Below are positions 1 through 33,682 of a stretch of 33,682 nt of DNA, one piece after another. This DNA comes from Chloroflexota bacterium. GTDB taxonomy: Bacteria; Chloroflexota; Anaerolineae; UBA2200; JACIWT01. The stretch is taken from assembly GCA_014360825.1 (NCBI GenBank), contig JACIWT010000021.1:1-33682 (forward strand), in the 5' to 3' direction. Under the pieces are notes generated by a model. That model did no database searches. It worked only from the letters and a program-made list of their open reading frames with translations, and was not told the DNA's origin. The first letter of the stretch is position 1. Every line of letters starts with the position of its first letter. Both the position numbers and the translations under genes were made by a program.

Positions 1-1
1 T

Positions 2-154
2 CCAGCGTCCATATCGCTCCGGTTCTAAAGTGTTCAGATCCACTCCGGCCAATTCTAATACTTTCTGTACGTATTGAGAATATCCATACCCCAGAAACTG
101 TATAGTATGTCCTGGACACCGTGCAGCCCCCGTTTGACTTTTCTGGCGTTTGTG
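2..154 (-). other. possible partial reading frame running off the left edge
   Basis: On the minus strand one frame is open from just below a stop at 155-157 to the window edge. It contains a plausible stretch, GYGYSQYVQKVLELAG, followed by an acidic/aromatic segment. There is no ATG, GTG or TTG in the first half of the frame. If it is real it is therefore either a decayed gene or one with an unusual start; the main body would lie outside the window. Plus-strand frames here are also open over similar lengths, so this is weak. I do not recognise the protein. Confidence 0.22.
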
Positions 155-161
155 CTATACT
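134..161 (+). promoter_or_regulatory. sigma70 promoter for the small RNA
   Basis: TTGACT at 134-139 and TATACT at 156-161 are separated by 16 bases, so transcription should start near 168. There is no open frame with a ribosome binding site downstream. A hairpin-rich stretch and a terminator follow instead. Confidence 0.65.
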
Positions 162-167
162 GGCATT

Positions 168-296
168 GACATTAACAAACGAAAAGCCCTGGCGCTTGAG
201 TTAGAAGCCCAGGGCGTGGCGTCGGTGGGATGGACACCGAACGCAAGGGGAATTGTAGCAGAAGCCCTGTTTGGTGTCAAACCGACGGGGCTTTTT
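168..296 (+). ncRNA. candidate structured small RNA or orphan attenuator
   Basis: The stretch between the promoter at 134-161 and a T-rich terminator holds three hairpins. P1 pairs GCCCTGG (186-192) with CCAGGGC (209-215). P2 pairs TCGGTG (222-227) with CACCGA (235-240), extended by GCG/CGC (219-221/242-244), and has the seven-base loop GGATGGA. P3 is the terminator (262-293). Competing pairings exist: CAGGGC (210-215) fits GCCCTG (264-269), the 5' arm of the terminator; GTCGGT (221-226) fits ACCGAC (281-286); ACACC (234-238) fits GGTGT (273-277). This 1:2 plus 3:4 versus 2:3 layout resembles attenuators. It does not match tmRNA, SRP RNA, 6S RNA, RNase P or T-box signatures known to me. The function is unknown. 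Confidence 0.5.
262..296 (+). terminator. intrinsic terminator of the small RNA
   Basis: AAGCCC (262-267) pairs with GGGCTT (288-293), an inner GTTTG/CAAAC stem (269-273/278-282) closes a GTGT loop, and the hairpin runs into five T residues (292-296). Confidence 0.7.
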
Positions 297-401
297 GGTT
301 TGCTAAAATAGAGCAATGGCCTTGGCAATAAACAATCGGTCAAGTTAACAACATAGGCTACAACTGGTAGTGGTTATTGGGGCTATCGGCACTACGTATT
401 G

Positions 402-473
402 TATGGGATGTCTCAGCGGCAGAGCAGGGGACTCATAAGCCCTGGGTCACTAGTTCAAATCTAGTCGCCGCCA
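402..473 (+). pseudogene. decayed tRNA-Met/Ile2 (CAT anticodon)
   Basis: The 3' two thirds look like a tRNA: D-loop AGCGGCA, anticodon loop CTCATAA (CAT at 434-436), variable segment GGGTC, a perfect T arm (ACTAG-TTCAAAT-CTAGT), 3' acceptor strand CGCCGCC (466-472) and discriminator A473. CCA is not encoded. The 5' acceptor strand should be near GGCGGCG, but 402-408 read TATGGGA, giving only two Watson-Crick pairs of seven. The D stem also has a 10-25 mismatch, and the anticodon stem has A opposite G at 31-39. The 5' end has been lost or replaced, so I call it a relic. It could be an attachment-site remnant or an assembly junction. Confidence 0.6.
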
Positions 474-490
474 TTGCTTGTGTTTCTGAC

Positions 491-530
491 AAAGCGCCTA
501 CTACCTGTAGTGGTAGAAAGGCGCTTTTCT
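491..530 (+). terminator. intrinsic terminator
   Basis: AAAGCGCC (491-498) pairs perfectly with GGCGCTTT (520-527), an inner CTACC/GGTAG stem sits inside, and the hairpin is followed by a TTTTCTTT tract. It lies just 3' of the tRNA relic and isolates the sulfur operon from upstream transcription. Confidence 0.75.
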
Positions 531-554
531 TTCACCACAAGACTATTGGTCAAT

Positions 555-589
555 TTGGAATTTTGCAAAATTAGGAGTAAATTACTCCT
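555..589 (+). promoter_or_regulatory. probable promoter overlapped by two adjacent perfect palindromes
   Basis: A possible promoter has TTGGAA at 555-560 and TAAATT at 578-583, 17 bases apart. AATTTTGCAAAATT at 559-572 is a perfect 14-base palindrome. Directly next to it, 573-589 (AGGAGTAA-A-TTACTCCT) is a perfect 17-base palindrome covering the -10 region. This placement is typical of operators for dimeric repressors. The regulator is unknown. A hairpin (CCGTGTGGC 663-671 with GCCAACACGG 680-689) lies later in the leader. Confidence 0.45.
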
Positions 590-713
590 GATTAGAGTCT
601 GCTTTTTGAGAGGAATCAGGGTTTATCAAAAGTGGCCTGGGAAAGAACAACAAGATCTTTTCCCGTGTGGCCGCTTATAGCCAACACGGCAGAAACGATG
701 GAGAGAAGTACTA

Positions 714-1877
714 ATGTTTAACAAAGTAATCTATTTCGATAACGCCGCCGCGACCCGGTTGGATGAGCGAGTTCTGGAAGCAATGAAACCGTACTTCTTT
801 GACCTCTACGCTGTAGCCACCTCGCAGTTCGGCTACTCCCTGGGTGTGGATGCACGGGACGCATTAGACAACGCGCGGGCGCAGATTGCTGCGGTCCTTG
901 GAGCGAGTCCGGAGGAGTTCATCTTTACCTCTGGCAGTACAGAGTCCAGCAACCTGGCTATCAAGGGAGTGGCCTCGGCGCTGGCGGAGAAAAAGGGCCG
1001 CCACATTGTGACCAGCCCGATCGAGGATTTCCCGGTGCTCCACAGCGCCCGGGCACTGGAGCGGCAGGGTTTTCGGGTGACCTACGTGCGAGTGGACGAG
1101 ACCGGACGGGTGGACCTCAATCACCTGCGAGAATCTATCACGCCCGAGACCATATTGGTCTCCATTCAGGCAGCCAACCAAGAGATCGGCACTTTGCAGG
1201 ACCTGAAGGCCATCGGTGAGATTTGCCGGGAGAAGGGGACGCTCTTCCACACCGATGCCACTCACACTTTTCCGCGCCTACCCCTGGACGTGCGGGAGAT
1301 ACCGGTAGATCTGGTCACCGTCTCGGCCCATACTATCCACGGGCCGAAAGGGATTGGCGGGCTGTATGTGCGCAAAGGGACCCCCATTCGCAAGTGGATG
1401 GATGGTGGCTTCCAAGAATTCGACCTGCGGGCTGGGGCGGAGGACATCCCCAGTGCAGTGGGCTTCGCCAAGGCTGTGGAACTGGTCACGCCAGAGGAAA
1501 CAGCCCGTCTGCAGAGAATGCGCGATCGGCTGATCGAGCGGCTGTTGGCGATCCCACACACCCGCCTCAATGGCCATCCAGTCCACCGTCTGCCGCACAA
1601 CGCCAACGTCTCCTTCCGCTTCGTCGAGGGTGAATCGCTGCTGCTCCACCTGGATATGCGCGGCTTCGCTGTCAGCACTGGTTCCGCTTGTTTCAGTCGC
1701 TCCCTAGAAGCCAGCCACGTCATTCTAGGCATCGGTGGCGACCATGAACGCGCTCACGGCTCCGTCCGCTTCACCTTCGGCCGCTACAACCAAGAGGAGG
1801 AGGTAGATGCTGTGGCGGAAGCAGTCGCCGAGATCGTGGCAGAACTGCGAAGGATTAGCCCGCTGGGGAAAGAATAA
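714..1877 (+). CDS. NifS/IscS-family cysteine desulfurase homologue lacking the PLP lysine
   Basis: The protein is 387 residues, a class V aminotransferase fold alignable with NifS/IscS throughout. It keeps the phosphate-binding GSTES (74-78), Asp181, the catalytic-loop cysteine (STGSACFSRS, Cys326) and the substrate-binding RFTFGR. In NifS/IscS the PLP Schiff-base lysine is the K of SAHK or SGHK before hxGPKG. Here the motif reads SAHTIHGPKG, with an ACT codon for Thr207. The PLP-stacking His (EH in IscS) is Asp105, the Gln of DATQ is His184, and GTEN reads GAED. It may therefore be a non-PLP or pseudoenzyme member, or carry an assembly error at Thr207, though four linked changes argue against error. 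It starts the operon with IscU, TusA and the nucleotidyltransferase. The RBS GGAGAGAAG precedes ATG714. Confidence 0.85.
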   Translation: MFNKVIYFDNAAATRLDERVLEAMKPYFFDLYAVATSQFGYSLGVDARDALDNARAQIAAVLGASPEEFIFTSGSTESSNLAIKGVASALAEKKGRHIVTSPIEDFPVLHSARALERQGFRVTYVRVDETGRVDLNHLRESITPETILVSIQAANQEIGTLQDLKAIGEICREKGTLFHTDATHTFPRLPLDVREIPVDLVTVSAHTIHGPKGIGGLYVRKGTPIRKWMDGGFQEFDLRAGAEDIPSAVGFAKAVELVTPEETARLQRMRDRLIERLLAIPHTRLNGHPVHRLPHNANVSFRFVEGESLLLHLDMRGFAVSTGSACFSRSLEASHVILGIGGDHERAHGSVRFTFGRYNQEEEVDAVAEAVAEIVAELRRISPLGKE

Positions 1878-1924
1878 CGATTTGAGAACAGCAAGAAAAC
1901 GACGCAACGAACAAGGAGGTTAAG

Positions 1925-2560
1925 ATGCCGTTACCCTATAGTGAAGTTGTGATGGAACATTTCCGCCACCCGCGCAATGTGGGGCGGATCGAGGATGCCG
2001 ATGCCAAGTCGGTCGAAGGAAGCCCGGCCTGCGGGGACATGGTGGCTGTCTATCTGAAGGTGGACCCCGAGACCAAGCGCATCACGGATATCAAGTTCGA
2101 GTCCTATGGATGTGCCTCTAATATCGCTACTGGCTCCATCATCACCGAGTTAGCCAAGGGAAAGACGCTGGAAGAGGCCAAAGCGATCACGTGGCAACAG
2201 GCCTCAGAAGCGTTAGGCGGGTTACCGCCGATCAAGACGCACTGCTCTGTGCTAGCGGTGGATGGGCTACGGGCAGCAATCCAGAACTACGAGGAGCGTC
2301 ATGGCTTGGTCAAGGAGCGTATGCCCACAACGGTCGAGGAAGTGCGCAGACGCTTGAAGCACGTGATGAACCCGATGTCCGGGCTAGATCTGGTGCGCAC
2401 CAAATTGGTCCAAGATATTAAGGTCAGCGAGGGAACGGTGCGCGTAGTAATTGACCTGCCCGCCGATCACCAATTTGCCGCCACAATCCGTGAAGATATT
2501 ACAGAAAAGGTGGGGCACCTGTGGGATGTGAAGCAAGTCGTGGTAGAGTTTACAGAGTAG
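1925..2560 (+). CDS. IscU/NifU-type Fe-S scaffold fused to a DUF59/MIP18 domain
   Basis: This 211-residue protein is longer than IscU (about 130). Residues 1-130 are IscU-like with all cluster ligands: Cys36 and Asp38 in PACGD, Cys63 in YGCAS, and His106-Cys107 in KTHCS. Residues about 140-211 (VRRRLKHVMNPMSGLDLV onward) resemble the DUF59/MIP18 domain found in SufT, PaaD and MIP18 proteins, which act in Fe-S maturation. A GAGG ribosome site (AACAAGGAGGTTAAG) precedes ATG1925. It lies 47 bases after the desulfurase homologue and 10 before tusA. The scaffold domain looks functional, unlike its partner, so sulfur may come from another desulfurase or from TusA. The DUF59 assignment rests on sequence appearance. 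Confidence 0.88.
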   Translation: MPLPYSEVVMEHFRHPRNVGRIEDADAKSVEGSPACGDMVAVYLKVDPETKRITDIKFESYGCASNIATGSIITELAKGKTLEEAKAITWQQASEALGGLPPIKTHCSVLAVDGLRAAIQNYEERHGLVKERMPTTVEEVRRRLKHVMNPMSGLDLVRTKLVQDIKVSEGTVRVVIDLPADHQFAATIREDITEKVGHLWDVKQVVVEFTE

Positions 2561-2570
2561 AGGTGGAACT

Positions 2571-2834
2571 ATGGCCAAGATCGAAGTGAATACTAAAGAG
2601 CCGACCTGCCCCATAGCGAACATCATCGTGGACTGTCGGGGGCAGACGTGCCCCGTGCCCTTAGTGGAAATGCGCAAGGCGGTACGCCGCGCCTCTCCGG
2701 GCGACGTCATCGAGGTGGTTGGCACTCACCCGGCTTCGAAAAAAGAGATCCCGATGGCTGTCGCAGCGTTGGGGCTGGAATTGCTAAGCGTGGAGGGGAC
2801 GGACACCGATTGGAAAATTCGCATTCGGCGCTGA
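2571..2834 (+). CDS. tusA: TusA-family sulfurtransferase
   Basis: The 87-residue protein has the TusA hallmark DCRGQTCPVPLVEMRKA, with the persulfide cysteine at Cys27 of the CPVP motif. A short N-terminal tail carries a further Cys13-Pro. TusA proteins carry sulfur as a persulfide in the cytoplasm from a cysteine desulfurase to acceptors such as TusD/DsrE complexes, molybdenum cofactor synthesis or Fe-S assembly. The RBS is AGAGGTGG before ATG2571. Its position between the scaffold and the nucleotidyltransferase, with a DsrE-like protein 1.7 kb downstream, suggests a sulfur relay. The symbol denotes family, not proven orthology. Confidence 0.9.
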   Translation: MAKIEVNTKEPTCPIANIIVDCRGQTCPVPLVEMRKAVRRASPGDVIEVVGTHPASKKEIPMAVAALGLELLSVEGTDTDWKIRIRR

Positions 2835-2841
2835 AGAGGTA

Positions 2842-3327
2842 ATGATCGATCCCGCTCATCTTGTTGTCCTACGTAAGATATACATCCGTTTGCGTAATAG
2901 CAATGTGAATTGGGCACTTACCGGTAGTTTTAGTCTGGCTTTGCAGGGCGTGCCCGTTCAAGTCCATGACATTGATTTACAAACGGATGAGGCAGGAGCC
3001 TATGAGATCGAGCGCCGCTTTGCCGAATTCGTGATCCAGAAGGTGCATTTGTCTCCTGCGGAGAGAATCTGCTCACATTTCGGTGCCCTGATGATGGATG
3101 GGATCAAAGTAGAGGTGATGGGTGATGTTCGGAAACGGCGCGAGGATGGAACTTGGGAGGAGGCTGAGGATTTGGAGCGCCTCAAACGGGTGGTAGAGGT
3201 CGAGGGAATGCAAATACCAGTTCTGTCTTTGGACTACGAGTACCAAGCGTACCTGGCGCTGGGCCGGATTGAAAAGGCAGAGATGCTGCGAAAGTGGTTA
3301 TATGAAGACGTGAACCGCCAGACATGA
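2842..3327 (+). CDS. small nucleotidyltransferase-fold protein
   Basis: The 161-residue protein has a minimal nucleotidyltransferase signature: GSFSLALQG (Gly28-Ser29) followed by DIDL (Asp43, Asp45), and an acidic third position near Glu91 in IKVEVMGD. This resembles MNT or lincosamide-type nucleotidyltransferase folds, which move NMP to protein, RNA or small molecules. No HEPN partner gene is next to it, so it is not an obvious MNT/HEPN toxin-antitoxin pair. ATG2842 follows the tusA stop by seven bases with AGAGG between them, so it is almost certainly translated with the sulfur operon. Substrate unknown; AMPylation of a carrier or an operon partner is conjecture. Confidence 0.7.
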   Translation: MIDPAHLVVLRKIYIRLRNSNVNWALTGSFSLALQGVPVQVHDIDLQTDEAGAYEIERRFAEFVIQKVHLSPAERICSHFGALMMDGIKVEVMGDVRKRREDGTWEEAEDLERLKRVVEVEGMQIPVLSLDYEYQAYLALGRIEKAEMLRKWLYEDVNRQT

Positions 3328-3425
3328 CACGGGAATATAACCTGCGAAGCATCGGGCAATGTGGACCACCCCAACTCTCGGTGATATGCTGACTAGCGAT
3401 GGCGAGACGGTTTAGGGAGGAATCA

Positions 3426-4439
3426 ATGACCAGAGTCCATATTATTGCTACCGGTGGCACCATTGCTATGGCCTACGATGAGAACACCAGTCGATTCATG
3501 CCGGCGCTCAGCGGCGCGGATTTCCTGCAACGACTGCTCAGCGAGGCAGGCCCCGGCCTGCCCCTTACCTCCGAGGAATACGGGCCCCTGCCCAGCAGCC
3601 ACTTCACCGTTGAACACCTGTGGGGCTTACGCGAGCGCGTGGCTGCAGCGCTGGCCGAGCCGGATGTGGACGGCGTGGTGCTGACCCACGGCACGGATAC
3701 CCTTGAGGAGACGGCCTACTTGCTGGATCTGACCGTGCCTGGGGACAAGCCGATAGTGCTCACCGGGGCTATGCGCGTCGCTTCAGAACCCGGCTACGAA
3801 GGGATTGCCAACTTGTTAGCGGCGGTGCGTGTGGCGATCAGCGCTGAAGCACGGGGGTTGGGTGCGCTGGTGGTGATGAACGACGAGGTGCACGCCGCGC
3901 GCGATGTGACCAAGATGCACAGCCAGAGTATAGATGCGTTCCAGTCGCCGTTTTGGGGGCCGTTGGGTCGGGTGGAACCCGATCGCATCGTGATCACAAG
4001 GCGGGTGCAGCGAGAGTTGCTTGCTTGTACGCGCCTGGAGCCAAGCGTGTACCTGCTGAAACTGGCAATGGGCATGGATGCCGAGTTGCTACGCCACGCT
4101 GTGGTTCTGGGTGCGCGAGGTGTAGTCATCGAGTCCTTCGGCGGCGGACGGGTACCACCCTGGTGGCTACAGGCCATCGAGGAAGCCATCGCCCATGGGG
4201 TAGCCATCGTCATCACCACACGTTGCCCAGCGGGACGCATCTATGACCAGTATGGCTATGTGGGCGCGTACCACGATCTGATAGGCGCAGGTTGCATCTT
4301 CGCCGAGGGACTGAACGGCCCCAAGGCGCGCCTGCGCCTGATGGTCGCTCTGGGCGTGGCGCGAGACCTGCAAGAGACGAAGAGATTATTCACCGGGCAG
4401 GGACAACGCACACCCTCAGATGCCCTGATGCACAAATGA
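3426..4439 (+). CDS. L-asparaginase (type I/II fold), cytoplasmic
   Basis: The 337-residue enzyme hydrolyses asparagine to aspartate and ammonia. The first catalytic threonine lies in ATGGTIA (Thr12), the second pair in THGTDTLEETAY (Thr90-Asp91), and Lys163 lies in RDVTKMHSQ. There is no signal peptide, so it should act in the cytoplasm. ATG3426 is chosen because GGGAGG lies eight bases upstream; an in-frame ATG at 3399 has no such site. It is 98 bases after the nucleotidyltransferase, with no clear terminator between. Glutaminase side activity cannot be excluded. Confidence 0.92.
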   Translation: MTRVHIIATGGTIAMAYDENTSRFMPALSGADFLQRLLSEAGPGLPLTSEEYGPLPSSHFTVEHLWGLRERVAAALAEPDVDGVVLTHGTDTLEETAYLLDLTVPGDKPIVLTGAMRVASEPGYEGIANLLAAVRVAISAEARGLGALVVMNDEVHAARDVTKMHSQSIDAFQSPFWGPLGRVEPDRIVITRRVQRELLACTRLEPSVYLLKLAMGMDAELLRHAVVLGARGVVIESFGGGRVPPWWLQAIEEAIAHGVAIVITTRCPAGRIYDQYGYVGAYHDLIGAGCIFAEGLNGPKARLRLMVALGVARDLQETKRLFTGQGQRTPSDALMHK

Positions 4440-4533
4440 GAATTTGATACGCGGAGTTCCTGCGCTTCCGGATCGCCTGAGCGAGAGCCAGGGCTTTACC
4501 TTTGGAGAATACAAGACATAATGGGAGGACAAA

Positions 4534-4971
4534 ATGAGCCCGAGTGATGTAACGCCTGAGCGCGTGACAATCATATTGCACAGCGGCGACATGGACAAAG
4601 TGTATAGCGCGCTGATCATCGGCAATGGGGCGCTGGCGATGGGGATGGAGGTCTCGATTTACTTCACCTTCTGGGGCCTGCAACGATTGCAGAAAGGTGG
4701 GTTAGAAAAGGGGCCACTCTCCAAAATGCATATGCTGGGCCTGGGCAAGTGGATGATCGGGCAGCGGATGAAAAAGGCCAACGTGGCGTCATTGGAGAAA
4801 CTAATGGCCGACTTTAAAGAATTAGGCGGCAAGATCATCGCCTGCGAGATGACGATGGAGATTATGGGCCTCCGCCGTGAGGACTTACGTGAGGACTTGA
4901 TTGACGAGTATGGGGCAGTGGGGACTTACATACAGGAAGCGCGCCAGTCAGCAGTTACACTCTTTATCTAA
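4534..4971 (+). CDS. DsrE/DsrF-like (DrsE_2) sulfur-relay family protein
   Basis: The 145-residue protein begins with a beta strand and nucleotide-fold-like segment (VTIILHSGDMDKVYSAL), has a hydrophobic middle with MSIYFTFWGL-type strand, and a conserved cysteine (Cys104) in KIIACEMTMEIMGL. This arrangement is typical of the DsrE/DrsE_2 family, whose cysteine can bind a persulfide passed on by TusA. The RBS GGGAGG precedes ATG4534. The nearby tusA supports a sulfur-transfer role, but the substrate is not known, and many members are uncharacterised membrane-peripheral proteins. Confidence 0.85.
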   Translation: MSPSDVTPERVTIILHSGDMDKVYSALIIGNGALAMGMEVSIYFTFWGLQRLQKGGLEKGPLSKMHMLGLGKWMIGQRMKKANVASLEKLMADFKELGGKIIACEMTMEIMGLRREDLREDLIDEYGAVGTYIQEARQSAVTLFI

Positions 4972-4979
4972 GGGGTGCA

Positions 4980-5084
4980 ATGAGGAGGGCGCTACCATGG
5001 AGGAGAGGAGTTAAAGGACTGAAGCGGCCACCCAAGAGGTTTTTTGGCGAATGTGCACATTCTCGCTTTCAAACCGGCTCTTGA
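4980..5084 (+). CDS. possible very small basic ORF
   Basis: A 34-codon frame starts at ATG4980, four bases after AGGGG that overlaps the dsrE-like stop. It would encode an Arg/Lys-rich peptide (MRRALPWRRGVKGLKRPPKR, then a Cys-containing tail). It could be translated by coupling with the gene before it, but its length is within chance expectation. Confidence 0.15.
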   Translation: MRRALPWRRGVKGLKRPPKRFFGECAHSRFQTGS

Positions 5085-5118
5085 CTGGGTTCGACCGCAG
5101 ATCTTTTGGAGGATGGAG

Positions 5119-5580
5119 ATGATGCTAAGAGAAAGTGCTTTGGCACCTGATTTCACCCTGGAGGCAGACGATGGCCATGGAGTAAGTCTGTCAGACTATC
5201 GCGGGAAGAAAGTTGTGCTCTATTTCTATCCCAAGGACAACACCGCCGGTTGCACCGCAGAGGCGTTGGCCTTTCGCGATGAGTATCCGAGGATCATTGC
5301 AGCCAGTGCTGTAGTGCTGGGGGTTAGCCCCGACAGTGTCGAGTCGCATAAGAGGTTCAAAGCCAAGCACAACCTGCCTTTCACGCTTCTAAGCGATCCT
5401 AACCATCAGGTTGCTGAAATGTACGGCGCGTGGGGAGAAAAGAAAATGTATGGCCAAACGCGCATGGGTGTTATCCGATCCACTTTCATCATTGATGAGG
5501 AGGGGAGGATCGTCAAAATATTCCCCAAGGTGGCAGTCAAAGGGCACATACAGGAAGTCTTGACTGCTTTGAATGCATGA
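5119..5580 (+). CDS. bcp: Bcp-type peroxiredoxin (thiol peroxidase), 1-Cys form
   Basis: The 153-residue thioredoxin-fold peroxidase reduces hydroperoxides. The peroxidatic Cys45 lies in DNTAGCTAEA after YFYPKD. In most Bcp/PrxQ proteins a resolving cysteine sits five residues later (GCTxEAC); here that position is Leu50, so it is a 1-Cys form needing an external thiol. An upstream TTG at 5044 would add 25 residues unlike the family. ATG5119 or ATG5122 is preferred because GGAGG at 5108-5112 is correctly spaced. A second peroxiredoxin follows 89 bases downstream. Confidence 0.9.
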   Translation: MMLRESALAPDFTLEADDGHGVSLSDYRGKKVVLYFYPKDNTAGCTAEALAFRDEYPRIIAASAVVLGVSPDSVESHKRFKAKHNLPFTLLSDPNHQVAEMYGAWGEKKMYGQTRMGVIRSTFIIDEEGRIVKIFPKVAVKGHIQEVLTALNA

Positions 5581-5669
5581 CTGGCGCTGAAATAGTTCGT
5601 CAGTGACTAGGAATGACCTCGCACAGCGAACTCTGCATTTCACAGGATTTTCTATGACAGGAGGCATAG

Positions 5670-6134
5670 ATGGCATACGATATTGAAGTTGGGGACAAGG
5701 CTCCCGATTTCACCCTCAAGGATCAGAGCGAGAAAGAAATCGCTCTCGGCAACTTCAAGGGGCAAAAGGTGATCCTCTCCTTCCATCCTCTGGCCTGGAC
5801 GAGCGTCTGCACAGCGCAGATGCAAGATTTGGAGAGGCACAAAGGGGATTTCGCCCGGATGAACGCCGTTGCCGTAGGGATCAGTGTGGACAGTGTTCCA
5901 TGCAAGAAGGCCTGGGCCGAAGCCATCGGCGTTAAGGAGACCCCCCTCTTGGCGGACTTCTGGCCCCATGGAGGTGTTGCCAAGTCATACGGCATTTTCC
6001 GCGAGCGGAACGGTTTCAGTGAACGGGCTGTTTTCATCTTAGATGAGGAAGGGGTGGTCCGGTTCAAGAAGATTTATCCCATCAGAGAGATACCGGACAT
6101 CGGAGAGATTCTGAGAGCGACAGCCAGATTGTGA
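5670..6134 (+). CDS. AhpE-like peroxiredoxin/redoxin
   Basis: The 154-residue protein is another thioredoxin-fold peroxidase. The peroxidatic cysteine is Cys47 in HPLAWTSVCTAQM, resembling AhpE-type (FPLAFTG-C) enzymes more than Bcp. A further cysteine, Cys78 (VDSVPCKKAW), might act as resolving residue, but this is not the classical position. The RBS GGAGG precedes ATG5670. It faces the minus-strand aldo/keto reductase at its end. A tandem pair of peroxiredoxins beside sulfur-transfer genes fits protection of persulfides and Fe-S clusters from oxidation; that link is inference. Confidence 0.88.
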   Translation: MAYDIEVGDKAPDFTLKDQSEKEIALGNFKGQKVILSFHPLAWTSVCTAQMQDLERHKGDFARMNAVAVGISVDSVPCKKAWAEAIGVKETPLLADFWPHGGVAKSYGIFRERNGFSERAVFILDEEGVVRFKKIYPIREIPDIGEILRATARL

Positions 6135-6228
6135 GACGGGATAAGTACAGAGTCGGTCCGCATAAGCGCGAGGCGGCTGCCATTTCCCAATATCCTATGT
6201 TCTCGCGTGAGCCCGGCCGTGCAGCCGA

Positions 6229-7374
6229 TCACCCATGTGGTCCATTCGCTTGCTCACCAAGCGTCGCTGCTACCTCTTTCAATTGTTCCACGATGGGAAT
6301 GCCTTGCGGGCACTTGCCCTCGCATTCCCCACACTCAATGCAGGCCTCAGCCTTTAATCCAGGAGTTATTTCCCCAGGGCGGCCCAGGCGTGCGTAGGCA
6401 TCACGGGCGAAGTCACGCAATCCGTACACGCGGTAGTAGTTCATGTACTCGAAGTTCTTAGGGATATTCACGTCGTTGGGGCAGGGCATGCAGTAGCCAC
6501 AGCCGGTGCAGTAGAGGTCGGCTAATGCCTTGCTCTCGTCGAGCATCCGCCTCATGCGGTCCAATTCATCTGCAGTGAGTGGGTCTTCACGGCTAGCAGT
6601 GGCGACGTTTTCCTCCACCATCTGGATGGTGCTCATACCAGAGAGGGCAACATCCACGCCGGGATGGGCCAACACGAAACGTAAAGCCAGGGCCGGCGTG
6701 CTGGTGAAACTGTCGGGCAGCAGGGCGCGGATCTGGGGCGAAAACCCAGCCAGCCGCCCCCCGCCGACAGGCCCCATGATGACCACACCCAACCCCACCT
6801 TGTGAGCGTGGGTGATCGCATTCTCGTTGACGCGGTCTAGGATATTGTACTGAACTGTCATACTCTCAAAGTTTCCTGTGTCAACGAGGCGGATGAGGTT
6901 CTCTGGTGTATCGTGGAAAGAAAAACTGATGTGACGGATGAGACCCTCCTCCTTCGCCCGGCGCGCCGCGTCCAAAGGACCATTGGGTATGTCAATGCGT
7001 TCCTCGTAAGTTTTCCAGTCAATGCCCCACATATGGTAGAAATCAATATAATCCACATCGAGTTTCCGTAGCGAGATCTCCAATCGCTCACGCCAATGGT
7101 CGCCAGAAGCATCCTCGATGGGGTTCTTCGTGGAAATGTAGACTTTGTCGCGCCAGCCCTTGATGGCCCTGCCCAGGATAATCTCACTCTCTTTGTTGCA
7201 GTAGTATGGAGCGGTGTCGAAATAGTTCACGCCCAACTCATAGGCCCTCTGGATAATGGGGATGGCCCGATCCTCATCTACGTGTTGCTCATCAGGAGTC
7301 ATGGGCAGACGCATTGCACCGAAACCCAGGACAGAGACAGTCGCTCCAGTCTTGCCGAAAGTCCGATAACGCAT
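6229..7374 (-). CDS. aldo/keto reductase with C-terminal 4Fe-4S domain
   Basis: The 381-residue protein has an N-terminal AKR barrel (MRYRTFGKTGATVSVLGFGA; catalytic region NYFDTAPYY, then STKN and YHMWG) to about residue 280. A ferredoxin-like tail follows with CTGCGYCMPCP and CIECGECEGKCP, enough for two [4Fe-4S] clusters. Such fused reductases act in the cytoplasm on unknown carbonyl substrates with electron transfer through the clusters. AGAAAGG lies upstream of the ATG. The gene is transcribed alone toward the peroxiredoxin genes; no strong hairpin separates the two ends (6135-6228). Confidence 0.9.
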   Translation of the reverse strand: MRYRTFGKTGATVSVLGFGAMRLPMTPDEQHVDEDRAIPIIQRAYELGVNYFDTAPYYCNKESEIILGRAIKGWRDKVYISTKNPIEDASGDHWRERLEISLRKLDVDYIDFYHMWGIDWKTYEERIDIPNGPLDAARRAKEEGLIRHISFSFHDTPENLIRLVDTGNFESMTVQYNILDRVNENAITHAHKVGLGVVIMGPVGGGRLAGFSPQIRALLPDSFTSTPALALRFVLAHPGVDVALSGMSTIQMVEENVATASREDPLTADELDRMRRMLDESKALADLYCTGCGYCMPCPNDVNIPKNFEYMNYYRVYGLRDFARDAYARLGRPGEITPGLKAEACIECGECEGKCPQGIPIVEQLKEVAATLGEQANGPHG

Positions 7375-7406
7375 TTCTCAGAACCTTTCTCCGTACCGCA
7401 ATGGTT

Positions 7407-7436
7407 TTGACAAAAACCCGTTGGCAGGTTTACAAT
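7407..7436 (+). promoter_or_regulatory. sigma70 promoter of the membrane protein gene
   Basis: TTGACA at 7407-7412 and TACAAT at 7431-7436 are separated by 18 bases. Transcription would start about 20 bases before ATG7461. Confidence 0.6.
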
Positions 7437-7460
7437 GGCCTCGCTTTCAGCGGAGGGTAA

Positions 7461-8267
7461 ATGAGTCGAAAAGAGCAGATCGGTACCACCGTCAGCCTTA
7501 TTCTCATAGGCATCGTGCTCTCAGTCTTTGTGGATTCTCCTGTGCGTCCTCTTTCCATCCCTGGATTGCTGAACCCCGTGTTTCTGTCAGGTCGCACACT
7601 TTTCGTGATCATTCTAATTGCTCTGGCCTGTGCAGGGCAGGAAATCATTATCTGGAGCGATTCTCACACGCAGGAGGCGAGACGAAACAACAGTTTCGTC
7701 CATTGGATCTTACCTGCCGCGCTTACGATGGCCGCCGCTCTCATTTTCCCGCGACTCACTGGTCTCCGCGAGCAAGTCGCCGGCCTGGCGGTGGTTGGTG
7801 TGTTTCTCGCCGCGACAATGGAGGGTGAATATCTACTCGCCCAACCGGGCGCTAATAGGTGCGAATGGTTGCCCCTGTTGATGGACACATTCACCTACAG
7901 TATAGCGTTTCTCCTGTTTGCCCTCACTCTGGATGCTCTAAAGCCCTCGGTGGGACAGGCTCTCGCTATTGCAGCGGTGACTGGAGTGCTCTCCTTGCGC
8001 TTGTTCCCCCCACGCCGGGATGGGACTCGCGCCTGGGGGGTGGTGGGGTTGGGCATTCCCACAGCATTGGCGTCGGCCATACTGCCCGCGTTACCCCTGA
8101 ACGTCCCCTCGGCGGCTACCCTCTTGGTGGCAATCATGTACATCTCTGTAGGCTTGGCGCGTGCGCATCTTTATGCTACTCTTACACGCCGCGTGCTCAC
8201 CGAGTACGGTCTCCTTTTGCTTGCTACCGTTTTCCTGATACTCACGTTCTCTGCGCGGATGCGATGA
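7461..8267 (+). CDS. polytopic membrane protein of unknown function
   Basis: The 268-residue protein is almost wholly hydrophobic, with about eight or nine probable membrane helices (for example VSLILIGIVLSVFV near the start and LLLLATVFLILTF at the end). It has no motif I recognise. CGGAGGG lies upstream of ATG7461, and a clear promoter stands at 7407-7436, so it is a real single-gene unit. It converges with the metalloprotease gene, leaving six bases between the two stops. Similar proteins may be a Chloroflexota-specific DUF family, which I cannot verify. Confidence 0.75.
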   Translation: MSRKEQIGTTVSLILIGIVLSVFVDSPVRPLSIPGLLNPVFLSGRTLFVIILIALACAGQEIIIWSDSHTQEARRNNSFVHWILPAALTMAAALIFPRLTGLREQVAGLAVVGVFLAATMEGEYLLAQPGANRCEWLPLLMDTFTYSIAFLLFALTLDALKPSVGQALAIAAVTGVLSLRLFPPRRDGTRAWGVVGLGIPTALASAILPALPLNVPSAATLLVAIMYISVGLARAHLYATLTRRVLTEYGLLLLATVFLILTFSARMR

Positions 8268-8273
8268 GCCACA

Positions 8274-8639
8274 TTACACCCCCAGTTCGTGCAGTCGTTC
8301 ATCGCTAATGCCAAAATGGTGGGCTATCTCATGCATTACTGTCCGCCGAACCTGTTCCCGGATGGCTTCTGGCCGACGGTGATAGATCTCAATAGGTCCC
8401 TGATAGATGACAATGCGATCGGGCGGGACTAAATTGTAACCTCGGCCCCGCTGGGTTAGGGGGACGCCCTGGTACAAACCAAAAAGCATTCCCGAGGGAT
8501 GAAGACCCGCTTGCCTCAACTCCGCCGGCGTAGGCCACCACTCGACTACCACAGCCACATTACTCAACTTCTCTCGGAAATGGGGTGGCAAAGAATCCAG
8601 TGCTTCACTTACCAGTCGTTCAAACTCCGCCTTGTTCAT
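8274..8639 (-). CDS. small zincin metallopeptidase-family protein
   Basis: The 121-residue protein has the metal-binding motif HEIAHHFG near its C terminus followed by GISDERLHELG, as in the minimal metallopeptidases of the PF06262 (zincin_1) family. The N-terminal part (VSEALDSLPPHFREKL) also fits that family. Function in cells is not well established; proteolysis has been shown only for some members. It is downstream of dodecin on the same strand, separated by 130 bases that contain two hairpins. Confidence 0.85.
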   Translation of the reverse strand: MNKAEFERLVSEALDSLPPHFREKLSNVAVVVEWWPTPAELRQAGLHPSGMLFGLYQGVPLTQRGRGYNLVPPDRIVIYQGPIEIYHRRPEAIREQVRRTVMHEIAHHFGISDERLHELGV

Positions 8640-8659
8640 AACCCTTCACATACAGATGC

Positions 8660-8689
8660 AGCAGGGGCAGCCAATAAGCCGCCCCTGCT
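8660..8689 (-). terminator. strong hairpin between dodecin and the metallopeptidase
   Basis: AGCAGGGGC (8660-8668) and GCCCCTGCT (8681-8689) form a nine-base-pair stem with a 12-base loop. There is no T run on either side, so it may be an attenuating or processing hairpin and not a classical terminator. Confidence 0.4.
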
Positions 8690-8727
8690 GGGGTCCACGC
8701 TCTCTCGAATCGCAATTTGCACCGCGA

Positions 8728-8759
8728 TCACGGAAGGGAATCCATGCACCCTCCCGTGA
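8728..8759 (-). terminator. hairpin just after the dodecin stop
   Basis: TCACGG (8728-8733) pairs with CCGTGA (8754-8759), with an inner AGGG/CCCT stem (8735-8738/8749-8752). It begins 11 bases past the dodecin stop and probably limits readthrough or stabilises the short mRNA. No T tract follows. Confidence 0.4.
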
Positions 8760-8769
8760 ATCCGATCGG

Positions 8770-8982
8770 TTAGGCCCGCACCTCCTCTACCACGAAGGCG
8801 ACCTTTACGTTAGCGCGATAGGAAGTAATCTTGCCGTTCTGCACAACGGCTGTCCAGCCAACTACCTCCACGCCGCGGATGCCGCGTACGGTCTTGGCTG
8901 CCTCTTTCACCGCGTTGTTGGCCGCCTCCTCCCAACTGGTCGGTGACTCGCCAATGAGTTCAATGACCTTCACCACCGGCAT
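8770..8982 (-). CDS. dodecin family flavin-binding protein
   Basis: The 70-residue protein matches dodecin along its length: VKVIELIGESPTSWEEAAN, a helix with VKEAAKTVRGI, then VVGWTAVVQNGKITSYR and a final strand VKVAFVVEE. Dodecins form dodecameric shells that store or buffer flavins. The tryptophan of VGWTAVV corresponds to the residue that stacks on flavin in the archaeal type. The gene has its own promoter (9065-9093) and a GGGGGTG ribosome site. It diverges from the S1-domain gene. Confidence 0.93.
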   Translation of the reverse strand: MPVVKVIELIGESPTSWEEAANNAVKEAAKTVRGIRGVEVVGWTAVVQNGKITSYRANVKVAFVVEEVRA

Positions 8983-9064
8983 GATCTACACCCCCTTTCT
9001 GAGGATTTCTTCACAAGGTGACCCCACGCCTATACCTGTCCCAACAAGCGAGACTTTCGCTTTG

Positions 9065-9093
9065 ACTATATCACATTGCGGAGGTTGTGTCAA
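9065..9093 (-). promoter_or_regulatory. promoter of dodecin
   Basis: On the minus strand TTGACA (9088-9093) and TATAGT (9065-9070) are separated by 17 bases. The next feature downstream is the dodecin leader of about 75 bases. Confidence 0.72.
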
Positions 9094-9107
9094 ACTCGGA
9101 CGCCTCT

Positions 9108-9137
9108 TTGACAAATACACCTCAATTGACATATAAT
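9108..9137 (+). promoter_or_regulatory. promoter of the S1-domain gene
   Basis: TTGACA (9108-9113) and a perfect TATAAT (9132-9137) have an 18-base spacer. It stands back to back with the dodecin promoter, leaving 14 bases between the two -35 boxes. Confidence 0.72.
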
Positions 9138-9143
9138 AGAATC

Positions 9144-9331
9144 AAAAGGGGGTGATTACGGCTCAAGAAGCAATAAGGCCTTAATGGTTCGTTACCGTTG
9201 GTCGCAAGTTACGCAGACCCCGGTCATTACGGCATAATGGAGGTGCTCAGGAAATCAGAGGGTGTAATTCGGCCATCATGTTTGTGAGTTAGTGAAGGCG
9301 CCTCATAATGTGAAAAAAGCAGGGGTAAGTG
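9144..9331 (+). promoter_or_regulatory. long 5' leader of the S1-domain gene with two tandem mini-ORFs
   Basis: About 185 bases lie between the predicted transcription start and the gene. They contain two overlapping short frames: ATG9184 to TAA9235-9237 (17 codons, MVRYRWSQVTQTPVITA), then ATG9237 sharing TAATG with that stop and ending at TGA9285-9287 (16 codons). The stretch ACGGnnnA around 9156-9162 and 9228-9233 recurs (GATTACGG/CATTACGG). Such a leader might carry autoregulation by the S1 protein. No terminator is visible. Confidence 0.35.
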
Positions 9332-10447
9332 ATGTCACAAGTAAGCAGCCTTGAACGTTTACGCGCCTACCTTCAGGCAGTGTATACATCTTTTGAGAAA
9401 ACCCCGCCCCAAGCAGTACTGCAGGTTAACGCAAGGAACCAACCGCAAGCCAAAAACGTTGAGGAGCAAAGCGCCGATGCGCAGGCCGAGGTAGGGATAT
9501 CCGAGAAAAACGAAATGTCCGGGCAGGAGCCCGCCGATCTCCACATAAACGACCCCCAGCAACAGACGGACTTTCCAACACCCGCCGAAGAACAGGCGAA
9601 CGTATGGGATATCTTCCAGATGCATTTTGAGCACGGCGATATATTGGAAGGTCGGGTAGTCAACTGGAACCGGGGGGGATTGCTGGTCAACGTAAACCAA
9701 CGACAAGGATTTGTTCCCGCATCGCATCTGGTTAGCATGCCCCACACGTCTGATGTAGCGCAGCGAGAGAATTACCTGGCAGCACAGGTAGGAAAAAACT
9801 TGCGCCTGCGGATCATCGAATTGGACAGGCAACGCGACCGTCTGGTGCTCTCCGAGCGAGCCTGTGGCATCACCCCGCGGGAAGAACTCGCTCTACTTGA
9901 TCGCATTTCTCCTGGTGATCGTTGCCGTGGCTTGATCAGCAATATCTGTAACTTCGGTGCTTTCGTTGATCTGGGTGGCGTAGATGGCTTGATCCACATC
10001 TCAGAACTTTCCTGGCAACGCATCCATCACCCCAGTGAGATATTGCAGGTGGGTGACGAGGTAGAAGCCTATGTGCTCAGCGTGGATCGGGAACACAAGC
10101 GCATTGCGCTGAGCCTCAAGCGCCTGCGCCCTGACCCCTGGGCGCAGTTAGAGGAGCGTTATCACGTCGGTCAGGTAGTACAGGGTACCATCACCAATGT
10201 GGTGAGTTTCGGTGCATTCGCGCGTTTGGAGGAGGGGTTGGAAGGGCTCATCCATATCTCTGAATTAGCTGAAGGAAATTTCTTGCATCCCCGGAACGTC
10301 GTTCACGAGGGCGATGTTGTGCTGGTTCGCATTATTAGCATGGACCCGGTAAACCACCGCCTGGGCCTGAGCATGCGGCAGGTTCATCAAGGGGCAACCC
10401 CGAATTTGCGTGGGGATCACATTGAGCGTGATGTGAATGCGGTGTAG
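9332..10447 (+). CDS. S1-domain RNA-binding protein with three S1 repeats
   Basis: The protein is 371 residues. Residues 1-100 are polar, Gln/Glu-rich and look disordered. Three S1 domains follow: about 101-176 (GDILEGRVVNWNRGG), 193-264 (CRGLISNICNFGAFVDLG) and 278-350 (VQGTITNVVSFGAFARLE). The second and third carry the NFGAF/SFGAF and HISEL signatures. It resembles shortened ribosomal protein S1 of Gram-positive-like lineages and probably binds mRNA on the 30S subunit. ATG9332 is used because AGGGG lies six bases upstream; GTG9329 is an alternative. The ftsK start overlaps or follows closely. Confidence 0.9.
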   Translation: MSQVSSLERLRAYLQAVYTSFEKTPPQAVLQVNARNQPQAKNVEEQSADAQAEVGISEKNEMSGQEPADLHINDPQQQTDFPTPAEEQANVWDIFQMHFEHGDILEGRVVNWNRGGLLVNVNQRQGFVPASHLVSMPHTSDVAQRENYLAAQVGKNLRLRIIELDRQRDRLVLSERACGITPREELALLDRISPGDRCRGLISNICNFGAFVDLGGVDGLIHISELSWQRIHHPSEILQVGDEVEAYVLSVDREHKRIALSLKRLRPDPWAQLEERYHVGQVVQGTITNVVSFGAFARLEEGLEGLIHISELAEGNFLHPRNVVHEGDVVLVRIISMDPVNHRLGLSMRQVHQGATPNLRGDHIERDVNAV

Positions 10448-10454
10448 GTCACTG

Positions 10455-12632
10455 ATGGCACGCAGGAAACCTGAAACGAACGAACAACCCATGATAACCC
10501 CTAGTGCCCCAGCACCGCAGCGCGAGATTGCAGGACTGGCGCTGATTGCCTTAGGCACTGTAACATTGCTAGCACTGTCGGCTGTCAGCCGGGGTGCGCT
10601 GAGCGACTGGTGGGCGGGCTTCTTGCGGCGCATTTTCGGGTGGGGTGCTCCCGTCATAGCGTTGACGTTGCTGGCTTTGGGCGGGTTGTTACTCTGGCCA
10701 CCGTACCGGCGTCCAAAAGTGCCGTGGCCAGCAGTAATCGGCCTAGAGGTGGTGTTCGTCGCCCTGCTAGGTGTGCTCCATCTCTTGGGTAGCAGGGCGA
10801 ATCCAGTTGCTTTGCCACTAGATGGTGGCCGGGGCGGCTATGTAGGGTGGGCAGTGGCTTACTTCCCCACGAAGGCATTGGGTTGGGGGCTGGCGTTACT
10901 AATGCTATTAGCCGTCGTGCTGACGATGTTATTTGCGATGGCACCGGCGAGCGCTGCGGAGATCGTCCGACGGATCCGAACAGGCTGGGAGCGAGCGCTG
11001 ACGGCCTATCGCCTGTGGCGGGAGAGCCGGAGTGCTATTACTGGCGAAGCACCACCAATCGTTGGGCCACCCCCACGAGAGCGAAAAGGCGTTCGTGTCA
11101 AGCGAATCGTCAGGACTGAGCCAGAGAAGGCTGCTCCACAGACAAAGGAGCGCCCTCGACGGGCCCCTGCGCCGCGAGATAAGCGCCTCCCCCCACTGGA
11201 CCTATTGGAGCAGTACGCACCCAAATCTCTCAGTGAGAGCGAGATCCGGCGTCGGGCACGCATTATAGAGGAAACCCTCGAAAGTTTTGGAGCTCCTGGC
11301 AAGGTGGTAGAGATTAACCGTGGGCCCACAGTGACCCAATTCGGCGTCGAACCCGGTTTCGTGGAGCGCCGATTGCAAAATGGCGAGGTGGCTGAACGGA
11401 AGATCCGGGTGAGTAAGATCCTCTCCCTGGCCGATGACTTGGCATTAGCACTGGCAGCAGCACCTATTCGCATCGAGGCACCTGTGCCTGGCCGATCTGT
11501 GATAGGCATTGAGGTTCCCAACTCCGACCTATCACTCGTCTCATTGCGCAGCGTGATGGAGTCCGAGGTATTTCAGAAGATTGACTCCAACTTACGCATT
11601 GCCTTGGGGCAAGATGTTTCTGGTAATCCCGTTGCCGCTGATCTGGCTTCTATGCCCCACCTCCTCATCGCAGGAGCCACTGGCTCGGGCAAGTCGGTGT
11701 GCATCAATTCTATCATTGCTTGCCTGCTCTTCAACAACACGCCTGACGATGTGCGCATGATCATGGTGGATCCCAAGATGGTCGAACTGACCAACTTCAA
11801 CGGCATCCCCCATTTGATCGCCCCAGTCATCACTGAGGTAGAGGAAGTCGTGCGGGCGCTCAAATGGGTTACGCAGGAGATGGACAGCCGCTATCGCACG
11901 TTCGCGCTGCGTGGCGTGCGCAACTTGGATATATATAACCAGATGGCATCTCGAAAAGGCTGGGATAAATTGCCGAACATCGTCATCTTCATTGACGAGT
12001 TGGCGGATTTAATGCTTGTATCTCCCGATGATGTGGAATGGGCGATATGTCGCATCGCCCAATTGGCGCGGGCGACTGGCATACATCTCGTGTTGGCCAC
12101 CCAACGCCCCTCTGTGGAAGTGGTCACCGGCCTCATCAAAGCCAACTTCCCCGCTCGCATTAGTTTCGCTGTCACCTCACAGGTAGACTCGCGAGTGGTG
12201 TTAGACACAGGTGGAGCGGAGAAACTGCTCGGACGCGGGGATATGCTGTACATGGCTTCTGATTCCAGCAAACTGATGCGGCTACAGGGATGCTATGTCT
12301 CAGACGCGGAATTGGCTCGGCTGGTGAATTTCTGGCGTGAGCACGTGGAATGGATTGGGCCTCCAGCGCGACGGGAAACAGCGCCATGGCAGAGTGCGGA
12401 TTTGGAGGGGGAAGAAAGCGACGAATTGCTGGAGGATGCGATTCAGTTGTTGCGTGGTCGGGATCGGGTTTCCGTCTCCTTCCTCCAGCGACGCTTGCAC
12501 ATTGGCTATCCGCGCGCGGCGCGACTTATGGACATCCTGGAGCACAAGGGTATCGTGGGACCAGACGAAGGTGCAGGGCGCTCACGGGAGGTGTTATTGC
12601 CACTGGGGGAAAACCCCGAACCTGATGAGTGA
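10455..12632 (+). CDS. ftsK: FtsK/SpoIIIE DNA translocase
   Basis: The protein is about 725 residues. Four N-terminal membrane helices (LALIALGTVTLLAL onward, to about residue 170) are followed by a basic linker and the motor domain. Walker A is GATGSGKS near residue 405, and Walker B is VIFIDELADLM near 508. A winged-helix gamma domain, which reads KOPS-type sequences, fills the last 65 residues (VSVSFLQRRLHIGYPRAARL). It pumps chromosomal DNA across the division septum and can activate XerCD; a Xer recombinase lies at 30052. ATG10455 follows the S1 stop by seven bases; an earlier ATG at 10437 overlaps it. It is short compared with E. coli FtsK but normal for this branch. Confidence 0.94.
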   Translation: MARRKPETNEQPMITPSAPAPQREIAGLALIALGTVTLLALSAVSRGALSDWWAGFLRRIFGWGAPVIALTLLALGGLLLWPPYRRPKVPWPAVIGLEVVFVALLGVLHLLGSRANPVALPLDGGRGGYVGWAVAYFPTKALGWGLALLMLLAVVLTMLFAMAPASAAEIVRRIRTGWERALTAYRLWRESRSAITGEAPPIVGPPPRERKGVRVKRIVRTEPEKAAPQTKERPRRAPAPRDKRLPPLDLLEQYAPKSLSESEIRRRARIIEETLESFGAPGKVVEINRGPTVTQFGVEPGFVERRLQNGEVAERKIRVSKILSLADDLALALAAAPIRIEAPVPGRSVIGIEVPNSDLSLVSLRSVMESEVFQKIDSNLRIALGQDVSGNPVAADLASMPHLLIAGATGSGKSVCINSIIACLLFNNTPDDVRMIMVDPKMVELTNFNGIPHLIAPVITEVEEVVRALKWVTQEMDSRYRTFALRGVRNLDIYNQMASRKGWDKLPNIVIFIDELADLMLVSPDDVEWAICRIAQLARATGIHLVLATQRPSVEVVTGLIKANFPARISFAVTSQVDSRVVLDTGGAEKLLGRGDMLYMASDSSKLMRLQGCYVSDAELARLVNFWREHVEWIGPPARRETAPWQSADLEGEESDELLEDAIQLLRGRDRVSVSFLQRRLHIGYPRAARLMDILEHKGIVGPDEGAGRSREVLLPLGENPEPDE

Positions 12633-12665
12633 AAACGAGCGAAATGCCTACGCAAGAGGTGATAT

Positions 12666-13433
12666 GTGATCTACGTTGGCACGAGTGGTTACAGTTATGA
12701 TGACTGGGTAGGACCCTATTACCCGCAAAATCTGGGTAAGAGTAAATGGCTCGATTTCTACGCCCGGGAGTTCAACACTACCGAGATCAATTTCACTTTT
12801 TATCGCCTGCCCAATCCGTACACCATTGCCGCAATGGAACGCAAAACTCCCGCTGGCTTTGTCTTCACCGTCAAGGCCAGCCAGGAATTAACGCACCAAC
12901 GTGAAGATATCGCTGCGGCCGTCAACTCTTTTCTTCGAGGCATTCAGCCTCTCGTGGAGGCTGACAAGTTAGGATGCATCCTGGCCCAATTTCCCTTTTC
13001 CTTCCACGCCACATCTGAAAACCAGGCCTACCTGGCAAAATTACGGGAGTTGATGGGCGATGTCCCCCTAGTCATCGAATTTCGTAACCGCGAGTGGCTG
13101 ACCGATGAGGCTTTCGATTTTCTGCGCCAGCATGAACTAGGCTTTTGCTGCGTGGACGAACCCCGACTGAAGGGCCTCATGCCACCAATCGCCATAGCCA
13201 CGAGTAAGGTGGCCTACGTGCGCTTCCACGGTCGCAATGCCAAGAAGTGGTGGCAACATGCACAGGCCTGGGAACGTTACGATTACACCTACTCCGAGGA
13301 AGAACTTCAGGAGTGGACGCCTAAAATCAAGGAACTGGATGCGGCGGCCGAAAAAACCTTTGTCTTTGCCAATAACCATTGGCAGGCCCAGGCGGTGGGC
13401 ACGGCACGACAACTGCGGATGCTTTTGAAGTGA
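12666..13433 (+). CDS. DUF72 family protein
   Basis: The 255-residue protein matches the DUF72/YecE family: VGTSGYSYDDWVGPYYP at the start, FTVKASQELTH, IEFRNREWL and VRFHGRN. The fold is a TIM barrel; its biochemical activity is not established. GTG12666 is the start, with AAGAGGTGAT directly upstream; ATG12664 is out of frame. It follows ftsK by 33 bases and may be cotranscribed. Confidence 0.88.
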   Translation: MIYVGTSGYSYDDWVGPYYPQNLGKSKWLDFYAREFNTTEINFTFYRLPNPYTIAAMERKTPAGFVFTVKASQELTHQREDIAAAVNSFLRGIQPLVEADKLGCILAQFPFSFHATSENQAYLAKLRELMGDVPLVIEFRNREWLTDEAFDFLRQHELGFCCVDEPRLKGLMPPIAIATSKVAYVRFHGRNAKKWWQHAQAWERYDYTYSEEELQEWTPKIKELDAAAEKTFVFANNHWQAQAVGTARQLRMLLK

Positions 13434-13454
13434 AAAACGCAGGCTCCCTTTGGT

Positions 13455-13483
13455 TTGCGGTTCTCTGTGTTGATGCTTATAAT
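13455..13483 (+). promoter_or_regulatory. promoter of the yebC-ruv operon
   Basis: TTGCGG (13455-13460) and TATAAT (13478-13483) are 17 bases apart. A seven-base-pair hairpin follows in the leader: ATCCATC (13508-13514) with GATGGAT (13521-13527), just before the AGGGGGTGA ribosome site. Confidence 0.65.
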
Positions 13484-13542
13484 ATCGTGTGATAATGATG
13501 CGTGAAGATCCATCCGCACAGATGGATGAGAGGGGGTGAACG

Positions 13543-14298
13543 ATGTCTGGACATTCGAAGTGGTCTACGATCAAGCGGAAGAAGGGCGTTCAAGACGCCA
13601 AGCGCGGGCAGTTGTTCACCAAACTCGGGCGGGAGATCGAGATTGCTGCCCGTGACGGCGGCGGTGACCCTTCGGCCAACTTTCGCTTGCGCCTGGTCAT
13701 AGACAAAGCTCGTCAGGCCAACATGCCTAAGGAGAACATCGAGCGGGCTATCAAACGCGGCACCGGCGAACTGAAGGGTGCAGCGCTGGAGGAAGTCCGC
13801 TACGAAGGCTATGGTCCTGAAGGCACTGCCTTCATCGTCGAGGTAGTAACCGATAACCGCAATCGTGCGGTCGCCGATGTGCGACGCGTCTTCACCCGAC
13901 ATGGGGGCAACTTGGGTGAAACCGGCTGTGTGGCCTGGCTCTTCGACCACCGAGGGTATTTCAGCATTGACGCCGGCAACGACGACCCGGAAGCCATCGC
14001 CTTGGACGCCATTGATGCTGGGGCTGAGGATGTCAGGGTAGACAACAGCCTGGTTGAGGTTTTCACCACGGTGGACAAGTTCAAATCCGTCAAAGAAGAG
14101 TTGGAGCGTCGCAATATCAAGTACGACTCAGCGGAATTGGCCTACATCCCCAAGACGATGGTGCGATTAGACGAGAAAGCCACCATCCAGAACATGCGCC
14201 TCATTGACGCCCTAGAAGAATTAGAGGACGTCCAAGGGGTTTTCTCGAACCTGGAAATTCCTGACGACATCATGGAGAAGTACGAGGCAGCCGCCTGA
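13543..14298 (+). CDS. yebC: YebC/PmpR family protein (TACO1-like)
   Basis: The 251-residue protein is full length for the family and starts with the classic MSGHSKWSTIKRKKGVQDAKRG. Further hallmarks are RQANMPKENIERAIKRGTGE and YEGYGPEGTAFIVEVVTDNRNR. Family members are described as transcription regulators and, more recently, as ribosome-associated factors that relieve stalls at proline-rich stretches. It heads the Holliday-junction operon, one base before ruvC, as in many bacteria. Confidence 0.95.
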   Translation: MSGHSKWSTIKRKKGVQDAKRGQLFTKLGREIEIAARDGGGDPSANFRLRLVIDKARQANMPKENIERAIKRGTGELKGAALEEVRYEGYGPEGTAFIVEVVTDNRNRAVADVRRVFTRHGGNLGETGCVAWLFDHRGYFSIDAGNDDPEAIALDAIDAGAEDVRVDNSLVEVFTTVDKFKSVKEELERRNIKYDSAELAYIPKTMVRLDEKATIQNMRLIDALEELEDVQGVFSNLEIPDDIMEKYEAAA

Positions 14299-14299
14299 G

Positions 14300-14794
14300 A
14301 TGGTGGTGTTGGGGATAGACCCCGGCTTGGCCACTACGGGCTATGGAGTTGTGGCTGAAGCCGGAGGTGACTTACAGCTGATCACATACGGTACATTCAC
14401 GACGCGAGCGGGTGATCCGCTCGCTGCTCGTCTACAACAGATTTACCGCGACCTGCAGGCTATTGTTGCAGAGTATAAGCCAACTGCCGCAGCGGTGGAA
14501 GAGATCTTCTTCGCCAAGAATGCGCGGACGGCTTTCGCAGTGGGCCAGGCGCGCGGTGTGGTATTATTGGCCTTGGCGGATGCAGGACTCTGGCCCGTGG
14601 AGTACACCCCTTTGCAAGTCAAAGAGGCAGTGGTCGGTTATGGCCGGGCGACGAAAGACCAAGTGCAAGCCATGGTGAAGGTGCTCCTCGGCCTGGATGC
14701 CGTGCCCCAGCCGGACGATGCAGCGGATGCTTTGGCTGTGGCGATCTGCCACTTGCATTCACATGCTTTCCAGAACTTGGCCTGTGAGGAATGA
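14300..14794 (+). CDS. ruvC: crossover junction endodeoxyribonuclease RuvC
   Basis: The 164-residue resolvase cleaves Holliday junctions. The four acidic metal ligands are in place: Asp7 in LGIDPG, Glu67 in AVEEIFF, and Asp140 and Asp143 in QPDDAADALAVAICH. ATG14300 is one base after the yebC stop, so translation should be coupled. ruvA follows after 12 bases with GGGGGAACG upstream of its start. Confidence 0.95.
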   Translation: MVVLGIDPGLATTGYGVVAEAGGDLQLITYGTFTTRAGDPLAARLQQIYRDLQAIVAEYKPTAAAVEEIFFAKNARTAFAVGQARGVVLLALADAGLWPVEYTPLQVKEAVVGYGRATKDQVQAMVKVLLGLDAVPQPDDAADALAVAICHLHSHAFQNLACEE

Positions 14795-14806
14795 GTCGGG
14801 GGAACG

Positions 14807-15415
14807 ATGATTTCCATCCTGCGGGGACACTTAGTCGGCAAAGGGGATGGTTTCGTCATTGTGGACGTCGGCGGAATCGGCTTTCGCGTGCACGTTCCTC
14901 TCTCGCTCCTGGACCGGCTCGGACCACCCGGCCGAGAGATCACGCTTTACACCCATCTGCACGTACGGGAGAATGAGATCGCCCTCTTTGGTTGCTCCAC
15001 GGAAGAAGAGCAAGCCCTTTTTGAGATGCTGTTAGGCGTCCCGGGTATCGGGCCCAAAGTGGCCCTCGGCATCCTAAGTCACGTCTCGCCGGAGACCTTG
15101 CGCGAAATCATCGCGCAGGGCGACATGGCGGCGTTACGTCGCATCCCGGGCATCGGCAAGAAGACAGCCGAGCGACTCATGCTCGACCTGAAAGATAAGT
15201 TGGGTGGCAGGTGGGAGGTCTCACCTGTGCCCATGATCACCGGGGCAGATGCAGAGGTCATCGCTGCCCTCACCGCATTGGGCTACAGCGTTGCGGAGGC
15301 CCGCGCTGCTCTCAGCGCCATTCCAGAAGGGGAGTTGCCCTTGGAGGAGAGGGTACGGGCAGCACTCCAATACTTCGCCCGTGAGCCGATCGTTCCTGGC
15401 GGAGGTGTCAGATGA
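14807..15415 (+). CDS. ruvA: Holliday junction branch migration protein RuvA
   Basis: The 202-residue protein has the N-terminal OB fold (MISILRGHLVGKGDGFVIVD), two helix-hairpin-helix motifs (GVPGIGPKVALGIL and RIPGIGKKTAERLM) and a C-terminal domain III that contacts RuvB (ALTALGYSVAEARAAL). It binds four-way junctions as a tetramer. The usual neighbour ruvB is not in this window; cvpA follows with a four-base ATGA overlap. Confidence 0.95.
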   Translation: MISILRGHLVGKGDGFVIVDVGGIGFRVHVPLSLLDRLGPPGREITLYTHLHVRENEIALFGCSTEEEQALFEMLLGVPGIGPKVALGILSHVSPETLREIIAQGDMAALRRIPGIGKKTAERLMLDLKDKLGGRWEVSPVPMITGADAEVIAALTALGYSVAEARAALSAIPEGELPLEERVRAALQYFAREPIVPGGGVR

Positions 15416-15918
15416 ACGCTGTGGATCTCGTGATCTTGAGCATCGTGGTGCTCTCTGGTATTGCCAGTCTGCGGACGGGCTTCCTACGCGAGGCACTGGG
15501 TCTGATCGGCTTGATCCTCGGTGTCTTTCTGGCAAGTCGCTTTTACGCCACGGGAGCAGGCTACCTGGCCGATCTCATTCCCGATCCGAATGTGGCGAAA
15601 ATAGTCAGTTTTCTACTCATCTGGCTATGTATCTGGATAGGAGCCGTCTTACTCGCGGGGATGGGGCGTCAGGCCCTGGATTGGATAAGCATGTCCTGGG
15701 TAGATGTACTCTTAGGGGCTGCCTACGGCGTCGTACGGGGGTTGGCAATCGTATTGGTCCTCCTTGTTCTCTTCACCCGCTATCCCATCTTCGGCATCCT
15801 CGATGCCATCCGGGCTTCGGTCCTCGGCCCGCTTCTGCTCAAAGGGCTAGATGCCCTCCTGCAACTGGTGCTCGGTAAGTTCCATATCCTGCCCTCGGCC
15901 TGGTATGCCATTTCCTGA
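15412..15918 (+). CDS. CvpA family membrane protein
   Basis: The 168-residue protein has four hydrophobic segments and the CvpA-like opening VDLVILSIVVLSGIASLRTG followed by a GLIGLILGVFLA helix. The family is linked to colicin V production and to envelope stress in other bacteria, but its biochemical role is unclear. It overlaps ruvA by four bases and is followed two bases later by mtaB, so it is inside the operon. Confidence 0.82.
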   Translation: MNAVDLVILSIVVLSGIASLRTGFLREALGLIGLILGVFLASRFYATGAGYLADLIPDPNVAKIVSFLLIWLCIWIGAVLLAGMGRQALDWISMSWVDVLLGAAYGVVRGLAIVLVLLVLFTRYPIFGILDAIRASVLGPLLLKGLDALLQLVLGKFHILPSAWYAIS

Positions 15919-15920
15919 CA

Positions 15921-17219
15921 GTGGTTATGGCCAACAGAAACAGCGGTGAGGCAATTTATCTCACCTCCATCGGATGTAAACTGAACCAAAGTGAGATGGA
16001 ATCGCTGGCCCGCAAACTCCTGGCGGCCGGGCACCGTCTTACGGATAACCCCGCGGCAGCCAATGTATGCGTGATCAACACCTGCGCTGTTACCCACGTG
16101 GCGACGCGAAAGTCGCGAGGGGCTGTGCGTCGCATCCAAAGGGCGAACCCCAACGCGCGCATTGTCGTAACCGGCTGCTACGCGGAATTATGGCCCGCGG
16201 AAATCGAGGGGTTAGGTGGCATCACCCAAGTGGTGCCCAACAGGGAAAAGGAAGCGCTTCCATCTCTTTTACAGCGCTCGCTCGGCGAGGGGTGCCAGAT
16301 CAGTGCCCCACTAGCCGGCATCATGGGGCACACGCGGGCGCTGGTCAAAATCCAGGATGGCTGTGACAACCAATGCACCTACTGCGTTGTCGCTCTGGCG
16401 CGAGGCCGTCAGCGCAGTCGCTCTCCCGATGAGGTAGTGGCCGAGGTCCGCGCCCGCGAGGCCGAGGGCTACCGTGAAGTGGTGCTCACGGGCGTCCACA
16501 TCGGCGCGTATGGGCGTGAGTGCGGGAGCAGCCTGACGGCACTGGTGCGCCGACTGCTGGATGAAACAACCGTGCCACGCCTGCGCCTCTCCTCCATTGA
16601 ACCCTGGGATCTGGACAAGGAGTTGTTAGCCCTCTTTGCGAACCCCCGCCTGTGCCGCCACCTGCATCTGCCCCTGCAAAGTGGCTGTGACCGCACCCTC
16701 CGGCGCATGGCCAGGCGCTACAGTGCGGGCTCGTATCGCGACCTGGTACAGGCCGCACGCCAAGCGATACCGGGGCTGGCGGTGACCACGGATGTTATCG
16801 TGGGCTTTCCTGGTGAGACCGAAGAGGATTTCGCGGAGAGCCTGGCCTTCGTGCGCGAGATGGCGTTCGCGCGGGTGCACGTCTTCCCCTACTCGTGCCG
16901 CCCCGGCACAGCGGCCGCCAACATGTCCGGCCAGGTGGAGCCGTCAGAGAAGCATTGCCGCACGGCGCGGATGATCGAGGTGGCAAAGGAAAGCGCGGCC
17001 GCCTTCCGCCGTGCATTCCTGGGGCGGGTTGTCGAGGTGCTATGGGAAAGACAAGGATTGCACTCTGAGCGTGGCCCCGTCTGGGACGGTTTGACGGACA
17101 ACTACCTGCGGGTCTATACAGCGAACGAGAGCGATCTGGCCAATCAGATCACGCCGGTACGAGTTCTGTCCCTCTGGGAGGATGGGGTGTGGGGGGAGAT
17201 AGTAGATGGCCCGGTGTGA
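15921..17219 (+). CDS. mtaB: tRNA t6A37 methylthiotransferase MtaB
   Basis: The 432-residue radical-SAM enzyme converts t6A37 to ms2t6A37 in ANN-decoding tRNAs. An N-terminal UPF0004 domain supplies three cluster cysteines (SIGCKLNQ, INTCAV, TGCYAE). The radical-SAM motif CDNQCTYC lies near residue 150, and a TRAM-like domain ends the protein. LQSGCDRTLRRMARRYS and DVIVGFPGETEEDF are family hallmarks. The start is uncertain: GTG15921 is two bases after cvpA and ATG15927 is in frame; neither has a clear ribosome site. Confidence 0.93.
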   Translation: MVMANRNSGEAIYLTSIGCKLNQSEMESLARKLLAAGHRLTDNPAAANVCVINTCAVTHVATRKSRGAVRRIQRANPNARIVVTGCYAELWPAEIEGLGGITQVVPNREKEALPSLLQRSLGEGCQISAPLAGIMGHTRALVKIQDGCDNQCTYCVVALARGRQRSRSPDEVVAEVRAREAEGYREVVLTGVHIGAYGRECGSSLTALVRRLLDETTVPRLRLSSIEPWDLDKELLALFANPRLCRHLHLPLQSGCDRTLRRMARRYSAGSYRDLVQAARQAIPGLAVTTDVIVGFPGETEEDFAESLAFVREMAFARVHVFPYSCRPGTAAANMSGQVEPSEKHCRTARMIEVAKESAAAFRRAFLGRVVEVLWERQGLHSERGPVWDGLTDNYLRVYTANESDLANQITPVRVLSLWEDGVWGEIVDGPV

Positions 17220-17237
17220 TGGAGACGGGTTTTTGCA

Positions 17238-17311
17238 TGGGGCGAGTGCAGGAACTTGAACCTAGGATAACCCACTTAGAAGCCACGTGCGCACTTGAAT
17301 AGAGATCTGCC
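17238..17311 (-). pseudogene. decayed tRNA-Arg (TCT)-like sequence
   Basis: Read on the minus strand, 74 bases keep the register of a tRNA: anticodon-loop-like CTTCTAA with TCT at the expected distance, a TTCAAGT T-loop in the right place, and a terminal CCA. The stems have decayed: the anticodon stem has two Watson-Crick pairs plus wobbles and one G-G, the T stem has three of five pairs, the D arm is unrecognisable and the acceptor strands do not pair. It is not functional as written. It lies 17 bases past the glycosidase stop, at the edge of the sugar cassette. Confidence 0.35.
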
Positions 17312-17327
17312 ATCGTGTCAACAAAGT

Positions 17328-19196
17328 TCATCGAGAGCATCCAAGTACGATACCACTGAAAGGCTCTAGAGAAATCTTCACCCTGCCTTCTTCCACAACA
17401 TATATGTCTTCACCCAAAAAATTCCTCAGGGCCATGCCATCTGCCAGTCCCACTGAGGTGGTGGGGATCTGAAGCCAAGCCTGCCGTTCACTATTGTTTA
17501 GGATCACCAATATCGTCTCATCTGGGTCTTGCAGTGCGTACGCATAGGTGCCAGCAATTTTATCTACGCATACAGTCTTCCTGACCCCTCGTCGCAGCGC
17601 ACGGTGGGCGTGTCTCATGGCACAGAGTTTTTTGTAATGGCTATGCAAATCCCGGTCCTGTTCCTCGCCCCACAACATAGGCTGTCGCGCATATCCATGT
17701 TCTTCGCGGCCGTTGGGCATACCGATTCCTCTCTCCTGCGATAAACCCACTTCAGTGCCATAGTAAATAATCGGTGGTTGCGGCAAAGTGAATTGACAAA
17801 GCGCTGCCAATTTGAGTCGCCTAGTATCTTCTCTCGCCAGCCACAGGAAGCGGTCCACATCGTGATTGTCCAGAAAAGTCGGACGGAGGAAATAATCAGC
17901 AAAATAGGACTCGTGATGGGTAATGAAGCTATCAAACTGTTCGGCATCAAGCTGCCCTAGAGCAAAATACTCACGGGCCGCACGCATAAAGAGAAAATCA
18001 AGACAACCGTCTAACCGCCCCTCATAGCTTCGCCAGGAGTCCGGATTTTCGATCACTTCACCTATGTGCACTGATTCTGGCCTGGTGTTCTTTACCATCT
18101 CAGCGAAATCAACCCAAAAACTGTGTGAAGGGCCAGCAGCGCTGTCCAAGCGGAAGCCGTCAACGTCATAGGTATTCAACCAGTGGATGGCTACCTGGCG
18201 AATGATGTAGTCGCGAACTTCTTGGTTTTCGGTGTTAAGCTGGGGCAAAGTTTTCACTCCGAAGAAAGCTTTGTATTCGTTAGGCCAATGTGTGAAGGTG
18301 TACCAGTTGTAATAAACACTATCTCGGCCGGCTTGCGCCTCGACGAAAAAGGGGTGCTTCCAAGAGGTATGATTGGCGACGAAATCCAGGATCACGTGCA
18401 AGCCCGCCTCATGTGCTAACTTGATGAGGTTTCTCAAGTCCGTCTCGCTTCCCAGTCGTGGTTCCACAGTCAGATAATCTGTGACGTCGTATCCATGGTA
18501 GGAAGTACTCGGAAAGCAAGGGGAAAGCCAAAGGCAATTCACACCCAGATTGACAAGGTAGTCCAATTTATCAATGACCCCGCGGATGGTCCCACCATAG
18601 AAGTCGGAGGGCGAAGTCAGTGACCTGAAACCAGGTGGGTGATTTCCCGGATAAAAGCGGTCAATGAAAATGTGGTAGATAATAGAATCCCGGACCCACT
18701 CAGGTGGTCTCAGCTCGTCCACGAGGTACGCAAAAACCGTAGCCAATGTTGAGTCAGAGACCTGATTATCAGCGTACACACTGCACCCGCCTCTAGAGTG
18801 CCAGGCCTCAATCTTATATTTGACTTTGGTCCCTTTTGCTTGTGGTGGTATTTGCCCTCGCCACCAATCCAGATATTCCCACATTAGATCATGCCATTCA
18901 GTCCGTTCGTAAGCCAAGGGTATACTAGTGCCGTGGGTAGCCCTGCCACGGCTCCCTTGAGGGTCCGAGCCATCAGTCGTATAATAAAGACTTACCTGAT
19001 CATAAGTTCCGCTGATGCTAACCACCACGTCCACCGCCTGGTCAGGCAATGGATCAGGAGGAATGATAACGCTCCTGTGGTTCACCCCTCGACGCGTACG
19101 CCTTGCTTGATCTGCCGCCCAGGAAGGCTTCCCCCAACCTCCGAAGATCGTGATCTCAGGAAACAGCCCAGCGTCTCGAGAAGCATTACGTTCCAT
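17328..19196 (-). CDS. GH13 alpha-glucan hydrolase (cyclomaltodextrinase/neopullulanase-like)
   Basis: The 622-residue protein has no signal peptide and should act in the cytoplasm on imported oligosaccharides. Residues 40-155 form a beta-rich domain with YYTTDGSDP. The GH13 barrel then has its four conserved regions: DFVANH (271-276), GFRLDS (nucleophile Asp351), HIGEVIEN (acid/base Glu380) and FLDNHDVDRF (Asp446). Extra-domain length and intracellular location fit cyclomaltodextrinase or neopullulanase enzymes; exact specificity is not decidable. GGAGAA precedes the ATG. It is the last gene of the sugar cassette, 48 bases after the second permease. Confidence 0.9.
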   Translation of the reverse strand: MERNASRDAGLFPEITIFGGWGKPSWAADQARRTRRGVNHRSVIIPPDPLPDQAVDVVVSISGTYDQVSLYYTTDGSDPQGSRGRATHGTSIPLAYERTEWHDLMWEYLDWWRGQIPPQAKGTKVKYKIEAWHSRGGCSVYADNQVSDSTLATVFAYLVDELRPPEWVRDSIIYHIFIDRFYPGNHPPGFRSLTSPSDFYGGTIRGVIDKLDYLVNLGVNCLWLSPCFPSTSYHGYDVTDYLTVEPRLGSETDLRNLIKLAHEAGLHVILDFVANHTSWKHPFFVEAQAGRDSVYYNWYTFTHWPNEYKAFFGVKTLPQLNTENQEVRDYIIRQVAIHWLNTYDVDGFRLDSAAGPSHSFWVDFAEMVKNTRPESVHIGEVIENPDSWRSYEGRLDGCLDFLFMRAAREYFALGQLDAEQFDSFITHHESYFADYFLRPTFLDNHDVDRFLWLAREDTRRLKLAALCQFTLPQPPIIYYGTEVGLSQERGIGMPNGREEHGYARQPMLWGEEQDRDLHSHYKKLCAMRHAHRALRRGVRKTVCVDKIAGTYAYALQDPDETILVILNNSERQAWLQIPTTSVGLADGMALRNFLGEDIYVVEEGRVKISLEPFSGIVLGCSR

Positions 19197-19244
19197 GCAA
19201 TTTCTCCAAACTCGCGACGAACTCGTACAATTCTTCCACGTTCA

Positions 19245-20093
19245 TCAACCCCGAAGCGCGCCCCGCATCAAGCCAGCCTGTATGTAACGTTGGCCCAAGA
19301 TGAACACAATCACAAATGGAATGGACGTCATCACAGCCATAGCGGCAAACTGTGGCCAGGGGATAGCCAACTGCAGCCAAATTGACGCCACGGAACCAAA
19401 GGCCACGGCTACCGTATAGTAGCGAGAATCCAGTAAGATGATGCTGGCCACTATGTATTCGCTCCAGCACAAGATGAATACGAAAGCACAGGTAGCAAAC
19501 AAGGCAGGGGCAGCCAGTGGCAACACGATGTGGCGGAGAATTTGGAGCGTTGAGGCGCCATCAATACACGCGTTCTCCTCAATCTCCAAAGGGACGGTAT
19601 CAAAATATAGCTTGAGGTTCCAGATGCTGAAAGGCAAGGAGAGGGCAATATAGAGTAATGCCAAGCCGCCTAAGTTTAACAAATGTAACTCCCGAAATAG
19701 CAAGAAAAGGGGCATTAGTGTAGTTAGCGTAGGGAGGAATTGGATCATAAGTATCATTCCAAGAAGCATTTCTTTTCCGCGAAATTTGCCCCGCGACAAC
19801 GCATAAGCAGCAGGCGCCGCTAGAGTAACAGTTAGGATAATTGCCGGAAATGTTACCAGAAAACTGTTCCTCATCCAAAGTAGGAACCGCGTGGCGAAAA
19901 TAACCTCGCGATAGGGCTGGAATGTAGGGTTTAATGGCACGAATTGTGCTTTTGTGGTGACGAATGTGCCATATGGTTGTATGGAAGTAGCTGCGATCCA
20001 GTAGACTGGCACGAGGGTGGCAATGGCAACCGTTGTAGCCAAGAGTTGTACCAATACACCCGTGAGCCGGTCTCTTAGCCAAACCCAGCTCAT
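19245..20093 (-). CDS. carbohydrate ABC transporter permease, MalG type
   Basis: The 282-residue protein has six probable membrane helices and the EAA loop that docks the ATPase (ENACIDGASTLQILRHIVLP). Longer upstream frames reach into the preceding gene, but ATG at 20091-20093 overlaps the first permease's stop by four bases (ATGA) and gives the usual family length. It forms the channel together with the MalF-like permease. The ATPase is not encoded nearby. Confidence 0.92.
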   Translation of the reverse strand: MSWVWLRDRLTGVLVQLLATTVAIATLVPVYWIAATSIQPYGTFVTTKAQFVPLNPTFQPYREVIFATRFLLWMRNSFLVTFPAIILTVTLAAPAAYALSRGKFRGKEMLLGMILMIQFLPTLTTLMPLFLLFRELHLLNLGGLALLYIALSLPFSIWNLKLYFDTVPLEIEENACIDGASTLQILRHIVLPLAAPALFATCAFVFILCWSEYIVASIILLDSRYYTVAVAFGSVASIWLQLAIPWPQFAAMAVMTSIPFVIVFILGQRYIQAGLMRGALRG

Positions 20094-21022
20094 CGTTCCA
20101 TTCCCCTCAGGAGGCCACCTTGACGGATAATCACTGTAGCAATGATCATTACGATGATGGATATCACAGTCATGAAAGCCGCTTGATACCCGTACTGGTG
20201 CGCCACAAATGCGGTTTTGTAACCCCAAGTCATAACCAAGTCAGTCTTTCCCGCAGGGCCGCCTCTGGTCAAGAACCACACTACGATGAAGAGCTGGAAG
20301 GTCGTGTTTCCTGTGAGAAGCGCAATGAACAGCATCGCCGGGCGGATCAAAGGCCAAGTGATGAGACGAAAGCGCGACCAGGTTCCCGCCCCATCGATCA
20401 TAGCCGCCTCGTACAGTTCCGGCGGAACACTCTGCAGAGCACCCAGACTGACCGTCATGACAAAAGGATAAGCGAGCCAAAGCTGGACAATGTGAATTGC
20501 CCCCAATGCCAATTCTCCCGAAGTAAGCCAAGGTAAACCATTGAGACCCAAACTACTCAGGAACTGATTGATCAGCCCAAAGTCTGTAAGGAACATCGAG
20601 CGCCAGACAAGTACAGAGATGTAGACTGGGATAACCCAAGGGACGATCATCAGGCTGCGGTAGATAGCCGGAGCTCGAAGCCGTTTGGATGTCAAAAGAA
20701 CAGCCAAACCCAATCCAACGCCAATCTGCAGTACCACGTTGAACACTGTGAATAGCGATGTACGCGACAACACGGCGTAAAACTCACGGCTGTTTAGTAG
20801 TTGCACGAAATTGGCCAGTCCGACAAACTTGTACTCATAGTAATGGCGTAGGCTACGGTTAGTGAAAGCGAGGCCTAAATTATACAGTAAAGGGTAGCCC
20901 AGTATAGCAGCCATAATGAACAGCGCCGGAGCCAACAGGGTCACTGCAGCCAATGTGCTAATGAGAGGTGAAGAGGTCCGTGGGGACCTCTTCACCTCAT
21001 AGAATTTTTGGACGACGCTCAT
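20090..21022 (-). CDS. carbohydrate ABC transporter permease, MalF type
   Basis: The 310-residue protein has about six membrane helices and an EAA motif (ELYEAAMIDGAGTWSRFRLI). It matches the sugar-permease family of CUT1 transporters. GGAAG lies before ATG21022, ten bases after the binding-protein stop. It would pair with the MalG-like permease downstream in the plasma membrane. Confidence 0.92.
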   Translation of the reverse strand: MSVVQKFYEVKRSPRTSSPLISTLAAVTLLAPALFIMAAILGYPLLYNLGLAFTNRSLRHYYEYKFVGLANFVQLLNSREFYAVLSRTSLFTVFNVVLQIGVGLGLAVLLTSKRLRAPAIYRSLMIVPWVIPVYISVLVWRSMFLTDFGLINQFLSSLGLNGLPWLTSGELALGAIHIVQLWLAYPFVMTVSLGALQSVPPELYEAAMIDGAGTWSRFRLITWPLIRPAMLFIALLTGNTTFQLFIVVWFLTRGGPAGKTDLVMTWGYKTAFVAHQYGYQAAFMTVISIIVMIIATVIIRQGGLLRGMER

Positions 21023-21032
21023 GCGACTTCCA

Positions 21033-22328
21033 TTACCTAGTTTTAGCGATGGCGTCTAACACTGCTTGTTGGCCCTCTTTCAACGCCACCTCGGCCGTCT
21101 TCTCTCCAGTCCACACCGCGTCAAGGACATCCCAATATGGAGCGCCCCATGCCCAGATCAAGCCCATCTCTGCTCGCTTCGGCATCGGGATAGCAGCCTG
21201 CGCCTGTGCCAAAATAGTGAGCTTCACTTCATCCTCCGCAATTCGTGCATCTTCATAGGCTGCTGTGAATGCCGGTGCAAACCCGGCCTCCACTACCCAA
21301 TCCACAATCTGCGGTGGTGACACAAACCAAGTCAAAAAATCGACAGCGGCCGCCACATCTTGAGCATTGGTCGTCACCATCCAGGAGCGAACGCCCATGA
21401 AGGGTCTAGCGGGCCCAATGCCCGTGATCTCTGGGAGCGGAGCTACGCCGAAGTTAATTCCAGCCTTTTCCACATCCGGAAGCGCCCAGGGACCGGTGAA
21501 GAGTATTGGCGCGTTCCTATCTGTGAACAACGCAATCTGAGTCGCGTAGTCTTTATCGCTGGACATATATGGCCGTATATTATCAAGTATCCACTGCAGC
21601 CCCTGGATGTGCTCTGGCCTGTCAAGACCCACTTCCCCAGTTTCATCGTTCAAGTAGAAGCCACCGAAGCCGTGGATGAACGCAGATACATGATAGGGGT
21701 CAATGGGCCAAGCGAGTCCGTACTTACCCTCGTCCGGTTTGTAAAATTGCTTCATGACCCCAATGAGCTCCTCAGTGCTTGTCGGCGGCTTGGAGATGAG
21801 GTCCTTGTTGTAGATCATGATCACGGTTTCTGCGCTCTCCGGGATGGCGTAGATGTGTCCTTTGTAGGTTACGGCATCCCACGCGGACGTGGGGAAGGCA
21901 GCCCTGAATTCCGGCGTGATGTAATTGTCTAAAGGCACGATAATATTCAAGTCTGCCATCTCGCCAATCCAATCGTGGGCGAAGGTGAAAATAGCAGGAC
22001 CCTCACCAGCTGGGACCGCGATGCGGAGCTTGTCCTTCAATTCCTCAACTCGGTGACTCTCAATAGTCACATGTGGATGTTCTATTGTGTATTGGCGGCT
22101 CACTTTGTCGAAAGCCTGTTGTGCTGCTTCGAACAATGTAGTCCATACCACCAACTTAACTGGCGAGGGTGTCGCTGTAGCTGTGGGAGCAGGGGTTGGT
22201 GCTACCTGCGTGGTTGGCGTCGGTGGTAACGGTGTTGGCGATGGCGCCGGGCGGCAGGCAGTTATTACCAAAGGCCAGGTGATCAGGGCGCTCATAACCA
22301 ACAGCAGCAGATGTTTGCGAAAACTCAT
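21033..22328 (-). CDS. extracellular sugar-binding lipoprotein (CUT1 family 1)
   Basis: The 431-residue protein begins with a lipoprotein signal peptide (MSFRKHLLLLVMSALITWPL) and lipobox VITAC, with lipidated Cys25. A Pro/Thr/Ala-rich linker (26-57) tethers the mature domain, which resembles MalE-type family 1 binding proteins (VKLVVWTTLFEAAQQAF; ESAETVIMIYNKDLI). It should capture a maltodextrin-like oligosaccharide at the cell surface; the ligand is inferred from the glycosidase. A strong AAGGAGGAAAG ribosome site precedes its ATG. Confidence 0.92.
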   Translation of the reverse strand: MSFRKHLLLLVMSALITWPLVITACRPAPSPTPLPPTPTTQVAPTPAPTATATPSPVKLVVWTTLFEAAQQAFDKVSRQYTIEHPHVTIESHRVEELKDKLRIAVPAGEGPAIFTFAHDWIGEMADLNIIVPLDNYITPEFRAAFPTSAWDAVTYKGHIYAIPESAETVIMIYNKDLISKPPTSTEELIGVMKQFYKPDEGKYGLAWPIDPYHVSAFIHGFGGFYLNDETGEVGLDRPEHIQGLQWILDNIRPYMSSDKDYATQIALFTDRNAPILFTGPWALPDVEKAGINFGVAPLPEITGIGPARPFMGVRSWMVTTNAQDVAAAVDFLTWFVSPPQIVDWVVEAGFAPAFTAAYEDARIAEDEVKLTILAQAQAAIPMPKRAEMGLIWAWGAPYWDVLDAVWTGEKTAEVALKEGQQAVLDAIAKTR

Positions 22329-22491
22329 TTCTCTTTCCTCCTTGAAGTCTATGCCATTTTCTAAAGGTTACCAAATCCTTATATGGTCTAAAGCGATTAA
22401 AACCACCTCCTCTCCCACTTCTCATACTTCTACGTTGCCAAAGTCTTTCATGTACCCCAGGGTTATATGGCCTCGGCCAAAGTTATCTATC
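22329..22491 (-). other. spacer between ROK repressor and binding-protein gene
   Basis: This 163-base spacer has two copies of TTATATGG (22379-22386 and 22463-22470, CCATATAA on the minus strand). Either could mark a -10 element (TATAAG or TATAAC), but no good -35 is visible. I see no copy of the XylR-type operator here, nor a clear terminator, so the transport genes may be read from the repressor promoter. Confidence 0.3.
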
Positions 22492-23745
22492 TTACCTGCC
22501 CCCAGAGAATGACGCAGCGGCACCAGCAGTAAGATGGGGTCCGTGCAGTACATCCTGCAAGATGAGCGTCGCCGCACCCATTGCGACTGCGTCCTGCCCC
22601 AGGTCCGCTGGCATCACCCTAACCACCTGACTAGCAGCCGATAAAGCATGCGCTTGTATAGTCTCTCTGATAGATTCAAGGAAGATGGGACCGGTATTGG
22701 GTGCGTCAATTACAACGAGGTCGGGATTAAGTAAATTCACTAGGTTGGCAAGGGCCAGTCCCAAGTGCCCGCCTGCTTTTCTCAAAACCCGTTGAGCCAG
22801 TGGGTCGCCCGCTTCTGCTGCCTTTCCTATATCTTCCATCGTGAGTGACCGTACGGCTGTAATATGCCTTAGGCTGCTTTCTTCTCCAGCGGAGAGGGCG
22901 ACGGATATCTCCCGAAGGATCGCTCTGGAGTCACAGATCGTCTCCAGGCAACCCCTCTTTCCACAGCGACATCGCCGCCCCTCTATATCAACAGTCAGGT
23001 GTCCGATTTCTCCTGCACTGCCAACTCTCCCTCGGTAGATCTGACCCCCTAGAATCAAGCCGCTTCCGATGCCATTTCTGAACATCACGTAGACTAGGTT
23101 TTCAATGCCCCGCCCCGCCCCCCACCAACTCTCCGCCATCGCTGCTAAGTTCGCGTTGTTGTCGGCATCAACACGCTTCTCAAGCAATGCCTCTAACATG
23201 GCTTTCAAGGAAAGTCCACGCCAACCAGGCATCATTTCGTTCAAGGTAACCTGTCCCGATAGGTAGTCGTAGGGGCTGGGCAAGGCTACACCAATCCCAA
23301 CCACTTTGTCCCAATCTATTTCGGCTTCGACGACAATTTGCCGCACCGCCCCAGCAATTGTTTTCGCTAAAGACTCGGGGGCAGTTCGAATCGAAATTTC
23401 CTCTATGAGGTGTGTACCAACCTCCGCACGCAAATTGTGGGTTGTTACGGCAAACCCGTCCGCGCGCAAATCTACCCCAACAATACAACGCGCATCATAG
23501 TTGAACTCTAACAGAATTGGCTTTTTCCCTCCCCTTGACTCTCCGCGCCCTGACTCTGTTATCCAGCCCTCTCGTAAAAGGTCCGCAACAATACTGGACA
23601 CCGTAGGGCGACTGAGCTTGGTCACTTTGGCGATATCAACGCGGGAGATAGTTCCGCGCTCCCAAAGGAGATTGAGAACGGTCGCGGTATTCATCCCACG
23701 CATCAAAGTGGCGTCGCCGATAGTCGTGTTTTGTTGAAGATTCAC
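22492..23745 (-). CDS. ROK-family transcriptional repressor (XylR/NagC type)
   Basis: The protein has about 417 residues. An N-terminal winged helix (VLNLLWERGTISRVDIAKVT, then SRPTVSSIVADLLREGWI) precedes a ROK domain with the zinc motif CRCGKRGCLET. In ROK kinases the catalytic base is the Asp of DNDAN; here the motif is DNNAN (around 23154-23162), so it should bind sugar without phosphorylating it. The frame also opens from TTG23775, but GTG at 23743-23745 has GAGAGGGG upstream and fits better. A promoter with an overlapping operator lies upstream (23788-23832). It heads the sugar cassette and probably represses it until the sugar enters. Confidence 0.9.
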   Translation of the reverse strand: MNLQQNTTIGDATLMRGMNTATVLNLLWERGTISRVDIAKVTKLSRPTVSSIVADLLREGWITESGRGESRGGKKPILLEFNYDARCIVGVDLRADGFAVTTHNLRAEVGTHLIEEISIRTAPESLAKTIAGAVRQIVVEAEIDWDKVVGIGVALPSPYDYLSGQVTLNEMMPGWRGLSLKAMLEALLEKRVDADNNANLAAMAESWWGAGRGIENLVYVMFRNGIGSGLILGGQIYRGRVGSAGEIGHLTVDIEGRRCRCGKRGCLETICDSRAILREISVALSAGEESSLRHITAVRSLTMEDIGKAAEAGDPLAQRVLRKAGGHLGLALANLVNLLNPDLVVIDAPNTGPIFLESIRETIQAHALSAASQVVRVMPADLGQDAVAMGAATLILQDVLHGPHLTAGAAASFSGGR

Positions 23746-23787
23746 GTGGCCCCTCTCGCAGTTAACTCGTTCCAATTCTTTGAATAT

Positions 23788-23832
23788 ATTATACTACGAA
23801 AAACTTAGTTTGTCAAGTATCCTAACTAAGTT
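23788..23832 (-). promoter_or_regulatory. consensus promoter overlapped by a XylR-type operator
   Basis: On the minus strand TTGACA (23811-23816) and TATAAT (23788-23793) are both perfect and 17 bases apart. AACTTAGTT (23802-23810) and AACTAAGTT (23824-23832) are an exact inverted repeat with centres 22 bases apart, flanking the -35 box. The 25 bases 23805-23829 begin TTAGTTTGT and end ACTAA, matching the half-site form and length remembered for the Bacillus XylR operator. Bound ROK dimer would block RNA polymerase. Confidence 0.75.
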
Positions 23833-23898
23833 CAGGGCATTGTTTGCGCGCTGTTGGCACGAAGCGGGAGGGAGAAGAAGTGCCCGGAGTGCAGCCAC

Positions 23899-24849
23899 CT
23901 AACTGGACGTGCCCGACAACTCCAACTGCGCGATCACCTCGCGCATCAGCCGCGCCGATTCGCGGAAGGCCCGCTCCTCGTCCTCGCTCACGGTCAGGCA
24001 CAGGGTCCGGGCGGCGCCCTGGCGGTTGACCACCGTGGGCACGCTCAGGCAGACGTCGCTCACGCCGTGGTAATCGGTGAGCAGGCTGGAGACGGAGAGG
24101 ACGGTGTTCTGGTCGCGCAAGATGGCCTCTACAATGCGCACCAGACCAGAGGCGATGGCGTAATAGGTGGCCCCTTTGCGTTGAATGATCTCGTAGGCAG
24201 CGTCGCGCGTTTGGGTGAAGATATGCTCCATGGCCGGGGCGTCGTAGGACGTGCCACAGATGGCGCAGAACTCCACCAGCCGCTGCCCGGCAATGTTGGC
24301 CAGGCTCCACAGGGGCACCTCGCTATCGCCGTGCTCGCCGACAATGTAAGCGTGCACGCTGCGAGGATCCACGCCGTAGTATTCGCCCAGCAGGAAGCGG
24401 AAACGGGCGGTGTCCAAGATGGTGCCAGAACCGATGACGCGGTTGGGTGGGTAACCGGAAAGTTTCAGGGCCACGTAGGTCAACACATCCACCGGATTGG
24501 TGGCCACCAGGATAATGCCCTCTGGGTTACACTCTGCGATGCGGGGGATGATCTGGCGGAAGATGGCGGTATTCTTCTGCACCAAATCGAGGCGGGTCTC
24601 GCCGGGCTTCTGTGCCGCGCCAGCAGCGACCAACACGATGTCGGCACCGGCACAGTCGGGGTAATCACCCGCCCGGACGCGGGCTGGGCGGTGGAAGGGC
24701 ACAGCATGGTTGATATCCATGGCTTCGCCCTCGGCACGGGCGCGGTTCATGTCAATGAGCACGATCTCGGAGACCAGGCCACTCCAAACCAAAGCGTAGG
24801 CAAGGGTAGCACCGACATTGCCCACACCGACAATCGCCACTTTCGGCAT
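23899..24849 (-). CDS. ldh: L-lactate dehydrogenase
   Basis: The 316-residue NAD-dependent enzyme interconverts pyruvate and lactate. The Rossmann motif is VAIVGVGNVGATLAYAL. Substrate discrimination favours lactate: Gln80 in AGAAQKPGETR (malate dehydrogenases have Arg here), with Arg86, Arg149 (LDTARF) and catalytic His173 (GEHGDSEVP). It is strikingly G+C-rich at third positions compared with the sugar cassette beside it. No obvious promoter was found; a 10-bp hairpin (24912-24937) lies upstream. It sits between the cassette operator and the DUF4870-like gene. Confidence 0.93.
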   Translation of the reverse strand: MPKVAIVGVGNVGATLAYALVWSGLVSEIVLIDMNRARAEGEAMDINHAVPFHRPARVRAGDYPDCAGADIVLVAAGAAQKPGETRLDLVQKNTAIFRQIIPRIAECNPEGIILVATNPVDVLTYVALKLSGYPPNRVIGSGTILDTARFRFLLGEYYGVDPRSVHAYIVGEHGDSEVPLWSLANIAGQRLVEFCAICGTSYDAPAMEHIFTQTRDAAYEIIQRKGATYYAIASGLVRIVEAILRDQNTVLSVSSLLTDYHGVSDVCLSVPTVVNRQGAARTLCLTVSEDEERAFRESARLMREVIAQLELSGTSS

Positions 24850-24911
24850 GGCTCACCTCCAAGCGGTTGATGGAACGCATTATATTGGCTTTTTGGTAAC
24901 AAGGCAACAGA

Positions 24912-24937
24912 AAAGGCCAGGACTCAACCTGGCCTTT
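24912..24937 (-). terminator. bidirectional terminator-like hairpin
   Basis: AAAGGCCAGG (24912-24921) and CCTGGCCTTT (24928-24937) form a perfect ten-base-pair stem with a six-base loop. On the minus strand the stem ends in TTTT, fitting termination of the DUF4870-like transcript before ldh. Confidence 0.6.
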
Positions 24938-24987
24938 CTCGCGGGCGTAGTCCGTCTTAGGGGCAACTTTAGGCCAAGCATTGTTCA

Positions 24988-25058
24988 GCGGCAGTTGTAC
25001 TGCCGCGCACTTCCACTTCAGCGGCAATTGCCAAGGCGACCCGCAGTGCAACTGCGGG
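24988..25058. repeat. cluster of REP-like short palindromes
   Basis: Three hairpins follow in 71 bases: GCGGCAGT-TGT-ACTGCCGC (24988-25006), GGCAATTGCC (25022-25031) and CCCGCAGT-GCA-ACTGCGGG (25040-25058). The first and third share a GCAGT/ACTGC core with three-base loops. They lie between ldh and the DUF4870-like gene and may be copies of a dispersed repeat. Confidence 0.6.
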
Positions 25059-25085
25059 GGCGTAAGAGCCAGGGTTCCATCTGGA

Positions 25086-25583
25086 CTACAGCCACTTGCT
25101 ACTAACCAAGAAGTCAGTGAGCCAAGGGATGACAGTGTACTGACCCTGATAGGCAGTGTAAGCGTAGTAGATGAAGGGCACGAGTGGCAGCAGGAAAATC
25201 GTCCACAGGATGCAAGCCAGCGGGGGGACTATCACGCTAACTACGCAAAAGAACAGTCCGGCCAACACTTCATAGACGATGGCGAGCACCGCCAGACTTA
25301 GGGCATGGACCGCATGGTATCGCTGGAAATCGCGCTTCCTGTTCTCCTCAGATAGAAGGACGATGAAGGGCAGTATGAATGGCAAGATCAACTGGGTGAG
25401 GTAGCATAGCATAGCCATCAGCCGATCATTGTCGCTAGGCGCCTGGCGTTCCGCCGGTGGCTGAGGGACAGGCTCTTGCATTTCCTCGATCTGTGGCTTG
25501 ATCTCCTGTTCTTCCGCTTCCGTTTTTGACACACGCCCCTTGCGTTTGGGGGTTTCGGCCAACTCGGCCTTTTCCTCGCTCAT
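25086..25583 (-). CDS. DUF4870-like membrane protein
   Basis: The 165-residue protein has a charged, Glu/Lys/Pro-rich N terminus (about 50 residues) and then three or four membrane segments with the pattern DRLMAMLCYLTQLILPFILP, RDFQRYHAVHALSLAV and a final helix. This resembles DUF4870 proteins (Tic20-like topology). Function unknown. It has its own transcription away from fmt; the divergent spacer (25584-25739) holds no other gene. Confidence 0.75.
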   Translation of the reverse strand: MSEEKAELAETPKRKGRVSKTEAEEQEIKPQIEEMQEPVPQPPAERQAPSDNDRLMAMLCYLTQLILPFILPFIVLLSEENRKRDFQRYHAVHALSLAVLAIVYEVLAGLFFCVVSVIVPPLACILWTIFLLPLVPFIYYAYTAYQGQYTVIPWLTDFLVSSKWL

Positions 25584-25739
25584 GTTATCGCCTCCTACGT
25601 ATTGTTGTTTCGGTCTATGGCTATTGCATCCAACTGCATACTATACGCATTGGCGGGCAGTGGGTTGCGGTCAGCAGCAAATGCATCTCTTGGCTCGGGA
25701 TAGCGCAGGCAGTTTGATTTTGGAAGCGTCGACGCTTAC

Positions 25740-25768
25740 TTGCCGCCTGATAGCGTATGTGTTAGAAT
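25740..25768 (+). promoter_or_regulatory. promoter of fmt
   Basis: TTGCCG (25740-25745) and TAGAAT (25763-25768) are 17 bases apart. Transcription would begin near 25775, which makes ATG25774 unlikely as start and supports ATG25789. Confidence 0.55.
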
Positions 25769-25788
25769 TGCAGATGGATAAGGATCTT

Positions 25789-26718
25789 ATGGAAAGGATC
25801 ATTTTCATGGGCACGCCGCGCTTTGCCGTGCCCATCTTGGATGCACTGGCATCCCAATACAAAATCGCCGCGGTGGTTACACAACCCGATCGGCGAGCGG
25901 GACGGGGTCGCTCGCAGGTCGTGCCCTCGCCAGTGAAGGAGCGAGCGCTTGAATTGGGCCTCTTGGTGTTGCAGCCATCCAACCTCCGCGACGAGGCGGT
26001 AGTACAGACCCTGCACGACTTACAGCCAGAGGTCATTGTCGTGGCGGCCTTCGGACAAATCCTCCGTCCCTCGGTGTTAAGTCTGCCCCCTAAGGGGTGC
26101 ATTAATGTACACGCCTCACTTTTGCCTCGCCACCGCGGGCCTGCGCCCATCCCAGCCGCCATCCTGGCCGGTGATCGGATGACCGGCGTGACGATCATCC
26201 TGATGGACGAGGGCGTGGATAGTGGCCCCATCCTCTCGCAAGCCACGCACTCCATTGGCCCGCGGGATACAACTGGCACGCTCACTGCGTCGCTGGCGGA
26301 GTTAGGCGCTGAATTACTACTCAAGACCCTACCGCGCTGGCTGGCCGGTGAAATCACACCGCAACCTCAGTCAATGGAGGGCATCACCTATGCCCCCATC
26401 ATCCGCAAGAGCGATGGCATGGTAGATTGGACATTGCCCGCCATAGAGATCGACCGGAGGGTGCGGGCGTATACTCCCTGGCCAGGTGCCTACACCTATT
26501 GGCAGGGGCGGGTGTTGAGACTGGTGCAAGTTACACCACGAGCGGGTGAGTCGCCTGCCTTGCCCGGACAGGTCATCCGGCTGAAGGACGGCATCGGTGT
26601 GGGGACAGGGGATGGTTTGGTGATGTTGGAGATCGTTCAGTTGGCAGGCAAGCGGGCGATGGATGCGGAAGCGTTCGCCCGAGGACAGCGGGATTTCATC
26701 GGGTCCAGGCTGGGATAA
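25789..26718 (+). CDS. fmt: methionyl-tRNA formyltransferase
   Basis: The 309-residue enzyme formylates Met-tRNAfMet from 10-formyl-THF. The catalytic residues take the E. coli numbering: Asn106 and His108 in INVHASLLPRHRG, and Asp144 in DEGVDSGPI. MERIIFMGTPRFAVPIL is the normal N terminus, so upstream in-frame codons (a long extension from 25498) are not used. AAGGA lies just before ATG25789. The stop overlaps lipB by one base (TAATG). Confidence 0.95.
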   Translation: MERIIFMGTPRFAVPILDALASQYKIAAVVTQPDRRAGRGRSQVVPSPVKERALELGLLVLQPSNLRDEAVVQTLHDLQPEVIVVAAFGQILRPSVLSLPPKGCINVHASLLPRHRGPAPIPAAILAGDRMTGVTIILMDEGVDSGPILSQATHSIGPRDTTGTLTASLAELGAELLLKTLPRWLAGEITPQPQSMEGITYAPIIRKSDGMVDWTLPAIEIDRRVRAYTPWPGAYTYWQGRVLRLVQVTPRAGESPALPGQVIRLKDGIGVGTGDGLVMLEIVQLAGKRAMDAEAFARGQRDFIGSRLG

Positions 26719-27449
26719 TGGAGACTAGACTTTCGGAAAACAGCCTTGAGGGAAATAGCAAGCGTACACCGGTGCAATTATTGTGTCTGGGGCGGTGGCC
26801 GTACAAGGAAGCACTGGCCTTGCAGCACCGCATCGTAGCAGCACGCCAGGCAGGGCTCGTGGGCAACACATTGATCCTGTTGGAGCATGAGCCTGTCATC
26901 ACCATCGGGCGTGCTGGTGACGCCGGCCATATCCTTGCTGGCGAAGACGATCTGCGTGCCGCAGGCATCCGCATCTATCGCGTGGAGCGCGGCGGCGACG
27001 TAACCTACCATGGCCCAGGACAGTTGGTGGGATACCCTATCCTGCGTTTGGCAGACTACGGTCTGGGTGTGTCGGATTACATGCACCACTTGGAGGAGAC
27101 CATCATACGCACCTTAGCCGACTTTGGGATTGGGGCCGGGAGGTTGGACAACATCATTGGCGTGTGGGTTGGCGGGGCCAAGATCGCGGCCCTGGGAGCG
27201 CGCATCGAAGGCGGGGTCACTTATCATGGCTTCGCTCTCAATGTGGACCCCGACCTCTCGCACTTCGATTTCATTGTGCCCTGCGGGATAACGAATTGCC
27301 GGGTCACCTCCATGCGCCTGGAGTTGGGGCGGCAGGTGAACATCGAAACGGTGCGAGAACGGCTGACCGCCCGTTTCAGCGAAGTATTTGGAGTGGCGAT
27401 CGAGCCAACGAGGCTGGAGGAGATGAATTTGCCGCCCTGTGCTGCTTGA
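26718..27449 (+). CDS. lipB: octanoyl-[ACP]:protein octanoyltransferase LipB
   Basis: The 243-residue enzyme transfers octanoate from acyl carrier protein to lipoyl domains, the first step of lipoate synthesis. RGGDVTYHGPGQLVGYPI, Lys155 in GGAKIAALG and the catalytic Cys189 in VPCGI are present. It begins with TAATG overlap to fmt, so translation is coupled. A 20-residue N-terminal tail is longer than usual and could include a later start. LipA is not in the window. Confidence 0.94.
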   Translation: METRLSENSLEGNSKRTPVQLLCLGRWPYKEALALQHRIVAARQAGLVGNTLILLEHEPVITIGRAGDAGHILAGEDDLRAAGIRIYRVERGGDVTYHGPGQLVGYPILRLADYGLGVSDYMHHLEETIIRTLADFGIGAGRLDNIIGVWVGGAKIAALGARIEGGVTYHGFALNVDPDLSHFDFIVPCGITNCRVTSMRLELGRQVNIETVRERLTARFSEVFGVAIEPTRLEEMNLPPCAA

Positions 27450-27533
27450 CAAAAAGGACGAAGGCAATAGAATGAAGCGCCGTAAATTCAGTCTGAGATG
27501 GGAATAAAGTACTCCAGGCATTTAGGAGACGAT

Positions 27534-29972
27534 ATGACCGAAACAACCACAGCCTACTGCTTCAAATGCCATGCCAAACGAGAGATACAGAACCCCGAGG
27601 CGGTTTACACTGCCGCCGGAAGGGCAGCCACCAAAGGTCAGTGCCCTGTTTGCGGTACAACTCTATTTCGCATGGGCGAGACACCGGCCCACAAGGACCT
27701 GCCCAAACCAACCGTTGTGGCGCCTGCGGTACGCAAGCGCGCCAAAGGTCAACCACGGGCCTACCGCAGGCCACGCGGTGATGCGAAGATCGTGATCGTG
27801 GAGTCGCCGGCAAAGGCCCGTACAGTAAGCCGCTTCCTGGGTAAAGAGTACGATGTGTATGCCTCTGTGGGACACGTCCGCGACCTCCTGCGCTCGCAAC
27901 TCAGCGTAGATGTGAGCAATGACTTTGAGCCTAAGTACCGGGTGCTGAAAGAGAAGCGGGAGGTGGTTCAAAACCTACAGCAAGCGGTCAGAGAGGCGCG
28001 GGAAGTGTATCTGGCGACTGACCCCGACCGCGAGGGTGAGGCAATCGCCTGGCACTTGTTAGCGGCAGTGAAAATACCAGAAGAAATCGCTCGCCGCGTC
28101 GTCTTCCATGAGATTACCCAAAGCGCTATTGAGGAGGCTTTCCAGCACCCGCGTGGCATCAACATGGACCTGGTGAACGCTCAACAAGCTCGGCGCATCC
28201 TGGACCGACTCGTGGGCTATAAAATAAGCCCTCTTCTGTGGCAAAAAGTGCGTAGCAGGCTTTCGGCCGGGCGTGTGCAGTCGGTGGCCTTGCGACTCAT
28301 CGTGGAGCGCGAACGAGAGATCATGGCCTTCGTGCCGGTGGAATATTGGTCCATCGCTGCCGAATTGGCCAAGCAGGAGTCTCGTGGGCAGGAAGTGCGG
28401 CCCAGTTTCATCGCGAAACTCGTGCGCATCCGAGGGGAAGAGGTTGATCTCAAAAATCAAACTGATACCCTATCCATTGTGGAGGAACTGGAGAAATCCG
28501 CTTACTTAGTGACCGATGTGCGCAAACGGGAGCGCCAACGCAAGCCACCCGCCCCCTTCATTACCAGCACGATGCAACAGGAGGCCTCCCGGCAACTTGG
28601 TTTCACCGCCAAGCGCACCATGGCCCAGGCCCAAAGCCTCTACGAGGGTGTGGAGTTGGGCCCAGAAGGTAGCGTGGGCCTGATCACGTACATGAGAACA
28701 GATTCCACAGCGGTAGCGGAAGTAGCCCAAAAAGAGGCCAGGGATTACATCAGCGAAAAGTACGGTCAGGATTACCTGCCGTCAAAACCACCTGTGCATA
28801 AAACCAGGGCGAAAATCGCACAAGAGGCCCACGAATGCATCCGACCCACTTCCGTGCGACGTGAGCCATGGGCGATCCGTGACTACTTGACTAAGGATCA
28901 GTACCGCCTGTACGAGCTGATCTGGAAACGCTTTGTGGCCAGTCAGATGGCAGCCGCAATCCTGGATACGACCTCGGTGGACATTCACGCCGGGCGAGTG
29001 ACAGCGAGCGACTCAGTGGCCGACGCAAACGTGGATGACCACATCTATTCATTGATGCAGCAGATGCCCTATCTATTTCGGGCAACGGGCTCCGTGGTGA
29101 AGTTCCCCGGTTTCCTGATGGTGTATGAAGAAGCGAAAGACGAAGATGTGCAACCTGAGGAAGGCGAAGGGGCTATTCTTCCTCCGCTGAGAGCAGGCGA
29201 GTTCTTAGACCTGCTGCGATTGCTGCCGGAGCAGCATTTCACCCAGCCACCGCCCCGTTACACTGAGGCGTCGTTGGTGCGTGTATTGGAGGAGTACGGC
29301 ATCGGCCGCCCCAGCACTTATGCGCCCATTCTGTCCACTATACAGGCGCGTGGCTACGTTGAGCGCGATGGCAAGCGGCTGTTCCCCACCGAACTAGGGT
29401 TCATAGTCAATGATTTGGTGGTGGAACATTTCCCGGACATTGTGGATGTGGGATTCACCGCGGGGATGGAGAATGACCTGGACTTGATCGCCAATGGCAA
29501 GCGCAACTGGGTGCAAGTGCTGAGAGAGTTTTATGGCCCGTTTGAGCGCGCGGTGCAGGCCGCTGAGGCAAATATGAAGGTAGTGGACCCACCACAGGAA
29601 GAGACCGGACAAGTTTGCGAGAAATGTGGCAGGAAAATGATCGTGAAATGGGGGCGTTATGGCAAGTTCCTGGCCTGCAGCGGATTCCCAGAGTGTCGCA
29701 ACGCCAAGCCCTATGCCACCAAGGTCGGAGTGAACTGCCCGCAGTGTGGCGGTGATCTGGTGGAGCGAAAAACCCGGAAGAACCGCGTTTTTTACGGCTG
29801 CGCAAACTATCCGAGTTGCAATTTTGCCACCTGGAACCGTCCGGTGCGCGAACCCTGTCCGAGTTGCGGTGGCCTGATGACGGAGGCAGGCAAAGACAAA
29901 GTGAAATGTACGCAGTGCGAGAGCGTTTTCGAACGGGCCGAGGAACCGGAGCGAGAAACCGCTCCCGCCTGA
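27534..29972 (+). CDS. topA: DNA topoisomerase I with N-terminal DUF5679-like zinc module
   Basis: The protein is 812 residues. Residues 1-45 hold a four-cysteine module, CFKC and CPVC, resembling the DUF5679 domain. TOPRIM begins near residue 86 (VESPAKARTVSRF; DPDREGEAIAWHL), and the catalytic Tyr386 is in GLITYMRTDST. Three C-terminal zinc ribbons follow (CEKCGRKM, CPQCGGDL, CPSCGGLM). It relaxes negative supercoils. ATG27534 is chosen for AGGAG five bases upstream; ATG27498 has none. It follows lipB by 84 bases. Confidence 0.94.
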   Translation: MTETTTAYCFKCHAKREIQNPEAVYTAAGRAATKGQCPVCGTTLFRMGETPAHKDLPKPTVVAPAVRKRAKGQPRAYRRPRGDAKIVIVESPAKARTVSRFLGKEYDVYASVGHVRDLLRSQLSVDVSNDFEPKYRVLKEKREVVQNLQQAVREAREVYLATDPDREGEAIAWHLLAAVKIPEEIARRVVFHEITQSAIEEAFQHPRGINMDLVNAQQARRILDRLVGYKISPLLWQKVRSRLSAGRVQSVALRLIVEREREIMAFVPVEYWSIAAELAKQESRGQEVRPSFIAKLVRIRGEEVDLKNQTDTLSIVEELEKSAYLVTDVRKRERQRKPPAPFITSTMQQEASRQLGFTAKRTMAQAQSLYEGVELGPEGSVGLITYMRTDSTAVAEVAQKEARDYISEKYGQDYLPSKPPVHKTRAKIAQEAHECIRPTSVRREPWAIRDYLTKDQYRLYELIWKRFVASQMAAAILDTTSVDIHAGRVTASDSVADANVDDHIYSLMQQMPYLFRATGSVVKFPGFLMVYEEAKDEDVQPEEGEGAILPPLRAGEFLDLLRLLPEQHFTQPPPRYTEASLVRVLEEYGIGRPSTYAPILSTIQARGYVERDGKRLFPTELGFIVNDLVVEHFPDIVDVGFTAGMENDLDLIANGKRNWVQVLREFYGPFERAVQAAEANMKVVDPPQEETGQVCEKCGRKMIVKWGRYGKFLACSGFPECRNAKPYATKVGVNCPQCGGDLVERKTRKNRVFYGCANYPSCNFATWNRPVREPCPSCGGLMTEAGKDKVKCTQCESVFERAEEPERETAPA

Positions 29973-30000
29973 GGTGGCAACCCGAGTTACAGTATTGGAT

Positions 30001-30028
30001 TCTGGCTGAGCAGAATAGTTCAGCCAGA
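30001..30028 (+). terminator. hairpin between topA and the recombinase gene
   Basis: TCTGGCTGA (30001-30009) pairs perfectly with TCAGCCAGA (30020-30028) around a ten-base loop. No T run follows, so it may be a processing or partial-termination signal. Confidence 0.4.
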
Positions 30029-30051
30029 GCCACCATTTCGGGGCTAATGCG

Positions 30052-31008
30052 ATGAGAAAGCATCTGGAGCGCTACCTGCGATATCTGATAGTAGAGAAGA
30101 ACGCCTCCCCGCGCACGGTGCGCAATTACCAGCATGAGATCGAGGAGTTCCTGGATTTCCTGCGCGCTCAGGGCATCGAGGATTGGTCAGGTGTGAACCG
30201 GGACGCGCTGCGCCGCTACCAGGCTTGGTTGGGTAGCCGTGATTATGCCAAGACCAGCGTAAGGCGACGGCTAAGCGAACTGCGTTCTTTCGGGCGTTAT
30301 CTGGTGCGCGAGGGCGTCTTAGAAACAAACCCTTTCCGAATGTTCTCTTCACCCAAGACGCCCCGTCGTCTGCCCAATTATCTCTCCCAGGAAGAAATGC
30401 GCGCTTTGCTCAGCATTCCGGATCTGGGCACGCCCCAGGGCTTGCGCGATCGCGCCATCTTGGAGGTCCTCTACGGCGGAGGCTTGCGGGTCAGCGAAGT
30501 CGTTGAACTCAATGTGAGCAGTATAGACTGGGGCCGGCATGAATTGCGCGTGTGGGGCAAGGGAGCGAAGGAACGCATCGCGCTGCTAGGCGAGCCCGCC
30601 ATAAAAGCGCTGAAAGCGTACCTGGAAGCCGGTCGGCCAGCGCTGTTAGAGGGGAAAGAGACCACCCCCGCCCTCTTTCTCAACCGCCTGGGAACACGAC
30701 TTTCGGCACGGAGCGTGATGTCTATCCTGCGCAAATACGGCCGCCTAGCCGGGCTCGAGAAGCGCGTGACCCCCCATGCGTTGCGGCACTCATTCGCCAC
30801 ACATTTGCTTGACGGTGGGGCGGACCTGCGCTCAGTGCAAGAATTGCTAGGCCACGAGCAGATCACTACCACGCAAATTTACACCCATGTCAGCCAGAGC
30901 CGCACACGCGAGGTGTACCGTCGTTCTCACCCTCTGGCCCGCGACGAAGGGCATAACAACAAAGCAGAAGGAAAGGAGACGATGAATGAGGCTACAGAAA
31001 CTGCGTAA
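30052..31008 (+). CDS. XerC/XerD tyrosine recombinase
   Basis: The 318-residue protein has the SAM-like N-terminal core-binding domain and the catalytic tyrosine-recombinase set: Arg146 (GGLRVSE), Lys170 (VWGKGAKE), His242 and Arg245 (HALRHSF), His268 (LLGHEQ) and Tyr277 (QIYTHV). Length and sequence fit chromosome-dimer resolution at dif, with FtsK as partner (10455). There are no phage or element genes around it. Its end overlaps the aminopeptidase start by 23 bases. XerC versus XerD is not decidable here. Confidence 0.92.
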   Translation: MRKHLERYLRYLIVEKNASPRTVRNYQHEIEEFLDFLRAQGIEDWSGVNRDALRRYQAWLGSRDYAKTSVRRRLSELRSFGRYLVREGVLETNPFRMFSSPKTPRRLPNYLSQEEMRALLSIPDLGTPQGLRDRAILEVLYGGGLRVSEVVELNVSSIDWGRHELRVWGKGAKERIALLGEPAIKALKAYLEAGRPALLEGKETTPALFLNRLGTRLSARSVMSILRKYGRLAGLEKRVTPHALRHSFATHLLDGGADLRSVQELLGHEQITTTQIYTHVSQSRTREVYRRSHPLARDEGHNNKAEGKETMNEATETA

Positions 31009-32053
31009 CATCCTGGCCGAGAAACAATTAGACGCCATCCTGGTCACTGACCCCATCAACCGGCGTTATCTGAGCGGGTTCACTGGTTCGGCGGGGGCAC
31101 TGGTGATCACGCCTTCGCAAGCGTTTCTGGTGGCAGATTTCCGCTACTGGAGCCAGGCCGCACAACAAGCACCCGATTTCGAGTTGATTAAATTGGGGCC
31201 CAGCGCCTCCTATGTGAAAGAGACGCTCTACGAACTGCTCGGGCGGTTGGGGGCGCAGCGCATCGGCTTTGAGAGCACCAACATCACTTATGATCAATAC
31301 CAGGAGTGGTTCGCTCACGCTGAGGGGGTGGAATTCGTGCCCACCAAGGGAATCGTCGAGGGTCTGCGGGCTATCAAAGATGCGGATGAAATCGCCCTCA
31401 TCCAACGTGCCATCGCTATCTCTGACGCTGCGTACGCGCACGTCAAGGCTTTTCTTAAGCCAGGCATGACAGAGCGCGAGGTAGCCTGGGAACTGGAATC
31501 TTTCATGAGAACCCATGGTGCAGATGCCACTTCTTTTCCGATTATCGTTGCCTCGGGGCCGAACGGGGCCATGCCCCACGCTGTCACGTCGGAGCGCGTC
31601 ATCGGCGAGGGCGATCCGGTAGTGATAGACATGGGGGCGATGGTGAATGGCTACTGCTCCGACTTGACCCGCACCGTTTACCTTGGGGAACCCGACCAAA
31701 AGTTCCGCCAGGTCTATGATTTGGTGTTGCGCGCCCAGTTGGCCGCCGAGAAGGGCATCCGGCCTGGGATGAAGGGGACGGAAGCCGACGCGATCGCCCG
31801 CACCATTATTGCGGAGGCAGGCTACGGGGAGCAATTCGGGCACGGCCTGGGCCACGGGGTGGGGATGTCGGTGCATGAGATGCCCGGCTTGGGACAACAA
31901 TCGGAGAATATCCTGGAGCCCGGCAGTATCATCACTGTCGAGCCAGGCATCTACATCCCCGAATGGGGCGGGGTGCGCATTGAGGATATGGTGTGCGTCA
32001 TCAGCGACGGCGTAGAAGTGCTGACCCAGGCGGACAAAGACCCCGTTATCTGA
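30986..32053 (+). CDS. M24 family aminopeptidase P / Xaa-Pro dipeptidase
   Basis: The 355-residue metallopeptidase has a creatinase-like N-terminal domain (LSGFTGSAGALV) and the pita-bread domain with all metal ligands: Asp215 and Asp226 (VIDMGAMVNGYCSDLTR), His290 (FGHGLGHGVG), Glu319 (TVEPGIY) and Glu333 (RIEDMV). It removes N-terminal residues before proline in the cytoplasm. AAGGAGACG lies upstream of ATG30986. It overlaps the recombinase reading frame, suggesting one transcript. Confidence 0.93.
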   Translation: MRLQKLRNILAEKQLDAILVTDPINRRYLSGFTGSAGALVITPSQAFLVADFRYWSQAAQQAPDFELIKLGPSASYVKETLYELLGRLGAQRIGFESTNITYDQYQEWFAHAEGVEFVPTKGIVEGLRAIKDADEIALIQRAIAISDAAYAHVKAFLKPGMTEREVAWELESFMRTHGADATSFPIIVASGPNGAMPHAVTSERVIGEGDPVVIDMGAMVNGYCSDLTRTVYLGEPDQKFRQVYDLVLRAQLAAEKGIRPGMKGTEADAIARTIIAEAGYGEQFGHGLGHGVGMSVHEMPGLGQQSENILEPGSIITVEPGIYIPEWGGVRIEDMVCVISDGVEVLTQADKDPVI

Positions 32054-32124
32054 TCTGCCAAGGGTTGCTGCATCACAGTGCTACCAGGATAACGCGCAAA
32101 TTTTTTGGACAAGTGGGTGCTCTC

Positions 32125-32145
32125 GACTCAAAATGGCTCTGAGTC
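32125..32145. other. small hairpin after the aminopeptidase gene
   Basis: GACTCA (32125-32130) pairs with TGAGTC (32140-32145). The rest of the 262-base spacer 32054-32315 contains only this and the hairpin at 32272-32296, and no gene I can support. Confidence 0.3.
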
Positions 32146-32271
32146 CAGATCGGCTCTAGCGTCGCTATTACCCTGAGAGGGGCACACGCTCTCCTACGCC
32201 TTCCTGACCTGTTTCGATACTCACGGCGGATTGGATGTCCCCGGCTATTCCGTCAGTGAAGATCGCGCTAG

Positions 32272-32296
32272 GCCCGATGAGCCACGGCTATCGGGC
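32272..32296 (-). terminator. hairpin between converging pepP-like and birA genes
   Basis: GCCCGAT (32272-32278) pairs with ATCGGGC (32290-32296), with AGC/GCT inside. It lies 19 bases past the birA stop. No T tract is seen. Confidence 0.45.
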
Positions 32297-32315
32297 AGCG
32301 GCTTTGTTCATCTCT

Positions 32316-33110
32316 CTATCTCGCCGCCTTTCGGCACAACGTTACATCACCGGCCAGCAACCGCACTGTATTGCCCTCGGGCGTGAGGATAAGAAGTGCG
32401 CCGGTTTCATCCACGTCCCGCGCCAGGCCCACGATGGTACCCTCGGGCGTCATCGCTACGATCTGCTGGCCCAATGTGCTCAGCCGCGAGGCCCACTCGC
32501 GATGAGGCAAGTGGCCGTGCTGGAGGGATAGGTAGTGCCGCTCAACGTGCGCGAGGAGGCTGAGCAAAAGTTCGCCGCGATTCACTGGGCGTCCGGCCGC
32601 TTCGCTGACACTGGTAGTGTCTGGCGGGAGGCCAGGCACCTCAGCGGGCCGCAGGTTCACGTTGAGCCCCAATCCCACGATGACGTATTCGATACGCTCT
32701 CCCCGCACGGCCAATTCGGTCAGGATGCCCCCGGCCTTGCGCTCGTTCAGCAGGATGTCGTTGGGCCATTTGAGGCTGCCGACGAGACCAGCCGTCTCCT
32801 CAAGGGCGTCGAGGACAGCCAGGCCACAGATCATCGTCAGTGCGCCAACGTGGGTGGGCGGGAGATTGGGATAGAAGATCAACGAGAGGAGCAGCGACGT
32901 GCCTGCCGGGGCCAGCCAACGCCGCCCCAGACGGCCCTTGCCTGCAGTTTGCTCTTCGGCGATGACCAGCGTGCCCTCCGGTGCACCCTGGCCCGCCAGT
33001 TGTTTGGCCACTTCGTTGGTCGAGCCGGTCTGGGGCAAATAGATAAAGTTGCGGCCCACGGTGGCCGTTGTCAGTCGAGCCTTGATTCCGTCCACGCTCA
33101 GATCGGACAA
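32316..33110 (-). CDS. birA: biotin-[acetyl-CoA carboxylase] ligase
   Basis: The roughly 264-residue enzyme activates biotin with ATP and attaches it to a carrier lysine. GKGRLGRRW is the biotinyl-AMP loop; SLKWPNDILLNERKAGGIL and VIVGLGLNVN are also conserved, and a C-terminal SH3-like domain follows. No N-terminal winged helix is present, so it is a non-regulatory (class I) form. GTG33116 abuts the AGGAGG, whereas TTG33110 is five bases beyond it and is the better start. Confidence 0.93.
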   Translation of the reverse strand: MSDLSVDGIKARLTTATVGRNFIYLPQTGSTNEVAKQLAGQGAPEGTLVIAEEQTAGKGRLGRRWLAPAGTSLLLSLIFYPNLPPTHVGALTMICGLAVLDALEETAGLVGSLKWPNDILLNERKAGGILTELAVRGERIEYVIVGLGLNVNLRPAEVPGLPPDTTSVSEAAGRPVNRGELLLSLLAHVERHYLSLQHGHLPHREWASRLSTLGQQIVAMTPEGTIVGLARDVDETGALLILTPEGNTVRLLAGDVTLCRKAAR

Positions 33111-33169
33111 GGGCACCTCCTAGACGGAGATTAGCGCAGAAGATGGGAGAGGTCAAAATTCGAATACGT

Positions 33170-33198
33170 TTGCCCGAGGCGACCTGCGACGCTATAAT
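33170..33198 (+). promoter_or_regulatory. promoter of the secreted-protein gene
   Basis: TTGCCC (33170-33175) and TATAAT (33193-33198) are separated by 17 bases; transcription would begin near 33205, about 93 bases before ATG33298. Confidence 0.65.
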
Positions 33199-33297
33199 TG
33201 AGAGTGCCGGGAGAAATCAGCGAATGGCGGCTACATCTGCGAAATCCCGCTGGGAACTGGGCAGGAGTCGTTAGCAGGTGGTCAGCAGAGGTGGGAT

Positions 33298-33682
33298 ATG
33301 GATTATGCGCTGAGAGTGAAGATGACCTTGGTTACCCTCACCTTGGTGGCTGCGCTCGCCGCGCTGGGCGCTGTGCCTGCCTCGGCTGGCCAGTCGGGGG
33401 AGCAATCTCCAGATTGCGATCGGCGCATCGCCGTCTGGAGACGGCTCCCACTTGTGAATACCCGCCACCGAATGGAATTCGGTGGCTACGCCCGGGATGT
33501 AGTAGGGGCGACCGGCCAGTCGCCCTTACTGGAAATCGCATTTCCGGGCGGTGTGGGTAGCGAAATCCCGACCCACGCCGGTCGCCGGTGGATAAATCCA
33601 CCGGCTGGTCTTGTCCAGTCCCGCTGGGACTGGGCCGCGATGAGCCGCCGTACCCATTCGCAGGGGCGCCGCCCCCCCCCCC
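33298..33682 (+). CDS. partial secreted protein gene, frame runs into palindromes and off the edge
   Basis: The frame is open from ATG33298 to the window edge (128 codons). GAGGTGG is placed upstream, and a good promoter lies at 33170-33198. Residues 1-30 are a textbook signal peptide: basic start, TLVTLTLVAALAALGAV core, and PASA before the predicted cut. After a short acidic stretch (GQSGEQSPDCD) the frame is made by the palindrome array, giving Arg/Trp/Pro/Gly-rich sequence that looks unlike a normal domain. Either the elements sit in-frame inside a longer gene or the gene was broken by them. The 11-base C run at the end suggests a contig end. Confidence 0.55.
   Translation, partial: MDYALRVKMTLVTLTLVAALAALGAVPASAGQSGEQSPDCDRRIAVWRRLPLVNTRHRMEFGGYARDVVGATGQSPLLEIAFPGGVGSEIPTHAGRRWINPPAGLVQSRWDWAAMSRRTHSQGRRPPP
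33406..33633. repeat. array of eight hairpin palindromes
   Basis: In 228 bases there are: TCTCCAGA/TCTGGAGA (33406-33441), GCCGTCT/AGACGGC (33430-33445), GCCACCGAAT/ATTCGGTGGC (33464-33486), AGTAGGGGCGAC/GTCGCCCTTACT (33501-33530), GGAAAT/ATTTCC (33531-33545), GTGGGT/ACCCAC (33553-33576), GCCGGTGGAT/ATCCACCGGC (33584-33605) and CCAGTCCC/GGGACTGG (33615-33633). All but the fourth (one G-T wobble) are perfect. The core of the last, TCCCGCTGGGA, also occurs upstream at about 33244-33254. Confidence 0.85.

Follow-up and report, generated by a model that had tools for sequence, protein, structure and literature searches.

Lysine-less relatives of IscS are already on record. In Methanosarcina acetivorans, according to one report, IscS1 (MA0808) is without the essential PLP-binding lysine, its loop reads STGSACFS and its partner IscU1 (MA0807) is enlarged, at 24.2 kDa. 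The two genes share their cluster with four others whose function is unknown, and IscS1 itself ended up in inclusion bodies, so that no assay of it was made (PMC7585200). The canonical enzyme of Escherichia coli offers the natural yardstick. It is reported to bind both IscU and TusA (PMC2854127), and elsewhere the single mutants H104Q, Q183E and K206A are each reported to have lost desulfurase activity, K206A while retaining some PLP (PMC9978102). A wider question is by what route anaerobes, methanogens among them, assemble Fe-S clusters if their sulfur comes as sulfide and not as cysteine. Repression of SufBC in M. acetivorans had no sulfur-source-specific effect (PMC10500019).

An IscS homologue without the PLP lysine

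Our starting point was the window, the whole stretch of DNA that was analysed, 33,682 nucleotides from a Chloroflexota bacterium. Near its beginning lies a gene for an IscS-like protein, which we call IscS*, followed by genes for a scaffold, IscU*, and for two sulfurtransferases:

714..1877, + strand: IscS*, an IscS/NifS homologue without the PLP lysine (Thr207) and with the loop Cys326 kept; its fold is matched by IscS/NFS1 and by A. fulgidus IscS
1332..1334, + strand: the ACT codon of Thr207, where the Schiff-base lysine would be
1925..2560, + strand: IscU*, NifU_N (residues 5-126) fused to FeS_assembly_P/DUF59 (residues 138-205)
2571..2834, + strand: TusA sulfurtransferase, with Cys27 in CPxP
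2842..3327, + strand: nucleotidyltransferase-like gene (PF10706), inside the cassette here but not conserved in it
3399..4439, + strand: asparaginase-like gene, likewise inside the cassette here but not conserved in it
4534..4971, + strand: DsrE2-like sulfurtransferase with a single invariant Cys104

Two peroxiredoxin genes, one PrxQ-like and the other for a second AhpC/TSA protein, come after the DsrE2 gene (5044-5580 and 5670-6134). Upstream of IscS*, on the + strand at 409-465, is a tRNA-like stretch with CAU at the anticodon position and no matched acceptor stem; it scores 27.0 bits against the Rfam tRNA model (gathering score 29), and ARAGORN found no tRNA in 1-9000.

IscS* is an ORF of 387 amino acids with an ATG start, and its motif reads SAHT(207)IHGPKG, just as the original prediction had it. 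The residues that prediction singled out, Asp105, Asp181, His184, Ala242 and Cys326, are where it placed them, and of the substrate arginines it described as kept, the one for the carboxylate is indeed there, as Arg352 (Arg354 in E. coli). Membership of the IscS fold and sequence family is plain from matches to PF00266 (248 bits) and TIGR03402 (449 bits) in Pfam/NCBIfam, and from a predicted model that superimposes on IscS/NFS1 with a TM of about 0.9 (Foldseek), the model being a monomer that is weak in loops 229-241 and 325-332. The protein nevertheless falls under the NCBIfam equivalog cut-offs, at 449 vs 530.75 bits for NifS and 385 vs 643 bits for IscS. A. fulgidus IscS, in which the lysine is missing too, is among the closest solved sequences.

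Set beside E. coli-type IscS, His104 has become Asp105, Gln183 His184 and Lys206 Thr207, and the phosphate Thr is lost (Ala242). Thus, of the features that mark a PLP-dependent cysteine desulfurase, IscS* lacks the Schiff-base lysine, His104 and Gln183 and has the mobile loop cysteine. Because all three positions at which E. coli IscS lost activity are replaced, and replaced throughout the clade described below, we infer that IscS* is not a cysteine desulfurase. The loss of this chemistry, as originally predicted, is strongly supported by comparison, and the protein would be expected to have neither bound PLP nor desulfurase activity. The host genome has a canonical IscS, with an SAHK motif, on contig C14 and a CsdA-like protein on C16, which answers the question of a second, canonical desulfurase and rules out a genome devoid of any. 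SUF may be reduced in this genome, in which we saw just one match to the SufB/D core, weak and partial (4e-15; G000:C8:7327-7677).

A clade and a cassette in bacteria and archaea

The original prediction treated the missing lysine as a local oddity. IscS* in fact belongs to a defined clade that spans bacteria and archaea and has its own fixed pocket, and Methanosarcina IscS1 had already been noted as lacking the lysine (PMC7585200). We assembled 96 lysine-less sequences, 80 from loci in a bacterial and archaeal genome collection and 16 from Methanosarcinaceae loci, with a few genomes shared between the two sets. Homologues with threonine at position 207 proved to be the rule: Thr occurs in 78 of the 96, Leu in 15, Val in two, Met in one and Lys in none, and in the five nearest relatives tested the threonine codon is ACC or ACG rather than the ACT of the window. 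Identity to IscS* runs from 66 to 88% within the clade (67-88% for the 80 loci) and reaches at most 53% for other IscS homologues, leaving a gap between. Lys, His104 and Gln183 are present in all 21 IscS paralogues of lower identity, 20 of which come from genomes of carriers and one from the genome of the window. Maximum-likelihood analysis unites the sequences without the lysine in one branch (support 100/100). A. fulgidus IscS lies outside it, among lysine-bearing sequences (90/62), so its loss of the lysine looks independent, with moderate support.

Constraint on the clade is strong. About 100 columns are invariant and the ORFs are intact; Asp105, Phe106, Asn155, Gln156, Asp181, His209, Lys227, Asp230, Cys326, Phe327 and Arg352 are the same in all 96 sequences, and His184 in 95. 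The predicted retention of the persulfide-carrying loop is thereby borne out at Cys326. Lys227 is new, canonical IscS having mostly Pro there. The residues that would hold the PLP phosphate are loosened, with Ser at position 204 in 61 of the 96 and, at position 242, Thr in only five and mostly Leu or Val. The clade has lost the PLP desulfurase residues and yet remains under this constraint; apparently, then, the fold of IscS serves a function that does not hinge on desulfuration.

The company that IscS* keeps is equally constant. The adjoining scaffold and TusA, described in advance as intact, do keep their key residues: IscU* has Cys36, Asp38, Cys63, Cys107 and LPPIK (= LPPxK), and TusA its Cys27. 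Profile searches around 81 loci, the window included, found IscU* at 79, TusA at 73 and DsrE2 at 67, with all four cassette genes at full length in 62; the four-gene set is present at each of the 16 Methanosarcinaceae loci. The order is IscS*-IscU*-TusA-DsrE2 in many Chloroflexota and TusA-DsrE2-IscS*-IscU* in Dehalococcoidia, Thermodesulfobacteriota, "Deltaproteobacteria" bins, Atribacterota and archaea, with median intergenic gaps of 15-55 bp. Contig ends account for some of the incomplete loci. Nine with enough contig are still incomplete, mostly in Chloroflexota that have no DsrE2 nearby (L011, L014, L016, L025, L032, L034, L039, L067 and L085 miss DsrE2 and/or TusA), and the partners may thus be elsewhere or dispensable. 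Three Chloroflexota loci (L024, L032 and L034) have an extra scaffold-profile match upstream of IscS*. The relay cysteines are kept in TusA (Cys27, 100%) and DsrE2 (Cys104, 100%), and those of IscU* nearly so (Cys36 97%, Cys63 100%, Cys107 95%). In Mantel comparisons of protein distances, IscS* varies together with each of its three partners (r 0.72, 0.68 and 0.76; highest permuted value 0.175). Beyond the four genes, none was widely common to the loci among the flanking genes.

Carriers are scattered: five of 201 sampled Chloroflexota genomes, 37 of 61 Methanosarcinaceae, one of 26 Methanotrichaceae and, counting one partial match, six of ten Methanofastidiosaceae. That carriers are so dispersed among anaerobic lineages while the cassette has stayed mostly whole suggests that it was transferred as one unit. 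A canonical IscS is present as well in most carriers, among them the window's genome, and such cells are therefore not bound to a route without cysteine. The sole Methanothrix carrier, whose genome may be incomplete, shows no canonical copy, and among its relatives the 40-51% type is all there is; we do not count this carrier as evidence. A search at E 1e-50 of the six Methanofastidiosaceae carriers, whose genomes are at least partly draft, turned up no second homologue at the level of IscS.

Other genes adjoin the cassette here and there. HcyBio genes, for sulfur-incorporating homocysteine synthesis, or FdhD are its neighbours in a deltaproteobacterial bin and in some of the Dehalococcoidales; HcyBio genes lie upstream at L042, L043 and L076, and FdhD adjoins the cassette at L080 (431-1258). 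HcyBio occurs in 17 of 34 carriers against 17 of 201 sampled Chloroflexota, two sets too different in phylogeny for us to read anything into the contrast. We considered this sulfide-dependent synthesis as a constant partner and rejected it, HcyBio being absent from the Anaerolineae carriers tested.

A proposed sulfur flow through IscS* and the alternatives

What might such a protein do? The best explanation, and one to which we would give an even chance, is that IscS* is a PLP-free hub that passes sulfane sulfur from TusA and DsrE2, by way of Cys326, to IscU*. We infer this route from the gene set and its conserved cysteines. TusA and DsrE2 would bring sulfane sulfur to IscS*, the source being sulfide, polysulfide or thiosulfate rather than cysteine; Cys326 would carry the sulfur and deliver it to the co-encoded IscU* scaffold, where Fe-S clusters would be assembled. 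The original reading, of a sulfur-relay scaffold or a protein with another cofactor, is partly supported, its relay side strengthened by the DsrE2 gene, a partner it had not named, and by the recurrence of the cassette in bacteria and archaea. In favour of the hub, six of the ten Methanofastidiosaceae genomes carry IscS* as the only IscS-level homologue found. Two facts fit a pure relay least, the invariant Arg352 and the new invariant Lys227: a relay would not obviously need Arg352 or the equally invariant Asp181, and Lys227 could in principle serve PLP. The traffic in E. coli also tells against it, since sulfur there normally passes the other way, from IscS to TusA (PMC2854127).

In the main rival Cys326 carries no sulfur and instead ligates the cluster as it forms on IscU*, with free sulfide as the sulfur and TusA and DsrE2 serving a neighbouring but separate step. 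It has a precedent, since A. fulgidus IscS (Lys to Asp199), one of the closest solved sequences noted above, is reported to be without desulfurase activity and to give a cysteine ligand to the IscU cluster, a role also suggested for M. acetivorans IscS1 (PMC7585200). The ligand set of IscU* (Cys36, Asp38, Cys63 and Cys107) is intact, and IscU* is the most constant neighbour of IscS*, at 79 of 81 loci. Ligand donation leaves the recurrent linkage to TusA and DsrE2 without explanation, however, and the A. fulgidus protein stands apart from the clade in the tree, albeit with moderate support, and we consider this rival unlikely, though to be taken seriously. Less likely again is that the remodelled pocket holds another ligand for a different sulfur reaction, be it PLP or PMP (with no lysine, or through Lys227), a metal, or a small carboxylate held by Arg352. 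Asp105, Phe106, Gln156, Lys227, Asp230, Arg352 and His184 are conserved more tightly than Ser204 and position 242, which would fit such a pocket, and some PLP stays with the K206A mutant of E. coli (PMC9978102); on the other side, the PLP-phosphate contacts are eroded and the loops in question (229-241 and 325-332) are weak in the model.

Sulfur could also run the other way, with IscS* taking it from canonical IscS and handing it to TusA and DsrE2 for thiolation or for molybdenum-cofactor (FdhD-like) maturation, IscU* having been co-opted. The E. coli direction of transfer (PMC2854127), the presence of canonical IscS in most carriers and the FdhD gene at L080 all point this way. But no canonical IscS-level homologue was found in the Methanofastidiosaceae carriers and the genes flanking these loci include no conserved thiolation gene, so that we hold reverse flow to be improbable. 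A selenium-specific relay, with a YedF-like TusA and a selenium partner, is disfavoured still more strongly. It would draw on the weak scores of TusA against YedF models and on SelD, which has one in-frame TGA (probably selenocysteine) and occurs in 15 of 31 carriers, the window's genome among them (G000:C8:66863-67798). The archaeal carriers examined have the same cassette and none has SelD over the cut-off, which removes selenium as the common denominator. Finally, the loss of a catalytic residue might bring to mind a decaying pseudogene or a sequencing error. This is refuted by the 96 relatives, by the synonymous Thr codons of the nearest ones, by intact ORFs 67-88% identical to IscS* in bacteria and archaea, by their single 100/100 branch and by the hundred or so invariant columns.

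A lysine-less IscS kept nearly unchanged across anaerobic bacteria and methanogenic archaea, beside the same sulfur-handling genes, suggests that Fe-S clusters are made from non-cysteine sulfur. We entertain, a little more tentatively than the hub itself and at somewhat under an even chance, a distinct cross-domain Fe-S system in which a PLP-free IscS receives sulfide or other inorganic sulfur via TusA and DsrE2 and clusters are formed on the NifU_N/FeS_assembly_P scaffold. If this is true, ISC-type assembly would run without cysteine as the sulfur donor. The cassette is a concrete candidate for sulfide-fed Fe-S assembly, and it occurs in the genetically tractable Methanosarcina.

Relation to described systems

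Canonical IscS and NifS, for which we took E. coli IscS, NifS and the host's own copy on C14, share with IscS* the fold (TM about 0.9), the loop cysteine, an IscU partner and the residues Asp181, Asn155 and Arg352; their Lys206, His104, Gln183 and phosphate Thr are all replaced or lost in IscS*. A. fulgidus IscS (PDB 4eb5, 4eb7 and 4hvk; D199K mutant 4r5f) comes closer in that it has the IscS fold, no Schiff-base lysine, the loop cysteine and an IscU with which it works. It differs in having Asp at the lysine site, where the clade has Thr or Leu, in keeping His98, and in having Ser at the phosphate Thr position and Leu where IscS* has Arg352. It looks to be of another lineage, the 100/100 clade excluding it and the tree placing it with lysine-bearing sequences (90/62).

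Sulfurtransferases of the DsrE and TusA types are also encoded together in the sulfur-trafficking modules of sulfur oxidisers, such as dsrE3A-dsrE2B-tusA of Metallosphaera, with genes for a heterodisulfide-reductase-like complex on their flanks (PMC4175335); in our loci they go with IscS* and IscU* instead. The minimal Fe-S systems MIS and SMS are described as ancient by inference, and SMS can use sulfide; a cysteine desulfurase belongs to MIS, SMS is made up of SmsC and SmsB and has none, and TusA and DsrE are not mentioned for either (PMC12192291). Our literature search, which covered few subscription papers, found no description of a TusA-DsrE2-IscS*-IscU* cassette, of a clade across bacteria and archaea or of its fixed pocket.

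What was known already is the lysine-less IscS1 of M. acetivorans with its enlarged IscU1, whose published features IscS* shares: IscS* too has no PLP lysine, an STGSACFS loop and an enlarged IscU partner. The linkage to TusA and DsrE2 and the cross-domain clade go beyond the accessible part of the published account (PMC7585200). Our Methanosarcinaceae loci, matched to MA0808 by these published features rather than by sequence alignment, have the same loop as the window's IscS*, and like it Thr207 and a cassette of all four genes.

Follow-up and report, generated by a model that had tools for sequence, protein, structure and literature searches.

Can DNA palindromes that are read in frame encode most of a secreted protein's N-terminal region, or does such a sequence merely mark the place where a gene has been destroyed? 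This question is posed by the 3' end of the window (the whole stretch of 33,682 nucleotides that was analysed), which coincides with the end of contig C21 in a Chloroflexota genome of 2.89 Mb and 64 contigs. A first-pass annotation described a promoter, a ribosome site and a signal peptide opening a frame that crossed eight palindromes in 228 bases and was never closed, and offered two interpretations, namely, insertion of palindromes in frame, as in Rickettsia, or a gene destroyed at the contig end. The features in question are the following:

33170..33198 (+), promoter TTGCCC-17-TATAAT, found by sequence scan
33287..33294 (+), Shine-Dalgarno-like AGAGGTGG
33298..33682 (+), open frame from the ATG at 33298, truncated on the 3' side by the end of the contig
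33298..33387 (+), signal peptide MDYALRVKMTLVTLTLVAALAALGAVPASA, ending in ASA, with the likely cleavage before GQS; from the sequence and a predicted helix
33398..33449 (+), H1, outer stem GGGAGC/GCTCCC enclosing two inner hairpins (33402-33417 and 33430-33445)
33464..33486 (+), H2, palindrome GCCACCGAATGGAATTCGGTGGC
33501..33530 (+), H3, GTAG-tagged palindrome
33531..33545 (+), H4, palindrome GGAAATCGCATTTCC
33549..33580 (+), H5, imperfect palindrome, 80% complementary
33584..33605 (+), H6, palindrome GCCGGTGGATAAATCCACCGGC
33615..33633 (+), H7, palindrome CCAGTCCCGCTGGGACTGG
33663..33682 (+), tail at the contig end, which ends in 11 C, departs from all paralogues and is probably unreliable sequence

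The start signals are all in place, and the frame indeed stays open from the ATG to position 33682. A longer form of the promoter (ACCTG..TATAAT) has four matches in the 33 sequences scanned, in C21, C20, C23 and C16, all of them loci of the gene family described below. Upstream of the palindrome gene, and divergent from it, lies an open reading frame (32316-33116, reverse strand) that we take to encode a biotin-protein ligase-like protein, given its SLKWPNDILL motif. The palindrome-encoded stretch runs QSWEQSPDCDQSIAVWRRLPLVNTRHRMEFGGYARDVGATG...WMNPPAGLVQSRWDWAAM; SPLLEIAFPGGVGSEIPTHAGR is a stretch within the encoded protein, and LPLVNTR would be a tryptic peptide of it. In the structure prediction for the window protein, the signal helix (residues 1-20) has a pLDDT of 87-88 and everything outside it falls below 50; this model, like that of the G082-type protein discussed below (mean pLDDT 36.9), is uninformative because a single sequence served as the input.

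Between 33398 and 33633, there are seven perfect inverted repeats that do not overlap, with arms of 6 or more and loops of up to 8 nucleotides, whereas 1000 dinucleotide shuffles give a mean of 0.78 and a maximum of 5; if arms of at least 7 are required, the count is six versus 0.19. Including the imperfect H5 and the outer H1 stem brings the total to eight or nine, so that the original description of eight palindromes was fair. The GTAG tag is present on H3 only and is missing from the other six palindromes, and a comparison with Rfam gave only two sub-threshold matches that we take to be chance. The missing stop codon, by contrast, turns out to be a weak argument even though the observation itself stands, because about 10% of the shuffles of the block are free of stops in the frame of the gene; H1 is nearly devoid of stops in the same frame even at intergenic sites. 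The case therefore rests on the paralogues.

The block, about 270 bp in length, is repeated at at least nine loci of the genome (query 33390-33672; 40 of the 66 candidates scored): in C21 itself, C19, C51, C10, C23 and C20 (89-93% identity), in C41 (81%) and, as partial or gapped copies, in C16 (the first 111 bases) and C24 (pieces interrupted by an N gap). Five of the copies (C10, C41, C16, C21 and C24) are truncated by contig ends, and C8, C26, C32 and the start of C23 contain 3' sections of the gene without the 5' section; some of these fragments may be pieces of one gene. Contig C21 probably stops where it does on account of the repeat. In all six copies that cross the block (C19, C51, C20, C23, C10 and C41), the frame is open from the signal peptide through the block and into the sequence APTGYISYTIR; this count excludes the window and C16, which run off their contigs, and C24 with its N gap. 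The genes in C19, C51, C20 and C23 are complete and encode proteins of 512-530 amino acids, and those in C10 and C41 reach the same domain in frame ahead of the contig end. The order within the protein is signal peptide, palindrome-encoded stretch of about 90 residues, domain A (which starts with APTGYISYTIR), a linker of the PTPERPTP type and the C-terminal part. Because all six crossing copies run into a conserved domain and four of them are complete, this family represents an intact kind of gene. Thus, the contig end merely hides the remainder of the gene rather than marking its destruction; a stop just past the window, sought in the paralogues, is found in none of the six continuing copies; the copies of the block are not all intergenic; and the notion of in-frame palindromes in a Chloroflexota gene for a secreted protein is borne out.

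Could translation begin downstream of the palindromes? The block offers no conserved start codon (in C20, the ATG of DWAAM reads ATA), and the sole signal peptide lies upstream of the block, so that an exported protein would have to be translated through it. The other two frames of the block contain 2-5 (frame 2) and 1-2 (frame 3) stops per copy in the six copies. The agreement among the copies is not independent, given their shared ancestry.

Comparison of paralogue pairs in 60-nt windows reveals a mosaic with sharp steps in identity. C19 and C23 are 88-95% identical across the block and 36-58% identical at +480 to +900; for C19 and C20, identity drops from 92% to 43% between +900 and +1020, and for C19 and C51, from 95% to 55% at +1140. 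From +60 to +360, the compared pairs are 78-100% identical, with lower values for the pairs that include C41, whereas most parts of the gene outside the block show 30-60% identity between copies. Ahead of the start codon, identity is at background level for most pairs, but the last 60 nt are shared in C23/C10 and in C51/C20. The signal peptides are more divergent than the block (pS 0.39 vs 0.17). From these comparisons, the 5' module appears to have spread, or to have been homogenised, across loci that are old or foreign in their other parts. Upstream of the genes in C20 and C23, there are short open reading frames that combine a signal peptide with a palindrome (H1) and soon reach a stop (L082, L081 (-), L083 (-) and L090), and additional copies of H1 lie upstream in C24 and C10; these are tandem duplications of the 5' module.

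Within the block, insertions and deletions of +3 (window), +15, +66 and -21 (C41) nucleotides all keep the frame, and entire palindromes have come and gone. C41 lacks H2 and carries a further palindrome inside H1, flanked by the near-direct repeats CGTGTCGCCGTC and CGTATCGCCGTC (read by eye); C24 contains the same kind of extra palindrome at the same site of H1; and in C16, a different pair of palindromes follows H2 in place of H3. Both C41 and C16 remain in frame over all the available sequence.

The host gene is gene 1 of a three-gene cassette that is found at several loci. Gene 2 encodes a membrane anchor with a small domain, and gene 3 a Cys-rich exported protein with a weak match to Big_2 and matches to two PHROGs of unknown function. 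Gene 1 has no match in Pfam, NCBIfam or PHROGs, nor do P0001, P0003 and P0004 have a match in Pfam; its signal peptides and Pro/Thr linkers suggest a role at the surface or in the envelope. At several loci (L093:2761-5692, L094, L095, L096, L097 and L098), the cassette has AT-rich, variable 3' parts, and it is present as a single copy in G082, a genome of the same order; the cassette looks like a set of horizontally acquired surface proteins. In G082, the gene 1 homologue begins with a lipoprotein-like N-terminus and has no palindrome block; it differs across the N-terminal half as well as by the missing block, and is closely similar to the genes of the window genome in the linker region. None of the six further genomes of the order has the block (one shows a 23-nt match at H2), and the idea of a block family shared across the Chloroflexota was dropped for this reason. 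Relatives of gene 1 were detected in 2 of 396 genomes of the class, in 2 of 7 genomes of the order and in 1 of 400 genomes of the phylum (G000, the window's own), with G082 absent among the matches listed in the last search. Phages, plasmids and viral contigs yielded no relative. The searches brought up no orthologue that has domain A yet lacks the block, and hence no true empty site.

Where, then, could the palindromes have come from? A sample of 433 kb was used, comprising the window and 20 stretches that are not a random sample because they were picked partly for having matches in the block search. All 12 dispersed relatives of the palindromes in this sample are intergenic (H1 4/4, H2 2/2, H3 1/1, H6 2/2 and H7 3/3), and H4 and H5 have none there. 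In the whole genome, H6 occurs at two places outside the family, H4 at one such place and at two more immediately 5' of family genes, and H2, when up to two mismatches are allowed, at one such place and in one short open reading frame upstream of the C20 gene. Altogether, the sample contains 168 palindromes, 7.8 per 20 kb versus 2.2 in a first-order control built from 5 of the 21 sequences; home-made gene calls place 99 of them between genes, 53 within genes and 16 partially so, and many of the 53 have arms of 9 and are likely due to chance. Parts of C4, C18 and C22 (L105, L117 and L118) hold 25-27 palindromes per 20 kb, compared to 1-10 in the remaining stretches.

Other genes of this genome also carry palindromes in frame. 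Two RAYT-type genes match NF047646 with E-values of 8e-19 and 3e-17, under the curated cut-off, and there are four Y1_Tnp matches, two of them above the cut-off. In each of the two NF047646-matching genes (L105:11783-12370 (-) and L106:17492-18223 (-)), a GTAG-type palindrome lies in frame directly after the HIHG motif, so that the gene of a RAYT-like transposase hosts the type of repeat that the transposase may move. In a GH57 enzyme (L105:9450-9475), the in-frame palindrome coincides with an insertion of 7 residues when the protein is aligned to a relative of known structure; the palindrome of an iron-dependent alcohol dehydrogenase (L118:17742-17767) falls at a gapped place of the alignment, a less clear case. 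Together, these genes indicate that the genome tolerates palindromes in frame. The protein encoded at L118:5799-6311 (-), next to putative capsid- and portal-like open reading frames, opens with several VGAGLVPAQD-type repeats, a repeat-derived peptide in frame, and similar GAGLV-type arrays are present in L105 and L106.

The scenario that we favour, with a probability of about three in four, is that palindromes gathered behind a signal peptide and are translated as a spacer, and that the resulting 5' module then spread between paralogues. Dispersed palindromes of the REP type would have accumulated directly behind the signal-peptide cleavage site, a position where extra residues would be largely harmless, in a phase that lacks stop codons. 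The block would be translated as an Arg/Trp-rich spacer of about 85-95 residues, probably disordered, between the signal peptide and the mature domain; the module of signal peptide and palindromes would spread among paralogous loci via recombination or gene conversion, and the 3' parts would diverge or be swapped. A REP-associated tyrosine transposase is a candidate agent of insertion, at least for the GTAG-tagged H3. A further proposal, which we consider unlikely albeit worth keeping in view, is that the block serves as a recombination seam, a break-prone conserved stretch where signal peptides and divergent secreted domains are exchanged between loci; were this true, dispersed palindromes would have become a joint for protein shuffling, translated as a linker.

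How does this scenario fare against simpler accounts? The reading of the locus as a wreck, in which chance intergenic palindromes follow a stray signal-peptide frame and no product of such length is made, draws on the one shuffle in ten that is open by chance, on the short, soon stopped H1 frames that do exist upstream of the C20 and C23 genes, and on the weakness of selection in the block. It is hard to reconcile with six out of six copies that continue in frame into a constrained domain (pN/pS of 0.235 for domain A in C19, C51 and C20) and with indels that preserve the frame, so that the paralogues largely refute it and we hold it to be very improbable. Selection on the peptide itself is the crux of another proposal, under which the block encodes a functional peptide, selected as protein, and is palindromic by happenstance. 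In the block, the pooled pN/pS is 0.505 (seven copies) and is below 1 in 21 of 21 pairs; in six copies, 73 derived states include no stops versus 3.3 expected (P 0.03) and 27 synonymous ones versus 20.8 expected (P 0.07). The distribution of variable columns over codon positions (23/18/28) is not significant (P 0.34), however, the gain, loss and replacement of palindromes between copies alter the peptide grossly, and relatives of the palindromes are found outside genes. Purifying selection on the block peptide is accordingly weak or unproven, and this proposal seems to us as improbable as the wreck.

Somewhat less improbable, but still quite unlikely, is that the main role of the palindromes is structural, at the level of RNA or DNA, such as translation pausing right after the signal peptide or message stabilisation, the frame being open only for the passage of the ribosome. 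The predicted RNA fold of 33390-33660 (-153 kcal/mol) is 41 lower than the shuffle mean of -112 (z -7.7), and stems contain 25 of the 73 derived states versus 33.7 expected (P 0.026; six copies). Yet, the scarcity of changes in stems would fit a recent origin equally well, only one compensatory pair change was seen among the copies counted, and no given hairpin can be needed because H2 is missing in C41 and H3 is replaced in C16. We read the pattern of substitutions as a sign that the peptide is weakly constrained and that the block is young, with palindromes still close to perfect.

If palindromes are indeed gathered and translated in this manner, in-frame palindrome insertion, best known from the obligate intracellular Rickettsia, would extend to an uncultured environmental lineage of Chloroflexota, with several different palindromes encoding the bulk of the N-terminal region in a presumably exported, multi-copy protein. 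Paralogues in which palindromes have been gained, lost and replaced would be a natural experiment on selfish DNA turning into protein; in practical terms, palindrome blocks break assemblies and mislead gene finders.

No description of such an arrangement of palindromes behind a signal peptide was found in the titles and abstract openings of the open-licence literature. The Rickettsia palindromic elements (RPEs) are insertions that lie in frame within ORFs that probably make functional protein (PMC10969869, PMC3733652; Ogata et al. 2000/2002), and here too the frame continues on both sides of the element in six of six copies. RPEs, however, are described as single elements of about 150 bp inserted independently in many unrelated genes, whereas the block is a composite of seven different short palindromes in one gene family, and relatives of H1, H2, H3, H6 and H7 in the 433-kb sample lie between genes rather than in several unrelated ones. 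Thus, the likeness to Rickettsia holds for the reading in frame and, because palindromes from outside the block do lie in frame in further genes, for this genome in general, but does not extend to the individual palindromes of the block. Intragenic REP clusters encode 43-82 amino acids in Thauera and R. conorii, and GTAG repeats associated with RAYTs have been described, including in the phylum Chloroflexi (PMC3733652). The window genome shares with the GTAG/CGTC clusters the location of REPs within ORFs and, judging by the NF047646 matches under the curated cut-off, the RAYT genes, but the block is heterogeneous, carries GTAG on H3 only, and resides behind a signal peptide at at least nine loci. 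PARCELs, palindromic amphipathic coding repeats that spread within genomes, likewise encode parts of surface proteins but are tandem 25-residue repeats of one domain (PMC2996958), and the gene 1 protein has neither a tandem repeat of this DUF285 type nor a match in Pfam. Mosaics of the BIME/REPIN type are also clusters of several short palindromes in genomes with RAYT genes, but are extragenic (PMC3116915, PMC2817692), whereas the block lies in a reading frame. By analogy, then, the block would work like an RPE or an intragenic REP cluster, albeit one that is composite, placed behind a signal peptide and copied together with a single gene family.
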